A DNA stretch of 64,000 nucleotides, taken from Microcoleus sp. AS-A8. GTDB taxonomy: Bacteria; Cyanobacteriota; Cyanobacteriia; Cyanobacteriales; Coleofasciculaceae. Below, one piece after another: positions 1 through 64,000 of the stretch; position 1 is the first letter of the stretch; every line of letters begins with the position of its first letter. The stretch spans positions 1 to 64,000 of the forward strand of contig JAMPKV010000003.1 in NCBI GenBank assembly GCA_039962225.1, written 5' to 3'. The position numbers and the translations under genes were made by a program. The notes below the pieces were generated by a model. The model saw only the letters and a program-made list of their open reading frames with translations. It was not told where the DNA came from and did no database searches.

Positions 1-1
1 A

Positions 2-91
2 GAAGAATTGTTGAATAAATTGCTAAATGAAGGCGGTCTGATTATTAAATGGGAACGCAAGATTAAAAACAAAGGCAATGCTGTTTATTAA
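2..91 (+). CDS. C-terminal tail of a gene cut by the window edge
   Basis: An open frame runs from the left edge and stops at 91, giving 29 residues that end ...KNKGNAVY. The tail is charged and lysine-rich and cannot be assigned alone. It lies 41 bases upstream of a GatD-type amidotransferase on the same strand. In bacteria with the MurT/GatD lipid II amidation system the two genes are adjacent, so a MurT-like Mur ligase is the obvious candidate. That is inference from context, not from this tail. Confidence 0.45.
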   Translation, partial: EELLNKLLNEGGLIIKWERKIKNKGNAVY

Positions 92-132
92 ATTTAGCTG
101 CGTAGCAGCTTAGTACCCTTGCGGAGGTCTAG

Positions 133-912
133 ATGGAATTGACAATTGGTTGGCTGTACCCGACCCTAATGAGCACCTACGGCGATCGCGGGAATGTCAT
201 CTGCCTCAAACAACGTGCCCAATGGCGAGGCATTAACGTCCAAGTGATGCCCCTTGACCAGCAAACCCCTGCTGAGACGATGCATCAGGTGGATATCTTT
301 ATGGGTGGGGGTGCTCAAGACCGACAACAGGAAATCGTCATGCGCGATTTGCGGGGGATTAAAGCGGAAACACTGCGTGAGAAACTAGAAGCCGGAACAC
401 CGGGAGTATTTACCTGCGGTGCACCCCAACTCCTGGGTCACTACTACGAACCCGCACTGGGGCAACGGATTGAGGGATTGGGTTTGTTAGATTTTGTCAG
501 TAAACATCCTGGCCCCGATGCCCGTCGTTGCATTGGTAATGTGGTATTTGAGTTAACCGCTTCCCCCTTAGCTCAAGAGTTAGAACTGATGTTAGGGACA
601 AAGCCTGTAGTGATTGGCTTTGAAAATCATGGGGGTCGTACCTATCTAGGCAACGTCGAACCCTTGGGTCGCGTCGTGAAAGGGTACGGGAATAATGGGG
701 AAGACGGGATGGAAGGCGCATTCTATCGAAATGCGATCGCAACCTATTCTCATGGCCCCCTATTACCCAAGAATCCGTTTGTTGCCGATTGGCTGATTCA
801 GACGGCACTCCGGCAGAAGTACCAAACTCCTGTGTCTTTAAAGCCACTGGATGATACTCTAGCCATGCAGGCACGGGACGCGATGTTTAAACGCCTTGCT
901 CTTACTCCCTGA
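133..912 (+). CDS. gatD: GatD/CobB-type glutamine amidotransferase (MurT-GatD family)
   Basis: A 259-residue class I-like (triad) glutamine amidotransferase of the CobQ/GatD group. In the family, GatD takes ammonia from glutamine and passes it to MurT, which amidates the D-glutamate of lipid II in the cytoplasm. Seen here: the nucleophile segment FTCGAPQLLGHYY with Cys95, and the C-terminal SHGPLLPKNP motif with the probable catalytic His207. The length matches the family (about 245-260). The ATG is preceded by a GGAGG-like site (gcggaggtctag). A cobyric-acid-synthase-like role is less likely because no dethiobiotin-synthetase-like domain precedes it. The partner gene is only represented by the tail at the window edge. 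The family assignment is firm; the lipid II substrate is inferred. Confidence 0.85.
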   Translation: MELTIGWLYPTLMSTYGDRGNVICLKQRAQWRGINVQVMPLDQQTPAETMHQVDIFMGGGAQDRQQEIVMRDLRGIKAETLREKLEAGTPGVFTCGAPQLLGHYYEPALGQRIEGLGLLDFVSKHPGPDARRCIGNVVFELTASPLAQELELMLGTKPVVIGFENHGGRTYLGNVEPLGRVVKGYGNNGEDGMEGAFYRNAIATYSHGPLLPKNPFVADWLIQTALRQKYQTPVSLKPLDDTLAMQARDAMFKRLALTP

Positions 913-1111
913 AGTTAAGAAGCCTTGCACTTTTCAAGGCAACAACAAAGCCGCTAAACTACGGAAACGGTGGTTGCTGACAAAACGCAACTTTTTTTGG
1001 GTGTCAGCAGCAGGGTCACCACCTCGAATCTCATGCCTCCACAAATGATCGAGCGCAATCTTTGCCATGATTAAGTATGGTTTGCCATAACGTAAATTCG
1101 CAACCAGGGCT

Positions 1112-2416
1112 ATGACCGAAAAAGAAATCGATAGTAGTGCCACTGGCCTTCTTGTTCTCATCCTCCCCATCGCATTTTTAATCGTCCTGCTGTTCAAGGC
1201 TTGGCCTGTGCTGCTGGTACTGTTGCTTCTGAGTCTGACTCTAAGGATTTGGCAGCAATATCAATGGCAGCAGTTGAGCAAGCGAGTCAATCCCTACTTC
1301 AATCAATTAATTAAAGAAAACCAAGGTTGCCTGACAGCACTAGACTTGTCAATGAAGGCCAACCTATCGGGTTCAGCAGCACGGCTGTTTCTGGATAGAA
1401 AAGCTGAAGAATTTGCTGCTCAGCGCCGAGAGTATGAAGGTAAGGGTACGGTGTATTACTTTCTGACAGTGAGCGCTCTCGGCAGCCTCTTGGAGGAGAG
1501 CGAACCCCCACCTGAGCTAGAAGATGAAGATGATATTGCTACTCTAACCCCAGAATTACCAGCCCCACAACTGATTGAAACGCTGACGCAGAAAGCTCCG
1601 CACCCTTCTCATGTTCACAGCGAGTCTTCTATCGGTGAGCGACAAGAGCTTTCTGAACCCCCCATCGCCGAAGAATCCATTTCATCTGTTGAGGTATCCT
1701 CAACGGATCAGGTTGAAGTCGATAAAGAAGAATCCGTCTCACCTGTTGAACTAGCCACACCAGAAGAATCCGTCTCATCTGTTGAACTAGCTACGACAGA
1801 AGAATCCGTCTCACCTGTTGAACTAGCTACGACAGAAGAATCCGTCTCACCTGTTGAACTAGCTACGACAGAAGAATCCGTCTCATCTGTTGAACTAGCT
1901 ACGACAGAAGAATCCGTCTCATCTGTTGAACTAGCTACGACAGAAGAATCCGTCTCATCTGTTGAACTAGCTACGACAGAAGAATCCGTCTCATCTGTTG
2001 AACTAGCTACGACAGAAGAATCCGTCTCATCTGTTGAACTAGCTACGACAGAAGAATCCGTCTCATCTGTTGAACTAGCTACGACAGAAGAATCCGTCTC
2101 ATCTGTTGAACTAGCCACGCCAGATCAGGTTGAAACCGACCTCGAACCCTTGAAACAACCACAGTCCGAATCAACGGAATTACTCAAGGAAAAAGAACAC
2201 TTATACCAAGATGCACCGCCTCAAAACCAGGAAGTTTATAAAGCTCTCATCCAAGCCGAACTAGCAAAGCGGTTGGACGTTCATTCCAGTACGGTCGGGA
2301 AACGCAAATCGGACGAAGACTTCCCCGAATGGAGTCAAAGCCGAGATCCAGAGGGAATTGCCTGGGAATACAACCCAGAGGCTAAAGAGTTTGTGCCCAT
2401 AGAGAAGATTTCATAA
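1112..2416 (+). CDS. membrane-anchored protein with winged-helix-like segment and 11 tandem 12-residue repeats
   Basis: This 434-residue protein is not a family I can name. Residues about 10-45 form one or two hydrophobic segments, followed by a basic stretch. Residues about 65-125 (ENQGCLTALDLSMKANLSG onward) read like a winged helix. An acidic linker leads to eleven copies of EESVSSVELATT (residues 206-337). The last 60 residues contain AELAKRLDVHSSTVGKRKS, which looks like a helix-turn-helix, then an Asp/Pro/Trp-rich tail. The order suggests a membrane anchor, a flexible acidic spacer and a nucleic-acid- or protein-binding end. The repeats are nearly identical at DNA level, so copy number is probably unstable. 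The start is the first ATG of the frame; no strong ribosome binding site is visible. Function unknown. Confidence 0.7.
   Translation: MTEKEIDSSATGLLVLILPIAFLIVLLFKAWPVLLVLLLLSLTLRIWQQYQWQQLSKRVNPYFNQLIKENQGCLTALDLSMKANLSGSAARLFLDRKAEEFAAQRREYEGKGTVYYFLTVSALGSLLEESEPPPELEDEDDIATLTPELPAPQLIETLTQKAPHPSHVHSESSIGERQELSEPPIAEESISSVEVSSTDQVEVDKEESVSPVELATPEESVSSVELATTEESVSPVELATTEESVSPVELATTEESVSSVELATTEESVSSVELATTEESVSSVELATTEESVSSVELATTEESVSSVELATTEESVSSVELATTEESVSSVELATPDQVETDLEPLKQPQSESTELLKEKEHLYQDAPPQNQEVYKALIQAELAKRLDVHSSTVGKRKSDEDFPEWSQSRDPEGIAWEYNPEAKEFVPIEKIS
1727..2122 (+). repeat. 11 x 36-bp perfect-period tandem repeat inside a coding region
   Basis: Eleven contiguous 36-bp units, each encoding EESVS(S/P)VELAT(T/P), run without interruption. 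Units 3 to 10 differ essentially only at one C/T position (Ser versus Pro codon) while the outermost units carry a few more changes, which points to recent unequal exchange or slippage. The period is a multiple of 3, so changes in copy number keep the frame. Confidence 0.95.
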
Positions 2417-2790
2417 TCAGAGCCCTAAAGCACTACTGTCAAGCAAGGCTAAGAGAAACATTGTGCAGATAATTTAGGGTGTCATTCTCTTGCTTCCCTA
2501 CTCGACGGGACATAAGAGGTCATGCCAATTCCGGGCTGACTACCCCTTTTTTCATTTAGTCCCCGTTAGCGAAGCGAACCGAAAGCTAGGCGGACTGTGT
2601 TGGTGTAGGTGCTACTTTCCGGATACTCTTGGTCAATTGACGAGGGGGCTGACCCCTCCCTGCTTCGGGGAGGGGCTTTTATCGAACTTTTAATGAATAC
2701 ATATTAAGGATTGACATCTATCCAAAGATAGAAATTTATAATAAACCCTAAAGTGATATAGAGCAATACGATTTATATAGTTTCTGTTCT
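2417..2790. other. intergenic stretch, terminator plus AT-rich sequence
   Basis: The stretch holds one strong terminator hairpin near its middle (described separately). After it, about 110 bases of AT-rich sequence lead into the glycosyltransferase remnant. A 67-codon open frame at 2490-2693 runs through the terminator and is not credible as a gene. Confidence 0.6.
2653..2680 (+). terminator. Rho-independent terminator
   Basis: An 8-bp perfect GC-rich stem (CCCCTCCC with GGGAGGGG) and a 7-base loop are followed by CTTTTATC. It lies about 240 bases after the repeat-protein gene at 1112-2416 and would end its transcript. Confidence 0.75.
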
Positions 2791-3105
2791 GTGTCGGGCA
2801 ATAATGAAAAGACTCGTAATTGGATATTTATCCCAGTTGGTTTAGGGTTTTTGCTCGTCATCGTGTTAGTACTGGGTATCTTTTTTCGATTTGTCAACCT
2901 TAACCAGAAAGTCTACTGGTTTGATGAGATTCCTCGAAGGGAGAGGGAAATTCACAAATTACACTCACTGATTTTCTATTGTGAACAGAAGAGAATTCTT
3001 GCAACTGACAGCAGGCAGCTTCATGGGGAATATAGCCTTGAGCAACCAGATTTCCCATACACTAGCTTCAATCAATCAGAAGACCCACCTAACAAGACCC
3101 GTTGA
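2791..3105 (+). pseudogene. N-terminal remnant of a GT39-type membrane glycosyltransferase
   Basis: The open frame starts at GTG and encodes one transmembrane helix followed by FRFVNLNQKVYWFDEI. That motif is typical of the N-terminus of cyanobacterial GT-C/GT39 membrane glycosyltransferases, in which an Asp-Glu pair after the first helix is catalytic. After about residue 50 (near base 2930) the similarity ends and the frame runs out in unrelated sequence that overlaps the next gene. The expected additional ten or so transmembrane segments are missing. I read this as a deletion remnant fused to the upstream region of the rhamnosidase gene. A real short membrane protein cannot be excluded. Confidence 0.5.
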
Positions 3106-5887
3106 AGCGAAATTCATCTGGTATGATGCTATAGGCTCAGGACGTAACTTATACGGTCTTTTCCGTAAATCGCTTCAAATTCAAGGAAAAGTTAAAGCCG
3201 CTGTTTTCAGCGTGTTTGCTGATACAGCCTACCAGCTTTTTGTTAATGGCGAATTTGTTGAATTCGGGCCTGTCCGCTTCGATCCGAGATTTCCTCTGTA
3301 CGATACCCACGATCTCAGTAAATATCTACAGTCTGGAAAAAACGTTATTGCTGTCCGAGTCAATTACTTCGGTCTCAAAACATATAAATCTATTCCGGCT
3401 CGAGCTGGATGGATTGGTTGGGGTACTGTCGAGTCAGACGCCAGTAAACCTATATCACTGCATACCAAGGAAGGGTTATGGCGTAGCAAGCCTGACAAAG
3501 CACGTTGGCGTTACGCTTCCAAAACAAGTTTCGCCTTAAACGCTGCCGACCTGTTCGATCAAAGCCACGAGGAACAGAACTGGAAAGAGATTGATTTCAG
3601 CGACGACCACTGGCCTGAAGCAGTGGAATTAGCAAAACAGGAGACTTGGGGAACTCTGGCACCAAGGTCTATTCCGTATATGTCCGGGAAAATTATTTCT
3701 ATTCCTGCGATCGCCTTGACATTACCTTTGGAAAAACATGAAGATTGGTATTCCTTTTCCGTACCAATATCTCACTATTTTGAAGAATATCAAGCAGAAT
3801 TTAGCAATTTTATTGCCTATACTACCTGGATTTACTCGCCCGTGGAGCAGGTCATAACTGCTGGTGTTTTTTGGGGCGAAAACTGGCTCAACGGTAAGGA
3901 AATTCCACGCGGAATTGAGTCTGTCGATAAGAGCCTACGTATTAATCAGCGTTGGGAATTAAAGGCAGGATGGAATCATTTATTTGGCAAGGTTGGTGCC
4001 TATTATGATATCCTGCACCAATATTTCGCCTTGCCCCAAGGGAAGGGTCTGATTCTTTGTGCCGACAAAAACCCCAATTCACTCTATACGTTTAAACATT
4101 CCCCTGTTCTGAGGGCTGCGGAATTTGAAAAACATCTCAAAGACAAGCCTCTGCCCTACTCCTCAGAGGAAACACTCGCTAAAATCGGCGGATGGGTTTT
4201 GGTAACAAAGGATGAGAACGCTCACAGTCCCTGTCGCGAAACCAGCTGGGATGATTATGGTGAGCCGCTTGAAACCCTTACACCGAAGACATTGCAGGGT
4301 CATGTTTTTCGGTTACGGGATTATCCATACGGCTTTTCCATTTTGATGGATATGGGTCACATGCATCTGGGTTTTCCTCGCCTCCAACTCGAAGGTGTGC
4401 GGGGCGCGATTATTGACCTAACGTACAGTGAACATCTCAATCCAAACAAGGCATATCTGGGTCACACTCATTTTTATTCCAGTGGCGATCGCATATTGTG
4501 CAGCCGAGAGTTTGTGGATTGGTTCCCCAGTCATCCACGCGGCATACGATACTTCAAAGTTACAGTCCGCAATATAACAGCAGATGTGACCCTCAAGTCC
4601 ATCTCCCTGCGATTAGCGAACTATCCGGTGAAATCAAAGGGTTGGTTCCGCTGTTCTGATCCAGTTCTCAATGAAGTCTGGCTGATGGGACAGCGCACAC
4701 AAGCCGCCAACATGGAGGATGCATATATTGACACTCCAGGAAGGGAACGCGGCATGTATGGGTGGGATACTATCATCCAGTACCATGTCAACCTGGCTAC
4801 GTTCGGCGACCAAGCCCTAATGCAGCGCTGCCTGGAACTGTACGGTCAATCGCCCGATGCGACAGGTAAATTTCGTGCTGTGTACCCGAACACGGGAGAC
4901 TATACCATTGCCGATTTTGCTTTAAACATGGTGGAAGGTTACCGGGCTTATTACGAACAAACCAGTGATACCCACCGCATCCAGATAGACTGGGAAGCAA
5001 TCATGAAAAACCTACAATGGTTTCACGAGCTCGCTGATGAACACAACCATCTGCTGCTGGATGCCGAATGGCATACCCGTCAGAATGTTCCGGCTGAGTA
5101 TAGCTTCGTCGGAGATCCGGGTACTGTAAAAAATTATATGGACAAGACGGGTATTCACTGCGTGTTCAGCTGCAACTACCTCATTGCCTTACAAAGTGCC
5201 GTGATACTCGCTCAAGCCATTGGCAAACAGGAAGACGCGCAAGTTCTGCAAAAACGGGTGGACATCCTCTCTCGGACAATTCCAGAGCGCTTTTGGAATC
5301 CTAAGAAGGAGTGTTTTAGCGACAATCTAAAGCATACTACCCATTCGGCTCATGCCAGTCTATTTGCAGTTCGGGCTGGTGTTGTCAATGCCAATCAACT
5401 CCCATCAGTCCGGAAACACGTCGCCCACGAACTCCGTTCCCTGTTCGTCAATGGCTTTGACCCTTCCGACGGAGCTCTCGTAGCACCCAGTTTTGCGTTT
5501 TTCATTCTCGACGGTCTTTATAAGGCCGGGTTGGAGGAAATAGCCGAAAACATGATGCGGCAGGGTTGGGGGTGGGTGCTAGCTCAGGGATTGAAAACTT
5601 GCCCGGAATATTTCTCTATCTCGCCCAAATTAAGTTTGTGTCACGCTTGGTCAGCAAGCCCGACCTACTATCTCTCGAAGTACATTCTAGGGGTACATTT
5701 CCCCAAAGCACCAGATTTAGATATCGTGGAAATTCGAGTGCAAACCCAGAGTATTACACAAGCTGAAGGTGCTTTCCCGCATCCAAAAGGCTTGATAGAG
5801 GTAAAATGGCACACTGAAAACGGCAAGCGGATTTTTGACAAGGTCAAAGCACCAGAAGGTGTTGAAATCCGCTTAGCCTCATCTTGA
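2981..5887 (+). CDS. exported alpha-L-rhamnosidase-like glycoside hydrolase (GH78)
   Basis: This 968-residue protein has a twin-arginine signal at the N-terminus (NRREFLQLTAG). Beta-sandwich domains follow: around residues 60-140 a carbohydrate-binding-like segment containing AYQLFVNGEFVEFGPVR, typical of the N-terminal domains of bacterial alpha-L-rhamnosidases. From about residue 555 an (alpha/alpha)6 catalytic domain includes DTPGRERGMYGWD, which matches the acidic DCPxRxERxGWxxD-type motif of GH78. GH78 enzymes release terminal L-rhamnose from polysaccharides or glycosides, and Tat export implies a periplasmic or extracellular site. The start is GTG at 2981, chosen because it begins the Tat motif; no good Shine-Dalgarno is visible. 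It follows a glycosyltransferase remnant, so the locus may once have been a polysaccharide cluster. Exact substrate unknown. Confidence 0.8.
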   Translation: MNRREFLQLTAGSFMGNIALSNQISHTLASINQKTHLTRPVEAKFIWYDAIGSGRNLYGLFRKSLQIQGKVKAAVFSVFADTAYQLFVNGEFVEFGPVRFDPRFPLYDTHDLSKYLQSGKNVIAVRVNYFGLKTYKSIPARAGWIGWGTVESDASKPISLHTKEGLWRSKPDKARWRYASKTSFALNAADLFDQSHEEQNWKEIDFSDDHWPEAVELAKQETWGTLAPRSIPYMSGKIISIPAIALTLPLEKHEDWYSFSVPISHYFEEYQAEFSNFIAYTTWIYSPVEQVITAGVFWGENWLNGKEIPRGIESVDKSLRINQRWELKAGWNHLFGKVGAYYDILHQYFALPQGKGLILCADKNPNSLYTFKHSPVLRAAEFEKHLKDKPLPYSSEETLAKIGGWVLVTKDENAHSPCRETSWDDYGEPLETLTPKTLQGHVFRLRDYPYGFSILMDMGHMHLGFPRLQLEGVRGAIIDLTYSEHLNPNKAYLGHTHFYSSGDRILCSREFVDWFPSHPRGIRYFKVTVRNITADVTLKSISLRLANYPVKSKGWFRCSDPVLNEVWLMGQRTQAANMEDAYIDTPGRERGMYGWDTIIQYHVNLATFGDQALMQRCLELYGQSPDATGKFRAVYPNTGDYTIADFALNMVEGYRAYYEQTSDTHRIQIDWEAIMKNLQWFHELADEHNHLLLDAEWHTRQNVPAEYSFVGDPGTVKNYMDKTGIHCVFSCNYLIALQSAVILAQAIGKQEDAQVLQKRVDILSRTIPERFWNPKKECFSDNLKHTTHSAHASLFAVRAGVVNANQLPSVRKHVAHELRSLFVNGFDPSDGALVAPSFAFFILDGLYKAGLEEIAENMMRQGWGWVLAQGLKTCPEYFSISPKLSLCHAWSASPTYYLSKYILGVHFPKAPDLDIVEIRVQTQSITQAEGAFPHPKGLIEVKWHTENGKRIFDKVKAPEGVEIRLASS

Positions 5888-6026
5888 CTTCTCCTCGCTT
5901 TACGATTTACTTTCTTCGGAGCCACAAGATTACCTATCTCTAGGTTTCCCTATGCGTACTCTGTGGTTCATCAAAAAATAGGTACTTTTTGAGCTGTGAG
6001 CGAGAAGGGAAAAAGCAGACATGCTA

Positions 6027-8159
6027 TCAGTTAAGGCGGGATAGTTCCTTTAACTCCTCCCCCTTCACTCTAACTTCCTCACTCTTGGCTTTCTCGGAAC
6101 GCCCCATACCAGCCGTCAGAGCGTAACTTTGAGCCAACAGTCGTAACCACAGTGCCGGATTTCGCTTTTCAATCCAAGGCTGTAGACGCCGAACAACGCT
6201 GGGAAACCAACCCTTGAGTAAGCCACTGACTAAGGCGTATCCTGTAAAACTGAGGTAACTGCCTAGCCAACGAAAGATATCCTTGGTACCCGCCATTTGC
6301 CAAATCCAGGGTAAGAGAGCGGGGTTTCGTCTTGCCGCCTTCAGAGCCAGCCGATTGAATGTTAGCCAGCCAAAACGGTCTTTAATGAAATCATCAGCGA
6401 TTTGGGGGGGTTCGTCTGCCAACAGCCCAAAGAAGGTATTCAGCATAGCGTTGACTCGCTGGGGTGGGAAATGACGACCGGTCGGCACCATCATGCCTTT
6501 AGAAAACAGCCAAGTGACGGAAACGTTGCTTTGATAAGCGCGAATCTGGTTTAAATCCCTGGCACTCAGCAGATTATGCCGCAACGCTGTGTCCAAAAGG
6601 TCAGTTAAGCGATAAAGGTTGCGGACAAGGGAGCCAAAGCCGGTGAAGACGAGGGGAGACTGGAGTGAGGCGGCGTCGCCCAGAGCAATGAGTCGATCAA
6701 AAGCTACAGTGCGATCGCGACTGCCTACACTAAAATGACCTGGAATATAACCAAATGTTGGTTTCTTCCACACCAGCTTTTTCATATCACATCTGCGGTA
6801 CTCTGGCAGAATTGTGAAAAAATCTTCATACATCTCCAGCAACGAACCGGGATTCTCAGGATTCACCTGATGGTAATGGAACAGATAGATGGTAAGTTCT
6901 TCATCAGCCCCAGGAAACAATTCCCAAATGAGCTGACGCCCGCGTGAGATATCTCCATGACTATTGAGTACGTCACCGTAATGGGAATCCCAGACTCCAG
7001 GCTCAAATCCCTTGGCAATCACCGCCCCTACGGTTGGGCAAACACTATCGAACGCACGACCTCCATTCAGTTGCCACGCGATCGGCGATGCAGTCCCCAT
7101 CGCATCCACTAACAGCCGCCCCCTGGCTTGTCTATCGGATTGGGTAGGTAAGTGTTGCAGCTTAACCATAACTTGATCCGGTTCAATATCGGCGCGGATA
7201 AATTCCGTCTCATCCCAGATTTCTCCCCCCGCCCTCTTAAGCTTTTCGCCACACAGCCGCAGCAGTTTCTCAGAATCCATCGCCACATTGAGTACGGTTG
7301 GCGTGTGCAGGATGGCGGCTCTCAGGTGAGGTGGATTATTACCATCAAAGAATTTATTAAATCCATCGATGTATTCTCTGGCAATCAAGCCATCAAACTC
7401 CGCCGACGTAAATAAACCCAAATCAATCAAGCTTTGGAACTCATCACGGGAAATATTCCACTCCCGGTTCATTCGCCCAAAGGGTAACCGCTCAATCAGC
7501 AGCACCCGGTAGCCTCGCTGTGCCATGACTGCCGCATGAATCACACCCAAGGCACCACCAATATAGATAATGTCGTAATTAGGGGTTGAAGGTTGAAGGT
7601 TTTGTTCCGAACTTTCAACCTTCAACTGGGTAACTTGCAACTCTTTAAACACCACTTGCTTGGGTTGCTGGGGATTACGAACCCCTTCACGCCACCGCTT
7701 CTCCCACCAGTAGACACGGTTGAGGTCATATTCCCCATTGGGCATTCTTTGGAAAAACTCAACGGTCTTGGGATAGTAAGGAGCCAATGCCTCAAAGATT
7801 GAGGGTTTGGATACATCCAGGACAGGCGGTTCCGGGTAGTGATAAGGAAATTGATGACGTAGAGCGGTTTCTAGCTGTTGCAGAATTTTGCGTTCGCCAG
7901 GAATGGGCGAGGTTCCCCAGCGAAAAGCTTTAAGGTAGGTTGTTCGCTGTACAGACCAGATAAAGATGGAAATTTCCGGAATTGGGGTAGCACCCGTTGT
8001 AGGGGTTTGATCGCTGGGGAGTGCATTGTTAAATTTCAAACGGATACCATCCGGGGTGATAATCTTATCCCCAAGCTCGTGTTGCCAGTCCTGCTGTAAC
8101 CAGGCGCAAACTGTGGCCGTATCCGGTGTAGGTAGTTCTACGTAGAAAAGTTCTTTCAT
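6027..8159 (-). CDS. cruA: CruA-type lycopene cyclase (FAD-binding oxidoreductase family)
   Basis: This 710-residue flavoprotein is of the CruA/CruP lycopene cyclase type, which closes the ends of lycopene to form beta-carotene or gamma-carotene rings. The dinucleotide-binding motif near residue 200 is the family's altered form (YIGGALGVIHAAVMAQRGYR) followed by LLIERLPFGRMNREWNIS, which is distinctive for CruA and CruP. A second FAD motif, LIALGDAASLQSP, lies around residue 495. The roughly 190-residue N-terminal extension and about 140-residue C-terminal extension fit CruA better than the shorter CruP. A palindromic repeat is inserted in the linker just before the FAD motif (7585-7626). The last 20 residues are charged low-complexity sequence (KAKSEEVRVKGEE), which may also be insertion-derived. 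The gene stands alone. Confidence 0.72.
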   Translation of the reverse strand: MKELFYVELPTPDTATVCAWLQQDWQHELGDKIITPDGIRLKFNNALPSDQTPTTGATPIPEISIFIWSVQRTTYLKAFRWGTSPIPGERKILQQLETALRHQFPYHYPEPPVLDVSKPSIFEALAPYYPKTVEFFQRMPNGEYDLNRVYWWEKRWREGVRNPQQPKQVVFKELQVTQLKVESSEQNLQPSTPNYDIIYIGGALGVIHAAVMAQRGYRVLLIERLPFGRMNREWNISRDEFQSLIDLGLFTSAEFDGLIAREYIDGFNKFFDGNNPPHLRAAILHTPTVLNVAMDSEKLLRLCGEKLKRAGGEIWDETEFIRADIEPDQVMVKLQHLPTQSDRQARGRLLVDAMGTASPIAWQLNGGRAFDSVCPTVGAVIAKGFEPGVWDSHYGDVLNSHGDISRGRQLIWELFPGADEELTIYLFHYHQVNPENPGSLLEMYEDFFTILPEYRRCDMKKLVWKKPTFGYIPGHFSVGSRDRTVAFDRLIALGDAASLQSPLVFTGFGSLVRNLYRLTDLLDTALRHNLLSARDLNQIRAYQSNVSVTWLFSKGMMVPTGRHFPPQRVNAMLNTFFGLLADEPPQIADDFIKDRFGWLTFNRLALKAARRNPALLPWIWQMAGTKDIFRWLGSYLSFTGYALVSGLLKGWFPSVVRRLQPWIEKRNPALWLRLLAQSYALTAGMGRSEKAKSEEVRVKGEELKELSRLN
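7585..7626. repeat. 13-bp inverted repeat of GTTGAAG heptamers inside cruA
   Basis: GTTGAAGGTTGAA at 7585-7597 and its exact reverse complement at 7614-7626 flank a 16-base loop. The unit is built from GTTGAAG-like heptamers of the kind known as short tandemly repeated repetitive sequences in cyanobacteria. It encodes a Ser/Gln/Pro-rich linker (KVESSEQNLQPSTP) in the reverse strand gene. Confidence 0.8.
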
Positions 8160-8318
8160 CGTGGTAATCTCATTGACTCATGAATTAAGAGAGAAGACGG
8201 AGGTCACAAGCAGGCAAAATGCGCTAAGCTTCCGAATACTGATTTATTTAAGATTAGAAAAAAAACTTTACGTAGTTCTCATTTTTGTTAAATTAAAGGG
8301 TGCCATTGTTAACTAGCC

Positions 8319-8570
8319 ATGAATTATCCCATCCCAGCTAACCCTCAAGAAGTTGTTGCCCTGCGTCAAAAGCCGGTTGATGAAGAATTAGTGGCGGCGG
8401 CGATCGCGGGTGTAATTCAGATTGCCCGCCAACAGGGGCAGTCTTTAGACGAATTAACCGCCGAAGTTCTAGCAGAAGATGGCTGGCTCGATCCGGCACA
8501 AAGACGCTGGCTGAGCGATATTGTTAAGCAAGCCTGGGAAAGTTTGTCCCCAGTTAAAATCTCGGCATAA
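8319..8570 (+). CDS. conserved small cyanobacterial protein, unknown function
   Basis: An 83-residue acidic, mainly helical protein with no signal peptide or membrane segment. The sequence (for example VAAAIAGVIQIARQQGQSLDELTAEVL) has the even composition and codon use of a real cytoplasmic gene, and it begins with ATG after an AT-rich promoter-like stretch. I recognise the general type as a common cyanobacterial hypothetical but cannot give a function. It is convergent with the SAM-hydrolase gene downstream and separated from it by a hairpin. Confidence 0.65.
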   Translation: MNYPIPANPQEVVALRQKPVDEELVAAAIAGVIQIARQQGQSLDELTAEVLAEDGWLDPAQRRWLSDIVKQAWESLSPVKISA

Positions 8571-8629
8571 TGCCTCAGTTCCACCAAGAACTGATTTTAG
8601 CCTTACCCAAGTAGGCACGAAAACACCGA

Positions 8630-8664
8630 TTGCCAGTAGAGTTGACGATTCAATCTACTGGCAA
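8630..8664. terminator. perfect 11-bp hairpin between convergent genes
   Basis: TTGCCAGTAGA and TCTACTGGCAA form an uninterrupted 11-bp stem with a 13-base loop. It lies between the 3' ends of two convergent genes. There is no good T-tract on either side, so it may act as a bidirectional stop or mRNA-end stabiliser rather than a classic terminator. Confidence 0.5.
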
Positions 8665-8816
8665 CAGCATAGGCTACTTTAGCCCTATGGGTATTGGCGA
8701 TAGTCGCTAGATGAAATCCTGGCGCAATAAAGTGTTACGTTTGCTAAGCAAATTTTACAGTTTCTCAGAGAACGGCATAGGCCGATCTAAGTTCAGGTTC
8801 TGGGTCTATAACTCCC

Positions 8817-9602
8817 TTAGCTGATCTGTATCGGTGTACCCACGGACGGGCAATCAAAGGACTTCCAGGCATTACCACCGCGCAGGAAAATCTCCATCCA
8901 ACAGGTAGAGTCACCTTGAGCATTAGCCCAACCACTGCTCCCCGGTGCAAAGGCTAATTGTCCGGATTCGACGGCAAAGCTGCCATCACTCTTGGTCGCC
9001 TCTTGTTCTCTCTCACCCATTCGTAAACGCACGGTTTCGCCGTCTTGCCCATTGCTAATACCATATTTAATGGTAGTTTTCAAGTTTCCGTAGCCATCAA
9101 TATAGGCAATACAGTTCGGCGGCACATCGGGTATATCGGAAGGGGATATTTCTTCACCTAGAGCATCGGGTTGACCCAACGCGATCGCCCCGGCGGCTTG
9201 GGGAAATAGGTCACGCGAACGAAACTGAGAGCCTTCAGCCGCTACAGCCGCCCAGCGCAGATCTTCAGCGAGATCACGCACAAATGAGAAGGCATAACCC
9301 GCATTCACACCAATTACGCGCACACCCGTCGGTAGACGTGCGAAAGCCAGGCGCTCACCGGCATTAGCAGTACGCGCCTGTTGATCATCCTCTCGCGGCG
9401 CAACGTTATGATAAATGATGGTTCCAGGAGGAGCTTGATTCAAGCCTAACTGGGCGATACAGAATCCCGCAGCTAGGGTAGCAAAAGCCGGGACAGGCGT
9501 TAGTACGGGTTCCGCATCCGGGAGATAGAGCTTGATCCGTTGTACGACTTCAGCAAAGGCCAGGTCGCCTAAACCGTAATCGGCAATGATGTGAACGAGC
9601 AT
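8817..9602 (-). CDS. SAM hydrolase / SAM-dependent halogenase-fold protein (DUF62 family)
   Basis: The protein has 261 residues. It resembles the family of S-adenosyl-L-methionine hydrolases (adenosine-forming), which shares its fold with fluorinase and chlorinase and normally uses hydroxide to split SAM into adenosine and methionine. Seen: an N-terminal IIADYGLGD segment corresponding to the usual TDFGxxD start, and a C-terminal IAYIDGYGNLKTTI corresponding to the IDxFGNLxTN motif of the second domain. The length is typical. The gene starts 12 bases after the end of the upstream glycosyltransferase gene, so the two are probably one transcript. The substrate is inferred from the family. The Tyr in place of Phe in both motifs is a divergence from classic members. 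Confidence 0.65.
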   Translation of the reverse strand: MLVHIIADYGLGDLAFAEVVQRIKLYLPDAEPVLTPVPAFATLAAGFCIAQLGLNQAPPGTIIYHNVAPREDDQQARTANAGERLAFARLPTGVRVIGVNAGYAFSFVRDLAEDLRWAAVAAEGSQFRSRDLFPQAAGAIALGQPDALGEEISPSDIPDVPPNCIAYIDGYGNLKTTIKYGISNGQDGETVRLRMGEREQEATKSDGSFAVESGQLAFAPGSSGWANAQGDSTCWMEIFLRGGNAWKSFDCPSVGTPIQIS

Positions 9603-9614
9603 GAGGTTTATCTT

Positions 9615-11174
9615 TTATGTATGAGTAAGAGTAGACGCTGCAAAATTGCTGGGTTCTTCCGGGGGAGATGTCGGATTAGAACCAAAGTAAAGGCGACTCA
9701 ATTCTTCCACAGAAACATCGGTTTGCGGTTGGGGGTTACGGAAGTAGGGATGAATCGGGAGTAACTCAGAAGGCCGACGTGCCGCAGGTTGAGCCACAAT
9801 CTGCTCAATCAGGGTCAGATAGTATTGGGCGGTACACTCCCAGGTATAGTGTTCCAAAACATGCTGCTGACCACCCGATTGCAACTGTTCCCACATTTGG
9901 GCATCACAAACCACCTGCTCAAGTCCCTGCGCTATATCAGCAGGATCTTCTGGGTCAACCAAGACACTATATTCATCATCCCCCTGTTTTAAGCTTTCAC
10001 TTAAGCCCCCGTTCTGTGTCCCCACCACGGGTAGACCGGCTACTGCGGCCTCCAAAGGACCGAGTCCAAAGGGTTCATAGTAGGACGTGAGGGCGAATAC
10101 GGAACGGCGTCTGCTCATCAATCGATAGGTCGCCGCTAATGCGGGTTGATCGGGTAATCCAAAGGCACTAATCTTGCCCCACAAGTTGTTTTCGTTCACC
10201 ACCTCTCGGATGGGGGCTAATACCTCTTGTTCGGTTTGAGAGTCGCTGGCTTCCTCGTGCAGTGGATTATCGAGTCCTGGGGTAATTAGTAGCAGATTGG
10301 CTCGTTCCTGTAAAGTTGGGCTGATGGCAAAGGCTTGCACTAAACCTAAGATGTTCTTTTTGGGAGCTAATCGGCTGCTGGCTATGATTACAGGCCACTC
10401 GCGCCTTTCCTCAGGAATATCCCGTGCCAATCGTTCCATGACGAGTTGGTATGTCGCTTCCTCATTAGGAGAGCGAACTTCGGAACCGAAAATGGATGAG
10501 TCTACTCCTGGCGCAATTACGGCAAAGCGCGCCTTGTGGGAAACCTCGACGGCCCCCTGATAGGCTTGATGAGAGTACTGCTCAAAGCGTTCCTGCCGCG
10601 TACTGGTAATATTAACCGCTGAGCGATTCATGCTCAGGCGTTCGGCAATGATGCGGTGTCCGAAATGGAATTGCTCATCGATTTCCCCGATATTTTCTGG
10701 GGTAACCTGCCGTTGATCCATCTTCTGGGCACCTAAAGAATGACCCGTAAATGTGAAGGGTACGCCTGTCTTCTCTTCAATCAGAACGCCACAGATTCCT
10801 CCATCACCGTAGTGGGTAGTCATCACATCGGGTAAGCCGCCTTGATTTTGATAAAATTTCAGGATGTTGGGTACCCAGTCCGTGACCAAATGAGGCCAGA
10901 GCAACTCTTTACGCAAAAATTCTTTAGGGCCAGCCGGTAACCGGATAATGCGGACATTATCCACTCCTGGATAGGCGTCAAAGGGTTCTGCAAATTCGGG
11001 CCAGTCGGGGTCGATGATTTGGCGGGTGAGAATATCCACTTTATGACCCTTTTGAGCCATTTCTAGGGCGACTTGCTTGACATAGGTCAGTTGACCGCCA
11101 AAATCGGGATGTTCTGATAAGTGACTATCGCCTGGGTCGAAGTTGCCTTGAGGGTTGAGAAATCCAATGTGCAT
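9615..11174 (-). CDS. GT4 glycosyltransferase, sucrose-phosphate-synthase-like
   Basis: A 519-residue retaining GT-B glycosyltransferase. The N-terminus carries a SPS-like glycine loop (HPDFGGQLTYVKQVALEMAQ) and DILTRQ, and the C-terminal domain has the GT4 E-x7-E region YYEPFGLGPLEAAVAGLPVVG. This arrangement is shared by sucrose-phosphate synthases, sucrose synthases and mannosylfructose-phosphate synthases. The donor is probably a nucleotide-sugar, and the acceptor is unknown. It lacks a fused phosphatase domain, so any sugar-phosphate product would need a separate phosphatase. It is the first gene of a two-gene unit with the downstream SAM-hydrolase-like protein. No clear Shine-Dalgarno was evaluated; the ATG gives the full family N-terminus. 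Confidence 0.75.
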   Translation of the reverse strand: MHIGFLNPQGNFDPGDSHLSEHPDFGGQLTYVKQVALEMAQKGHKVDILTRQIIDPDWPEFAEPFDAYPGVDNVRIIRLPAGPKEFLRKELLWPHLVTDWVPNILKFYQNQGGLPDVMTTHYGDGGICGVLIEEKTGVPFTFTGHSLGAQKMDQRQVTPENIGEIDEQFHFGHRIIAERLSMNRSAVNITSTRQERFEQYSHQAYQGAVEVSHKARFAVIAPGVDSSIFGSEVRSPNEEATYQLVMERLARDIPEERREWPVIIASSRLAPKKNILGLVQAFAISPTLQERANLLLITPGLDNPLHEEASDSQTEQEVLAPIREVVNENNLWGKISAFGLPDQPALAATYRLMSRRRSVFALTSYYEPFGLGPLEAAVAGLPVVGTQNGGLSESLKQGDDEYSVLVDPEDPADIAQGLEQVVCDAQMWEQLQSGGQQHVLEHYTWECTAQYYLTLIEQIVAQPAARRPSELLPIHPYFRNPQPQTDVSVEELSRLYFGSNPTSPPEEPSNFAASTLTHT

Positions 11175-11606
11175 CGCCTAATTCCTAATCAGTCTTGGTT
11201 TGGCTGGAGACTTCTGCCTGAAGACGGCGCTAGAAGGGTTTGGCGATTACCTCTAAGACCTGCGAAAGCAGAAACTTTCGCTGCGTCCTCACCCTTTGGG
11301 TGGTGTGATGCAGCGCGATCTGCGCTTCGCAGCAGCGCTTCGCTATCGCTAGTCGTCAGACTGTCCGTAAGCGCCAGAAAAAAGTATGTCAGAGGGCGAT
11401 TTCGCGTTTCCTTGCTTCAAGCCGCCCACTTCGATTCAGGCATTTCCTAATGCTTAAGTTAATCACTAGTGCCAATGGCTCACCTATACCAAATGACATA
11501 AAGCGAGCGTCTGGCTGAGGAAAAATCAGGTCTAGCTTCGGGGGTACAACTTTAGGGCATTACCGAGTCGTAGCCAATATGTCTCAGGCCATAGTTAAGA
11601 CGCTGG
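11175..11606. other. intergenic region rich in palindromic repeats
   Basis: No gene is credible here. A hairpin at 11262-11281 (GCGAAAG with CTTTCGC, loop CAGAAA) is followed by a dispersed 36-bp repeat at 11315-11350. It separates the 5' end of the glycosyltransferase operon from the 3' end of the NACHT gene. Confidence 0.7.
11315..11350. repeat. 36-bp dispersed palindromic repeat, copy 1
   Basis: This 36-bp sequence starts GCGATCTGCGCTTCGC and ends CTTCGCTATCGCT. It is identical over all 36 bases to 35462-35497, where it sits inside a coding frame. Internal inverted segments (GCGCTTCGC type) suggest a small mobile or REP-like element. Confidence 0.9.
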
Positions 11607-14012
11607 CTACAACGGGTACATCGGCAACAACAACGTCTCTTCTATTTTCTGCTGCACTTTTGATGTCATCTGACTATTACTCTTCAGGCACTCCACTAGC
11701 AACTTGTTGCCATTGTTATATTGCTCTAACAACAATTGTGAGGCTTCGCTCAAGTGCCATTCGTGACCGATATTGCGCTGCTCAATCATCACGCCTCTGA
11801 ATTGAGAAACCCAAGATTGACCGTTCAGTTTCCACCATTGCTGGACACTTTCTGAGCCTTCTTCTGGATGAGGTAACTGATTTTTCAGTTGCCGCAGTAA
11901 GCTCCCTATGGGTTTAACCCCTGTCAAGTAATCCAGCTCAAGGGCAAGATGCAGAGCCGTGAGCCGATTATGAATCAGGTCTGGGGTCAGAGTCAAAGCA
12001 ACCGCTAAAGCATGAGTCAGAGCCAAATCCAGAGCGAGTTCACCCTCTACTTCACTGGCTAAAGAGCGATCAATCACCAACGCTAAAGCCTGATCACGAG
12101 CCAATCGGTGTTCCGTAGGAAGCGCTAGGGTTAAGTAGAAGGCGCGGACAGCCGCAGGTTTATAGGGTGTTTTTACGTCTAAAGATTTCTGCATCACCCA
12201 GTTGAGGTAAGGTTGCAATGCCTCTCCTGCCTTAGTGATACCTGGAGACCGATTAGCGGCTAATGCACCTGCCATCGGCGACTCACTGCCTTCTGCGGCT
12301 ACCACCGTGATCATGGGGATTTGAGGTGCACACACCAAGGCATCAACTTGTTGCTTCATGAGTTGCAACAGTTCATCGGCATCGGGCAATAACTGTGCGG
12401 TGAGTAGAAATATTTCGCGCCAACGGTTCTCTGTCAGGTGCCTTACTAACTGTTGTAAAGACAAATGTGTACCCACAATCATCGCTCTCGCCGTCAAATA
12501 TTCTTGAAAGGTTAAATGAGAGAAAGAGTAAATCCCTCGCGCTCGCTCCACTAAAAGGCCATGCTGTGCCTCAATCGCCTTCAAGACAGCCGCACTATCA
12601 ATTTGTAGGGCAGACTCATCAACTGGAGCCTTGGATAAGGTGCGTAAATAATCGGCAATGAGATGCTCAAGCCTACTCTCTTCAAAGAAAGAGTCTCCTT
12701 GAGAAAAGGTAATTGCCGCTAACTGACTGAGTAATTGAAGCTTGTGCGGTAATGATAAATTCCGATAAACCTCATCTCGCTTGACACCTCTGGCTTCGTC
12801 CCAGCGAATCAGAAGTAAATCAAGTCCTAGTTTATAAAGATCAGATCGTCGAAGGGGGAAATCCGCCTTGGATTGGAACACCAAGCAGGCAAGATTGAGC
12901 AAGACTGGTGTTATCGCGAGTTCTCTAATTTGCTGATTTTGTGGAACCGCTAGTTGTTCGAGAAATAAAGCTGCTTTTTGTAACCCCAATTGGGGTGAAT
13001 TTCGAGCCATGGCGACAAACCACTTTTTGGCAAAGGCTTCAATTTGCAAGGGCTTGAAATCAGCAATTTCGACTTCAGTAAATCCTCGAAATCGGTACTC
13101 TTGAGCCGCAATGCGGCAAGTGATCACGAGTTGATTTTTGTAAGACTTCTCAGACAGCTTGCGAATTTGCTTAATCACTTGATCACTGGTGGCCTCTGGC
13201 ACTTCATCCAAGCCGTCCAACAAAATCAAAAGTCTGCCCTGAGAGAGGAGAATTTCAACATCTTGCTCAGCAACTCCCGCTTGATAAAAGTCTAGATGGA
13301 TAGAGTCTAATAAACTGAAATTTCCTGCGTCTAGACCATCCTCAGCGAAGTTTTTTAGGGGAATAAACACGGGGACAACATGGGATTGAAAATGACCTTG
13401 ATTGCACTGAATAGCTAGATGTTGTAAAAAAGTAGTCTTACCAGCTCCGGGTTTACCGAGTACCATCAACTTGGTATACCGCTCAACGGCTTTAATCCCA
13501 GGGACTGCTTCGACGCGAACTTTACCCAAGCCTAAGCGGTCAAATTCTTGGGGTTGGAAGTCTTGTAAATCAGAAAAATCTAGCCATCGTTGGCTAGTAA
13601 TTTCTTCGAGAATATTGACATCTACATACAGATCTTCTATATCAATAGGCCGTGAAATATCAAGTAGGTGAAGGGTGCCGCATTGGTCTTGAATTTTGTC
13701 GTAGCGCTCTTGTCGAACTTTGGTGACTAGAAGGTCAAGTTCGCTTTTAGGGTCTGGAATGTTTGGCTCGGATGGTGCCTCAAAATCGGTGGGTAAAGCT
13801 GCAATTTCTTCAAAATTAAGATTTAACCGAAAGCAGATTTCGGTAAAAACATTTCGGTCGATGGGTTTACCGGAAAAAAATTTCCAAATGGGTTGGCGAG
13901 TTTCTAAGCCGACTTCAGCCGCCAAATATTCCTGCGTCCATCCTGTTCGCAGAAAAGCCTGTTTGGCTTTCTTGATGCCTTCTGGTGATGCCTGAAGCGA
14001 TCGCCTTGCCAT
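11607..14012 (-). CDS. HTH-NACHT STAND NTPase, putative defence or signalling protein
   Basis: An 801-residue protein. Residues 1-70 form a helix-turn-helix-like domain (WTQEYLAAEVGLETRQPIW) of the type common at the start of cyanobacterial NACHT proteins. The NACHT ATPase follows with P-loop GKPGAGKTT (residues 186-194) and Walker B LLILLDGLDEVPE (residues 261-273). The end of the NACHT module is YSFSHLTFQEYLTARAM (about residue 500). The C-terminal 280 residues are helical and contain an Ala/Leu-rich repeat-like stretch. Bacterial NACHT proteins (bNACHT) are known STAND ATPases, and some stop phage infection after sensing phage components; others are regulatory. No effector nuclease or transmembrane domain is visible, so the N-terminal domain would be the output. 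The gene stands alone, and HIP1 octamers occur near its start. Confidence 0.85.
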   Translation of the reverse strand: MARRSLQASPEGIKKAKQAFLRTGWTQEYLAAEVGLETRQPIWKFFSGKPIDRNVFTEICFRLNLNFEEIAALPTDFEAPSEPNIPDPKSELDLLVTKVRQERYDKIQDQCGTLHLLDISRPIDIEDLYVDVNILEEITSQRWLDFSDLQDFQPQEFDRLGLGKVRVEAVPGIKAVERYTKLMVLGKPGAGKTTFLQHLAIQCNQGHFQSHVVPVFIPLKNFAEDGLDAGNFSLLDSIHLDFYQAGVAEQDVEILLSQGRLLILLDGLDEVPEATSDQVIKQIRKLSEKSYKNQLVITCRIAAQEYRFRGFTEVEIADFKPLQIEAFAKKWFVAMARNSPQLGLQKAALFLEQLAVPQNQQIRELAITPVLLNLACLVFQSKADFPLRRSDLYKLGLDLLLIRWDEARGVKRDEVYRNLSLPHKLQLLSQLAAITFSQGDSFFEESRLEHLIADYLRTLSKAPVDESALQIDSAAVLKAIEAQHGLLVERARGIYSFSHLTFQEYLTARAMIVGTHLSLQQLVRHLTENRWREIFLLTAQLLPDADELLQLMKQQVDALVCAPQIPMITVVAAEGSESPMAGALAANRSPGITKAGEALQPYLNWVMQKSLDVKTPYKPAAVRAFYLTLALPTEHRLARDQALALVIDRSLASEVEGELALDLALTHALAVALTLTPDLIHNRLTALHLALELDYLTGVKPIGSLLRQLKNQLPHPEEGSESVQQWWKLNGQSWVSQFRGVMIEQRNIGHEWHLSEASQLLLEQYNNGNKLLVECLKSNSQMTSKVQQKIEETLLLPMYPL

Positions 14013-14162
14013 AAACCCATCCTAAATTTTTTCTGATTATGCGTTGGCTGACAACATATACATCAAGTCAAACACTGGCGCAAACGCTAGCGCAAACATC
14101 TGAGCTTTAGACTGACCTTAAGAAACAGAGCCAAGCTACCTCTTTATTACACCTGCCTAGCT

Positions 14163-14393
14163 ATGAACCGTCAGACTCTGCGAATCTTACTCGAAGCAGT
14201 TGCCGTCACGCTTTGCCTCTCTATTATCGTCGGGCAACAGTCTGAGGCTAAAATCACCTCTACAGCCACCGCACCTACGTTCCACAACGCTTTCAATCGG
14301 GGTACCACGCTATGGCTTGGACAAGCGGCTACTACCTCTGAGGGAAAAGGCTCTGCAACACATTTTGACAGCGATGGTGTGGTTGAACAGTAA
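14163..14393 (+). CDS. small secreted protein, unknown
   Basis: A 76-residue open frame with a plausible signal peptide: a basic N-terminus (MNRQTLR), a hydrophobic core (AVAVTLCLSIIVG) and a cleavage-like site near SEAK. The mature part is short and Ser/Thr-rich. The start ATG directly follows a T/C-rich stretch without a strong ribosome binding site. It could be a small secreted protein or the decayed start of a longer one. The following 280 bases before ispF hold no clear gene. Confidence 0.4.
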   Translation: MNRQTLRILLEAVAVTLCLSIIVGQQSEAKITSTATAPTFHNAFNRGTTLWLGQAATTSEGKGSATHFDSDGVVEQ

Positions 14394-14675
14394 CCTCAAG
14401 GAACACATTGACGGCCCATCAATGGACAGAGGTGATAGTAGCACCCGTTGTGTCAATTTATTATTGCTATACACAGGTGCAGTCAAACGCAGTACTTGCT
14501 CTTTCCCATCATCTCCTCATCTAACTGATCTACTATCTTTGAACACAACTCGGTATCAGGGGCATCGACCGAATCCACAACTCTAAAAAAAGTTGGTTCA
14601 GTCTATGCTTCAAATCTGTCTACAAGTTGTGAAACACTAGTACTGTGGAAAAATCGCTCAACTGATAGCCAAAAA

Positions 14676-15155
14676 ATGAATATACGCATTGGTAATGGTT
14701 ACGATATCCATCAACTCGTTACAGGACGCCCATTGATTTTGGGTGGCATAGAAATTGCCCATGAGATGGGGTTACTCGGTCATAGTGATGCCGACGTTTT
14801 GACTCACTCGATTATGGACGCGATGCTGGGCGCTTTGAGTTTAGGGGATATTGGTCATTACTTCCCTCCCACTGACCCAAAGTGGGCAGGGGCAGATAGT
14901 GTAGTTTTACTGAGTCAGGTCAATCAACTCATCCACACCCACGGCTTTTCCATTGGGAATATTGACTCTGTGATTGTGGCCGAACGTCCGAAGCTAAAGC
15001 CCCATCTTAAGGCTATGCGCGATTGCCTCAGTTCCACACTAGAATTACAACCTGATCAAATCAGCATCAAGGCAACCACAAACGAGAAGTTAGGCCCCGT
15101 AGGACGAGAAGAGGGAATTGCTGCCTATGCAGTAGCGTTATTGGTGGCTCGTTAA
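14676..15155 (+). CDS. ispF: 2-C-methyl-D-erythritol 2,4-cyclodiphosphate synthase
   Basis: IspF converts CDP-ME 2-phosphate to the cyclic diphosphate MEcPP in the non-mevalonate isoprenoid pathway that feeds carotenoids and the phytol of chlorophyll. The 159-residue length is exact for the trimeric enzyme. Metal ligands Asp10, His12 (GYDIHQL) and His44 ([10 protein letters not shown]) are present, as is LGHSDADV. The ATG follows a short A-rich leader. The gene stands alone, which is common for cyanobacterial ispF. Confidence 0.97.
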
Positions 15156-15211
15156 GCTGAGTTTCTTGCTCAGAAAGATCGTCATCCCGATTTAGAGCTA
15201 AGTTTAATTTT

Positions 15212-15607
15212 TCATTGATGGCTTAACTTACATGCGGGATGTTTCATTTCAAATTCACTCTTGAATTGCAGGGCTTCACTTAAACTGGAGAAGCTAGCAA
15301 TTAAAATCCAGATACCACCCCTGTTGACCAAATCGTTAATCATGATCTTCCCTTTATATTGGGCAACCATTGCTAAAAAGTCGGCCTCAATTCGATTGTA
15401 CTCCTGACCTGAACCCTGAAAGGAAACAGTGGTTTTCGTTGATTTTTTGCTTTGAGGTTCAGTTATTTTATCGGTAGCTGACCACTCATTTTGATAGTCT
15501 TTCAAACGTTTGTTTAATGTTTCATAGTTATCTTGTGAAGGATAACTGAGAAAACTAGCATAAGCACTTGTCAAAGCCGCTAACTTGTGGCAGGTTGGAA
15601 TGTTCAT
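15212..15607 (-). CDS. hypothetical protein downstream of a sensor kinase
   Basis: A 131-residue protein with no recognised domain, no signal peptide and no membrane segment. It has a Ser/Lys-rich central linker (residues about 45-65) between two predicted alpha/beta parts. The C-terminal half (GGIWILIASFSSLSEALQFK) looks like a small alpha/beta sandwich. It begins 28 bases after the stop of the large histidine kinase gene on the same strand, so it may be co-transcribed. Function unknown. Confidence 0.55.
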   Translation of the reverse strand: MNIPTCHKLAALTSAYASFLSYPSQDNYETLNKRLKDYQNEWSATDKITEPQSKKSTKTTVSFQGSGQEYNRIEADFLAMVAQYKGKIMINDLVNRGGIWILIASFSSLSEALQFKSEFEMKHPACKLSHQ

Positions 15608-15635
15608 GTTTCAATAAAAATTTCTATTTGGGAAC

Positions 15636-18600
15636 CTAAATTTTTTCACTTTGTATCTGCTGATGTTTGATGGGAATTTCTATGACAAACTCAGCGCCTT
15701 GTCCGGGTGCTGAATTACACCGCAGATGGCCTCCGTGTTTCTCAACAATGATCTGGTAGCTGATGGCTAAACCCAAACCCGTTCCTTTACCCACCGCCTT
15801 GGTGGTAAAAAATGGGTCAAATAACTGCTGCTGTGTCTTTTGCGTCATTCCAATCCCATTATCGGCGATGCGAATAAAGAGGTGAGTGGGCGAAATAGTA
15901 GGGGAGTGAACGGATGAACGGATATTTCGGGAGGAGGTGAGGGGGGATGCGAAGTAATTGGCTGGAGAATACCCCGTGTCTCCTTCAGGTTCTCTTCTCT
16001 CCTGTTCGCATAAATTCTGATCTCTCTGTTGATTGTCCTCAACGATACCCGTGGTAATTGTGATAGTGGGTGGCGAATGAGTGACAGTTTCCTCTTGAGT
16101 ACTATGAGCCTCTAAAGACTGACGTCTGCTTTTTTCCTCTACAGCATCGATGGCATTGCTCAGCAAATTCATGAATACCTGATTGAGCTGTCCTGGATAG
16201 CACTCCACTAGGGGTAAGTAGCCATACTCTTTAATCACGGAGATAGCCGGAGAACCAGGCTTCCCTTTGAGCCGATTTTGCAGAATCATCAGGGTGCTTT
16301 CAATGCCTGAGTGAATGTCTACCTCTTTGCTTTCCGACTCATCTAAGCGGGAAAATGTGCGTAGCGATCGCACGATCTCCCGAATGCGCTCAGCACCGAT
16401 CTTCATCGAGTCCTGAAGTTGGGTCAGGTCAGTAATCAAGAAATCGAAGTCAATGGCTTCCATATACTCTTGAATCATCCCCGGAGGATGGGGGTAGGCG
16501 GCACGATACAGTGCCACTAAACCCAAGAGTTCTTGAAAATACCCTTGAGCATGGATGAGATTGCCGTAAATGAAGTTAACCGGATTGTTAATTTCGTGAG
16601 CCACACCCGCCACTAGCTGACCCAGACTCGACATTTTTTCACTCTGAATCAACTGAGCTTGAGTTCGTTGTAACTGGTGCAGGGTTTGTTGCAATTGGGT
16701 GGCTTTCTCTTGGGCTTCCTGAGTGGCTCTGCGGCTAGCGGCATAAAGCTCAGCCTGTTTAATCGCAATCAGAAGTTGAGCTTTCACCGCTTGTAAGAGC
16801 TCCAATTCCCAATCCGTCCAAGGTCGAGCCTCTTGATTATGAATACAGTTGATCACACCAATTGTTCCTGAAGGTGTCTGCATCGGCAACGACAAGGCGG
16901 AAGTACAGCTAAGAGAACGAATAAACGACTGAAAAATCGGGTCACTAATCGTCTCGACATTATCGATGCGGAGAATTTCCAGATTCAGCAGCTTTTGGTT
17001 AAGTGGACCAATTAAATTAGCGGGATAGCGACCGGTACGATCCGCACAATCAGGATTGCGCGCTTCTTTAACGACTTCCCAATAGGATCGGTGCTCATAA
17101 GCGTAATACCAAGCAAACTGGCAGCGATCAATTTGCAACAACTGACGGATTTCTCGGACGGCGGTTTCGAGAATCGTGTTCAAGTCCAACGATCTGCGGA
17201 TTTGATTAGACAACCGATTAAGCAGTTCTTCCCGCTGCGCTCGTTGTCGTAATTTGGCTTCTGAGTCCCGCAAGGCTGCTTCAGCCGCTTTCCGATCACT
17301 GATGTCTTGGACAACACATAGGAAGTATTGAGGCAGGAGTGTCACACGTCCCGCAGCGCTATCGCCTTGAGGAGTATGCACCAAGGATGCCGTAATTTCT
17401 ACCCAAATCGGCTCACCATCTTTGCGGAGGTAGCGCTTTTCCAAGGAATAGGTTTCAATTTCACCCATTAACAGCGATCGCAAATACTTCCGATCCACCG
17501 CTCGATCATCCGGGTGGGTTATATCCTGAAGCGTTCGTTGCAATATTTCCTCACGGGTATAGCCAACAATATCGCAAAACTTCTGATTGACCCGGACAAA
17601 CGAGCCGTCCAGTTCGGCGTGGGTAATGCCAACAGCCGCTTGCTCAAAGGTGGCACGAAAACGTTCTTCACTCTCACGCAATGCCGCTCCGATTTGTTTG
17701 CGCTTGGTGATATCAATAAAAGAAACGACCGCTGCATAAGGGGTCGTTTCCTTGGGGCCAAATAGAGGTTGTGAATTGAGGCTGAGCCAAGTCAGGCTGC
17801 TGTCAGGCTTGTAAAGACCGATGATTACATCCGTAAAAGATTGCCCATGACGTAGCGTCAAATGGAGTGGATGTTCCTCCCTAGAAATAGCCTCCCCCTC
17901 TTCCGTAATGATCAACCAGTGTGACTCAATCAACGTCCGTCCTAGCAGTTGATCAGCGGGCACCCCCAAAATACGTTCGGCAGCCGCATTGCAGGTGCGA
18001 ATTACCCCATTAGCATCTTGTAAGATAATGCCCTCTGCCATGGCGGCAATCAAGGAGCGATACCGTTGTTCAGATTCCTGCTGCAACGCTTGTGCCTGCT
18101 GGCGCTCCGCAATCTCCTGCTGTAGCTGTTCAATTGTGTTACTAAGAAAACCCGTCCCCCAAATTCCTTGTGTTACTGTTTCTCTAAACCAACAATAACT
18201 ATTGTCACTTTGGGAATCGGGTACTTCAGCGATGGATGGACTTTCTGGGAATTCGGTAAACATCATAATTCCACCCATCTCACCGTTACGGGTGCGCCAA
18301 GGCTGGATTTCCCACTTCACTCTTTGGCGAGAACCGTCAGGTTTAATGAAATAAGCTGAGTCGCCGAGCTGAGTTTCCCCCGCTAAAGCCAAAGCGAAAA
18401 TTTTTCGCCATCGATCCAGCGAGTGAGGAGAGCTAGAAGTGACTACTGGAGCTTTAGTCCAAGGATGTAGGGGTGTTAGACCCTTGGGATCTTCCCTGGA
18501 GGTGTTCTCCAAGGATAGTCCGCAGGGGGAGGAGTGAGGAGATGACACTTTCCCTGGCTCATGCAGCAGCAGGGGAAATATTTTGTAATATTCGCGACCC

Positions 18601-18764
18601 ACAAGGTCTTCATTTTCCAGAGCGTAATCTATCAGCCACCGACGAGACGTGAGCAAGTAACGCAGCTCACAATCGAGCATGGCTACAGCAGCAGGCATGT
18701 GTTCTACAAAGGCAGAAAACAGCTCTAAGTTAGCTAACACCGAGGGTTGATCTTCAAGTTGCAT
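15636..18764 (-). CDS. multi-PAS, GAF sensor histidine kinase
   Basis: A 1042-residue soluble histidine kinase without transmembrane segments. In order: an N-terminal PAS-like region (residues 1-190); two further PAS domains with PAC tails (about 235-360 and 365-495); a GAF domain (about 515-680); a coiled-coil linker; a phosphoacceptor H-box LGQLVAGVAHEINNPV near residue 715; and an ATP-binding domain with N-box LLSNAIDAVEE, G1 IADNGIGM and G2 GKGTGLGLAIS. Two low-complexity insertions stand out: a Ser/Thr/Pro-rich one near residue 75-110 and a roughly 50-residue one in the ATPase between N-box and G1. Both look like expanded loops. No response regulator is adjacent. The ligand sensed by PAS/GAF is unknown. 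Confidence 0.9.
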   Translation of the reverse strand: MQLEDQPSVLANLELFSAFVEHMPAAVAMLDCELRYLLTSRRWLIDYALENEDLVGREYYKIFPLLLHEPGKVSSPHSSPCGLSLENTSREDPKGLTPLHPWTKAPVVTSSSPHSLDRWRKIFALALAGETQLGDSAYFIKPDGSRQRVKWEIQPWRTRNGEMGGIMMFTEFPESPSIAEVPDSQSDNSYCWFRETVTQGIWGTGFLSNTIEQLQQEIAERQQAQALQQESEQRYRSLIAAMAEGIILQDANGVIRTCNAAAERILGVPADQLLGRTLIESHWLIITEEGEAISREEHPLHLTLRHGQSFTDVIIGLYKPDSSLTWLSLNSQPLFGPKETTPYAAVVSFIDITKRKQIGAALRESEERFRATFEQAAVGITHAELDGSFVRVNQKFCDIVGYTREEILQRTLQDITHPDDRAVDRKYLRSLLMGEIETYSLEKRYLRKDGEPIWVEITASLVHTPQGDSAAGRVTLLPQYFLCVVQDISDRKAAEAALRDSEAKLRQRAQREELLNRLSNQIRRSLDLNTILETAVREIRQLLQIDRCQFAWYYAYEHRSYWEVVKEARNPDCADRTGRYPANLIGPLNQKLLNLEILRIDNVETISDPIFQSFIRSLSCTSALSLPMQTPSGTIGVINCIHNQEARPWTDWELELLQAVKAQLLIAIKQAELYAASRRATQEAQEKATQLQQTLHQLQRTQAQLIQSEKMSSLGQLVAGVAHEINNPVNFIYGNLIHAQGYFQELLGLVALYRAAYPHPPGMIQEYMEAIDFDFLITDLTQLQDSMKIGAERIREIVRSLRTFSRLDESESKEVDIHSGIESTLMILQNRLKGKPGSPAISVIKEYGYLPLVECYPGQLNQVFMNLLSNAIDAVEEKSRRQSLEAHSTQEETVTHSPPTITITTGIVEDNQQRDQNLCEQERREPEGDTGYSPANYFASPLTSSRNIRSSVHSPTISPTHLFIRIADNGIGMTQKTQQQLFDPFFTTKAVGKGTGLGLAISYQIIVEKHGGHLRCNSAPGQGAEFVIEIPIKHQQIQSEKI

Positions 18765-19536
18765 TCATCAAACGCTCAATTGTAGAAAATTTCGCCCTGA
18801 GTCTCTATTTTATGGAAGGGATTGGGTTAGAGTAGCGCATCTATAAGGGTCTTCCTACTCAGATTAACCCTTCACAAGGCATCTAAAACGCTATACTCAT
18901 GCATAACTTCATTAATAAATTTTCATTTGAAAAGCGGCGAAATAGCTATTGCCAAAAGTATATTAATTTTACAATTCTAGTTCTAAGAGAAAATGGGCTT
19001 GCCAAAGATTAGTACATTCAAACACAAAATCATAAAATTAATCAGCAAGTTTAATATCTCTGAGCAGGGAATTAATTGAGGACGCTGAGCAGGGAAGGTT
19101 CGGCCAACGCCTGAATCCTATGTATGATCATTCACCGAAAAGGCCAACCGGAACTCATACGAGGACAGAAGGCTCTTATGCTTTGATGAATGCCTTCGAC
19201 ATGGAGTCCGCAACTAGCCAGGAACTCTCGGTATGAAGGCTATAAACAAATCTTCGATTGGGTGGCTCCCCATTGAGAGGGGTTACAATCCCGCAACAAT
19301 TGCGGCATAAGAGCCTTCCTTCTTTGACCTTCTGCCTTCTTGAACTCTGCCATAGGGTCGAAGTTCAGGGAAGGCCAGACTTTGGTCAGGAGAATTGTAT
19401 GAAATCCTACCTAGCAGCGAGTCAGAGTGGGACTCAAATCGTCAACGATGGGAAAATGAGTGAGTTGATGATACTTATTACAAGAGCTTGCCTTCTGGCA
19501 AAATCCGGTTAAGCACAAATCCATACTAATTTGTCT
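18765..19536. other. long upstream region of trpD, with structured RNA-like segment
   Basis: There is no convincing protein gene in 772 bases. The first 300 bases are AT-rich. From about 19076 the sequence becomes GC-balanced and full of complementary words. The strongest structure, 19166-19334, is entered separately. A short open frame at 19258-19512 has no family character. Confidence 0.6.
19166..19334 (+). ncRNA. candidate structured RNA with alternative pairings
   Basis: A 13-bp perfect long-range helix joins 19168-19180 (GAAGGCTCTTATG) to 19306-19318. Inside it lie a CCGCAA/TTGCGG hairpin (19291-19305), a CCCC/GGGG hairpin and GCCTTC (19192-19197), which can pair with GAAGGC (19235-19240). 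The words GAAGGCT (twice) and GCCTTC (twice) make mutually exclusive pairings possible, as in attenuators. CAGAAGG (19166-19172) can also pair with CCTTCTG (19328-19334). No known RNA family was recognised. A decayed MITE with 13-bp terminal inverted repeats is an alternative. Confidence 0.35.
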
Positions 19537-20634
19537 ATGAATGACTCGGCTTTGGCGATAGGAAATCAGGACACAGTAGCGTCCGGCACCCAAACCCCTA
19601 CGGACTGGTCAACCCTACTGCAACAGCTCCTCGACCGACAATCTTTATCTCAGCCTCAGGCATCACAGCTCATGCAGGGATGGCTTCATGAAGAAATTCC
19701 AGAGGTTTTATCCGGCGCGATTCTCGCCGCTATCGAAACTAAAGGTGTGTCCCCCTCAGAACTAGCCGGGATGGCTCAGGTTTTACAAGATCAATCGTTA
19801 CAGAAGATGGCGATTGAACACAAGGTTCCAGTCATTGATACGTGTGGTACAGGTGGGGATGGAGCCTCAACGTTTAATATCTCTACAGCCGTGGCTTTTG
19901 TTGCGGCTGCCGCAGATGTTCGGGTTGCCAAGCACGGTAATCGTTCTGCTTCTAGCAAAGTGGGTTCGGCAGATGTTTTGGAAGCATTGGGCGTTAACCT
20001 CACTGCCGAGACGGAAAAGGTAGTGGCTGCGTTATATGAAGTCGGTGTGACGTTCTTGTTTGCGCGGGGTTGGCACCCAGCGCTGAAGGTGGTAGCTCCC
20101 CTGCGGCAAACACTGAAGGTGCGGACAATATTTAATCTTTTGGGTCCGCTCGTCAATCCGTTACGTCCTACCGGTCAAATCGTTGGGGTCTGTGACCCAC
20201 AACTGGTGACAACTATTGCCCAAGCTTTGTGTCAAATGGGAACCCCAAAGGCTATTGTCCTGCATGGACGGGAAAAATTGGATGAGGCGGGATTAGCCGA
20301 CGAAACTGACTTAGCATTGTTGTCACAAGGCGAAGTGCAATTGTCAACCCTAAATCCTGAACAGCTTGGTTTAACACCAGCACCAACGGGGGCACTACGA
20401 GGCGGAAATGTAGAGGAAAATGCGCTGATATTGCGGCATGTCTTGCAAGGGAAGGGAACAACAGCCCAGCAGGATGCTGTAGCCTTGAATGCCTCCTTAG
20501 CTCTGCAAGTCGGCGGTATGATTCCACTAGAAGACCATCAAGCTGGGATTGAGATAGCTAAGGATATTATCGATAGCGGTGCCGCTTGGTCGAAGCTAGA
20601 GCAGTTAATTAAGTTTTTAGGGAGTGGCGATTAG
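19537..20634 (+). CDS. trpD: anthranilate phosphoribosyltransferase
   Basis: TrpD attaches phosphoribose from PRPP to anthranilate in tryptophan synthesis. The protein is 365 residues from ATG at 19537; a TTG two codons upstream would give 367. Seen: the PRPP-binding loop [16 protein letters not shown], the anthranilate-site segment [21 protein letters not shown], and ARGWHPALK with [10 protein letters not shown]. The first 20 residues are a disordered extension relative to short TrpD proteins. It lies upstream of carA with an aspartic-protease-like gene on the opposite strand between them. Its unusually long leader may carry regulation. Confidence 0.96.
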
Positions 20635-20700
20635 GGATTGGGAATGAAAACCCATGTGATTATTCAGGTAAAGGTTGCTTGAAACCTCAATAGGATTGCT

Positions 20701-20765
20701 TATAGCACCGCCCAAAGGGCGATCGCATTCTTGCTCGACTCGTTGAAGCCGTGAGAGGCGATCGC
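20701..20765. repeat. HIP1-containing palindromic repeat
   Basis: A GCCC-AAA-GGGC palindrome (20710-20720) runs into the HIP1 octamer GCGATCGC (20719-20726), and a second octamer follows at 20758-20765. The leading part (TATAGCACCGCCCAAAGGGC) is similar to 48547-48567, so it is probably a dispersed element. Confidence 0.6.
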
Positions 20766-20895
20766 TCTTTTCTGGAATACGACCCATGCCGCTTTACCGC
20801 AGATGAGTATCATAAGATACATAAATTTTAAATTGATGGTATTTATGGTGGGCAGATAATTGTAAGTCATCAAGGAACATCAGGGGAGCTAACTC

Positions 20896-21207
20896 ATGTA
20901 TGACCTTATTGGCGCTGCAATGGTTATTGCACTTGAAACTGGCTCAGTGCAAACCCACAACCACAACCTTGACAAAACGACTTCTATCCCCTCAGAAGTG
21001 CAAGAGCCTCACCTTCAAACGATTATCCTCGCTTCACCTCAACCTAATGAAGACTTGCAAGACATTCTCAAATCCTACCTGGGGGAAGATAGAACGCTTT
21101 CTGACTTAACGGCAGCGCGGGATGCTTTAATTGAAGCCTATCGCAATCAGCCGCACAACTCTAGACCGTCAAACCCTAGACATTGGCTTGGACTATCGCC
21201 TGTTTGA
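20896..21207 (+). CDS. hypothetical protein, 103 residues
   Basis: The ATG follows a good ribosome binding site (CAGGGGAGCTAACTC). The N-terminus is weakly hydrophobic, and the middle is His/Asn- and Gln-rich. The C-terminal 50 residues (DLQDILKSYLGEDRTLSDLTAARDALIEAY) read as a helical segment followed by a disordered tail. No family recognised. It is convergent with the aspartic-protease gene; a dispersed hairpin lies between them. Confidence 0.5.
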   Translation: MYDLIGAAMVIALETGSVQTHNHNLDKTTSIPSEVQEPHLQTIILASPQPNEDLQDILKSYLGEDRTLSDLTAARDALIEAYRNQPHNSRPSNPRHWLGLSPV

Positions 21208-21306
21208 GAATACTGTAAACTTTTTTGGAGAGAATCTGGGGGTGGATGTAGCCTCGTTCCCGGTAAGCGTGAGATACCAGTACGCGGCACCCAGGGGGAA
21301 TGGTAG

Positions 21307-21327
21307 GGGCACGACAATGTCGTGCCC
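21307..21327. repeat. GGGCACGAC-AAT-GTCGTGCCC palindrome
   Basis: A perfect 9-bp stem with a 3-base loop. This type of palindrome is widely dispersed in cyanobacterial genomes. It sits between convergent gene ends and could serve as a bidirectional transcription stop. Confidence 0.75.
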
Positions 21328-21348
21328 ATCGCCTGAGAGCTTGGTGTT

Positions 21349-22329
21349 CTAGCGACGATGAAATTCAACGACATCTTGTTTGAGCGAAACGTCATATTGG
21401 CTAAAGAAGTCTTGACCCAGTAGCCCCATTTCTAGCTCAGCTCCACCAATAGCCACTCGCACCTTCCTTTCTACAGCGCCGTCAACGGCAATTGACTCAA
21501 CGGTGCCTGTGCGAAACGTAATTCCTTTAGCACTCGCCGTATTCGCTGTTACTGTGCCATTGGGAACAATATTGAGGCTTTTGGCCATGGCTTGGGTGAT
21601 GACAGTGCCACTCGCCCCCGTATCGACCACCATCTCGAAGGTTTGTGTGCCATTAAAAGTAACATCAATGACTGGGGTTCCGCGTTGGCGGCGTTTGATG
21701 GGGGCTGTAAACACCCCTTGCTGGTCTGTATTGGTTTTAGATGTTGCACCCGGTGTTGATGTTGCAGCGGTTTTGGAGCTAGATGTTGGGCTTGGGGAGG
21801 GCGATGATGGTCCAAAGACAGCTCCGGGTGAAACAGCAATTTCAGTTTTTGACGGGGCACCGGCACCAGGACGAGTGGCTTTTTGTTGAGCCACGCCTAG
21901 CTGTCGCTGGTATTGTGCAATTTTCGGTTGAGCGATCACATGATAAGAACTAGAAGACGGCACCCTCTTCAATAACCCGATCGCCTCTTGCCAGCGAGCG
22001 ATCGCTAACTGCCAATCACCGGCAGACTGAGCCGATTCAGCAATCATTTCAGCACTGGTGGCGGCATCCATAGCCCGTTCATAAGCCTCCTGTGGGGCAA
22101 GGGTGGGTTGGTTGATCGGTGTCGCGATGGGTGAAGACTTAACAGGTGGACGTGTAGCAGTACTGGGAGTCGGATCGGTCGCAACTGGCATCGGTGGTTC
22201 CTTCGGACTCCACAAAGAATTGAGCTGGCTACAAGCCACCTGGGTCACGGATAGGGTGCCTGAAAGCAGAAGGATAGCGGCACACTTCTGAGAAGGCATG
22301 GGCGTTGATGGCTCTGATGAACTGTCCAT
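21349..22329 (-). CDS. retropepsin-like aspartic protease domain protein, probably exported
   Basis: A 326-residue protein. The C-terminal 115 residues form a clan AA retropepsin-like aspartic protease domain with the catalytic motif VVDTGASGTVI and the later hydrophobic LLGQDFFSQYD segment, as in single-domain TIGR02281-type proteases. The N-terminus has a hydrophobic segment ending in VACS, so it is probably a lipoprotein or secreted; a shorter start at the second Met (residue 11) gives a cleaner signal. Between lie a short helical segment containing WQLAIARWQEAIGLL, as in TPR units, and a long Ser/Pro/Thr-rich linker. The substrate is unknown. Confidence 0.8.
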   Translation of the reverse strand: MDSSSEPSTPMPSQKCAAILLLSGTLSVTQVACSQLNSLWSPKEPPMPVATDPTPSTATRPPVKSSPIATPINQPTLAPQEAYERAMDAATSAEMIAESAQSAGDWQLAIARWQEAIGLLKRVPSSSSYHVIAQPKIAQYQRQLGVAQQKATRPGAGAPSKTEIAVSPGAVFGPSSPSPSPTSSSKTAATSTPGATSKTNTDQQGVFTAPIKRRQRGTPVIDVTFNGTQTFEMVVDTGASGTVITQAMAKSLNIVPNGTVTANTASAKGITFRTGTVESIAVDGAVERKVRVAIGGAELEMGLLGQDFFSQYDVSLKQDVVEFHRR

Positions 22330-22574
22330 ATCCCAGTTTAAACGTGCCGTTGAGAGGCAAGACTGTTCGGCTCAAACTGTCATGGATAGATTTTCATCCG
22401 TCATACTGGGAGAATGAGCCTTGTTATCGCCTCATCACAATTAAGCGTCACAAAACCTCTCCTGCCTCACTCAAGCGTGAGATAATAGCACGTCAGTTAT
22501 TAGTTGTCTGTCGTTATTTCATCCACTGACCACTGACTACTAACAACCAACCACTCACCACAACATAACTGCTT

Positions 22575-23732
22575 ATGCCTGTTTCAGCAGCTACACCTGC
22601 TCTGCTCGTACTGGCAGATGGGACATCTTACAAGGGTTGGTCTTTCGGAGCCACGGGCACCGCCATTGGAGAGGTTGTATTTAACACCGCCATGACGGGT
22701 TATCAGGAAGTGGCAACCGACCCCAGCTACTGTGGTCAGATTGTCACCTTCACGTATCCAGAATTAGGCAATACGGGGGTCAACCCCGATGATGAAGAAT
22801 CTGCACATCCTCATATTCGGGGTGCGATTGCTCGTAACATCTGTTGGCGTCCGAGTAACTGGCGTTCCACTCAGTCTTTTCCCGATTACCTGAAACAACA
22901 CAATATCCTTGGCATCTACGGCATCGATACCCGCTCCCTGACCCGAAAACTTCGTTCATCGGGTGCTATGAATGGCGGCATTTCCACCGAAGTCCTTGAC
23001 TCTGGGGAATTGCTGAAGCAAGTGAAGACGGCTCCCAGTATGGCCGGCTTAAATCTGGTTCGAGAAGTTACAACCACAGAAGTCTATGAGTGGTCTGATC
23101 CTACCGATAGCCATTGGGAGTTTGGCCCCGTTTTTGATGGAGAAAATCGCGAACCTCTGACGGTTGTAGCCATAGACTTTGGCATCAAACGCAACATCCT
23201 GCGGCGTCTAGCCAGCTACGGTTGCCGTGTCATTGTCGTTCCTGCGGATACACCCCCAGAGGAAATTCTCAAGCATAATCCAGACGGGATTTTCCTCTCC
23301 AATGGGCCAGGAGATCCCTCGGCTGTCAGTGAAGGGATTGAAACGACCAAGGCTTTGTTAAAGCAAGAAAAACCCGTGTTTGGCATCTGCATGGGGCACC
23401 AGATTCTCGGTCTTTCTATGGGGGCAGAAACCTTTAAGCTGAAATTTGGTCATCGCGGCTTAAATCACCCAGCTGGCTTACAGCGGCAGGTGGAAATAAC
23501 CAGTCAAAATCATGGTTTTGCGATTGACGCTGATACTTTAGACGCTGAGGTGGAAATTACTCACCTCAACCTCAATGACCGTACTGTAGCTGGATTGCGT
23601 CATAAATCTTTACCTTTCTTCTCGGTGCAGTACCACCCAGAAGCTAGCCCAGGACCACACGATGCGGACTATCTATTTGAGCAGTTTGTGCAATCTATGC
23701 GCTCAAGCCAAGCCCTGGAAGCCGCTAGTTAA
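22575..23732 (+). CDS. carA: carbamoyl-phosphate synthase small subunit
   Basis: CarA hydrolyses glutamine and channels ammonia to CarB for carbamoyl phosphate, the precursor of arginine and pyrimidines. The protein is 385 residues, normal for CarA. The N-terminal CPSase domain includes [12 protein letters not shown] and [12 protein letters not shown]. The C-terminal class I amidotransferase has [16 protein letters not shown] with nucleophile Cys272, and [14 protein letters not shown] with the catalytic His/Glu. The ATG follows an A-rich leader. carB is not in the window. Confidence 0.97.
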
Positions 23733-24153
23733 ACACATCGCAAAATTGTCCAATTCCTTGACAAGAGTGGATCATTTCCTGGGGAAGGCTGTCAATCATC
23801 CCCAGAGCAACCTTGCCAAAAATCTCAAGGTTCTTTAAATTAAACGGGAACTTCTCGCTATACTATTGCATACGGCGTAGGAGTCCGTCCGAAACCAGCC
23901 TTAGGCCGCTTCGGCAATTTATAATAAGGCCGATGAGTCTAGGCAAAGCATCGACCATACGGTGGAACACACCGCAACCTAAGCCTGAGGATGGCTCGGC
24001 GAGGTTCGGGAATGAGCTGTAAAGTCCAAACCAGAAGAATCAAGATCTGTTTTGGGAAGCAAGCTCAGCCCAAGACTCCCGGACTAAAGCCACAGGCTGG
24101 GTCGTAGAAATGCCAAAATTATCATGTTGTTACGCTACAGCTAGGAGGGTGTT
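23733..24153. other. carA-STAS intergenic region with short hairpins
   Basis: No gene is convincing; a 69-codon frame at 23813-24022 has no family character. From 23876 on there are closely packed hairpins, such as CGGTG/CACCG (23960-23974) and AGCC/GGCT (23982-23996), followed by a TTCGGGAATGAGCTGTAA end. This could be a 5' leader, an ncRNA or a decayed IS200/IS605 right end. None can be confirmed from sequence alone. Confidence 0.45.
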
Positions 24154-24528
24154 ATTCCTGAGCCACTAACCCTGACAGTCAGCTTAAGGGGCACTCGCGA
24201 AGTTAGGGAAATTTGCCAACTTTTCCGCCTCACTGGATTGTTAGATGCCTTTTCGGAAGCGACCTTCCGTAAGGTAGTCAGTAAACATATTGATGAGGGG
24301 CCGACAAACATTGTCTTGGACCTTTCCAAGATTGACTTTGTCGATAGCTCCGGCTTGGGCGCTTTGGTGCAGTTAGTGAAGAAAGCTCAAAGCGCTGGGG
24401 GAACCTTACAAATTGTGACGAATCCCCGTGTAACTCAAACCGTCAAGTTGGTACGCTTGGAAAAATTTCTCTCGCTGCAACCCTCTGTTGAGGAAGCCTT
24501 AGAGAATATCAACGGAAGCAAAAGCTGA
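24154..24528 (+). CDS. STAS-domain anti-sigma factor antagonist, probable ATT start
   Basis: The protein has a STAS domain (SpoIIAA/RsbV type). Such proteins bind anti-sigma kinases and are switched by phosphorylation of a serine, here in IDFVDSSGLGALVQLVKKA. The domain begins well before the first TTG at 24238: LTVSLRGTREVREICQLFRL is in frame upstream. The only start with a Shine-Dalgarno in that frame is ATT at 24154, 5 bases after a perfect AGGAGG (24143-24148); the in-frame upstream codon is GTT. From that start the protein is 124 residues. A GTG at 24149 is in another frame. Downstream is a terminator. Confidence 0.8.
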   Translation: MPEPLTLTVSLRGTREVREICQLFRLTGLLDAFSEATFRKVVSKHIDEGPTNIVLDLSKIDFVDSSGLGALVQLVKKAQSAGGTLQIVTNPRVTQTVKLVRLEKFLSLQPSVEEALENINGSKS

Positions 24529-24550
24529 CGAAACCTGGCAGAGAAATTAG

Positions 24551-24575
24551 AGGGCGGGTGAGAAGCCCGCCTTTG
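24551..24575 (+). terminator. terminator after STAS gene
   Basis: GGCGGG (24553-24558) pairs with CCCGCC (24566-24571) across a 7-base loop and is followed by TTTG. It lies 24 bases after the STAS stop codon. The T-tract is short, so efficiency is uncertain. Confidence 0.55.
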
Positions 24576-24669
24576 CTCTGTTCTGGGAACCGTTGACTTT
24601 TTGGCGTCCTCTAATGTAAGAGATTATTCCAGGCAACGCTAAAATTTAGAGAGAGGTCGGACAAAAGTC

Positions 24670-25140
24670 GTGACATCAGAGGAGGAAGAGAGTTCAAAAG
24701 TTTTGGCAACTCAGTCGGCGCTCTCGTGGGCGGAAGTGCGATTCAAGCAATTGAACGCTATCACGGCCTCTCCATCCCGCATTCAACAATTGTCACCAGC
24801 ATCCCTGGCCTATCTGGGAGACGCTGTTTACGAACTTTATATCCGAACCTGTTATTTACTTCCGCCCAGACGTCCTTGTGACTATCATCAGCAGGTCGTA
24901 GCTCAAGTGCGAGCGGAAAGTCAAGCTAAAACTCTGCGATCGCTCGAACCTCACCTTACCGATCCCGAACTAGAAATTTTGAGGCGTGGGCGCAATGCCG
25001 CCACAGGACATCCCCGGCGTCTTGACCCCAAAATCTATCAACAAGCGACGAGCTTGGAGACGTTACTCGGATACCTATATCTTACTGATCCCCAGCGCCT
25101 GAGTCAGTTGCTGGCTCATTTAGACCTCGATCCCCGTTAA
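24670..25140 (+). CDS. mrnC: Mini-ribonuclease 3
   Basis: A 156-residue RNase III-like catalytic domain without a double-stranded RNA binding domain. It shows [18 protein letters not shown], the Mini-III signature, and the later [16 protein letters not shown] motif. In the family it matures 23S rRNA ends. The start is GTG at 24670. The next gene, rlmB, begins 22 bases after the stop, so an RNA-processing operon mrnC-rlmB is likely, an arrangement known in cyanobacteria. Confidence 0.93.
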
Positions 25141-25162
25141 AAAGTCATCACATTCTAACCAT

Positions 25163-26443
25163 ATGTCTAAACAAGACCGCCGCCCTCACGCTACCGGCAA
25201 GCCAAAGCGAGGGAAACCCTTTCGCGAGCCGCGTGAGAATGGAAAATTTTCCTCGGCCCAAGACAAACCCTCTGACCGACAGGGGCGCAGCTACATAGAC
25301 AAGCCCAAGCCAGGAAAGCCATCTCGCCCTCAAAACTCTAGTCCAAAACTGCGCCACTCCCAAACCGCTCCCACAGACCGCGTAGAGCGGCGTCATGCGG
25401 GTAAAGGTAAGCCACATCCCCAAAAGCCAGGGTCTCGCCCAGAGCCAAGGGGGGCTAAATTAGAGCCATCTTATGAGGCTAGAAATAGAGACAGAGATAG
25501 AAACAGAGATAGAGACAGAGACAGAGGTGGGAATACTCACCCGACGCAGGCCAAGCGACACATTCCATCCAGGTCGGTACACAAGGAGCGCCAGGAGTCG
25601 CCCAATTTTGAGCCAACCCCTACCGATGTAACTTCTGCGACGGATACATCGGAAGAAACTGACTTAATTTATGGGCGTCATCCCGTCCTTGCCGCCTTGG
25701 AAAGCCAGCGCCAGCTAAACCGGGTTTGGATTCTGCCGCAACTGCGCTACGATCCCCGTTTTCATTCCTTACTACTCCAAGCCAAAGCTAACGGTACGAT
25801 CATTGATGAAGTAGAGCCACGCCGCCTCAGCCAAATTACTGAGGGAGCCAATCATCAAGGTGTTGCGGCTCAAATCGCCCCTTACCCGTACCAGGATTTA
25901 GCTGACTTAATTAAGAACGCTAAATCAACAGCCGAGCAACCCGTGCTACTCGTATGTGATGGGATCAACGATCCTCATAATTTAGGAGCCATCATTCGCA
26001 CGGCAGAAGCCTTAGGCGCTCAGGGCTTAATTATTCCCCAACGTCGAGCTGTCGGTGTGACCTCCACTGTCGTGAAAGTCGCCGCAGGAGCTTTAGAAAC
26101 ATTCCCTATTGCCAGGGTGGTCAATCTCAGTCGCGCCTTAGAGGACTTAAAAGCCGCTGGCTTTTGGATTTATGGCATGGCAGCAGGAAACGGTAAACTA
26201 CTACACACCGTTAAATTTACAGGCCCGATAGTATTGGTCGTAGGCTCAGAAGGGAGTGGTTTGAGCTTGCTTACCCAACGCTGCTGTGACGTTCTGGTTT
26301 CAATTCCTCTACAGGGCAAGACCCCCAGCCTCAATGCCTCAGTAGCGACAGCAATGACTTTGTACGAGACTTATCGCCAGCGTTGGTCAAATATACTTTA
26401 CCTGGACACTCTGCCCAAAGATACCTTGAAAAATGAAGTGTGA
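25163..26443 (+). CDS. rlmB: 23S rRNA 2'-O-ribose methyltransferase, RlmB/TrmH family
   Basis: A 426-residue SPOUT methyltransferase. Residues 1-165 are disordered, rich in Arg, Lys, Asp and Pro, with an Arg-Asp-Arg-Asn microsatellite. The substrate-binding domain starts at [12 protein letters not shown]. The three SPOUT motifs are [29 protein letters not shown] and [20 protein letters not shown]. In E. coli, RlmB methylates G2251 of 23S rRNA; here the exact target base is inferred. It is probably co-transcribed with mrnC. Confidence 0.92.
25481..25527. repeat. AGAGAC/AGAGAT microsatellite in the rlmB 5' half
   Basis: About seven imperfect hexamers (AGAGAT, AGAAAC, AGAGAC) encode an Arg-Asp/Asn-Arg stretch in the disordered N-terminus of RlmB. 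Confidence 0.85.
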
Positions 26444-26514
26444 GGTAGTATAAAAAAATGTAAAAATCGCGATATAAAAAGACAACATAGAATCCCGTGT
26501 ATCAGGCAAACAGC

Positions 26515-26808
26515 ATGAAAGAAGTTTTGATCAAGATTCTCCAATTCTTGGGATTGGCTTTTTGGGTTGAAATTGTTACCGACAATCCCGGCTGCACCTA
26601 CTACTTCGGACCTTTCTTTAACGAGAAAGAAGCTGTGGCAGCCCAGGGCGGATACATTGAAGACTTAGAAAACGAAGGAACTCAAGGCATAAGCGTAAAA
26701 ATACGGCGCTGCAAACCGAACAACCTAACAATTTTTGAGGAAGAACAGGGGGAGCATCCTGCTAGTTTTCTGAAAACCGTGACTACCTTTAGCAGACAAG
26801 CGTCTTAG
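26515..26808 (+). CDS. DUF1816 domain protein
   Basis: A 97-residue conserved cyanobacterial protein with FWVEIVTDNPGCTYYFGPF and the central YIEDLENEGTQGISV, typical of DUF1816. The function is not established. I chose ATG at 26515; a GTG at 26497 would add six residues. It is about 70 bases after rlmB on the same strand. Confidence 0.85.
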   Translation: MKEVLIKILQFLGLAFWVEIVTDNPGCTYYFGPFFNEKEAVAAQGGYIEDLENEGTQGISVKIRRCKPNNLTIFEEEQGEHPASFLKTVTTFSRQAS

Positions 26809-26881
26809 TCTACTTCGGCAGGTACAAGCTTCCGCTCAATCAGGATCTTAAAAACAAAACGTCAGCCACCTAGAGGCTCCA

Positions 26882-27721
26882 TCAGGTTAGGACTTGAGGG
26901 TTGATTTGAATCCATCCATCAATGTCCCTAATTACCTGCTGAGAAATCTCCCAGGGAAAGAGGTGAGCTGTATTGGGGTAGCACTGCCACTGGCAATCCT
27001 TAAGATGTTGAGCCGTCTCGCGGCTCGATTCCATGGTGATGTGCCTATCTGCTGCCCCAGCCATCACGAAGCAAGGACATTGAATTTGCTCTAAGTCGGG
27101 AAGCCTATTATATCCGGATTGCAAGGCAATGTTAAGCGCTCGTGTGGCAGCGGCTGAGGTTTGTAAATAGGCTGACATCGCTTCAAAGGCAAGGTACTCG
27201 TAAGCCTGAGGAGTATGCTGTTGGATCAGGTAGCGATAAAGCGATCGCTTGCCAAAAGTGTCAATATTCCACTGCCACCCAGGCACCACCCGATTGATCA
27301 GCGAAGCAATCCCCGTGTAAAGATTATCCTCCCAGCTAATGGGTGGATGACTCCCTCTCGGTCGGGCGGCTGTGGCGATCAAAATCATGCCGCTGACTCG
27401 TTCGGGGAGTTTCAGGGCGAGTTCCATGGCGAGAATTCCTCCCAGTGACCAGCCCAGTACCAGGCAACGGTCAATCTGAAAGCGGTCTAGAAGAGCTTCC
27501 AAGTCAATTAAGTGATCGGTCATCATAAAGTCGAACTGAGCTCGACTATTGCCGTATCCCCGCAAATCGGGAGCAAGAGTTTGGAAGCGTTGGGAGAGGT
27601 GATTGGTAAAGACAGACATACTCCTACCCAATCCCGGATGACCATGCAGACAAAGTATAGGAAATCCTTCGCCTTTGACGTGAACGTTAAGGTTTAAAGC
27701 TTGAGAAGATACTTGAGACAC
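26882..27721 (-). CDS. alpha/beta hydrolase
   Basis: A 279-residue alpha/beta-hydrolase with oxyanion-region HGHPGLGRSM, nucleophile elbow GWSLGGILAM (Ser about residue 91) and catalytic His in NTAHLFPWE. A typical single-domain hydrolase; substrate unknown. It is divergent from gatA and stands alone. Confidence 0.88.
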   Translation of the reverse strand: MSQVSSQALNLNVHVKGEGFPILCLHGHPGLGRSMSVFTNHLSQRFQTLAPDLRGYGNSRAQFDFMMTDHLIDLEALLDRFQIDRCLVLGWSLGGILAMELALKLPERVSGMILIATAARPRGSHPPISWEDNLYTGIASLINRVVPGWQWNIDTFGKRSLYRYLIQQHTPQAYEYLAFEAMSAYLQTSAAATRALNIALQSGYNRLPDLEQIQCPCFVMAGAADRHITMESSRETAQHLKDCQWQCYPNTAHLFPWEISQQVIRDIDGWIQINPQVLT

Positions 27722-27955
27722 AGATACTCGCTCTAACGTTCTAGCTGGACTATCGAACTAATTCCAGCTTAATCCCATCGACGGCGGATCATCCCTGACA
27801 CAGTGTCTCAAGATAAGTTCATATTGGCGCTAGGGCATTCGCAGGTTTACCAGAGCCGACGCTTTAAGCCGCAACTTCTATGCCCCCCTGCTGGTTACTG
27901 CTCCAGCCCAGCCTTATACTGAAGTAGCAATTTGGAGTCACAAAGGAGGCAGTGC

Positions 27956-29431
27956 ATGGCATCCATCCGTGAGTTGCACAAACAACTCATCCGTAAAGAA
28001 CGCTCGGCTGTTGAAATTACCCAAGAAGCCCTAGACCGAATTCAGCTACTAGAGCCGCAATTACACAGCTTTTTGTGCGTGACAGCAGAACAAGCCTTGG
28101 ATCAGGCGCGTCAAGTGGATGCCAAAATCGCCGCCGGGGAAGAAATTGGCCTGTTGGCGGGCATTCCCATTGGCATCAAAGACAATATGTGTACCAAGGG
28201 GATTCGCACCACCTGCGCCTCGAAAATTCTGGAAAATTTTGTACCGCCCTATGAGTCAACGGTGACGCAAAAGCTGAAAGAGGCGGGCGCAGTCATGGTG
28301 GGGAAAACGAACCTAGATGAATTTGCCATGGGCAGTTCCACCGAGAACTCGGCCTATCAAGTTACTGCTAATCCCTGGGATGTATCGCGAGTACCGGGGG
28401 GTTCCTCAGGGGGATCGGCATCAGCGGTAGCCGCGGAAGAGTGCGTGGTGGCACTGGGTTCTGACACTGGCGGCTCAATTCGTCAACCTGCTTCGTTCTG
28501 CGGCGTGGTGGGCATGAAACCCACCTATGGGCTGGTTTCTCGTTATGGTTTGGTCGCCTTTGCCTCTTCTTTAGATCAGATTGGCCCCTTTGGGCGAACC
28601 GTAGAAGATACGGCGATTTTATTAAATGCGATCGCCGGCTATGACCCTAACGATGCTACCAGTCTCGAGGTTGAAATCCCGGACTACCTCAAAGTCCTTC
28701 AGCCGGATCTTCAGCCGAGGGGACGAATCAAGATTGGCGTCATTAAAGAAACCTTTGGTGAAGGCTTAGACCCCGTCGTCGAACAAACTATTACCAAAGC
28801 GCTCGACCAATTACAAACCTTGGGGGCTGAAATCCATGTCGTTTCCTGCCCCCGTTTCCGTTACGGGTTGCCGACCTACTACATCATTGCCCCTAGCGAA
28901 GCCTCCGCTAACCTCGCTCGCTACGATGGTGTCAAGTATGGCATCCGTGTCCCTGATGCGGAAAATTTGCTTGACATGTACAAGAAAACTCGTGCGGCGG
29001 GGTTTGGTGCAGAGGTCAAACGCCGGATTATGCTGGGAACTTATGCCCTGTCGGCGGGATATTACGACGCCTATTACCTCAAAGCCCAAAAAGTTCGGAC
29101 TTTGATCAAACAAGACTTTGAGAATGCCTTTAAACAAGTCGATATCTTGGTGTGTCCCACTGCACCGACAACGGCTTTTAAAGCCGGGGAAAAGACAGAA
29201 GACCCCTTAAGTATGTATCTAGGAGACTTGATGACGATCCCGGTGAGCCTTGCTGGGTTACCAGGGATGAGCATACCTTGTGGTTTTGATGAGAGTGGAC
29301 TTCCGATTGGTCTACAGCTCATTGGGAAAGTCTTGCGCGAAGACCAGTTGTTTCAGGTGGCTTATGCTTATGAGCAATCGACACCCTGGCATCTGCGATC
29401 GCCTCAGATGAAGTCGGCTGCTAACCCTTGA
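27956..29431 (+). CDS. gatA: Asp-tRNA(Asn)/Glu-tRNA(Gln) amidotransferase subunit A
   Basis: GatA is the amidase subunit of GatCAB, which turns mischarged Glu-tRNA(Gln) and Asp-tRNA(Asn) into the correct amidated forms. The amidase signature includes PIGIKDNM (catalytic Lys), [17 protein letters not shown] and the Ser in [16 protein letters not shown]. The ATG at 27956 follows AAAGGAGG, a near-perfect Shine-Dalgarno, which decides it over a TTG 24 bases upstream. Length 491. It lies immediately upstream of dnaE, as seen in other cyanobacteria. Confidence 0.97.
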
Positions 29432-29769
29432 GCGATCTGGGCAGAGCGTTCTGCCCCTAGTCCCGTTCCCTACTGGAAGGTCTATAATCTTCCCGATTTA
29501 CCCTGACTCAAGAGGGTAAGGGAGTCTTGAGTCCTTCGTTTTCAGCCCAATAGCCCTGACATCACTTAAGTTTGTAGTAGTACCTTAGTACTTATCAGCA
29601 AACGCATCGCGGCTACAAACCGTTGAAGTCAGTGCCATTTTGCAGTCCTTAGTCAGACTAGGGGCTGGTACTCCTATATGTAGAGTTAGCTGAGTAAAAA
29701 CCCCCTAAATATAGTGCCTAAAATCCGTTAGTCTAGTTTTATCTTGTGTATTCTCATCGGCTGAAACCC
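29432..29769. other. gatA-dnaE intergenic region
   Basis: The stretch holds a hairpin after gatA (see 29505-29533) and the AT-rich dnaE leader. I see no gene. Confidence 0.5.
29505..29533 (+). terminator. 9-bp hairpin after gatA
   Basis: GACTCAAGA and TCTTGAGTC pair perfectly across an 11-base loop (GGGTAAGGGAG). Only a short T-rich stretch follows (CTTCGTTTTC), so it may be a weak terminator. Confidence 0.45.
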
Positions 29770-32421
29770 ATGTCCTTCGTTGGCCTGCATATTCATAGCG
29801 ATTACAGCTTGCTGGATGGTGCTTCTCAGCTGCCTGAACTGATTGATCGAGCCTTGAAATTGGGAATGCCTGCGATCGCGCTCACCGATCACGGGGTGAT
29901 GTACGGCGCGATCGAACTGCTCAAAGTCTGCCGGGGTCGGAATATTAAGCCGATTATCGGGAATGAGATGTATGTGATCAACGGTGACATTGAGGATAAA
30001 AGTAAGCGTTGCCGTAAATATCACCAAGTCGTCTTGGCAAAAAATACCCAAGGCTACAAAAATTTAGTTAAGCTGACAACCATTTCCCACCTCCAGGGCG
30101 TCCAAGGAAAAGGGATTTTTTCCCGTCCTTGCGTTAACAAAGACCTACTTAAGCAGTACCGCGAAGGTTTAATCGTCACCAGTGCTTGTTTGGGAGGCGA
30201 AGTTCCTCAAGCGATTCTCAAAAACGACCCAAAGCTGGCCCGTGAGGTGGCTCAATGGTACAAAGAGGTGTTCGGTGATGATTATTATCTGGAAATTCAA
30301 GACCACGGTTCCATCGAAGACCGGATCGTTAACGTTGAAATCGTCAAAATTGCCAGTGAATTAGGGATTAAAATCGTTGCGACCAATGATTCTCACTTTA
30401 TCTCCTGCTACGACGTAGAAGCTCACGATGCCTTGCTGTGTATTCAAACCGGTAAGCTGATCAGTGAAGACAAACGGATGCGCTACAGCGGCACGGAGTA
30501 TCTGAAATCCACTGATGAGATGGCGAAACTGTTTCGAGATCATCTACCCGATGAGGTGATTCAAGAAGCGATCGCCAATACCCTGGAAGTTGCAGACAAA
30601 ATCAAACCCTATGACATTATGGGGGAACCCCGCATCCCCGATTACCCTGTCCCCAAAGGTCACACGGCTGATACTTACATCGAAGAATTGGCATGGGACG
30701 GACTCTTACAACGCTTAAAATGTCGTCGTAGCGACATTAATCCTGTCTATAAACAGCGTCTGGAGTATGAGCTAAAAATGCTCCAACAGATGGGGTTTTC
30801 TACTTACTTTTTAGTCGTTTGGGATTACATAAAATTTGCTAGAGATAACAATATTCCTGTAGGGCCAGGAAGAGGCAGCGCCGCTGGTTCTCTGGTTGCT
30901 TACGCCTTAAAAATTACTAACATTGACCCTGTCCATCATGGACTTCTGTTTGAGCGTTTTTTGAATCCAGAGCGAAAATCGATGCCAGATGTTGACACAG
31001 ATTTCTGCATTGAAAAACGCGATCAAGTGATTGAATACGTTACCAAAAAGTATGGCAAAGAACGAGTTGCACAGATTATTACATTTAACCGCCTCACCTC
31101 TAAAGCCGTACTTAAGGACGTTGCCAGAGTATTAGATATCCCCTACAAAGAAGCTGACCAAATGGCCAAGCTTATTCCTGTCGTGCGGGGTAAACCAACG
31201 AAACTCTCGGTGATGATTTCGGATGAAACACCCGCCCCAGAGTTTAGAGAAGCTTACAAAAGTGACCCTAGAGTCCAACACTGGGTAGACATGGCGATGC
31301 GAATTGAGGGAACCAATAAAACATTTGGCGTCCACGCGGCTGGTGTCGTCATTTCCGCAGATCCTCTGGATGAAATTGTGCCGTTGCAAGTGAATAATGA
31401 TGGTTCTGTCATCACCCAGTATTTCATGGAAGATCTAGAATCACTGGGACTGTTGAAAATGGATTTCTTGGGTCTCAAAAATCTAACTACTATCCAAAAA
31501 ACTGTAGAATTAATTAAGAAAAGCCGCCATAGAGAAGTTGATTTAGATCAGCTACCGCTTGAGGAAATAAAAGCTTTCAAAATAGTCTCCAAGGGAGAAA
31601 TCAACAAAAAACCTGAAGATATTAAAAACACTTACAAAGTTTTAGAGCAAGGTGACTTAGAAGGCATCTTTCAATTAGAATCTTCCGGGATGCGTCAAGT
31701 GGTGCGAGGTCTTAAACCATCAAGTATTGAAGATATTTCTTCTATTTTGGCACTCTATCGACCGGGACCTTTAGATGCTGGTTTAATTGATAAATTTATT
31801 GAACGCAAACATGATCAAAAAAAGATCAAGTACGAGCATCCATTGCTACAGCCCATTCTCCAAGAAACCTACGGCATCCTAGTTTACCAAGAGCAAATCA
31901 TGAAAATGGCTCAAGAGTTAGCTGGATATTCTTTGGGTCAAGCTGATTTGCTGCGGAGAGCTATGGGCAAGAAAAAGGTTTCTGAGATGCAAAAACATCG
32001 GGAAACCTTCATTGATGGAGCGGCTAAAAATGGTGTTTCCAAGAGAATCGCTGAAGACTTATTTGAGCAAATGGTGCTATTTGCTGAATATTGTTTGAGC
32101 TATGACACTGAAATTCTAACGGTTGAATATGGCTTGATGCCCATTGGTAAAATTGTTGAAGAAAGGATTGAATGCACCGTGTACAGTGTGGATAGCCATG
32201 GTTACGTGTACACGCAACCCATCGCACAGTGGCATCATCGGGGAGAACAAGAAGTCTTTGAGTATGCCTTGGAAGATGGTTCAGTGATTCGAGCGACGAA
32301 AGACCATAAATTTATGACGAGTGAGGGTCAGATGCTCGCGATCAATGAGATATTTGAGCGAGGGTTAGAACTCAAACAAGTTAAGCGATCGCAACCTGTA
32401 CTTGTTGATATTGCTCGTTAA
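29770..32421 (+). CDS. dnaE: DNA polymerase III alpha subunit, N-terminal half with split intein
   Basis: This is the N-terminal half of the replicative polymerase, which in cyanobacteria is split into two genes joined by protein trans-splicing. The PHP domain begins [14 protein letters not shown]. The polymerase part carries [16 protein letters not shown] and the catalytic PDVDTDFC. The last 109 residues are the DnaE intein N-part. ATG at 29770 is chosen; a GTG eight codons upstream lacks support. The protein is 883 residues long. The C-terminal half is not in the window, as expected for a gene split between distant loci. Confidence 0.98.
32092..32418 (+). other. DnaE split intein, N-terminal part (IntN)
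   Basis: IntN starts at Cys in [16 protein letters not shown], the extein junction being FAEY|CLSY. It spans 109 residues and includes block B TKDHKF with the conserved Thr-x-x-His. It is slightly longer than the 102-residue Nostoc punctiforme IntN because of a C-terminal extension after FERGLEL. The fragment needs an unlinked IntC to splice. Confidence 0.96.
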
Positions 32422-32814
32422 GGCTATCCCAAAAGCTACAATCTCGAAACTTACAGCAGCTTTCAGCCAGCTTCAACGAAGTGCATCTCCCAGAAGGCAA
32501 TCTTTCTGTTGGAGGAAATTAAACGTACTACCGGAGATTGATTTACTCTGCCACGCCGTTTGATATGCTTTAACAGTTTCACTGCCGCAGATGAAGTTTC
32601 TGTGAAAATTTAACATTAGACAAGACGTTAGCGAAAGCCGTCTGATATCCTGCGTGAAGATACTCAGCCGATTGACCCCTAAATCTGACTCAAGAATCTG
32701 GGACACTGGAATCTCAGTCGGTAAATTAAGCAATAGCTGGAAAAGCAAGATTTACTGGCTTACTAGTTCGCTAAATTATCCACTCCATTCAATTATTCAC
32801 AGGGAATTATTAAC
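32422..32814. other. dnaE-TM2 protein intergenic region
   Basis: I see no supported gene in 393 bases. A 91-codon reverse frame (32473-32748) has no family character. No clear dnaE terminator was found. Confidence 0.45.
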
Positions 32815-33309
32815 GTGAGGAAAACGAAAGTTGCGTACATCCTTTGGTGTACCTGTTTTGTTGGCTTGGCTGGCGTCCATCGTTTATATAGTGGTAAGTA
32901 TTTAAGTGGGCTAGTCTGGTTGTTTACCTTGGGTTTTTTGGGAATTGGTCAACTGATAGATTTGGTTCTAATTCCAGGAATGATAGAAGAAAAAAACCTT
33001 ACAGATAAGTGGCTTGACAGCCGTCATACTAATCGCGTTGGTATTACCCCAGAAGTAGTGATTGAAACAGCTAATGAAATTCGTCCAACGTTTAGAGAAC
33101 CCACGACGAAAGTAGAAATATCAGATATCCAGACAATTTTTCAATTAGCTAAAGACAATCATGGCAAAGTATCACTTGTGGATTGTGTTATTGCTACAGG
33201 AAAACCCGCTTCAGAACTGAGAAAGGCTCTTGAGTACTTATGTCTGGAAGGTTTTCTGACAGTAGACAATCACCCAGAGCAAGGCTCATTGATCTATAAA
33301 CTTGTATAA
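32815..33309 (+). CDS. TM2-domain protein with C-terminal winged-helix-like segment
   Basis: A 164-residue protein. Residues 5-60 form a TM2 domain: two transmembrane helices linked by a glycine turn, AGVHRLYSGKYLSGLVWLFT then GIGQLIDLVLIPGM. After a linker, residues about 105-164 read like a winged helix (TIFQLAKDNHGKVSLVDC...). The start is GTG in frame, preceded by ACAGGGAATTATTAAC with an AGGG-like site. Compare the N-terminal membrane-winged-helix arrangement of the protein at 1112-2416. Function unknown. Confidence 0.7.
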   Translation: MRKTKVAYILWCTCFVGLAGVHRLYSGKYLSGLVWLFTLGFLGIGQLIDLVLIPGMIEEKNLTDKWLDSRHTNRVGITPEVVIETANEIRPTFREPTTKVEISDIQTIFQLAKDNHGKVSLVDCVIATGKPASELRKALEYLCLEGFLTVDNHPEQGSLIYKLV

Positions 33310-33380
33310 AAGTATATCCAATTCCACGCCAACGAATAAAGACGGGTTGAGGTTCGAGTTTTCAGCTTCCAATAACTTCT

Positions 33381-34007
33381 TTATACGTACGTTAGGCTGA
33401 GCCTTCTTAAAAAGGTTTTTAGACTATGACTTTCTGGAGTTTTACCTGAATAAGATGAATGCCGAGGGAGGACTTTTGCTGCGACACCCGATTCGTATCC
33501 ATCAGAACGTAAGGTTAGAAGATCTTGAGAAGTTGCCAAAAGTATAGGAATTCCTGTCGATACGCTCAAACCTGTTACTTCTAGTCTCGGCACAGATACA
33601 TTTTGTTCAAATTGAAACTCGCCATCTTGGAGGTTGAACAGCGCACAAACTTGCTGTCGGACTTGAGCTAGAAAAAGCTGTTTTAATTGTGCGGCTCGTA
33701 ACACACCTTGATCAAAGAGATACTTTCCTAGTGACTTATCTGTTGGACACAACTGGGCTAGTTTATAAATTACACGTTCGCTAACCCACTGGCGTTGTTC
33801 AATCAGCGTTACTAAGCCTTTTTCGTCTAAGCGGTTAGCTGCTGCAACAATACAACCCTGCTCCACCCAGATATAATGAACACTGCTCTTGCTGGCTGGT
33901 GACTCTGATAAAGTACGAACGGTTAACAAACCCGTTTTACGTCCTTGCTCAATAAACTGAAGAATTTCGGGTAATGAGAAGTCTGATAAGGAACCTGTAG
34001 TAGACAT
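33381..34007 (-). CDS. PATAN (DUF4388) domain protein
   Basis: The protein begins at the second Met of the longest frame: STTGSLSDFSLPEILQFIEQGRKTGLLTV matches the start of PATAN domains found at the N-terminus of PatA and PixG-type response regulators of cyanobacteria. It has 208 residues and no receiver domain. PATAN proteins act in signalling, for example phototaxis or heterocyst patterning. This one is a stand-alone version whose partner is unknown. Confidence 0.8.
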   Translation of the reverse strand: MSTTGSLSDFSLPEILQFIEQGRKTGLLTVRTLSESPASKSSVHYIWVEQGCIVAAANRLDEKGLVTLIEQRQWVSERVIYKLAQLCPTDKSLGKYLFDQGVLRAAQLKQLFLAQVRQQVCALFNLQDGEFQFEQNVSVPRLEVTGLSVSTGIPILLATSQDLLTLRSDGYESGVAAKVLPRHSSYSGKTPESHSLKTFLRRLSLTYV

Positions 34008-34724
34008 AACCCTATAATTTAAATCAAAGAATGAAATAGAAAAATTAAGGGGGTTTACCATCATTTAGAAGATGGCTTGTGCTATCTTAGACAGCTTGAA
34101 GGCTTAACTGAATGGTCTTTATTTCACGTTGACCAACCGTTCGTAGTGATTGCTGCAATACTTGCTACGAATTTAGATTTAGTTATTCAGTTGTCTTAGC
34201 CCTAGCGTCTTATATCTCAGCGAGAGCTGCAATTGTTCACTACCTCAAACTAGTCAAACTTTCCAGATTTTTAAGTAAGTTGATTCACCTCACACTGAGA
34301 CCTATATCATTGACAAAAAAGTTAAAATATGAATTAGAAATTCGGATTCAGCACGACAGTTCATCCTTTCTATCTTCACTCTAATCTCCAGTCTCTTCTC
34401 TCGCTCCCCCACTCCCCCCGCTTTTGGGGATAGCCACAAACTTTTGCCACAAAATGAAGGCGACTGAAGTCGCCACTCGATTTCCTCCCTGCGCTCTCAT
34501 AGACAGGCTTCCCGTCTGGAGGATTTCGTAGTGAGTTACTTCCGCCATCCTGCACTAGAGCCACTTTCTCGGCTTTCACACCTGAGAGGGAGTTCGTTTC
34601 AACCTCTGGCAACAACCATGAAGTTAGGCGTAATGGTGTAAGGCGTTACATAAAGTTACGAACTTATGTAATTGTCATGCCACCCTTGGTATACGCCGTC
34701 TTCAGTTTTGAAGAGGGAAAAACT
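34008..34724. other. repeat-rich intergenic region
   Basis: The stretch contains a GGCGACT-GA-AGTCGCC palindrome at 34459-34474 and pyrimidine-rich runs. A reverse 79-codon frame (34376-34615) overlaps the palindrome and is not a gene. Confidence 0.6.
34459..34474. repeat. GGCGACT-GA-AGTCGCC palindrome
   Basis: A perfect 7-bp stem with a 2-base centre. This is a dispersed palindrome type in cyanobacterial intergenic regions. Confidence 0.75.
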
Positions 34725-37700
34725 ATGTTTCACAATCTAGTCATCTTGCTGGGATTGCACAGCACACGATTCTGGCTGGCACAAGTTCAAGTCTCTCCAA
34801 CCGTGACTCCGCCAGTTAACCCCCCAACAGAGGCAGCACTAGTCTTTTCCGGGCCTCAGTTTCTGATGGCTTTGGTTGCAGGGGTACTTATGGCCTTTGC
34901 CTTCCAATTTTTGTTAACGAACTTCACCCTGGCGGCAGGAATTTCCTCCGGGGAAAATCCTGTGGATGCTGATTCCGATGATAGCTGGGGTCATGCCGTT
35001 CGCGAAGTTGAATCGAAGGTCGGTTTATGGGCCTTAGTAACGGTTAACATTGCCTTATTCATCGCTTGTTTTCTGGCGGTGAAACTGGCTCTGATTAATA
35101 GTGTGACCTTGGGAGCCATTACTGGCGTTGTCATCTGGTCAGCCTACTTTTTACTGCTACTTTGGGTGAGTTCTACGGCGATTAGTTCCTTAGTGGGTTC
35201 TGTTGCTAACACAGCGTCTTCCAGCTTGCAAGGAGTTATGGGTATAGCTGCCACAGCTCTTGGTGGAAGGGCTGTGAACGCTCAAGTTGTGAATACGGTA
35301 GAGGCATCAGTCGCTGCTGTTCGGCGCGAATTGAGTTCGGCGGTTGACCCGACGCGTGTTCGGGATACGGTGCAAGACTACATTGCCGATCTGCAACTAC
35401 CAAAATTAGACCTGAAACAGATTCGTAATGATTTTGAGAAGTTGCTGACCAGTTCAGAATTGCGATCTGCGCTTCGCAGCAGCGCTTCGCTATCGCTCGC
35501 CGATAGTGACGTTCTGCAAAATGTGAACCGTCAGACATTTGTAGATTTAATCAGCAGTCGCACAGACTTATCCAAACAAGACGTTAATCGGATTGCAGAC
35601 CAACTCGAAGGGGCTTGGCAGCAAGTCTTGGGTGTGCAACAACAAGCCGATCCCCAGTCACAACTGCTCAACTTCCTCCAGTCGGCTAGTCCACAAGAAC
35701 TCACCTCCGGTCAGCTTGGCGATAAGCTGGGACAACTGGTGGGAGTGGGATCGAGCAAAGCCGAGGATGGTAATGGTTCCAACGGCGGAAATGGCAATAG
35801 CTTGATGGAGCAAGGCTTGCAACTGGGTATCAGTGCGCTACTGGGTAGAGTCCTGTCGCGGACGGATTTGTCTGATGTCGATGTGGAAAAAATTTCCAGC
35901 CAGTTGCAACAGTTCACACATCAAGCGACTGAGCAAGCTAAAAATCTTTCCTCTAAGGTAGCTGATCAGTTACCTGGACAATCCTTTAATACGATTAAGG
36001 CCGATGTCGAAAACTACCTGCTCAATTCCAAACCTTGGCACCTAAACCGAGAGACAATTAAGCAGGAATTTAAAGACGTTATCTACGATCCGGAGGCGGC
36101 TCCAAAGGCAGTTCGGCAGCAATTAGAGCAACTGAATCTAGACGCTTTCGTCAAGTTTCTGGAATCACGGGATAATTTCACATCTGATCAAATCGCGGAT
36201 ATTGCCGAGCAGCTTGAACAGATTCGTCAAGAAGTTCTGGAAACTGTTCAAGGCGCTGAGTCTGACGAACAATCGCAAGACCTGCGTAGTCGAGTTGAAA
36301 ATTATCTGCGCTCAATGGGTAAAGAAGAACTCAATCCTGAGGGAATTGAGCGCGATTTCAAAGCACTTTTGGAAGACCCGGATGCTGGTGCTGATACGCT
36401 TTCGCATCGCTTCTCCCAATTCGATCGCGACACCTTAGTCAGCCTGCTTTCTCAACGCGAAGACTTTAGTCAAGAGGAAGCCGACCAACTGGTTGGTCAG
36501 TTAGAAAGCCTACGCGATCGCGTTTTGTCAGAAGCTCAAAATCTACAATACCAAACGAAATTTAAAGCACAAGAGTTAGGGCAAAAGATAGAATCCTATC
36601 TACGCAATACCAACAAAGAAGAACTCAATCCCGACGGGATTAAGCAAGAGTTACAAACATTCCTCGATGATCCTCAAGCAGGCGTCAAAGCGCTCCGGGA
36701 ACGGCTCTCGCAATTTGACCGGGATACACTGGTGCAATTGCTGAATCAGCGTGAGGACTTGAGCGAGGAGCAGATTAATCAGTTTATCGACCAGTTTGAA
36801 GAGGTGCGGCATAATATCCTCCAGGCACCGCAAGAATTAGCGGGGAATGCTAAGGAGCAGTATGAGCGCATTACCAGTCAGATTGCTGAGTATCTGCGGA
36901 ATACGAACCTTGATGAACTTGACCCTGAAGGGATTAAGCAGGATTTAACAAAACTCCTAGACGACCCGAAACATGGAGCCTTGGCTCTCAGAGAACGGCT
37001 TTCTCATGTCGATCGGGAAACGTTGGTCAAACTTCTCAGTCAACGGGAAGACTTGAGCGAGGAGCAAATAAATCGGACTATCGATCGCGTGCAAGATGGC
37101 ATCCGCAGCATTACCAAAGCACCGCGACGCTTAGCCAGCCGTGCCAAGGATACGGTACGGGATTTCCAAGCCAATTTTGAAGAATACCTGCGGAACACGA
37201 ATAAAGAAGAACTTGCGCCGGAAGGCATCAAGCGAGATCTGCAACAGTTATTCAACGATCCGCGAGAAGGTTTGAAGAGTGTGGGCGATCGCCTCTCCCA
37301 CTTTGATCGAGGTACGCTGGTTTCTCTGCTGTCGCAACGAGAAGATATTTCGGAAGAGGAAGCCAACCGAATTGCAGATAATATTGAGTCTGTCCGTCAT
37401 CAGTTTGTCGAACAAGCTCAAGCGATTCAGCACCAAATGCAATCGGTGATTGATGGTGTTTTTGGTAAAATTCGCCATTACCTCAACTCGCTTGACCGTC
37501 CTGAACTCAATTATGAGGGGATTAAGCGAGACTTCCGCAAAGTGTTTGACGACCCAGAAGCGGGATTTGATGCACTACGCGATCGCTTGAGTCAGTTTGA
37601 TCGGGATACTTTGGTGGCTGTTATCAGTTCCCGTGAGGACATTTCCGAGGCCGAGGCTAATCGGATTATTGACCAAATTGAAGGGGTGCGGGATAGTGTG

Positions 37701-37901
37701 TTGCACCGCGCTGAACGCCTCCAAGAGGAAGCTGAAAAACGGGTTAAACAGCTCAAGCACAAGGCTAAGGAGCAAATGGTAGAAACTCGCAAAGCGGCTG
37801 CAACGGCGGCTTGGTGGCTCTTTGGTACAGCGCTTACTTCAGTGGGTGTAGCGGCATTTGCTGGAGTAATGGCGGTACGAGGTCTAGCCTTTTTGGGTTA
37901 A
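34725..37901 (+). CDS. large membrane protein with about eight degenerate helical repeats
   Basis: A 1058-residue protein (an alternative start 48 bases upstream gives 1074). The ATG at 34725 is preceded by GAAGAGGG. Transmembrane segments are visible in the first 170 residues (about 10-25, 45-80, 105-130, 135-165) and one at the C-terminus (about residues 1030-1055). Between, about 80-100-residue units repeat: YLRNTNKEELNPEGIKRD... then FDRDTLVSLLSQREDxSEEEANRIxDxIE. Six copies are good (from about residue 430 on) and two N-terminal copies are degenerate. No family was recognised. The units look like helical hairpins in a bundle or rod. A 36-bp palindrome is inserted in frame in the first degenerate repeat. 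A strong terminator follows. Confidence 0.75.
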   Translation: MFHNLVILLGLHSTRFWLAQVQVSPTVTPPVNPPTEAALVFSGPQFLMALVAGVLMAFAFQFLLTNFTLAAGISSGENPVDADSDDSWGHAVREVESKVGLWALVTVNIALFIACFLAVKLALINSVTLGAITGVVIWSAYFLLLLWVSSTAISSLVGSVANTASSSLQGVMGIAATALGGRAVNAQVVNTVEASVAAVRRELSSAVDPTRVRDTVQDYIADLQLPKLDLKQIRNDFEKLLTSSELRSALRSSASLSLADSDVLQNVNRQTFVDLISSRTDLSKQDVNRIADQLEGAWQQVLGVQQQADPQSQLLNFLQSASPQELTSGQLGDKLGQLVGVGSSKAEDGNGSNGGNGNSLMEQGLQLGISALLGRVLSRTDLSDVDVEKISSQLQQFTHQATEQAKNLSSKVADQLPGQSFNTIKADVENYLLNSKPWHLNRETIKQEFKDVIYDPEAAPKAVRQQLEQLNLDAFVKFLESRDNFTSDQIADIAEQLEQIRQEVLETVQGAESDEQSQDLRSRVENYLRSMGKEELNPEGIERDFKALLEDPDAGADTLSHRFSQFDRDTLVSLLSQREDFSQEEADQLVGQLESLRDRVLSEAQNLQYQTKFKAQELGQKIESYLRNTNKEELNPDGIKQELQTFLDDPQAGVKALRERLSQFDRDTLVQLLNQREDLSEEQINQFIDQFEEVRHNILQAPQELAGNAKEQYERITSQIAEYLRNTNLDELDPEGIKQDLTKLLDDPKHGALALRERLSHVDRETLVKLLSQREDLSEEQINRTIDRVQDGIRSITKAPRRLASRAKDTVRDFQANFEEYLRNTNKEELAPEGIKRDLQQLFNDPREGLKSVGDRLSHFDRGTLVSLLSQREDISEEEANRIADNIESVRHQFVEQAQAIQHQMQSVIDGVFGKIRHYLNSLDRPELNYEGIKRDFRKVFDDPEAGFDALRDRLSQFDRDTLVAVISSREDISEAEANRIIDQIEGVRDSVLHRAERLQEEAEKRVKQLKHKAKEQMVETRKAAATAAWWLFGTALTSVGVAAFAGVMAVRGLAFLG
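35462..35497. repeat. 36-bp dispersed repeat, copy 2, inside a coding frame
   Basis: Identical to 11315-11350 over 36 bases. It is exactly 12 codons and in frame, giving a basic/Ser-rich insert (RSALRSSASLSL) at the point where the sequence departs from the other repeats of the protein. Confidence 0.92.
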
Positions 37902-37935
37902 TGATTTAACAATTCTCTTGTGAATTTTAGAACTT

Positions 37936-37964
37936 AAGCCTCCTGAATGGGGGGCTTTTTCTTT
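37936..37964 (+). terminator. Rho-independent terminator
   Basis: AAGCCTCC pairs with GGGGGCTT (one G-U pair) across a 6-base loop and is followed by TTTTTCTTTT. It lies 34 bases after the large repeat-protein gene. Confidence 0.75.
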
Positions 37965-38007
37965 TACTATGGAGTGATTGTCCCAATGGCAAAGAGTTGC
38001 GTTTCCC

Positions 38008-38178
38008 TCAAATTGCGAGTGTCAGGTCAGAAATGCAAGTGCTGACTGTTCTGGTTTTCTGATCAAAGACAAATTCGCTATAGTCGGCTAAGTTGTCGAG
38101 TCCTAAGAGATTCAGGATAATTTCAATAATTAGCCAGAAGCTTATTTGAAGTAGTGTCTTTTGCCACTGAGTTTGCAT
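38008..38178 (-). CDS. small membrane protein, 56 residues
   Basis: The start is the internal ATG at 38178, preceded by AAGAAGG, and not the longer frame to 38361, whose extra N-terminus has no protein character. MQTQWQKTLLQISFWLIIEIILNLLGL is a single hydrophobic helix, followed by DNLADYSEFVF. I recognise the type as a frequent small cyanobacterial membrane protein of unknown function. Confidence 0.5.
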   Translation of the reverse strand: MQTQWQKTLLQISFWLIIEIILNLLGLDNLADYSEFVFDQKTRTVSTCISDLTLAI

Positions 38179-38660
38179 ATTAGCTGACCTTCTTAATCTA
38201 TGCCCTTGAGGTGTGAGCTTGCGCCTTAAAATTGTGTTAGGGATAGTAGATGAGATCGCCTGGAAATATTGGTATAAGCTACAAGCTTGAATCCCATTAC
38301 ACGTTATCTCGCCTTGGGTCCAGCTCGAATCAAGAAATTTACTGAACTTTTTTGGGAACAACTTAGAGATCTCAGGGAAATTACGGAGAAACTTCAGGGG
38401 TGTCCTAGGTAGGGAGCGATCGCACCATTGCGTTTCTCAGAGGTGTGAAGTACATCACAATAACCTAACCCCCAACTCCTCATCCTCACATAAGATCTGC
38501 GGTCGCTCCGGTTCCCTACTAGGGTTGCGGGAGTAAGAATCAAAGCCTCTTCTGTGCTATCGCTACGTACTTCTTTAAGCGCTATCGGAAGAACATATAT
38601 TGACAACAATTGGTGAGTCCTTGATCGAAGAATTCTGTACTTCGATAAGCAACGATGCGG
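38179..38660. other. intergenic region
   Basis: I see no supported gene. A reverse 71-codon frame (38394-38609) is probably spurious. No clear promoter or repeat was identified. Confidence 0.45.
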
Positions 38661-39200
38661 TTACTGTCCACAAACGTTGTAGAAAAACAAATCTGGATCA
38701 AGTCCGCCTTCTAGACGGCGGTTCTTTGTCAGAAACGCCACCACTTGGTCGTTTTCAATAATGGCAGGTGGGTTTTGTGCATTAGGGTTATAGGCCCTCA
38801 AGTCAGATATCCGGCTGCCGTAGTCGCCAACCCGATTGCGGATGCTCATAGATGAGACTCGACTGCCGTAATCACCAATCTGATTACAGACAGAGTTCTC
38901 TGCGAGCCGCTCATTAGAAATCACTCCTAAAAAAGCGCCATCTTGCCCAACTACGTAAGGAGCTGCATTGTCAGCTTGAGCTATGAATTGAGGTGGTGTT
39001 GATACCGATGGCTCCTCTACTGTAAACCCATAGGGTTTAGGAAGATTAGATTGAGGCAGCCGGGTTTGAAGTTCAGAGGTGTTTACTCTCTGCGTTGAGA
39101 TAGGAGCTATCTTGTTTTGCGATGGTTCCGAAGCTTGAGAGGTACATCCAGCCAACAAAGTGAGTAAGCCTAAACCGATTAGCAGCCTTTTCATGTTCAT
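38661..39200 (-). CDS. lipoprotein with two GDYGSRxS motifs
   Basis: A 179-residue protein with a lipoprotein signal (MKRLLIGLGLLTLLAGC, lipobox LAGC). The mature part ends with NQIGDYGSRVSSMSIRNRVG and GDYGSRISDLRAYNP repeats, then an Ile/Val-rich C-terminus and two Cys (residues about 106 and 177) that could bridge. The GDYGSxxSxxS motif is common in uncharacterised cyanobacterial secreted proteins. It lies in an isolated position. Confidence 0.75.
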   Translation of the reverse strand: MNMKRLLIGLGLLTLLAGCTSQASEPSQNKIAPISTQRVNTSELQTRLPQSNLPKPYGFTVEEPSVSTPPQFIAQADNAAPYVVGQDGAFLGVISNERLAENSVCNQIGDYGSRVSSMSIRNRVGDYGSRISDLRAYNPNAQNPPAIIENDQVVAFLTKNRRLEGGLDPDLFFYNVCGQ

Positions 39201-39482
39201 ATCAGCATCCTTTGATAATCAAACTTGTTTCTGTGTTTAGTATCAAAGGCTAATGCTAGTGAGCGCGATAGTATAAACACGGAAATTTTTTTTCCAGGTA
39301 ATGATAATCCCCAGTATTAAGACGTAGAAGCTTAATGATGGTTCTTTGTGCAAACTCTGCCTAGCGCTGGCATAGATAGCTAGGATGCCATAAGGTGTGA
39401 TCACTGTTACTCTTCAAGCCTACTGTGTACTCGCAAAGCTCAAAAACCAGCAGTGTGATCGCTACTAGCTCACCTACCTCTG

Positions 39483-39734
39483 CTAAGGCTGCTCCTCATC
39501 CTCATCCTCTAAAAGCTCACCTAAATAAATCTCCACAAATTTTGCGGCGGCTACTCGATTAATTCCCTTAAGCGCTTTGACAATATCTACAACCGTCTCA
39601 GCAGTAGGGTCTGCTCTTTCGTGAAACCAGCGATTAACGACAGTTCGCTCAATGCCTAACGCCACAGCCAATTTGTTCTGACTGATACTGTAGGTTTCCA
39701 ATGCCTGCTTGAGGGCTTGCCCTGCTCTTCCCAT
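39483..39734 (-). CDS. XRE-family HTH regulator, small
   Basis: An 83-residue protein: helix-turn-helix SQNKLAVALGIERTVVNRWFHERADPTAETVVDIVKALK, then a short acidic tail (DEDEEQP). There is no extra sensor domain, so it may be a repressor of its own neighbourhood. Its promoter region carries two 18-bp operator-like sites shared with the divergent gene at 39954. A toxin-antitoxin-like unit is possible but unproven. Confidence 0.85.
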   Translation of the reverse strand: MGRAGQALKQALETYSISQNKLAVALGIERTVVNRWFHERADPTAETVVDIVKALKGINRVAAAKFVEIYLGELLEDEDEEQP

Positions 39735-39771
39735 GCCTCTGATCGTGTCAGAGGAACTTGACTGAGTAAAT

Positions 39772-39825
39772 GTGAATTTATTTGTTTACATGCTGTATGA
39801 TTAAAACGTAAACTTATTTGTTTAC
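39772..39825. promoter_or_regulatory. two near-identical 18-bp operator-like sites
   Basis: Site 1 at 39772-39789 reads GTGAAT-TTATTT-GTTTAC and site 2 at 39808-39825 reads GTAAAC-TTATTT-GTTTAC. Site 2 is a perfect 6-6 inverted repeat around TTATTT; site 1 differs at two bases of its left half. They are offset by 36 bases. They lie between the XRE gene (39734) and the divergent gene (39954) and are plausible binding sites of the XRE protein. Confidence 0.55.
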
Positions 39826-39953
39826 ATTCTAGTCTTCCATAAGGCGATCACAGATACACACGAACACGAGTGAGCGCCTTTCCTAAAAAACGCGATCGCC
39901 TACATACAAGCGATCGCAAATATCCGTCTACCAATTAACAAGTAGGAAAACCG

Positions 39954-40463
39954 ATGAACCACACTGAATGGCTACGCCTTCAAACAGAAGGCGAGAAAAT
40001 CTGTTCGTCTCTCAGACAGCAAAATTACCGATGCCTGAAACAAACCCGCCGCTTGAGCTGGAAAATCATCACCCCCTTTAGTCTCCCCTTACCCACGGGG
40101 GAAGCAGAGCACAGCTACCTGCTGACTTGGCTACCATCACCCGTCAGTGACTGGAGTCTCATCCCCAACGACACCACACAAACACGGGAAAAGCTATGGA
40201 AACACCTTCAAAATATCCTCAACACAATTCGAGGCACACAAGCCAATACCCACCAACACATCGAGCAACCCGAAGACTATTCCCGTCCTTGGGCGATCGT
40301 CCGTCTCTTACCCGACGCCCGACGCTACACAGTGGCAAGATTCTACAACAGAGCGGATGCCCAAGACCATCTGAGATTCCTCAAGCGCTTCATTCCAGCC
40401 GCAGAATTTGAAGTTATCTTCGACATTCCTACAGATTTAGAAAATACAGCTTCAATTGACTAA
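39954..40463 (+). CDS. hypothetical protein, 169 residues
   Basis: The frame starts at ATG after GTAGGAAAACCG, an AGGA-type ribosome site. The N-terminal half reads NHTEWLRLQTEGEKICSSLRQQNY, and the C-terminal half contains DARRYTVARFYNRADAQDHLRFLKRFIP, which looks like a compact alpha/beta fold with a basic face. There is no known domain. Divergent from the XRE gene, and followed closely by another hypothetical gene. Confidence 0.6.
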   Translation: MNHTEWLRLQTEGEKICSSLRQQNYRCLKQTRRLSWKIITPFSLPLPTGEAEHSYLLTWLPSPVSDWSLIPNDTTQTREKLWKHLQNILNTIRGTQANTHQHIEQPEDYSRPWAIVRLLPDARRYTVARFYNRADAQDHLRFLKRFIPAAEFEVIFDIPTDLENTASID

Positions 40464-40475
40464 TCCTCAGTTCAA

Positions 40476-40516
40476 AGATTTTAAATCTAAAATTCAAAAT
40501 CCAAAATCTAAAATCG
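40476..40516. repeat. AAAATCC/AAAATCT heptamer repeat
   Basis: Four to five imperfect AAAAT(T/C)(C/T)-type heptamers lie between the two hypothetical genes, as in cyanobacterial STRR sequences. This also explains why the intergenic stretch is not coding. Confidence 0.8.
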
Positions 40517-40517
40517 A

Positions 40518-40931
40518 ATGACTATCCTATTTCGCCGCATCAACCCCGCTCAAAAATTCCGCATCACCAAACGCCAAATTGCCAAATTCCTCCGAATCCC
40601 CGAATCACTCATCGTAAAAATCGAATCTTGGCTCTACGTTCTATTTGTCCATCGCCTCGACAAAGGAGGACAATTTATCAGCTATCGTCAACTAGAACAG
40701 TGGAAAAATGCCGTTGCTTGTCAGCTACAAAAATGCTCAACCAGGGAACAGCTACAACACTTGTGGAATGCCATTACATTTGACCACACCCAGCACAAAA
40801 ACCAATATCTTGATTCTGTCCTCCCATTCCTAGAAAACATCCGGTTGAAACGTGTTGAAGCTATCCCCGAAGCGCCGCAAACTCAAGATGTAGCTATGAC
40901 ACCGAAATTTATTTCAGAGTGCGATCGCTAA
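40518..40931 (+). CDS. hypothetical protein, 137 residues
   Basis: A basic N-terminus (MTILFRRINPAQKFRITKRQIAKFLRIPESLIVKIESWLYVLF) is rich in Arg/Lys and aromatic residues; the rest is helical with Cys pairs. No family recognised. The stop is 15 bases before the convergent oxidoreductase's stop. It may form a unit with the upstream hypothetical gene under the XRE regulator. Confidence 0.5.
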   Translation: MTILFRRINPAQKFRITKRQIAKFLRIPESLIVKIESWLYVLFVHRLDKGGQFISYRQLEQWKNAVACQLQKCSTREQLQHLWNAITFDHTQHKNQYLDSVLPFLENIRLKRVEAIPEAPQTQDVAMTPKFISECDR

Positions 40932-40946
40932 ACTTGGTTGAATCTA

Positions 40947-41909
40947 TTATTCCTTGCCACTCATATCCAACAACACCTTCAAAACACCCTTTGTTGAAGC
41001 CCGTTCAAACGCAGCAAGCCCTTCACTTAGAGGATAACGAGCATGAATCAGTGGTTCTACATCCACCTGTCCCGAAGCCAGCAGATCCAGTGCGGCGGGA
41101 AAAGGGCCACAGCGCGACCCAATCAGCGTAATTTCGTCTACCACGAGAGAGGAGGCATCGAACGTTAACTGACCCGCGTAGGTACTTTTGAGGACTAAAG
41201 TGCCGCGTGGACGCAATGCTCTCCGTGCGATCGCAAATCCAGCCGGATTACCCGTACACTCCACCGATACGTCGAAAGCTCTGTCAGCCACACCATCTTC
41301 CTGTCCAGTTTGTATCCCCCGTGCTGCCAGATTAGCCAGCTTCTCCTGATGACGCCCCACAACCAAGAGATCGCAACCGGTTACCGCTAGCGTTTGCGCC
41401 ACCAGTTGCCCCAGCTTGCCATCCCCAACCACTAAAACCCGCTCACCAGGACTCACTTTTACTTGCTGCTGAATTTCTAAAGCAGCGGCTACGGGTTCAG
41501 TAAATGTAGCAACATCCGTAGGCACATTGTCTGGTACTCGATGCAAGTTTTCGATGGGTAAGGAAAGATACTCAGCAAACGCTCCATTCCGGTTCACGAT
41601 ACCCAGTACAGTCCGGTTTTCACAGTGAGTTGGCTGTCCACTGCGGCAGAATCGGCACTGCCCACAAACGGCATTAATCTCGCCGACCACTCGCTGTCCT
41701 TTGAGATGCTCTGGCCCTTGTTCTACGACACCCACAAATTCGTGACCTAAAATGCCGATGTAGGGGTAATAGCCTCGGAGCAATTCGAGGTCGGTGTTGC
41801 AGATGCCTGCCCGTACTACCCGCACCAGTGCTTCGCCCGGTGCTGGGTTGGGAATGGGGGCATCGTAGCGCAGTTGAAGTTGGTTATTTTCTAGCCAAAG
41901 AGCTTGCAT
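40947..41909 (-). CDS. zinc-dependent alcohol dehydrogenase-type oxidoreductase
   Basis: A 320-residue MDR protein. The catalytic-domain Zn ligand region reads CNTDLELLRGYYPYIGILGHEFVG. The structural zinc is bound by CGQCRFCRSGQPTHC. The Rossmann fold shows VLVVGDGKLGQLVAQTLA (GxGxxG). It probably oxidises a polyol or alcohol with NAD(P), with the substrate unknown. It is slightly shorter than typical 340-350-residue members. Confidence 0.88.
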   Translation of the reverse strand: MQALWLENNQLQLRYDAPIPNPAPGEALVRVVRAGICNTDLELLRGYYPYIGILGHEFVGVVEQGPEHLKGQRVVGEINAVCGQCRFCRSGQPTHCENRTVLGIVNRNGAFAEYLSLPIENLHRVPDNVPTDVATFTEPVAAALEIQQQVKVSPGERVLVVGDGKLGQLVAQTLAVTGCDLLVVGRHQEKLANLAARGIQTGQEDGVADRAFDVSVECTGNPAGFAIARRALRPRGTLVLKSTYAGQLTFDASSLVVDEITLIGSRCGPFPAALDLLASGQVDVEPLIHARYPLSEGLAAFERASTKGVLKVLLDMSGKE

Positions 41910-42001
41910 TAGGATTGATTTTGTAGGGGCGTGGTTTAGGGATAAGGCTTGACAATAAACAGTTTCTCATGTTCAAAACCTGTCTTGCTTATATTTTTAA
42001 C

Positions 42002-42035
42002 TAACCACAGAGGCACAGAGAACACGGAGAAGAGA
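42002..42035. repeat. dispersed cyanobacterial repeat (CCACAGAGGCACAGAGAACACGGAG type)
   Basis: The sequence TAACCACAGAGGCACAGAG is a well-known dispersed cyanobacterial repeat type that also occurs as its reverse complement. A purine-rich run follows to about 42060. Confidence 0.75.
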
Positions 42036-42122
42036 AAGAAAGAGGAAAGAGGAGAGATAAGTGAAGTTTTTTACCTCTACATAAGCTTTGCCGACAGATG
42101 AGAGGAATTGGTTAGATAGCGC

Positions 42123-43574
42123 TCAATGGGACTGTGCAAAAGCTTGGAACTGTTGCTCACTAATCCGCCCTGCTTGATACAGGGTTTCGGTAATTTCAGA
42201 AATCGTTAATACTGAGTGCGCTCGATAACCATTGGCTTTCAGTCTGTCTTTCACCCCTTGTTCATGGTCGAGAAAAACGACGATATCTTCGACTTTTAAT
42301 CCTGCTGATTTTATCTTTTCTGCTCCTTCCATCACACTCTTCCCACTGATGAGAATGTCATCCACCACCACCACCATTTCTCCTGGCTCAAAGTGACCTT
42401 CAATGACTCTCCTTGTACCGTGTGCTTTGACCTCCTTGCGGGGAAAAATCATCGGGTGATGGAGGCGCAATGATAATCCGGTCGCTGTTGGTAAGGAACC
42501 ATAGGGAATACCTGCGATGCGGTCAAAGCTGAGGTCTTTGAGGATATGTTCATAGGCAGTGAGAACTTGATGGAAAATTTGGGGGTTAGAGATGATTTTG
42601 CGGAGGTCGATGTAGTAAGGAAATACTGCGCCTGATGCTTGAACAAACTCGCCGAATAAAATGCAACCAATGTCATAAAGTTGCAAAATCAGATCTTGAT
42701 AAGGATGCTGTTCCAAAAAACATACATCAGGCATCCACAAATCACAAGTCGTACCGTCTTGAACAATCTGCTGTCTCGTTTGATTAATGGATTCGCGCAG
42801 GGATGCGATCGCAACAGCAGGTTTCTCACTGGATAACATATCCTGGGGAACTGGAATGAGCAGTCCATCACCGTTGGCATTCAATCCTGCGGTTAGGATT
42901 TCGGTAAGGTTGCCACCGCCTTCTGCCCAAATGCTCCGCGCTAGGATAATTCGTTCGGGAGCAACCGCACGGATGCGTGCCAGAATTTCGGCGTTGGTGG
43001 TTCCCACTTCGAGACCTAATTGTTCAGGAGTACCCCAATTTTTCGCCTCTTTGACCACTTGCAAGTAAAGTGGAGACTCAGGCGTGGGATATTGCTGCAA
43101 AGAGACTGCACCCGGATTTGAGGTGGAACACAGGACCAATACCGCCTTACCGGGATAAATCAAAAACGGTGCAATATGGTCTTGCCCGGAGTAGGGAGTC
43201 AGGGTAATCGCATCCACTTGCCACTGTGCAAAAACGGTTTGGGCAAAGATGGTGCTGGTATTGAGGTCGCCGTGTTTGGCGTCTAAAATAATGGGAATGT
43301 GAGCTGGGATAGCCGTTAAGGTTTTGTGTAGCAGTTCCATGCCTGGAACACCTAACGCCTTGTAAAAGCCAAACGTCGGCTTATAGGCACAGACTAAATC
43401 GGCGGTTTCCCGAATCAGAAATTGCAGCCAGTCCCACAACTCTGCAATGATGCTGTCTTTGTCTTCTCCTCGACAGTAATGCGTTGGCATCATTTCTGGA
43501 TTGGGATCGAGTCCCACTACTAGCAAGCTTTGGTTTTGTGCGATCGCTGCATTCAGTTTCTCGAAAAAGTCCAT
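42123..43574 (-). CDS. pyrF-pyrE: bifunctional orotidine-5'-phosphate decarboxylase / orotate phosphoribosyltransferase
   Basis: Two pyrimidine enzymes in one 483-residue chain. Residues 1 to about 280 are the class II OMP decarboxylase, with LVVGLDPNPEMMPTHY and LDAKHGDLNTS, which holds the catalytic Asp-Lys-Asp. Residues about 290-483 are OPRTase with the PRPP loop VVVVDDILISGKSVMEGAEK. The order decarboxylase-phosphoribosyltransferase is opposite to eukaryotic UMP synthase. It stands alone downstream of the MDR dehydrogenase. Confidence 0.96.
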   Translation of the reverse strand: MDFFEKLNAAIAQNQSLLVVGLDPNPEMMPTHYCRGEDKDSIIAELWDWLQFLIRETADLVCAYKPTFGFYKALGVPGMELLHKTLTAIPAHIPIILDAKHGDLNTSTIFAQTVFAQWQVDAITLTPYSGQDHIAPFLIYPGKAVLVLCSTSNPGAVSLQQYPTPESPLYLQVVKEAKNWGTPEQLGLEVGTTNAEILARIRAVAPERIILARSIWAEGGGNLTEILTAGLNANGDGLLIPVPQDMLSSEKPAVAIASLRESINQTRQQIVQDGTTCDLWMPDVCFLEQHPYQDLILQLYDIGCILFGEFVQASGAVFPYYIDLRKIISNPQIFHQVLTAYEHILKDLSFDRIAGIPYGSLPTATGLSLRLHHPMIFPRKEVKAHGTRRVIEGHFEPGEMVVVVDDILISGKSVMEGAEKIKSAGLKVEDIVVFLDHEQGVKDRLKANGYRAHSVLTISEITETLYQAGRISEQQFQAFAQSH

Positions 43575-44112
43575 TAGGATTGTCCTGATTAAGAACCCAT
43601 CGCCTAACCCTAAGGGTAAAAGTTGTAAAGATATTTTTCAATGATGAGAGCGAGCCATTTATTTTAGGCGATCGCGCAGGTGCTGAGGTTGCCACATCCT
43701 CATTTTTGTATCACTATGCTCAACTGATGGTAATTTTAGCTGCGATCGAGTGGATTAATCGCTTAGTTGACGATGCCGATATTCTTTGCGAAAGCACCCG
43801 CGCCACAGCCGGGATTAAACCGCACACAAACCGATTTGGGCTTTTTCCGGGGGCACTGCCTCGACGAAAAATTGACGTTTTGAAGATTGGTAATATAACA
43901 CTTCGTTACTCAATCATTTACGGAGTCCACTTCAGCAGTAAAGATAGAGCTAGGGACAAGGAGCGAGATAAGATTCATGCTCAACCCTATGTCCCTCGCG
44001 CTGATATTACGCACCCAATCGCCCGAATCTGCACTTATCTTTGGCAGTTCCGATGGGTGAGTAATTACCACTCCCAGCGCAGCTTGAAGAACAGTTCGTA
44101 GAGTGTAGAACT
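43575..44112. other. intergenic region of uncertain content
   Basis: It contains a HIP1-like GCGATCGC and one 131-codon forward frame (43706-44101). The frame's composition does not resemble a known family and its start lacks a ribosome site; the call is left open. Confidence 0.4.
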
Positions 44113-44322
44113 ATGACTATTTCCCCTCGTCGGGTATATTCCCAGCTCAGAAAGATTGACCAAGTTGATTTTATGACTAGTGCGCTTTACCGTGAGCTTG
44201 CCCAAGATGTGCTAGCTGCGCCGGGAGTCAGCTTAGCCATGAAACAAGCGATCGCCGAACGTCTCAACCAGGCCAATCGCCGACTGGGACGGCAAACCGT
44301 TGGTGGTGAGGACAGCTACTAA
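44113..44322 (+). CDS. small conserved protein, 69 residues
   Basis: The sequence MTISPRRVYSQLRKIDQVDF... ends in QANRRLGRQTVGGEDSY. It is helical, Arg-rich and Met-containing, with an even codon pattern. The start ATG is preceded by TAGAAC. It is followed by a terminator hairpin at 44434. Function unknown. Confidence 0.55.
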   Translation: MTISPRRVYSQLRKIDQVDFMTSALYRELAQDVLAAPGVSLAMKQAIAERLNQANRRLGRQTVGGEDSY

Positions 44323-44709
44323 GCTGATGTACCTTTAAATGGCATCGTTCGGAGCGCCAGAATGACACAAAGACCTCCACATGCCATTTGAGTAACGATT
44401 AGCTTAAATACTGCAACAGATTAACTTTCTAACAGGGCGCGGCTGTGCGCCCTATTGGTTTATTTAGGGCATTTCTACAAATCAAACCGACACATAGCAA
44501 CGATAAAAGCAACATAAAATTTGCTTTTTTCAGTAAAAATGCTGTAATTTCTTAGAAAAAATTACCAAAATTTTAATGATTTAAGTTCAAGTAGATTTTT
44601 ATAAAAAAGATAAATAAATATGTATTTTTAAGTATAAAATAGCTAATTTATTAATAGAAAAAACTATACATTAAAACATTAAGGGATACCTAATAAAATC
44701 CCAAAAACT
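44323..44709. other. AT-rich intergenic region with terminator
   Basis: The region includes the hairpin at 44434-44453 and a long AT-rich stretch (44460-44700), which probably contains the promoter of the radical SAM gene. No gene is visible. Confidence 0.6.
44434..44470 (+). terminator. hairpin AGGGCGC/GCGCCCT
   Basis: A perfect 7-bp stem with a 6-base loop, followed by ATTGGTTTATTT, about 110 bases after the small gene at 44113. Confidence 0.55.
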
Positions 44710-45375
44710 ATGCGTATCTCTGCGATAAAAAAACCTAACAGAGCCATGAAAAACCAAACAAACGTTCGACCGCCACAACTAAAAGAAATTCTCCCTGGAT
44801 ATCTGAATATCATGGGCTACGTTGACCAATCAGAAGTCAATGGCCCAGGCTGTCGCGCCGTAGTTTGGGTGCAGGGGTGTAAGCGAGAGTGTCCCGGATG
44901 TTTCAACCCAGAATCGTGGTCGTTTGAAACTAACCAATTAATCGCCGTTGATGAACTAGCGAATCAAATTTTGAGCAATCCTCACAACCAGGGCGTAACC
45001 TTTTCGGGAGGGGAACCGTTTTGGCAAGCACCAGCACTTGTTCAACTCGCCAAGCGCTTAAAAACGGCTGGGTTTAACGTCATGTGTTTTACGGGATTTA
45101 CCTTAGAAGAACTGCGTTCTGAACGATCGCCCCTTGGCGCTTCCGAGTTGCTTGAACAGTTAGACATCCTAGTCGATGGCCCCTATGTGGAATCCTTAGC
45201 CATCCATTCCCCAGATTCTCTCGTGTCGTCGCGCAATCAAAGGGTTCATTTGTTCAATTCCGCCTTGAAAGACAAACTGAACTGGGCGAGTGAGCAGATG
45301 GAAGTTCACATCCTGAAAGATGGTAGCCGCATTATCACGGGTTTTCGAGGTCAGAATGGTTTGAGTGAAAGCTGA
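44710..45375 (+). CDS. radical SAM activating enzyme, NrdG-like
   Basis: The 221-residue protein has the 4Fe-4S radical SAM cluster motif CKRECPGC (CxxxCxxC) in VWVQGCKRECPGCFNPESW and a GGEPFW motif. This is the form of the class III ribonucleotide reductase activator (NrdG) and related pyruvate-formate-lyase activating enzymes. In cyanobacteria such NrdG-like proteins often occur without nrdD. The first ATG is used; MKN at 44746 would also give a normal N-terminus. The next gene is on the same strand and its ATG lies 40 bases after the stop. Confidence 0.82.
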   Translation: MRISAIKKPNRAMKNQTNVRPPQLKEILPGYLNIMGYVDQSEVNGPGCRAVVWVQGCKRECPGCFNPESWSFETNQLIAVDELANQILSNPHNQGVTFSGGEPFWQAPALVQLAKRLKTAGFNVMCFTGFTLEELRSERSPLGASELLEQLDILVDGPYVESLAIHSPDSLVSSRNQRVHLFNSALKDKLNWASEQMEVHILKDGSRIITGFRGQNGLSES

Positions 45376-45415
45376 ACTACTATGCTTAACTGTGGTGTGG
45401 TTCAACGAGGACAAG

Positions 45416-45742
45416 ATGTCAGAGTTTCTAGATTTTCTTAGGCATAAGTTTGCTTACGTGGCGATCGCAGAATTCAAACCTGGGAAGTTTGAAGAGGCCA
45501 AGCATCTCTATGAAAAAGCGGTTTCCACCTACGCCGAAGGCTTTAAAGGAGCCTACCTGCTGCAAAAGCCAGGAACTGACGAAGGAATTGCCGTCATTTT
45601 TTGGGACAATGTAGGAGATATGGAAGCCAATCAAAACGAAGCTTACCAGGCCATCTTAAAAGAGATGACGCCGCTGTTTGCCAAAGCACCGAACACTGAT
45701 ATCTATGAACTGGTGAGTGAAATTCATCCCGTAGAAGAATAA
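45416..45742 (+). CDS. ABM (antibiotic biosynthesis monooxygenase) superfamily small protein
   Basis: I chose ATG at 45416 (after ACGAGGACAAG); the longer frame starts with implausible sequence. This gives 108 residues with VAIAEFKPGKFEEAKHLYEKAV and a ferredoxin-like alpha/beta sandwich pattern, as in ABM dimers. No heme or substrate residue can be assigned. It lies right after the NrdG-like gene and may be in the same transcript. Confidence 0.65.
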   Translation: MSEFLDFLRHKFAYVAIAEFKPGKFEEAKHLYEKAVSTYAEGFKGAYLLQKPGTDEGIAVIFWDNVGDMEANQNEAYQAILKEMTPLFAKAPNTDIYELVSEIHPVEE

Positions 45743-45855
45743 GTTTTTGCGAGAGAAAATTTCTTAATCTGTTCTATGTACTGGGTAAGGAGATTCTTCA
45801 CTCACTCTTAAGATTCTCCTAACCCTTGTGCTGGCAATGTTTTTCCCAGTAAAAA

Positions 45856-46737
45856 TTAAACATCACAAAAGGTATCAGAGGTAGAGTCAAGCTGTCTCTG
45901 CTCTTGTAAAAAAGCTTGGACAGTTTGATTAAACGCTTTACGCTGTACCAAAAATGGCCAATGATTACCGGGAAATGGGCAAATCTTTAAGTTTTTTAAG
46001 TAAGTTTTGTAGGGTTTGAGTTGCCAATTTTTGCGGTTCACCCCTGTTTCGGGCTGGATGAACAGGGTGGGGATATCAATTGAGTCAGTCAGCCCTGCAA
46101 CCCGCATTACGTCCTCAAAAATTTGATCGCGGGCAGGGATGGTAAACTTGCTGCCCCAACAACCATCTGGTTTTTGTTCAATACCTGCTTGAAAAACTTG
46201 CTGCTGCAAGGAACTCCATCCCTGATATAAATTTAACTGACGTGCTTGATTTAAGGCTTGCTCATAACTCGCAAATGGCCCCATGCCTTGAAGAAACGGC
46301 AATACACGGTACAGTAGGGGAAAAGTAACCTTCATTACGCTGGGCATCTTCCAGACGAAAATCGGATCGACTAGAATCATACTCCGCAAACGCTGTGGAT
46401 GTTGTCGTGCCCAGATAAGTGCGACTTTGCCAGTCCAAGAATGACCCAGAACATGAGCAGAAGACCACCCCAGGTGTTCCATTAAGGCTTCTAAATCCGC
46501 GATCGCATCGGTAAAGGTATAACCCCTATCCGGCTTGCTACTTTCGCCATGACCGCGCATATCGGGTGCAACAATATGGTATTGCTCAGATAGGTAATCT
46601 CCCAAGCTTGACCAAACGAGGGCGTGGTCTGCTAAACCATGCAACAACAGCAAGGGAACATTTCCCTGGTTCCACTCTAGGTAAGAAATTTGGATATCCG
46701 GCAAGGATAATGTTTGACGTAGAGGTAGCATAGCCAT
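45856..46737 (-). CDS. alpha/beta hydrolase
   Basis: A 293-residue hydrolase: HGLADHALVW near residue 35, nucleophile elbow VLGHSWTGKVALIW (Ser about residue 98), and late GNHWPFLVQRKAF with the catalytic His. It is a typical C-C/ester hydrolase of uncertain substrate. It sits next to the MerR regulator on the same strand, 70 bases downstream of it. Confidence 0.88.
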   Translation of the reverse strand: MAMLPLRQTLSLPDIQISYLEWNQGNVPLLLLHGLADHALVWSSLGDYLSEQYHIVAPDMRGHGESSKPDRGYTFTDAIADLEALMEHLGWSSAHVLGHSWTGKVALIWARQHPQRLRSMILVDPIFVWKMPSVMKVTFPLLYRVLPFLQGMGPFASYEQALNQARQLNLYQGWSSLQQQVFQAGIEQKPDGCWGSKFTIPARDQIFEDVMRVAGLTDSIDIPTLFIQPETGVNRKNWQLKPYKTYLKNLKICPFPGNHWPFLVQRKAFNQTVQAFLQEQRQLDSTSDTFCDV

Positions 46738-46806
46738 ATTGCAACCGTTGAGAGACGCATCGCTAGATATGTTACTCGCAAGTCAGCAGCACAGCGATAT
46801 CCACTT

Positions 46807-47373
46807 TCATTCACTTCTGGCTTCTTGAATGTTTGGGCAAATTGTGTGAGCAATCCGATCGCTGGGTGGTTGTTCTTGCCAGCCCGAAAGTAAACCCAAA
46901 AGTTCAGATTTGAGAATTTCTAAGGCTTCGATTTGCTCTGTAATCGCCTCTACTTTGAGCAGTAAATGTTGCTTCACTGACCCACAGGGCAATTCACCGG
47001 AGTCGTGGACTTCTAGGATGTCGCGAATCTCACTGAGGCTGAGTCCTAGAGATTGCGATCGCTTAATAAATGCGAGTCGATTGAGGACTTGGCTGTTGAA
47101 CAGGCGGTAGCCAGATTCCGCACGAGTCGTTGTCGGTTCGAGGAGACCAATCTCTTCATAGTAGCGAATCGTTTTGACCGACATACCTGTCAGATTGGCA
47201 ACTTCGCCAATCTTAAGTTGATGAGGGACACTCTGTGCAGCATCGTTGCGCCCTATCTCATTCTTCGACTTCGGCTGTGCATTAGAGGAATTCTTCCCCT
47301 TCATCTGGTGCTTTGCAGTAGGGGGAAAGGGTTGAGCGCGTTTCGCTTCACTATCGAGAGCAGAGTTGCCCAT
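46807..47373 (-). CDS. MerR-family regulator with extended N-terminus
   Basis: The 188-residue protein has the MerR HTH LKIGEVANLTGMSVKTIRYYEEIGLL followed by coiled-coil dimer helix and a C-terminal Cys. It has Cys at CGSV and TICPNIQ, which is compatible with metal sensing (as in ZntR/CueR-type), but the exact ligand set is not clear. The first 50 residues are a low-complexity basic extension; a start nearer the HTH may be used. It may regulate the downstream hydrolase gene. Confidence 0.85.
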   Translation of the reverse strand: MGNSALDSEAKRAQPFPPTAKHQMKGKNSSNAQPKSKNEIGRNDAAQSVPHQLKIGEVANLTGMSVKTIRYYEEIGLLEPTTTRAESGYRLFNSQVLNRLAFIKRSQSLGLSLSEIRDILEVHDSGELPCGSVKQHLLLKVEAITEQIEALEILKSELLGLLSGWQEQPPSDRIAHTICPNIQEARSE

Positions 47374-47485
47374 CGTTTTTTGAGTTAGGGTGAACGAGAA
47401 GCGTTAGTGAAGCGCTTGCCAAGGCTGAGCCCTCAAAGCCCGTGCCAACAACGGCCTGTTTCTGAAACGATCATTAGGCCATTGC

Positions 47486-47782
47486 TTAGCGAGGCGGCTG
47501 ACGCTTAGCAGCGCTCAGTATCGGTAAGGCAGGTCGTGACGAGGATGGGGGAAGATAGTGTGTCACGGGCTGATCGGCTAGTTCAGTCTCTCGACGTTGA
47601 CTTTGCCACCAACGAAGTGCTACTGCTAGCACCATCATCATCAACCCAAAACTGAGCAGCGACCAGCGCTCACCTACGCCGCCAATCACAGCATCGACAG
47701 CTCCGACAATAACAATAAAGCTAGAAATTGGCTCTTTGCGGTAAGCCGCCTTTAAAATTCGAGGCAATAAAGCATTCATCAC
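47486..47782 (-). CDS. small membrane protein
   Basis: The 98-residue protein has two hydrophobic helices (ISSFIVIVGAVDAVIGG and SLLSFGLMMMVLAVALRWW) and a cytoplasmic Ser/Arg/Pro-rich tail. Function unknown. Confidence 0.6.
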   Translation of the reverse strand: MMNALLPRILKAAYRKEPISSFIVIVGAVDAVIGGVGERWSLLSFGLMMMVLAVALRWWQSQRRETELADQPVTHYLPPSSSRPALPILSAAKRQPPR

Positions 47783-48055
47783 GGCTTGTTACTTACTCTA
47801 TTTCACTAAGTATTTAATCTACTTCCAGGTTATCTCATTCGCGTCCGCACAACGAGCAGCAGCTAGAGGTCTGATTTTCTAGATTTTTTATTGTCTTATC
47901 ACGTCTGACAATCCTAGTCACTGGGTTAGGCAGCGTCATAAATTTTCTGAGTTCACCTAGAAATAGATTGTTGACCTATGGTTAGTCTGTTCAAGTTTCA
48001 CAAGACGGATGAAAGACGTTAGGAGTTTCTCGTGAGTCAGAGTCGAATTGTGATT

Positions 48056-48226
48056 CTATTTCAAACCCAGCCAGGTTAGCAGTCCTTGGCCTGTTGAGTA
48101 CTCAATAATCACAGTCAAGATAAAACCAATCATTGCGGCTCGACCATTTAATCGCTCTGCGTAATCGTTGAAGCCAAACTTAGGCTCTTCTAGTTGGGGA
48201 GTTGTGGTTGGTTTGGGCTGCGTCAT
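48056..48226 (-). CDS. hli: high-light-inducible protein (Hlip/SCP), 56 residues
   Basis: Below the usual 60-codon cutoff. The reverse strand reads MTQPKPTTTPQLEEPKFGFN, then DYAERLNGRAAMIGFILTVI and a helix ending WLGLK. The single transmembrane helix carries the ExxNGRxAMIGF chlorophyll-binding motif of the LHC-superfamily stress proteins. Hlips bind chlorophyll and carotenoid and protect photosystem assembly under light stress. ATG at 48226 follows GAGGTAATAAA. Expression in high light is inferred from the family. Confidence 0.92.
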   Translation of the reverse strand: MTQPKPTTTPQLEEPKFGFNDYAERLNGRAAMIGFILTVIIEYSTGQGLLTWLGLK

Positions 48227-48724
48227 TATTTTATTACCTCACGTTCCTTAGTTACAATACTTTAACAATTTTAATCGTTCTTTAATAATGAATCCTTGTC
48301 AAGTCTAGATTTTGGGATTGGGGATCAGGAAAATTTTCCTCAGTTCCTTGCCGCTAGCCGCTTTCTAGCTAGGAGGTTATTCAGTCCAGAAATTTTCATG
48401 GTCATACTGGTATTTAAGACCTCTTGAAGATAGCAGCCGTCTGCTCAAGGCTCGATCCCACAAGGAGTGTTTGAAGGCGGCTGAATTTGTTCATGTCTTG
48501 TACTAGATATGCTAGTCGTCTAGACGTTTTAAGCCGAGCGATTGCCTATAGCATCGCCCACAGGGCATCGTATAGGTGAACTGGATTTGTGTCGCCGCCG
48601 ACTAGACGCTGTCGCCAACTGGTGCAAGATCAGAGTCAGTAAGTCTTACAAGGTGTCCGAATTAATTATTCACCGTTGCGGAATGCCGTCAGGAAAAGCA
48701 GCGGTAGTTAATAGAGGTAAAAAG
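48227..48724. other. hli-ald divergent intergenic region
   Basis: The stretch contains a palindromic repeat CCTATAGCATCGCCCACAGG... (48545-48576). The frame upstream of ald (48542-48724) is open but is not part of Ald. The rest is AT-rich promoter sequence for the Hlip gene. Confidence 0.5.
48545..48576. repeat. imperfect palindrome CCTATAG...CTATAGG type
   Basis: The arms CCTATA and TATAGG flank a GCCCACAGGGC centre. It is similar to the repeat at 20701-20720 (TATAGCACCGCCCAAAGGGC), so it is a dispersed element with at least two copies. Confidence 0.6.
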
Positions 48725-49813
48725 ATGGAAATAGGTGTCCCTAGAGAAACGAAAGACCAAGAATTTCGTGTCGGTTTAAGTCCCAGTAGCGTCCGGGTGC
48801 TACGTGAAGGTGACCATAGGGTCTTTGTTGAGCAGGGTGCAGGGGTTGGCGCAGGTTTCACGGATGAAGACTACCAGCAGGCAGGAGCCAGCATTGTCTC
48901 GCAGGCCGCCGATGCTTGGAATCGAGAACTGGTCGTCAAGGTCAAGGAACCACTAAAGCCAGAGTACCAGTTTCTGCAAAAAGGACAGTTGCTGTTTACA
49001 TATCTACACTTAGCAGCGGATCGCTCTCTAACAGAACACTTGATTGATTGTGGCGTGAGTGCGATCGCCTATGAAACTGTCGAACTTCCTGATGGTAAAC
49101 TTCCCTTACTTACCCCGATGAGCATCATTGCAGGTCGCCTTGCGGTGCAATTTGGAGCCAGGTATCTAGAGCGCCAACAGGGAGGGCGGGGTGTTCTTTT
49201 GGGTGGGATTCCCGGCGTTAGAGCCGGTAAAGTGGTGATTATCGGTGGTGGTGTTGTCGGCACGGAAGCTGCTCGAATTGCCGTGGGGATGGGTGCCCAA
49301 GTGCAAATTTTCGATGTGAATGTAGATCGCTTGGCTTATCTAGAAACCCTGTTCGGCTCCAGAGTCGAACTGCTCTACAGTAATTCTGCTTCTATTGAAG
49401 AAATGGTTTCAAAGGCCGATTTGCTCATCGGTGCGGTTTTAGTCCCAGGGCGTCGGGCACCCATCCTGGTGCATCGGAGTTTAGTGCAAAAGATGCATCC
49501 GGGTTCGGTGATTGTTGACGTTGCCGTAGACCAAGGCGGCTGCATTGAGACATTACGACCAACATCTCACAGCAATCCCACTTATGTGGAGGAGGGCGTT
49601 GTCCACTTTGGTGTTCCTAATATGCCGGGAGCCGTACCTTGGACAGCAACACAGGCACTGAATAACAGCACGCTTCCCTACGTCCTCAAACTGGCGAATC
49701 ACGGATTAGGCGCTCTAAAACTCGACTCTGCGTTGGGTAAAGGCCTGAATATCCAGAACTATCAGCTCGTTCACCCAGCCGTACAGCAGGTGTTTCCAGA
49801 TTTAGTGGGGTGA
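48725..49813 (+). CDS. ald: alanine dehydrogenase
   Basis: Ald interconverts alanine and pyruvate plus ammonia with NAD. From ATG at 48725 (after AGAGGTAAAAAG) it has 362 residues, the normal length. Seen: MEIGVPRETKDQEFRVGLSP, VKVKEPLKPEY with a substrate-binding Lys, LFTYLHLA with a conserved His, and the Rossmann motif VVIIGGGVVGTEAARIAVGMG. An open frame reaching 48542 is not used. Confidence 0.96.
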   Translation: MEIGVPRETKDQEFRVGLSPSSVRVLREGDHRVFVEQGAGVGAGFTDEDYQQAGASIVSQAADAWNRELVVKVKEPLKPEYQFLQKGQLLFTYLHLAADRSLTEHLIDCGVSAIAYETVELPDGKLPLLTPMSIIAGRLAVQFGARYLERQQGGRGVLLGGIPGVRAGKVVIIGGGVVGTEAARIAVGMGAQVQIFDVNVDRLAYLETLFGSRVELLYSNSASIEEMVSKADLLIGAVLVPGRRAPILVHRSLVQKMHPGSVIVDVAVDQGGCIETLRPTSHSNPTYVEEGVVHFGVPNMPGAVPWTATQALNNSTLPYVLKLANHGLGALKLDSALGKGLNIQNYQLVHPAVQQVFPDLVG

Positions 49814-49922
49814 TGTAGTGACAGCAGGTTGCAAGTAAATAGAGTACATTGTGCCAACGGCTGTGACTGTACTTGATAAACCAGCAATCTGCTGCAAGCG
49901 TCTTGCTGCCCGTGAACCGCCC

Positions 49923-51656
49923 TCAACTCGACGAGAGTGGCAGGCGTTTGCTACCACTGAGTACCTCTTCAAAGGCGGAGGCAGATAAAGGAGGACTGAA
50001 CCAATATCCTTGAATCTGATCGCACTGATGCCCATAGAAAAACGCGAGTTCAGCTTCAGTTTCCACCCCTTCCGCAACGACTTTTAGATTCAGACTTTGA
50101 GCCATTTGCAGAATCGCGGTTGTAATCGCCGCGTTTTTAGCATCCTGTGTCAGCGAAGACACAAATGAACGATCAATCTTCAAAATATCGAAGGGCAATT
50201 GTCCTAGAAAGCTTAAAGATGAATAACCTGTGCCAAAATCATCAATGGAGATTTGAATACCAAGGGATTTTAATTCACTCAAAGTTGCGATCGCCACTTC
50301 AGGATTTTCCATTACCGTACTTTCAGTGAGTTCTAACTCTAAATACCTGGGATCAAGTCCAGTTTCTGTGAGGATCTCGACGATTAACTCACCTAGATGG
50401 GGTTGACTAAACTGATGTCCCGATAAATTGACCGCGATCCGGATCGGGGGTAAGCCCGCGGTTTGCCAGCCTTGAGCTTGAACACAAGCGGTCTTGAGAA
50501 TCCACTCTCCCAGTGGGATAATGAAACCCGTCTTCTCCGCCAAAGGAATAAATTCAGACGGCGAAATAAAGCCTCGCTCTGGATGAAGCCAACGCACCAA
50601 GGCTTCTGCCCCTTCAACCTCTCCTGTTCGCAGATTCACCTTAGGTTGATAGTAAACTTGAAATTCTTGGCGTTCCAAAGCTTGACGCAGCTCAAGTTCC
50701 AGTAATAGTTCTTCTTGAGATTGAGTACCAATTGAGGCGAGGTAAAACTGATAAGGCGTCTTGCCCAACTTCTGGGCTTCTTCTCTCGCTGCACTGGCAT
50801 GTTTAATTAAGGTGTCAATATCCCGCCCATCGCGTCCAAAGAAAGCAATCCCAATTCTAGCTCTGAGAAAAAGTTCATGAACATCCACAGGCAATGGTGA
50901 GGAAAATGCCTCAATCAGGGTTTCTGCTATCTTAGCCACCTGCCCACGATGAGTATTCGGGGTCAGCAGAATCACAAATTGAGCTGCACCTAAATGAGCA
51001 ATGGTGTCTAGTGGACTGACACAATTCTGAAGACGTTCTGCAATGGCTTTGAGTAACAAGTCGCCACTGGTGGGTCCGAGGGTATTGTGCAGCCGTTTGA
51101 GTTGCTCAAAGCCGACGGAGAGTAAGGGAATCCGGCGCTGGCGGGCATTACCTTGAGTGAGTAACTGATTAAACCGTTCTTCCAATAACACTTGATTGGG
51201 CAAGTTGGTCAAATGGTTATAACGCAGTAGGTAGTCTAGTTGAGCTTGTGTCTGCTCTAGTTCCAGGCTATGCCGCTGAGCCAAAGAAGCTTTTTTTTGC
51301 AATCGAGTGGCAATCGCCTCTAGGAGTTCAGCCCTGGTAAACGGCTTGGTGAGGTAATCATCCGCCCCTAAAGTCATGGCCTGACGCCAATCGGCCCGAT
51401 CCGCTTTGGCGGTGAGAAAAATGAAGGGAATGGTTGCGGTGGTTGGGTCTTGTTGCAACGCCTTCAAGACACCGTAGCCATCCAGAATGGGCATGAGAAT
51501 GTCGCAAATAATCACATCAGGCTGTTCACGGCGCGCTAGCTGCACCCCACAGCTACCATTCTCTGCACCGATGGCCTGGAACCCTTCGGCACTCAGGAGT
51601 TTAAGTAGATTAATCCGAATCGATCGCTCGTCTTCAATTACGAGAATTTTATACAT
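49923..51656 (-). CDS. response regulator with degenerate GGDEF and intact EAL (c-di-GMP phosphodiesterase)
   Basis: A 577-residue protein in the order receiver, GGDEF, EAL. The receiver has the acidic pair in VIEDERS and the phospho-acceptor Asp in VIICDILMP. The GGDEF motif is degenerate (HLGAAQFVILL), so cyclase activity is unlikely. The EAL domain keeps the EAL motif (GAEALVRW), the Asn of IAVNLSG, the Glu of ELTES, DDFGTGYSSL and KIDRSFV, so c-di-GMP hydrolysis is expected. It lies 114 bases downstream of the ethylene-receptor-like kinase on the same strand, suggesting a two-component pair. Confidence 0.93.
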   Translation of the reverse strand: MYKILVIEDERSIRINLLKLLSAEGFQAIGAENGSCGVQLARREQPDVIICDILMPILDGYGVLKALQQDPTTATIPFIFLTAKADRADWRQAMTLGADDYLTKPFTRAELLEAIATRLQKKASLAQRHSLELEQTQAQLDYLLRYNHLTNLPNQVLLEERFNQLLTQGNARQRRIPLLSVGFEQLKRLHNTLGPTSGDLLLKAIAERLQNCVSPLDTIAHLGAAQFVILLTPNTHRGQVAKIAETLIEAFSSPLPVDVHELFLRARIGIAFFGRDGRDIDTLIKHASAAREEAQKLGKTPYQFYLASIGTQSQEELLLELELRQALERQEFQVYYQPKVNLRTGEVEGAEALVRWLHPERGFISPSEFIPLAEKTGFIIPLGEWILKTACVQAQGWQTAGLPPIRIAVNLSGHQFSQPHLGELIVEILTETGLDPRYLELELTESTVMENPEVAIATLSELKSLGIQISIDDFGTGYSSLSFLGQLPFDILKIDRSFVSSLTQDAKNAAITTAILQMAQSLNLKVVAEGVETEAELAFFYGHQCDQIQGYWFSPPLSASAFEEVLSGSKRLPLSSS

Positions 51657-51770
51657 CGGTTCTGGTCCTTGGAATAGGTTAAATTGACACGATAACGTGA
51701 CAGAAGCTCTTTGTGGCTATGAAGTAAGCTGTTGATTTAACCCTGGATTGACAAGAGCGGACTTCATCGG

Positions 51771-54700
51771 TTAAACGATTTGACTTGTGTCTCCAAATCG
51801 TTTGGGTTGGTTGATGCGAGGTGACACACGATTCAGCATGGGAAGAGAGAAATGGTTTTTTAAAGGCAGTGACACGGTAAATCGAGTTCCTAGCCCGACT
51901 TCACTGTTGACGCTAATCTCACCCCTATGTAAGTCAACACAGGTTTTAACAATCGCTAGCCCTAATCCTGTTCCTGCGATCGCGCCGACATTTTTCGCCC
52001 GGTAGAAAAACTCAAACAGTCGGGATTGATCTTCTCTCGGTATCCCTATACCCTGATCTTGAATTTGAAAAATCGCTTTGTCATCCTCACAAGTCAGTTC
52101 AAAGTGAACTTGACCACCTGCGGGAGAATACTTAATCGCATTGCAGAGTAAGTTACTCAGCAGTTGTCGCAGCAGCTTCTTATCCATACAAGCTAAGAAC
52201 CTGTGACCTCGACATACCAACGTTAGGCCGTGTGGGATGCCTGAGGGCGTTGGGTTTAAACTCATCCCTCGCTGAATTTCGGTGACTAACTCTTGGCAGA
52301 ACTCATTGAGTACTAGCGGTTCTGGATTAAATCGGACTTGTCCAGCCTCAGATGTGCCAATAAACAGCAAATCTTCCAATAACTGGAGCATGTGTTTGAC
52401 CGCATCTTGAATCAGATGCAACTGCTCAATCTTGTCTTCTTTTGTCCATTCGTAGTATTCCAGTAACTCCGCCGTGGACATGATCGTCGCTAGTGGTGTC
52501 CGGAACTCGTGAGACGTAATAGAGATAAAGCGAGACTTGAGATCGCCCAGTTCTTTTTCTTTTGCCAGGGCATTGAGAATCTCGACTTCCGCTAACTTGC
52601 GTTCTGTCACGTCCTCCGCAATCCCTGCAATTCGTGCAGGTGAAGCAACTTTGTTCAAGATGTGGAAGGCACGTACCCATACCCAACGAACTGAGCCATC
52701 GGGTCGCACAATCCGATATTCTTCATCAAAATCTTGCACCTGTTGGATATGGGGAGTCAAGGCAGCGACTACGCGATCGCGGTCTTCTGGGTGTATACTA
52801 TCTAACCAAGATTGAGGCTGCTCGTATAAACTCTGGGTTGTGCGTCCCCAAAGCTCCTCATAGGCAGGACTGATGTAAAGGATCTGGCTCAGATCAGGAA
52901 GCGTCAAAAAGAAAACCTCATGGATGTTTTCCGTTAACTGGCGGAATTGCTCTTCCCTTAAGCGCAGATCTTCCTGTGTTTTTCGGTAATCCGTAAGGTC
53001 CACGAGTACGCCATCCAAACACAGCAAACTACGATCTGCGGCAAATACGCCTTGACCTTTCTCGTAGACCCATCGTGTATTTCCGTCTTTTCCGATAATT
53101 CGATACTCTATCACGTAAGGCTTTTGGAGTGCGACACACTCGGCTATAACCAGCTCAACCCTGGCTCGATCTTCAGGAGCAATCACACTAGCAAATGTCC
53201 GGACTTGATTGTGGAGAAAGTCAGCCGCCGAATAACCTATCATCTCTTCAATGACATCGCTGATAAAGTCGATTGTCCAGTCTGCATCGTAGGCACGGCG
53301 GTAAACGACACCAGGGATATGATCCACTAAGGAACGGAATCGCTCCTCGCTCTCGCGCAATGCAGCCTCAGCCTGCTTCTGCTCAGTCACATCACGCCCC
53401 ATCATCAGGACTTCATCTTCACTATAGAAAACACTGCGAATTTCATAATGACGCCGTTCGCCCTTGAGCTGTATTGGCACTTCTGAAACTTGAACCTTAC
53501 CCGTCGAGAGCGTCGCTGCCACATCGGCACTCAGTTTAAGCGCTAATTCTGGTGGCAACAACTCAGCGATTTTTTTACCCAGAAACGCCCGAACCGAAAT
53601 CGGCGTCTGGCTATTTTTTGCTGGGATAAAGTCTAGATAAGTACCATCTCGATGGATTCGCACTAAGGCATCGGGAATCGCCTCCAGTAAAGCACGATTG
53701 ACCGCTTCGGTTTGGCGCAGTGCTTGTTGTGCCAAAAAACTTTCGTTCCACAAAGACACTGCTGCCGCTGCGCTGGTGAGCAAATCTATTTCTGATGCCT
53801 GCCAAGAAGAGTTTTCCCTACAATTGTCAAAACCAATAAACCCGAAAAACAGGCCATTCACTGTCAGGGGCAAAACTAGAATTGAGAGGATTCCCTGAAG
53901 TTCTAAAACGATACGTTCCGATTCGGGAAATTCGGTAACAATACCTGCAATAATTTCGTTTTGCGACAAAACTTGGCTCCAACGAGGGAAAACGTCCTCA
54001 TAAGCTAGGTTTTGCACCCACTGGCTATCCATTTTTGCCTGAATTCCTGGAGCGCACCACTCAGCTTTCTGACTCATGAGCAGACGTCCTCGCTCATCCC
54101 GGTGATTTTCAAACACGTAAACGCGACTAGCATGGGCAACTTGCCCCAACACTTCGAGAATCTCGTTGTAGGACTTTTGTTTGATGAACCCCTGTTGAGT
54201 GTCCCTCTCAAACGCTAATAACCCACGTTGCACTTCGACTAAGGCGGCTAAGTAACGTTCCCGCTCGGCCAATGCTGCTTCGCCCAGATGGCGCTCCGTG
54301 ATGTCGTGAAGGGTGCCACAAGTGCCCGTAATTGTCCCATTTGCATCCAACGTCAATTGCACGAATACTTCGAGCCATCGGTAGGCACCGCTTTGAGTTC
54401 GGTAGCGAATTTCTTGACGGCTGGATTCTTTTTTGCCTGCAATTAAGGGTTGAAATTGTGCTAAGTTGCGTTGCCGATCGTCGGGATGAACGTAATCTAA
54501 GAAGAATGTACCGAGACTCTGTGCGATCGCAAAATCGGTAATTTCACTCCAAGCCGGATTCAAGAAAGTCCAATATCCATGAACATCGGTCTGGAAAATG
54601 ACTTCTTTGACGTTGTCCACTACGGATCTATACTGTTCCTCTCGCTCTCGTAAAGAGGCTTCCACTTTCTGGCGTTGACCGATTTCCCATTGAAGCTGGA

Positions 54701-55205
54701 GGATAACATCCTTCAGCTCTGATAAGGCTTGTTTTAATTCTTGGGTTCGCTCTTCAACCCGTATCTCTAGCTGGTTTTTGGTGTGTTGCATAGCCTCTTC
54801 CGCTTGGGATGGATTTGCGTTTTCCAGGTTGAGGCGGTTTGGCAAGGCTAAAGCTTTGGGTATCGAAACCAACTCTCTAGCCATGGAGCAGGCTACTCCA
54901 GCAGCAATTACCTTGAAGAAGCTAGATAACCCGTAATCGAGGTGCCATAAAGTCCATATGTCCAGCAGGTGAGTGGTACCGCAGGCCATGATTAAAGAAC
55001 AGAACAACCAGAAGAGCTTCGGGAAGGGAATCTCAGGGCGCTGGCGTAGGCAATGAACCAACATCAGGAAAATTGACAAACAGGAAACGATCATGATGAA
55101 ATCACTGGCTACCTGAAGCCTAAAGATGCTCGATGCCCAGAGACGTTTATATTCATTGGAAATAAAATTTCCATCAAAAAATATCTGTAATACTTTGAGC
55201 ATCAT
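51771..55205 (-). CDS. ethylene-receptor-like multi-PAS/GAF sensor histidine kinase
   Basis: A 1144-residue protein. The N-terminus has three transmembrane helices matching the plant ETR1 ethylene-binding domain: Asp35 in SDFIMIV, then Cys75 and His79 in ACGTTHLLDIWT. The spacing Asp-40-Cys-4-His equals that of ETR1 Asp25/Cys65/His69, the copper and ethylene site. After a coiled coil come PAS, GAF and two or more further PAS domains, then the H-box SITSHEFRTPL near residue 900 and the HATPase with NLLCNAIKYSPAGG, DQGIGIP and GTGLGLAI. It is followed by a receiver-GGDEF-EAL gene. Ethylene binding is inferred from residues; it is known for the homologous cyanobacterial SynEtr1. Confidence 0.88.
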   Translation of the reverse strand: MMLKVLQIFFDGNFISNEYKRLWASSIFRLQVASDFIMIVSCLSIFLMLVHCLRQRPEIPFPKLFWLFCSLIMACGTTHLLDIWTLWHLDYGLSSFFKVIAAGVACSMARELVSIPKALALPNRLNLENANPSQAEEAMQHTKNQLEIRVEERTQELKQALSELKDVILQLQWEIGQRQKVEASLREREEQYRSVVDNVKEVIFQTDVHGYWTFLNPAWSEITDFAIAQSLGTFFLDYVHPDDRQRNLAQFQPLIAGKKESSRQEIRYRTQSGAYRWLEVFVQLTLDANGTITGTCGTLHDITERHLGEAALAERERYLAALVEVQRGLLAFERDTQQGFIKQKSYNEILEVLGQVAHASRVYVFENHRDERGRLLMSQKAEWCAPGIQAKMDSQWVQNLAYEDVFPRWSQVLSQNEIIAGIVTEFPESERIVLELQGILSILVLPLTVNGLFFGFIGFDNCRENSSWQASEIDLLTSAAAAVSLWNESFLAQQALRQTEAVNRALLEAIPDALVRIHRDGTYLDFIPAKNSQTPISVRAFLGKKIAELLPPELALKLSADVAATLSTGKVQVSEVPIQLKGERRHYEIRSVFYSEDEVLMMGRDVTEQKQAEAALRESEERFRSLVDHIPGVVYRRAYDADWTIDFISDVIEEMIGYSAADFLHNQVRTFASVIAPEDRARVELVIAECVALQKPYVIEYRIIGKDGNTRWVYEKGQGVFAADRSLLCLDGVLVDLTDYRKTQEDLRLREEQFRQLTENIHEVFFLTLPDLSQILYISPAYEELWGRTTQSLYEQPQSWLDSIHPEDRDRVVAALTPHIQQVQDFDEEYRIVRPDGSVRWVWVRAFHILNKVASPARIAGIAEDVTERKLAEVEILNALAKEKELGDLKSRFISITSHEFRTPLATIMSTAELLEYYEWTKEDKIEQLHLIQDAVKHMLQLLEDLLFIGTSEAGQVRFNPEPLVLNEFCQELVTEIQRGMSLNPTPSGIPHGLTLVCRGHRFLACMDKKLLRQLLSNLLCNAIKYSPAGGQVHFELTCEDDKAIFQIQDQGIGIPREDQSRLFEFFYRAKNVGAIAGTGLGLAIVKTCVDLHRGEISVNSEVGLGTRFTVSLPLKNHFSLPMLNRVSPRINQPKRFGDTSQIV

Positions 55206-55836
55206 CTATTCGTGATTCCAGTCAATTCAACAATAAGTTTTAGCTCTAACGTAGCTCAAAGTAAGTTGAAAAAAATATTTTACAGAAAGAATTATGGAAG
55301 CTTTATTGTTACGATAAAAGAAAAAATGAACTAATTAAATAGTTAAGAGATAATTTTAGGGTTAGCGCAGTTATCCTCACCTATCCAACATTCAGACGAA
55401 AGGTTTTTCCGTGAGTACTGAAAACAGCCAATGTAAGCTATTCCACTTTGAAGGGGCATGATGAGGACGAGCAGGATGCCCATTTCACAACAGATTCAAC
55501 ACTAATAATAGTGCTTGCCTAGATGGGGAGCGATTGATGGTCAAAGTGCTAACAGCTTTTTACCATCGAAATTCTTCATGGATGGAACTAATGGCTCAAG
55601 AGATTCCTTGTACTCCAAAAGAATAATTATGCGTGATTTTCTTACCTGACGAGATGTAAAAAATTAAAGTTTTAGTAAAGTTAAGAACGCTTAATAAACT
55701 ATGTCTCTATTAAAAATAAGCAACAATTAAGCTAATTATTATAATTTTTCAATAAACTTAAATATAATTCTGTTTAATAAATTAAATTTCTTTGAAAAAA
55801 GCACAAACAAAGATTAACAACATGAATCTTAATCAG

Positions 55837-55932
55837 TTAGGGGGAAAAATTGAAACGTAAGGTGGGCATGGCCTGATAGCGGCGCTCAAATTCATGACGG
55901 GTGAGGCGAGCGCCACTTCCTAACGGAGACAT
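55837..55932 (-). pseudogene. Uma2-like endonuclease N-terminal remnant
   Basis: The reverse-strand frame MSPLGSGARLTRHEFERRYQ, then AMPTLRF, ends after 31 residues. The LTRxEFERRYxAMP start is typical of Uma2 (DUF820) family proteins, which are about 190-200 residues. The rest is absent, so it is a decayed fragment. Confidence 0.45.
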
Positions 55933-56390
55933 CTGAGAAAAGTCATTCGCTCACCCGCCAATGGATATAAGGGCGAGAAGCAGACACTCTTTTATACAGA
56001 ATTTGGGTGTAAGCATCTGCCCAGCTCATACCCAGACGGAATATAGACTTTGCCATTGCAAAACTGGAAATCGTAGGCGCGATGGTTGTCAGAGCTAAGA
56101 GGTAATTTTTTCATGAAAGGCGATCGCTACTAGCACTTTTTCTGTTAAATGAACAGAGCAAAGTTCTTGAGCGATCGCACTGTTGTGATTGGGATGTGAA
56201 TGGCTTCTATCACTAGGATGACTGACAACAACACCCAATTCCCTCGTACAAGTGGATCACCCAATCGGGTGAATGGTTTGGGATTTTGTCCTCAATTCTT
56301 CTTAGGGTTGCAAGAGCGCCTAAATACTGTTAGAATTTAACATAAGGATTATATTCGGTTGAAAAGTTTGTTTTTTAGATGCAAACCCGT

Positions 56391-56427
56391 CTCCGAATCT
56401 AACTCTCCACACCTTCTGATTTCGGAG
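56391..56427 (+). promoter_or_regulatory. 5' UTR hairpin that includes the rbp ribosome binding site
   Basis: CTCCGAA (56391-56397) pairs with TTCGGAG (56421-56427) across a 23-base loop. The GGAG Shine-Dalgarno of the RRM gene is the 3' arm and lies 7 bases before the ATG at 56435. Opening the helix would be needed for translation. Confidence 0.5.
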
Positions 56428-56434
56428 CTGCTCT

Positions 56435-56740
56435 ATGTCAATCTATGTCGGCAACCTCTCCTATGATGTCACGGAAGAGGACATAAGAGAAGTTTTTGCC
56501 GAGTACGGAACTGTAAACAATGTTACATTGCCTAAAGACCGAGAAACCGGTCGTAAGCGGGGCTTCGCATTTGTAGAAATGGGAACATCAGAAGAAGAAA
56601 CCGCTGCGATTGAGGCTCTTGATGGTGCTGAATGGATGGGCCGAAACCTGAAGGTTAATAAAGCGAAGCCTCGCGAAGAAAACAAGCCCTTCGGTGGTGG
56701 CAGTCGCTCCAACAACTTTAAATCTTCTCGACGCTACTAA
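56435..56740 (+). CDS. rbp: RRM RNA-binding protein (Rbp family)
   Basis: A 101-residue protein with a single RRM: RNP2 IYVGNLSY and RNP1 KRGFAFVEM. The C-terminal tail is Gly/Ser/Arg-rich (GGGSRSNNFKSSRRY). Cyanobacterial Rbp proteins are often cold-induced and bind mRNA. It is followed by a terminator and then rpsU, as is common in these genomes. Confidence 0.95.
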   Translation: MSIYVGNLSYDVTEEDIREVFAEYGTVNNVTLPKDRETGRKRGFAFVEMGTSEEETAAIEALDGAEWMGRNLKVNKAKPREENKPFGGGSRSNNFKSSRRY

Positions 56741-56774
56741 TGAGTTGAGAGAGAAGATCAAACTCTAAAGTCTG

Positions 56775-56803
56775 AAGGGCAGGCAAAGAGTCTGCCCTTT
56801 TTT
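56775..56803 (+). terminator. Rho-independent terminator between rbp and rpsU
   Basis: AAGGGCAG pairs with CTGCCCTT across a 9-base loop and is followed by TTTTTGC. It may allow partial read-through to rpsU. Confidence 0.75.
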
Positions 56804-56872
56804 GCTGATGACCGGCTGGACGCTTAAGCGCTAAGCTGGCTAATAATTCACTCAATCAGAGGAGGAAACGGG

Positions 56873-57079
56873 ATGGCTCAAGTGATCAGAGGCGAACATG
56901 AAGGGATTGAGGCAACCTTACGTCGCTTTAAGCGAGAAGTTTCCAAAGCGGAAATTTTTCCAGACATGAAAAAGCATCGTCACTTTGAAACGCCTATTCA
57001 AAAACGCAAGCGCAAAGCCGTTGCCCGACAAAAGCAGCTTAAGAGGATGTCTCGCTACAGAAACAAAAGACGTGATTAA
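56873..57079 (+). CDS. rpsU: 30S ribosomal protein S21
   Basis: A 68-residue S21 with the conserved [17 protein letters not shown] and a basic C-terminus [22 protein letters not shown]. The ATG is preceded by GAGGAGGAAACGGG, a strong ribosome binding site. Confidence 0.95.
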
Positions 57080-57181
57080 TTAATTGTAAGTTGCATTCAT
57101 ACAACTTATGCTCTCTCCCCATCCATTTTTCTCTGAAGCATGGATTTAGGGAGTTTATTTGTTTATTGCCCTTTATGGTTC

Positions 57182-57862
57182 TCATGGGGCTTCAATACGC
57201 TCAGTACACTCGGCACTATCATTGACGGGTTTATTCACTGCCTTACTAACTGCGTAAGCCGTCATTTCTTCCGTTGGATAAGGACGCAGTAAAGTCTCCA
57301 ATGACTCCCGTTGTTTCATCTGTGGGTTCAACCACAAATCGTAGCTTGTTGGGTCAAGAATGACTGGCATTCGGTTATGAATAGGACGCATCAACTCATT
57401 CGCCTCCGTGGTTAAGAGAGTACAAGACTCAATCGCCTCACCATTGGCTTCTTGCCAGCGTTCCCACAAGCCAGCAAACGCAAAGGGATATCCATCCTTC
57501 AAGCGAAAATAATACGGCTGCTTTTGTTTTTGATTCTCCTGTTGCTGCCATTCATAAAAACCATCAGCTAGTACCAAACATCGCCGTTGCCGGAAGGCAC
57601 TGCGAAATGATGGTTTCTCAGCTACAGTTTCTGCTCTGGCATTGATTAGCCGTGCCCCCATTTTTGGGTCTTTCGCCCAACTGGGAATCAAACCCCAATG
57701 TAACATTTTGAACTGCCTGTCTTGGTGGTCTGGAGTTTGTAAAACCGTAGCCACCGACTGAGTAGGTGCAATATTGTATCGGGGTGTCAAGGGAGGAACA
57801 GCCACCTGAAAAACCTGAGCGATTGTTTCTGCTGATTGGCTCTGACTAAATCTTCCACACAT
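57182..57862 (-). CDS. SOS-response-associated peptidase (SRAP, YedK/HMCES family)
   Basis: A 226-residue protein with catalytic Cys2 (MCGRFS), NARAETV and RPIHNRMPVIL carrying the conserved His. In the family, the enzyme forms a stable cross-link to abasic sites in single-stranded DNA and so protects them. Standalone here. Confidence 0.95.
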   Translation of the reverse strand: MCGRFSQSQSAETIAQVFQVAVPPLTPRYNIAPTQSVATVLQTPDHQDRQFKMLHWGLIPSWAKDPKMGARLINARAETVAEKPSFRSAFRQRRCLVLADGFYEWQQQENQKQKQPYYFRLKDGYPFAFAGLWERWQEANGEAIESCTLLTTEANELMRPIHNRMPVILDPTSYDLWLNPQMKQRESLETLLRPYPTEEMTAYAVSKAVNKPVNDSAECTERIEAP

Positions 57863-58050
57863 GTTTTTATCCTATGGCCTGTATGATGAAATCCATTTTT
57901 TCTATATATAGTATATCTGTACTGATGTGAATCAAAAAATCAACCATTTTTTTCTTTTTACTAGCCTGTTTTTCAGGTGGAGAACTAGCAAAAGACACCT
58001 GATAGAGGTAATCTTTTTTTAGCTGGTCACCGTGTCACTCAGAAAAAACA

Positions 58051-58533
58051 ATGAATCAGGGTGGTAGAGCCGTCATTTCTGGGAATGTGTTAGAAAAAAC
58101 GGTTGAAACAATCTTACAGGTACATGGATATACCGAAATCTGTCGAGATTTGCCTAAAAAACGACGACGCGACTGGCTGTTATACTCGAATGAGCCAGCC
58201 AAACGATATGCTAAACAGGTTTATATTGGTTCGGGAATTTATGGAACAGCGATTTACGTAGATTTTTATGTTTTTAATTCTGTAGCCATTCCCAATGGTC
58301 TTATTGTTGAATGCAAATGGCAGCAAGCTGGTGGTTCAGTTGATGAAAAACTTCCTTACCTTAATTTAAATATACAGACTTGTTATCCCTCTCCCGCTGT
58401 CGTCTTGATTGATGGTGAAGGAATGAAAAAAGGAGCGATCAATTGGCTAACAAGACAAGTAGATTCTAATTCTAATTTACTGGCTGTACATAACCTAACC
58501 CGTTTTATAATTTGGGCTAACAACCATCTTTAA
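58051..58533 (+). CDS. PD-(D/E)XK restriction endonuclease of a type II system
   Basis: The 160-residue protein has a PD-(D/E)XK-like core: VDFYVFNSVAIPNGLIVECKWQQAGG, with D of VDFYV and E-x-K in ECKWQQ as probable catalytic acids and lysine, then GGSVDEKLPYL. Its stop is directly adjacent to the stop of the reverse-strand Dam-type methyltransferase (58533/58534), which supports a two-gene RM system. The recognition sequence is inferred to match the methylase. The sequence is AT-richer than surrounding genes, suggesting transfer. Confidence 0.75.
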   Translation: MNQGGRAVISGNVLEKTVETILQVHGYTEICRDLPKKRRRDWLLYSNEPAKRYAKQVYIGSGIYGTAIYVDFYVFNSVAIPNGLIVECKWQQAGGSVDEKLPYLNLNIQTCYPSPAVVLIDGEGMKKGAINWLTRQVDSNSNLLAVHNLTRFIIWANNHL

Positions 58534-59361
58534 TTAATAAGAGGTGATTAAAACCTCAGAAATTTTTCCTCGCTTACTGGCTTTAGAGTTAATTAACCGA
58601 GTGGCTGATATTGAATTAATTTTAAAATCACGGTAGAGTTCTCGGATGAAATTACAATCCGAATTAGAAAGCATAACTTTGACACCCCGTTGAGCTAGCT
58701 CGGCAAAAACTTCTTTAAGTTTTATCTGATCATCCGACCTAAAAGCATAACGGCTATAAGCTGTAAAATTACTCGTAGGACTGATTGGATAATAAGGGGG
58801 ATCAAAATAAACAAAGTCATCACAGCTATCCGCATAGTCAAGAATGTATTCAAAAGGCTTTACATGAATTTGAGCATTCTGAAGTGCAAAACAGGCTGAC
58901 CTTAGTAAAGATGGATTGCAAATTCTAGGATTTTTATATTGACCGAGGGGAACATTGAATTGACCTTGAGAATTCTCTCGATATAAACCATTAAAACAAG
59001 TTTTGTTGAGATAGATAAGACGTGCAGCTTTCTCCAGATTAGTGATGCCATTACGTTGACGTATATCATAATAATATTCTTTACAATGGTTGCTCTGATG
59101 TGCATCCAAAAGAACAATCAACTCCTCAACATTGTCTTTGACGCATCGATAAACATTAACAAGTTCGGCGTTAATATCCGTTAAAATAGATGATGGTGGA
59201 TTAAGATAAAAAAAGACAGCACCTCCTCCGAGAAAAGGTTCATAATAATTCTTAAAGGCTTTAGGGAAATAATGTATATATTGCTGAATAAGCTGACTCT
59301 TCCCACCCGCCCACTTTAGGAATGGCCGAGGCACAACAGTTGGCTGAACAATAGTATGCAT
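58534..59361 (-). CDS. Dam-type (D12 class) DNA adenine methyltransferase
   Basis: A 275-residue N6-adenine methyltransferase. Motif X/I region: PFLKWAGGKSQL (WAGGK at 17-21) and EPFLGGGAVFF (residues 41-51). Motif IV is DPPY at 187-190. NKTCFNGLYRENSQGQFNVP is a Dam/M.DpnII-type segment, so the likely target is GATC, although this is not proven. It is end to end with the REase gene. AT-rich. Confidence 0.9.
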   Translation of the reverse strand: MHTIVQPTVVPRPFLKWAGGKSQLIQQYIHYFPKAFKNYYEPFLGGGAVFFYLNPPSSILTDINAELVNVYRCVKDNVEELIVLLDAHQSNHCKEYYYDIRQRNGITNLEKAARLIYLNKTCFNGLYRENSQGQFNVPLGQYKNPRICNPSLLRSACFALQNAQIHVKPFEYILDYADSCDDFVYFDPPYYPISPTSNFTAYSRYAFRSDDQIKLKEVFAELAQRGVKVMLSNSDCNFIRELYRDFKINSISATRLINSKASKRGKISEVLITSY

Positions 59362-59474
59362 TGAGCTAAAAAACAGTGATAAGTGAGTAAAAATTTATTT
59401 TTTCAGTTTTTATCCTTTGTTTGTTCCGTAACTAGATAAACTTTATAAAATTATTTTTTGATTCTACTAAAAAA

Positions 59475-61109
59475 ATGCAAATATTGGCAAAAACTTATGC
59501 TTCAAATTTATATCTCTTTATTTTAGTAACTTTAGTCTATTTCATCATTAATATTTTAAGCTATAGATTAATCAAAAGCAAATTATCTATTCCTAATGTA
59601 AAAATTAGCTTGATTGTTTCTCGTATTCTAATCACTAATTACATTTTTTTATTAGTCTTCTACGCTACACACAATAATTTTTTTGACCATGCAGAGGCGA
59701 ATATAGCTACTGTGTCCTGGCTTTTTCAAATAGGCAAGCCTATTTATCATGAATTAGAATCTCCTGAGCGCTACAGTATTCCCTATGGCCCAATGCTATA
59801 TGTTATTAATGGATTTTTCTTAAGTCTACTTAAGCCAAGTATATTTTCTGCAAAAATTGGTGGCACCTTAGCTGGCGGTCTGAGCCTGTTGTTGATATTC
59901 TATACTTTAAAAAAATTGGTAGGTTCTCAAATTGCAACTTTTTGCTTAGGTTATATAAGTTTAATTTTTATTTCAACTTATTTTTATTTCGCCGCAGCAA
60001 CTTTTTGGAACAGAAGCGATTCTTTTCTCCTCATGTTCGTATCACTAGGGTTGCTAACGGTAGTTAGAACAACTTCATTGCTGGCAATCTTATGTTCTTC
60101 CTTATGTATAGGTATTAGTGTAAATCTCAAAATACACGCCATATTCTATTTTTTACCTGTTTATATTTTGTTGTATTTTCGTCATAAAATTTCTTCTCTT
60201 CTATTTTCAATCTTAGCTTCTCTAAATCTGGGAATTTTCCCTTTTATTTTCCTGCCACAAGTGTCTCTAAAAAACTATATGCTTTGGCTACAGGAGTTTG
60301 GTAGCCAAGGGCTATCACTGAACTTATTAAAGGGAAATATAGTTTGGTCTATCTACTTATTAGCACCTATACTATTTTTGTTTATTTATTTTAGAGTTAT
60401 TAATCAAAATGAATTTAATATTTTCATTAAAAAGCATAAATATTTTATTTTCTCCCTTTTTATAAGCCTTCTGGGTGTAGCAGTAATAGGTTCTAAACAG
60501 GGTGCAGGAATGAACCATTTACTTCCCTTTGTACCCACAGAAGCTTATTTATTCGCATTGACTTTGTCTCAAGCCATGGCGGTCGAAAAAAAGCAAATTT
60601 TTCAAGATATCAATAAATATTATTATTGTTTTTATATAAGCTTAATATGTGCTTTGTTAAGCGTTACTCTAGTAAGAGGAACAATCAATGCAAGCAAACT
60701 CATTGAGTTATCAAGAAAATACCAGAATGAACCCATTCAGGAAATTAATAAAGTTGTTAAATCTTATCAAGGGATTACTATTGGAATGGGCTATGGGGGT
60801 GATTATGATTTAACCTACTATCGACCGATTTTAGCATACCAGGGAAATCCTTACTTACTGGATGCCGTTTCTATGATGGATTCGGAGTTTTTAGGCAAAG
60901 AAACACCGATTGCCACATTGAAAGCTCTAAGCTCATGTCAAACGGATTTATGGTTAATTCCTAAAGGAAGTTCGCCCTTTGAACTCTATAATTACTTTAA
61001 TCAACGGCAAGTTTTTAGTGAAAAATTAAAATCAACTTTTTTGTTAAACTATGAATTAAGGAATCACACCAAACATTACAACTTATGGTTTTGTAAAACA
61101 AAAAAATGA
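59475..61109 (+). CDS. GT39/GT-C type membrane glycosyltransferase
   Basis: A 544-residue, AT-rich, multi-spanning membrane protein with about ten hydrophobic helices. After the first helices DHAEANIATVSW gives a GT-C Asp/Glu site on the outer loop, followed by PIYHELESPERYSIPYGPM. The C-terminal soluble part has DLTYYRPILAYQGNPY. It probably transfers a sugar from a lipid-linked donor; acceptor unknown. Codon use resembles that of the RM genes beside it, and it may belong to the same transferred block. Confidence 0.75.
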   Translation: MQILAKTYASNLYLFILVTLVYFIINILSYRLIKSKLSIPNVKISLIVSRILITNYIFLLVFYATHNNFFDHAEANIATVSWLFQIGKPIYHELESPERYSIPYGPMLYVINGFFLSLLKPSIFSAKIGGTLAGGLSLLLIFYTLKKLVGSQIATFCLGYISLIFISTYFYFAAATFWNRSDSFLLMFVSLGLLTVVRTTSLLAILCSSLCIGISVNLKIHAIFYFLPVYILLYFRHKISSLLFSILASLNLGIFPFIFLPQVSLKNYMLWLQEFGSQGLSLNLLKGNIVWSIYLLAPILFLFIYFRVINQNEFNIFIKKHKYFIFSLFISLLGVAVIGSKQGAGMNHLLPFVPTEAYLFALTLSQAMAVEKKQIFQDINKYYYCFYISLICALLSVTLVRGTINASKLIELSRKYQNEPIQEINKVVKSYQGITIGMGYGGDYDLTYYRPILAYQGNPYLLDAVSMMDSEFLGKETPIATLKALSSCQTDLWLIPKGSSPFELYNYFNQRQVFSEKLKSTFLLNYELRNHTKHYNLWFCKTKK

Positions 61110-61270
61110 CAAAACACTACAATTAGAGAATAATCTAAAGACTCTAGCTGGAATAAACTATCACAAGCAGTGCAGCGATGATAGCAAGCCACTAAAATAA
61201 CCTCATGGCTTGTCGATCTCACTCACAAGTGCTAACAGTAAACAGTGACCTCGTAAACTTTTTTAGGAAA

Positions 61271-61474
61271 ATGCAAGATTTTTGGGAGAATGTCTCTCGC
61301 TACCCCCGTTTCTTTATCACCTTCACCTTGGGGATCTTTTATTTCTTATTCGAGCGACTGAAGCCTCTATTTGAGCGCCCTCTCACAGCGATCGCCTTGA
61401 CGGGTATCCTGATCGCAGGCTTTTTCTTCATTGCTTTCACTCTCCGGGCTATGCTAGGTTTGAGTCCTGTTTAA
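61271..61474 (+). CDS. DUF751 small membrane protein
   Basis: ATG at 61271 (after TTAGGAAA) gives 67 residues: MQDFWENVSRYPRFFITFTL is followed by two hydrophobic helices (residues 10-25 and 40-60). DUF751 proteins are conserved in cyanobacteria upstream of rbfA, exactly as here. Function unknown. Confidence 0.85.
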   Translation: MQDFWENVSRYPRFFITFTLGIFYFLFERLKPLFERPLTAIALTGILIAGFFFIAFTLRAMLGLSPV

Positions 61475-61633
61475 AGAGGGGAGTTCACATAACCGCAAGT
61501 TAGAAGAAGGTATACATGACGCCCTCTCCCTTTGGACTGACGTTAGAAAAATTCAATGCCTGTCAATATTATTCTTAGTGAACTACTATAGCTCGTTGGA
61601 AGCGACTGTCTGTAGTGTAACAAAGGGGGCGTT

Positions 61634-62032
61634 ATGCCTACAAGTCGCCGTGTTTCTCGCGTTGCCTCGCTGATTCAGCAAGAAGTCAGCCAAATGGTAC
61701 TCCACGAAATCAAAGATGACCGAGTGGGGGCTGGTATGGTTAGCGTTACCGATGTGGACGTATCTGGCGACCTCCAGCATGCAAAAATCTATGTGTCAAT
61801 CTACGGCACTGATGAAGCAAGGGCAGAAACCATGGCTGGGTTAAAGTCAGCCACAGGTTATGTCCGTCGCGCATTGGGTCAACGAATTCGCTTACGCCGA
61901 ACACCAGAGGTTATCTTTATTGAAGACCGAGGGTTAGAAAGAGGCGATCGCATGTTGGCACTCCTCGATCAGCTGAGTGAAGAGCGTCAGAGCAAGGAGT
62001 TGGAAGACGATATCCCTGAGGCCGAAGATTGA
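61634..62032 (+). CDS. rbfA: ribosome-binding factor A
   Basis: A 132-residue KH-type protein that binds the 30S subunit and assists 16S rRNA maturation. Motifs: [40 protein letters not shown] and [13 protein letters not shown] follows GGGGGCGTT. It is preceded by DUF751 as usual in this lineage. Confidence 0.96.
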
Positions 62033-62821
62033 AATTTGCACTGAAACCTCTGCCGGATTTCAACGGCTTAGCTCTCGCAGAACAGGTTGCATAGATGATT
62101 CTAGTGCGATTGCCTAGCAACCTGTTCCAGTATCTAGCGTCGGCACCCTCAGCATGGAAGTTTTACTATAGGCCAGAGTTGGGCTTTGGGGGGTGATAGT
62201 GGTGGGAAAGAACATCATAGACTTGCCCTTGGTCTCAACTCAATTACGAACTTGAATGCAATAACCGTCATCCCACTCGCCATTCACGTCATTTTGTTAT
62301 ACTGATTCATTCTGAGTAGCCCATTTGAATGGAGTGCTGGACAATCATCTGTGCCGAAAGAATAGCTTAATAATTTTTTATGCAACGATACTTTACACCC
62401 TCTCATAATCTATGGCAGCCCTTATTTTGAGAGTTCTTTCTACCTAAGTGGCTACATCTAGGCGTTTCTTTAGGGAAAAATGGCCCAGGCTCAGGTGATC
62501 CCCACTTAAAACCATGTGCCGTCAGGACTCTCCAAATTAATCTACTGACGCACTTAGGTTAAGTTTTGTTTAAGTTTTCAATAGAGCTTTTACATTCTTA
62601 GCTGGAAGACACGCTAGCCTGGTTTCCTGTAACCCTTACAGAGAGGGCGTTTCATGCTTGGAAGAGATAAAATGTGGTTTTTACCTTTTCTTAATCTTTT
62701 GCGATCTTTATTTAAAAAGAGAATTCATTCGTAACTTTCTATACGGAACTAAATTTATTTTCACGCTAGCGAATATTCGATTATATTTAATCGTAGCTTT
62801 GTTATTTCCCTGCCTATTACC
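62033..62821. other. long non-coding region before DUF4327 gene
   Basis: I see no gene in this 789-base stretch; it is AT-rich near 62380-62400 and 62690-62800. A 62-codon reverse frame at 62708-62896 is a shadow. Confidence 0.5.
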
Positions 62822-63064
62822 ATGAGCATTAACACCGTGCCTTCTACACCTACGATTCAGTACTCCATCGATGTCATCCAAGACGAAGCGCGCCACTTAG
62901 TCGAAAAAGGCATCATTAGCCGCCAGCAGCCTATCTACGTCCTTTGCCAGTACATTCCCGCACGGGAGTGGGTTTGTGTCGAGTGTGAGCTAGAGCGGTG
63001 CGACTTCTTGCTCAGAGACCGCATTGCCGATTTGATCGGATCTGAAGAATGGGATAACGATTAA
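62822..63064 (+). CDS. DUF4327 protein
   Basis: An 80-residue conserved cyanobacterial protein of the DUF4327 family: IDVIQDEARHLVEKGIISRQ and VLCQYIPAREWVCVECELERC, with Cys pairs, ending GSEEWDND. The function is not known. The ATG is preceded by CCTGCCTATTACC. Confidence 0.9.
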   Translation: MSINTVPSTPTIQYSIDVIQDEARHLVEKGIISRQQPIYVLCQYIPAREWVCVECELERCDFLLRDRIADLIGSEEWDND

Positions 63065-63587
63065 TATTTTTTATGGGAAGGAGAACAAAAACTGATGACT
63101 AGGAAGACTTACCTAGTCCTTGGCAAACCTTGAGACACCTAAGCGTGATCAAAAAGACTTTTAGGACGATCTAATTGGCCAAAAATTATGGGAAAAGCTT
63201 GAAACGAACTTTCTATCCTATTAAGCTTTAATAATTCAGTCCGCCCTTTAGGGCGTTACTTATTTTAGACGGCTTGAGAAGAATCAGAGAGCACAGTGCC
63301 CAGGCTGCCCCAATCTATAGAAAGTGTTCCCAATTGCCTCGTGAGTGAAAGGTAACAAATGTAACAGCTCGACTGACTCGGCGTCTAACCCTCAACTCAT
63401 CCGCTATATCGGCTAACAGACCTCCTTGAGCAATTGCCTCTAATCCGCGAAAATCAAACAATCCTGATCAGGGCGGGAAGTATTGAACTTGCTGCTAACA
63501 ACCCTAAGTCACCTAGCGCCAAACCTTATAGGTTATGGCGCAGCATTTTTGTTCTTTTTGCTCAACCTTGACCAACGCAGAGCGAGT
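63065..63587. other. intergenic region with a short hairpin
   Basis: The region includes CGCCC-TTTA-GGGCG (63242-63255) followed by TTACTTATTTT, a possible terminator for the DUF4327 gene. No other structure or gene was noticed. Confidence 0.5.
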
Positions 63588-63980
63588 CTAACTATCTAAG
63601 TCGGAGTTCCGCAACTTCTCTAACTCAGTGCGGATGGCGGCAATTTGTGCCGTCAGTTCTTCTAATTCCAACTGTGTATTGGGTGGGGCAGGGGTGGTTG
63701 GTGGTGTCGCAGAGATATCACTCGCTGTTTCTGTTGTGGAGGAACGCCCTGGAGCACTTTGTTGCCTCCACATCTGCTCAATAAAACTTCGGGCTTCTTG
63801 CTCAGTGATTGCTCCTTTCTCGGCCCACTCAGTGACCCGTTGGCTGAACTCTAACCTCAGTTGAGACAAGCTTTCTTCACGCTTTTGAGAGTCACCGAGC
63901 GTTTCGACGAGGGAGGTCGTTGCCCCCAACGAGACACGCAGTCCAGTTTGTAGCAAATCTAGGAGATTGTTGGAGTTCAT
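63588..63980 (-). CDS. hypothetical protein with phasin-like helical N-terminus
   Basis: The 130-residue protein begins MNSNNLLDLLQTGLRVSLGA and contains an alpha-helical part with RVTEWAEKGAITEQEARSFIEQMW, then a Ser/Thr/Pro linker and a C-terminal coiled coil (LEELTAQIAAIRTELEKL). No reliable family assignment; a phasin-like or scaffold protein is possible. Its 5' end lies 21 bases before the window edge. Confidence 0.55.
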   Translation of the reverse strand: MNSNNLLDLLQTGLRVSLGATTSLVETLGDSQKREESLSQLRLEFSQRVTEWAEKGAITEQEARSFIEQMWRQQSAPGRSSTTETASDISATPPTTPAPPNTQLELEELTAQIAAIRTELEKLRNSDLDS

Positions 63981-64000
63981 CTAAGTATCCAGTCCGGTTG

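Follow-up and report, generated by a model that had tools for sequence, protein, structure and literature searches.

The window analyzed here is a 64,000-nucleotide stretch of a contig from the cyanobacterium Microcoleus sp. AS-A8 (JAMPKV010000003.1), whose minus strand carries a gene for a large sensor histidine kinase followed by one for a response regulator with receiver (REC), GGDEF, and EAL domains (Table 1). Both genes are recovered as open reading frames (ORFs), with the kinase as the upstream member and the regulator beginning 114 bp past the kinase stop, in agreement with a first-pass annotation that had described a same-strand kinase 114 bases upstream of a receiver-GGDEF-EAL gene. 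In a consensus scan of positions 51500-52000, both strands were free of promoter-like sites and the minus strand of terminator-like ones, and a single plus-strand hairpin was returned where 0.4 were expected; a gap with neither kind of signal fits a predicted single transcript for the kinase and the regulator. No NCBIfam equivalog reached its cut-off among the best 25 matches of either protein.

The kinase displays the Pfam domain order ETR1_N-PAS-GAF-PAS-PAS-HisKA-HATPase, with the PAS domains represented by three PAS_3 stretches and the N-terminal ETR1_N domain scoring 88.5 bits against a Pfam cut-off of 27. It is a two-component kinase in possessing both a HisKA phospho-acceptor histidine (His899 of the H-box SHEFRTPL) and a HATPase_c domain. 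No bilin-binding GAF domain was recognized in it by eye.

Table 1. Features of the kinase-regulator locus, in window coordinates.
Feature	Coordinates	Strand	Evidence
Sensor histidine kinase, 1144 aa, ATG start	51771..55205	-	ORF + Pfam
ETR1_N three-helix membrane domain, ethylene-receptor-like (residues 27-119)	54846..55127	-	Pfam
HisKA + HATPase_c kinase core (residues 890-1116)	51858..52538	-	Pfam
Intergenic gap between kinase and regulator, 114 bp	51657..51770	-	Promoter/terminator consensus scan
Response regulator REC-GGDEF-EAL, 577 aa, ATG start, predicted c-di-GMP phosphodiesterase	49923..51656	-	ORF + Pfam
Receiver domain: phospho-acceptor D52, T82, K104	51312..51647	-	Pfam + orthologue alignment
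Degenerate GGDEF domain, motif GAAQF (residue 223)	50760..51218	-	Pfam + alignment
EAL domain: E351, N410, E445, D472, D473, K493, E529, Q549 intact	49989..50693	-	Pfam + alignment

Conservation of the regulator and of the gene pair

The Response_reg, GGDEF, and EAL domains of the regulator are each supported by Pfam, the last with 260.6 bits. On alignment to the solved GGDEF-EAL chains 5m3c and 4rnh, GAAQF takes the place of the GGDEF motif and all the EAL positions that we take to be catalytic are retained, which bears out the earlier description of a degenerate GGDEF beside an intact EAL. The window regulator and 11 orthologues, 64-95% identical to it, form a single supported clade in the tree (100/100), separate from six paralogues. 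Throughout this clade (12/12) the receiver aspartate and the EAL catalytic residues are invariant, Q549 being unreadable in one genome (G006) whose contig ends there, and the GGDEF motif is degenerate in every member, that of the window included. Between the window genome (G000) and a same-genus genome (G001), the regulator shows a dN/dS of 0.076 and the kinase core (residues 881-1120) one of 0.082; thus, both are under strong purifying selection in this pair. Given the invariant receiver and EAL residues and the uniformly degenerate GGDEF, the output of the regulator is probably the breakdown of c-di-GMP, as the first-pass annotation had predicted.

A same-strand kinase adjoins the regulator in half of these genomes (6/12: G000, G001, G004, G006, G009, and G010), although in G004, G006, and G009 it is short or runs off the end of the contig. 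Five genomes (G005, G007, G015, G018, and G019) have the regulator with no adjoining kinase, and in a sixth (G012) the regulator lies 388 bp from a contig end with the orthologous kinase located inside another contig, beside a different gene. With this kinase missing from the regulator's side in 6/12 genomes, the pair is not obligate. A scan with the regulator across a wider set of genomes listed at least 80 loci, most of them matching the receiver domain alone, and these loci do not enter the counts. The intervening gap, measured to the regulator start homologous to that of the window, is ~300-730 bp in G009, G010, and G004 as against 114 bp in the window. Beyond the orthologue group, 5/34 rows of the kinase family have a same-family regulator no more than 3 kb away, in a comparison of 41 kinase rows (the first 40 kinase-match ORFs, with second pieces dropped, plus G009:C608) with the first 50 regulator-family rows. 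From these gene neighborhoods, the proposal that the two genes are a pair appears likely to hold; chance adjacency as the whole explanation is rejected by the recurrence of the kinase beside the regulator in 6/12 genomes. An adjacency peculiar to ethylene domains was also considered and rejected: 4/90 ethylene-domain ORFs have a neighboring c-di-GMP gene versus 7/368 other ORFs with a length of 250 aa or more (p=0.24), the figure for other kinases being 1/36.

The ethylene-binding pocket in the window and its relatives

Ethylene binding by the Arabidopsis receptor AtETR1 is described as needing seven residues (PMC11819568, PMC6682694), with individual reports naming different subsets as essential: C65 and D25 in one account, I35, P36, I62, C65, and H69 in another (PMC6586836), and Y32, I62, C65, and H69 in a third (PMC8879215). 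The window kinase retains five of the seven, its D35, I45, I72, C75, and H79 corresponding to D25, I35, I62, C65, and H69, such that both copper ligands (C65 and H69) are present; the remaining two are replaced, Y32 by cysteine (C42) and P36 by phenylalanine (F46). With respect to these two positions, reduced ethylene binding is attributed to Y32A (PMC8879215), and a P36L form of a squash receptor is listed among mutants described as ethylene-insensitive (PMC8012379). Fungal receptors with 2/3 of the essential residues are described as still binding ethylene, at levels below those of AtETR1 (PMC9603746). Since the window domain keeps its three helices together with C65, H69, D25, I35, and I62, some binding of ethylene or copper is possible. 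Cysteines and histidines are further represented in helices 1-2 (C42, H51, C52, C69, C75, and H79). A single-sequence structure prediction for residues 1-155 recovers the helices as expected, at a mean pLDDT of 61.7 and pTM of 0.34 that render its geometry unusable.

The ethylene site is not conserved among the orthologous kinases: in all those with a readable N-terminus (5/5, the window included) it is defective, and in differing ways. The same-genus kinase of G001, encoded on a 7.47-Mb contig, lacks the equivalent of window residues 61-134 while its frame stays open, and has thereby lost helices 2-3 along with both copper ligands. Those of G010 and G012 retain only a helix-1 stub, beyond which the alignment columns carry no meaning. 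The G004 kinase keeps the three helices but has C65 replaced by tyrosine and H69 by glutamine, the former substitution being among those to which weaker ethylene binding by AtETR1 is attributed (PMC8879215); its N-terminal half was taken from a separate contig (C114) with a 72% match to the same kinase in PAS1, making its assignment to this kinase presumptive. The N-termini of the G006 and G009 kinases are unreadable and lie outside the five counted.

Evolutionary rates between G000 and G001 point in the same direction. The first 60 codons of the kinase have a dN/dS of 0.53, as against 0.08, 0.20, 0.22, and 0.03 for the four best-matching ethylene-domain control pairs (three that either retain the seven residues or have a high-scoring domain, and one with P36S), more distant pairings, some with saturated dS, being left out of the set. 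A copper-dead ethylene domain from another protein yields 0.52. With nonsynonymous:synonymous counts rounded for Fisher tests, the excess in the first 60 codons is significant relative to three pooled control pairs (p=0.001), the L186/L281 pair with a dN/dS of 0.03 being outside the test, and relative to the kinase core (p=1e-5). Thus, the kinase N-terminus looks to be under relaxed constraint in the single species pair compared, and the excess could have arisen entirely along the G001 branch.

The window genome has eight ETR1_N matches, among which that of the window ranks sixth, with 93.8 bits as against 140-156 for the top five; as the window is one of the five seeds of the ethylene HMM, its score there is not independent, whereas the Pfam score is. 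The first-pass annotation mentioned neither the two replaced residues nor the seven other ETR1_N matches of this genome. Across the order, ETR1_N is present in 292/388 sampled genomes, and the PAS-GAF region of the kinase is found at an E-value of 1e-80 or better in 7/388, four of which are G000, G001, G010, and G012. The family (20 genomes) has 69 ETR1_N matches, with that of the window 56th by score. All seven residues are kept in 91/98 ORFs from the window genome and a top-scoring order-wide sample, which, being drawn from the top rows of a score-ranked list, is biased toward canonical domains; two of its rows are a helix-1 stub and an ORF from which the called start leaves out helix 1. To offset this bias, the family matches at ranks 40-66 were examined as well, 26 out of 27 in all: none of the 26, the window among them, keeps all seven residues, and two depart by P36S alone. 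This suggests that degenerate ethylene domains are common in the family and easily mistaken for receptors, and an ETR1_N annotation in cyanobacteria does not amount to proof of ethylene sensing.

Readings of the kinase-regulator pair

We propose, with a probability of roughly 0.6, that the locus encodes a c-di-GMP phosphodiesterase two-component pair with, as its sensor, an ethylene receptor that has become a relic or been modified. The membrane anchor of this sensor would be a domain that descends from the ethylene receptors of cyanobacteria and has a degenerate pocket, and given this degeneracy the working input is most likely a signal that the PAS/GAF domains perceive in the cytosol, with a response to ethylene presumably absent. 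We infer that phosphate passes from the kinase to the receiver of the neighboring regulator and that this phosphorylation would tune the EAL phosphodiesterase, such that the pair lowers c-di-GMP, with the degenerate GGDEF domain acting as at most a regulatory GTP-binding module.

The ethylene input suggested by the first-pass annotation fares less well. For the kinase to bind ethylene via copper at C65/H69 and pass the signal to the EAL regulator is a possibility with the three helices, the five retained residues, and an ETR1_N score well above the Pfam cut-off in its favor, as well as a precedent in GeiEtr2, a receptor with all seven residues that adjoins a REC-GGDEF-EAL gene in a cyanobacterium reported to be ethylene-responsive (PMC6682694). 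Against it stand the replacement of Y32 and P36, the defective site in every readable orthologue, the apparently relaxed N-terminus in the one species pair, and the contrast between the low-scoring family domains (0/26 with seven residues) and the own-genome and top-scoring sample (91/98); we accordingly regard it as unlikely, and as an ethylene pathway the window pair is among the weaker candidates in its group. A somewhat more doubtful proposition concerns the partnership itself, namely that kinase and regulator are neighbors by descent, with other kinases serving the regulator. The six genomes in which the regulator lacks this neighbor, the relocated kinase of G012, and the widened gaps of G009, G010, and G004 all speak for it, and are countered by the same-strand adjacency kept in the other six and by the recurrence of the association in 5/34 rows of the wider kinase family.

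The pocket might alternatively have been repurposed, with Cys42 at the Tyr32 position forming, together with Cys75 and His79, an altered metal or thiol site for sensing copper, redox state, or another ligand and thereby controlling c-di-GMP. The cysteine at the Tyr32 position, the further cysteines and histidines of helices 1-2, the retained copper ligands and helices of the window, and the changed pockets of other low-scoring domains are in line with such a shift. However, the sister species G001 has deleted helices 2-3, cysteines are common in membrane helices anyway, and the low-confidence single-sequence model gives no usable geometry, leaving this reading improbable. Most speculative is its extension, whereby the domain would have been converted to a thiolate-rich copper or redox sensor commanding c-di-GMP breakdown, as one of many altered cyanobacterial ethylene domains that no longer sense ethylene; we consider this a long shot.

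Comparison with known systems

RocR and PvrR exemplify the REC-EAL phosphodiesterases. The window regulator resembles them in combining a receiver with an EAL enzyme and differs in having a GGDEF domain in between; RocR (3sy8) is a PDB match of its EAL domain and PvrR an NCBIfam match that falls below its cut-off.

On the sensor side, SynEtr1/UirS (slr1212) of Synechocystis PCC 6803 is likewise an ethylene-domain histidine kinase with response regulators nearby, Slr1213 and Slr1214. SynEtr1 is reported to be a functional receptor of both ethylene and light, and its proposed regulator Slr1213 to act on transcription (PMC6508509, PMC5812497), whereas the neighbor in the window is an EAL enzyme. 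The "different wiring" proposed in the first-pass annotation stands in relation to Synechocystis, but a grouping of GeiEtr2 with a diguanylate-cyclase-domain gene was published in 2019 (PMC6682694), and there are canonical ethylene domains fused directly to GGDEF/EAL. In Azospirillum brasilense, AzoEtr1, for which ethylene binding has been demonstrated experimentally, is similarly an ethylene-domain kinase with a regulator gene, Azorr-etr1, just downstream; unlike the window regulator, Azorr-etr1 is described as being without another recognizable output domain (PMC11819568).

The closest arrangement is that of GeiEtr2 itself, a published putative receptor of Geitlerinema sp. PCC 7105, a strain reported to respond to ethylene (PMC6682694). 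We identify it with our L190 kinase (G157:C4:3147733-3150810, 1025 aa), an identity resting on coordinates and length equal to those printed for GeiEtr2. As in the window, an ethylene-domain kinase is followed by a REC-GGDEF-EAL gene on the same strand, so the arrangement is not new. GeiEtr2 differs in having all seven residues, a C-terminal receiver, a neighbor that overlaps it by 11 bp as called, and an intact GGDEF in that neighbor, as opposed to the two pocket changes, the receiver-less kinase, the 114-bp gap, and the degenerate GGDEF of the window. More generally, among 97 ethylene-domain ORFs (seven from the window genome and 90 in 89 stretches, of which 80 were taken in list order, skipping own-genome and already-taken rows, and nine were hand-picked, mostly for long open frames), nine are GGDEF(-EAL) fusions and five, the window included, have a same-strand GGDEF/EAL neighbor; the sample being non-random, these are not population rates. 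Of these nine fusions, seven have the full set of required residues. In one of the single-chain proteins, L213:2478-4298 (G222:C116; 606 aa), the ethylene domain is canonical and the GGDEF and EAL motifs are both intact; like the window pair, this protein links an ethylene domain with c-di-GMP turnover, and unlike the pair, it does so in one chain, with all seven residues and no need for phosphotransfer.

Among the literature matches listed, no title or abstract opening reports a test of a cyanobacterial ethylene-to-c-di-GMP pathway. Better places than the window to look for such a link are GeiEtr2, whose gene overlaps one for REC-GGDEF-EAL, and the single-chain proteins in which a canonical ethylene domain is joined to intact GGDEF and EAL; should one of these candidates work as predicted, it would offer a second-messenger route for the effects that ethylene is reported to have on biofilm and phototaxis.

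Ethylene domains joined to GGDEF-EAL modules

Among the proteins seen, a 606-aa single chain from a relative's genome (G222), uniting an ethylene-binding domain with GGDEF and EAL domains, is, judged by sequence, the cleanest candidate for a direct ethylene-to-c-di-GMP link; seven of its seven ethylene residues are kept, and its catalytic motifs are intact. The window's own genome (G000) encodes a 1239-aa ethylene-domain-GGDEF-EAL fusion in which SGTVE replaces CGTTH, with loss of the copper ligands; its orthologue in the same-genus species (G001) has the same change. In a 1582-aa signalling protein of G000, the ethylene domain comprises helix 1 only, with D25, Y32, and I35 unchanged; such helix-1 stubs may represent a recurrent relic.

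Positions of the features in genomes and extracted stretches (L)
Feature	Genome position	Stretch position
606-aa EBD-GGDEF-EAL chain	G222:C116	L213:2478-4298
1239-aa fusion	G000:C3:386277-389996	L184:6278-9997
Orthologue of the fusion	G001	L286:970-4689
Ethylene-domain remnant	G000:C1:688868-688978	within ORF L183:4773-9521
Recurring cassette		L064:4360-10712; also L065, L067, L068, L070
Low-complexity tract	G004:C114	L179:4700-4925
Facing ORFs	window 58051-59361	

A paralogous regulator cassette

The recurring cassette combines a single REC, a histidine kinase, and a REC-GGDEF-EAL paralogue, which in G000 matches the window's regulator at about 54%; several copies include an additional REC-containing gene.

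A kinase ORF at a contig end and a facing ORF pair in the window

The kinase ORF of another relative (G004) terminates at the contig end in a low-complexity tract (Ser/Thr repeats, then Pro/Ala), where the assembly probably broke. In the window, a 160-aa ORF (+) faces a 275-aa ORF (-), the latter a putative Dam-type DNA adenine methylase, judged by eye from its motif; the two are possibly a restriction-modification pair.
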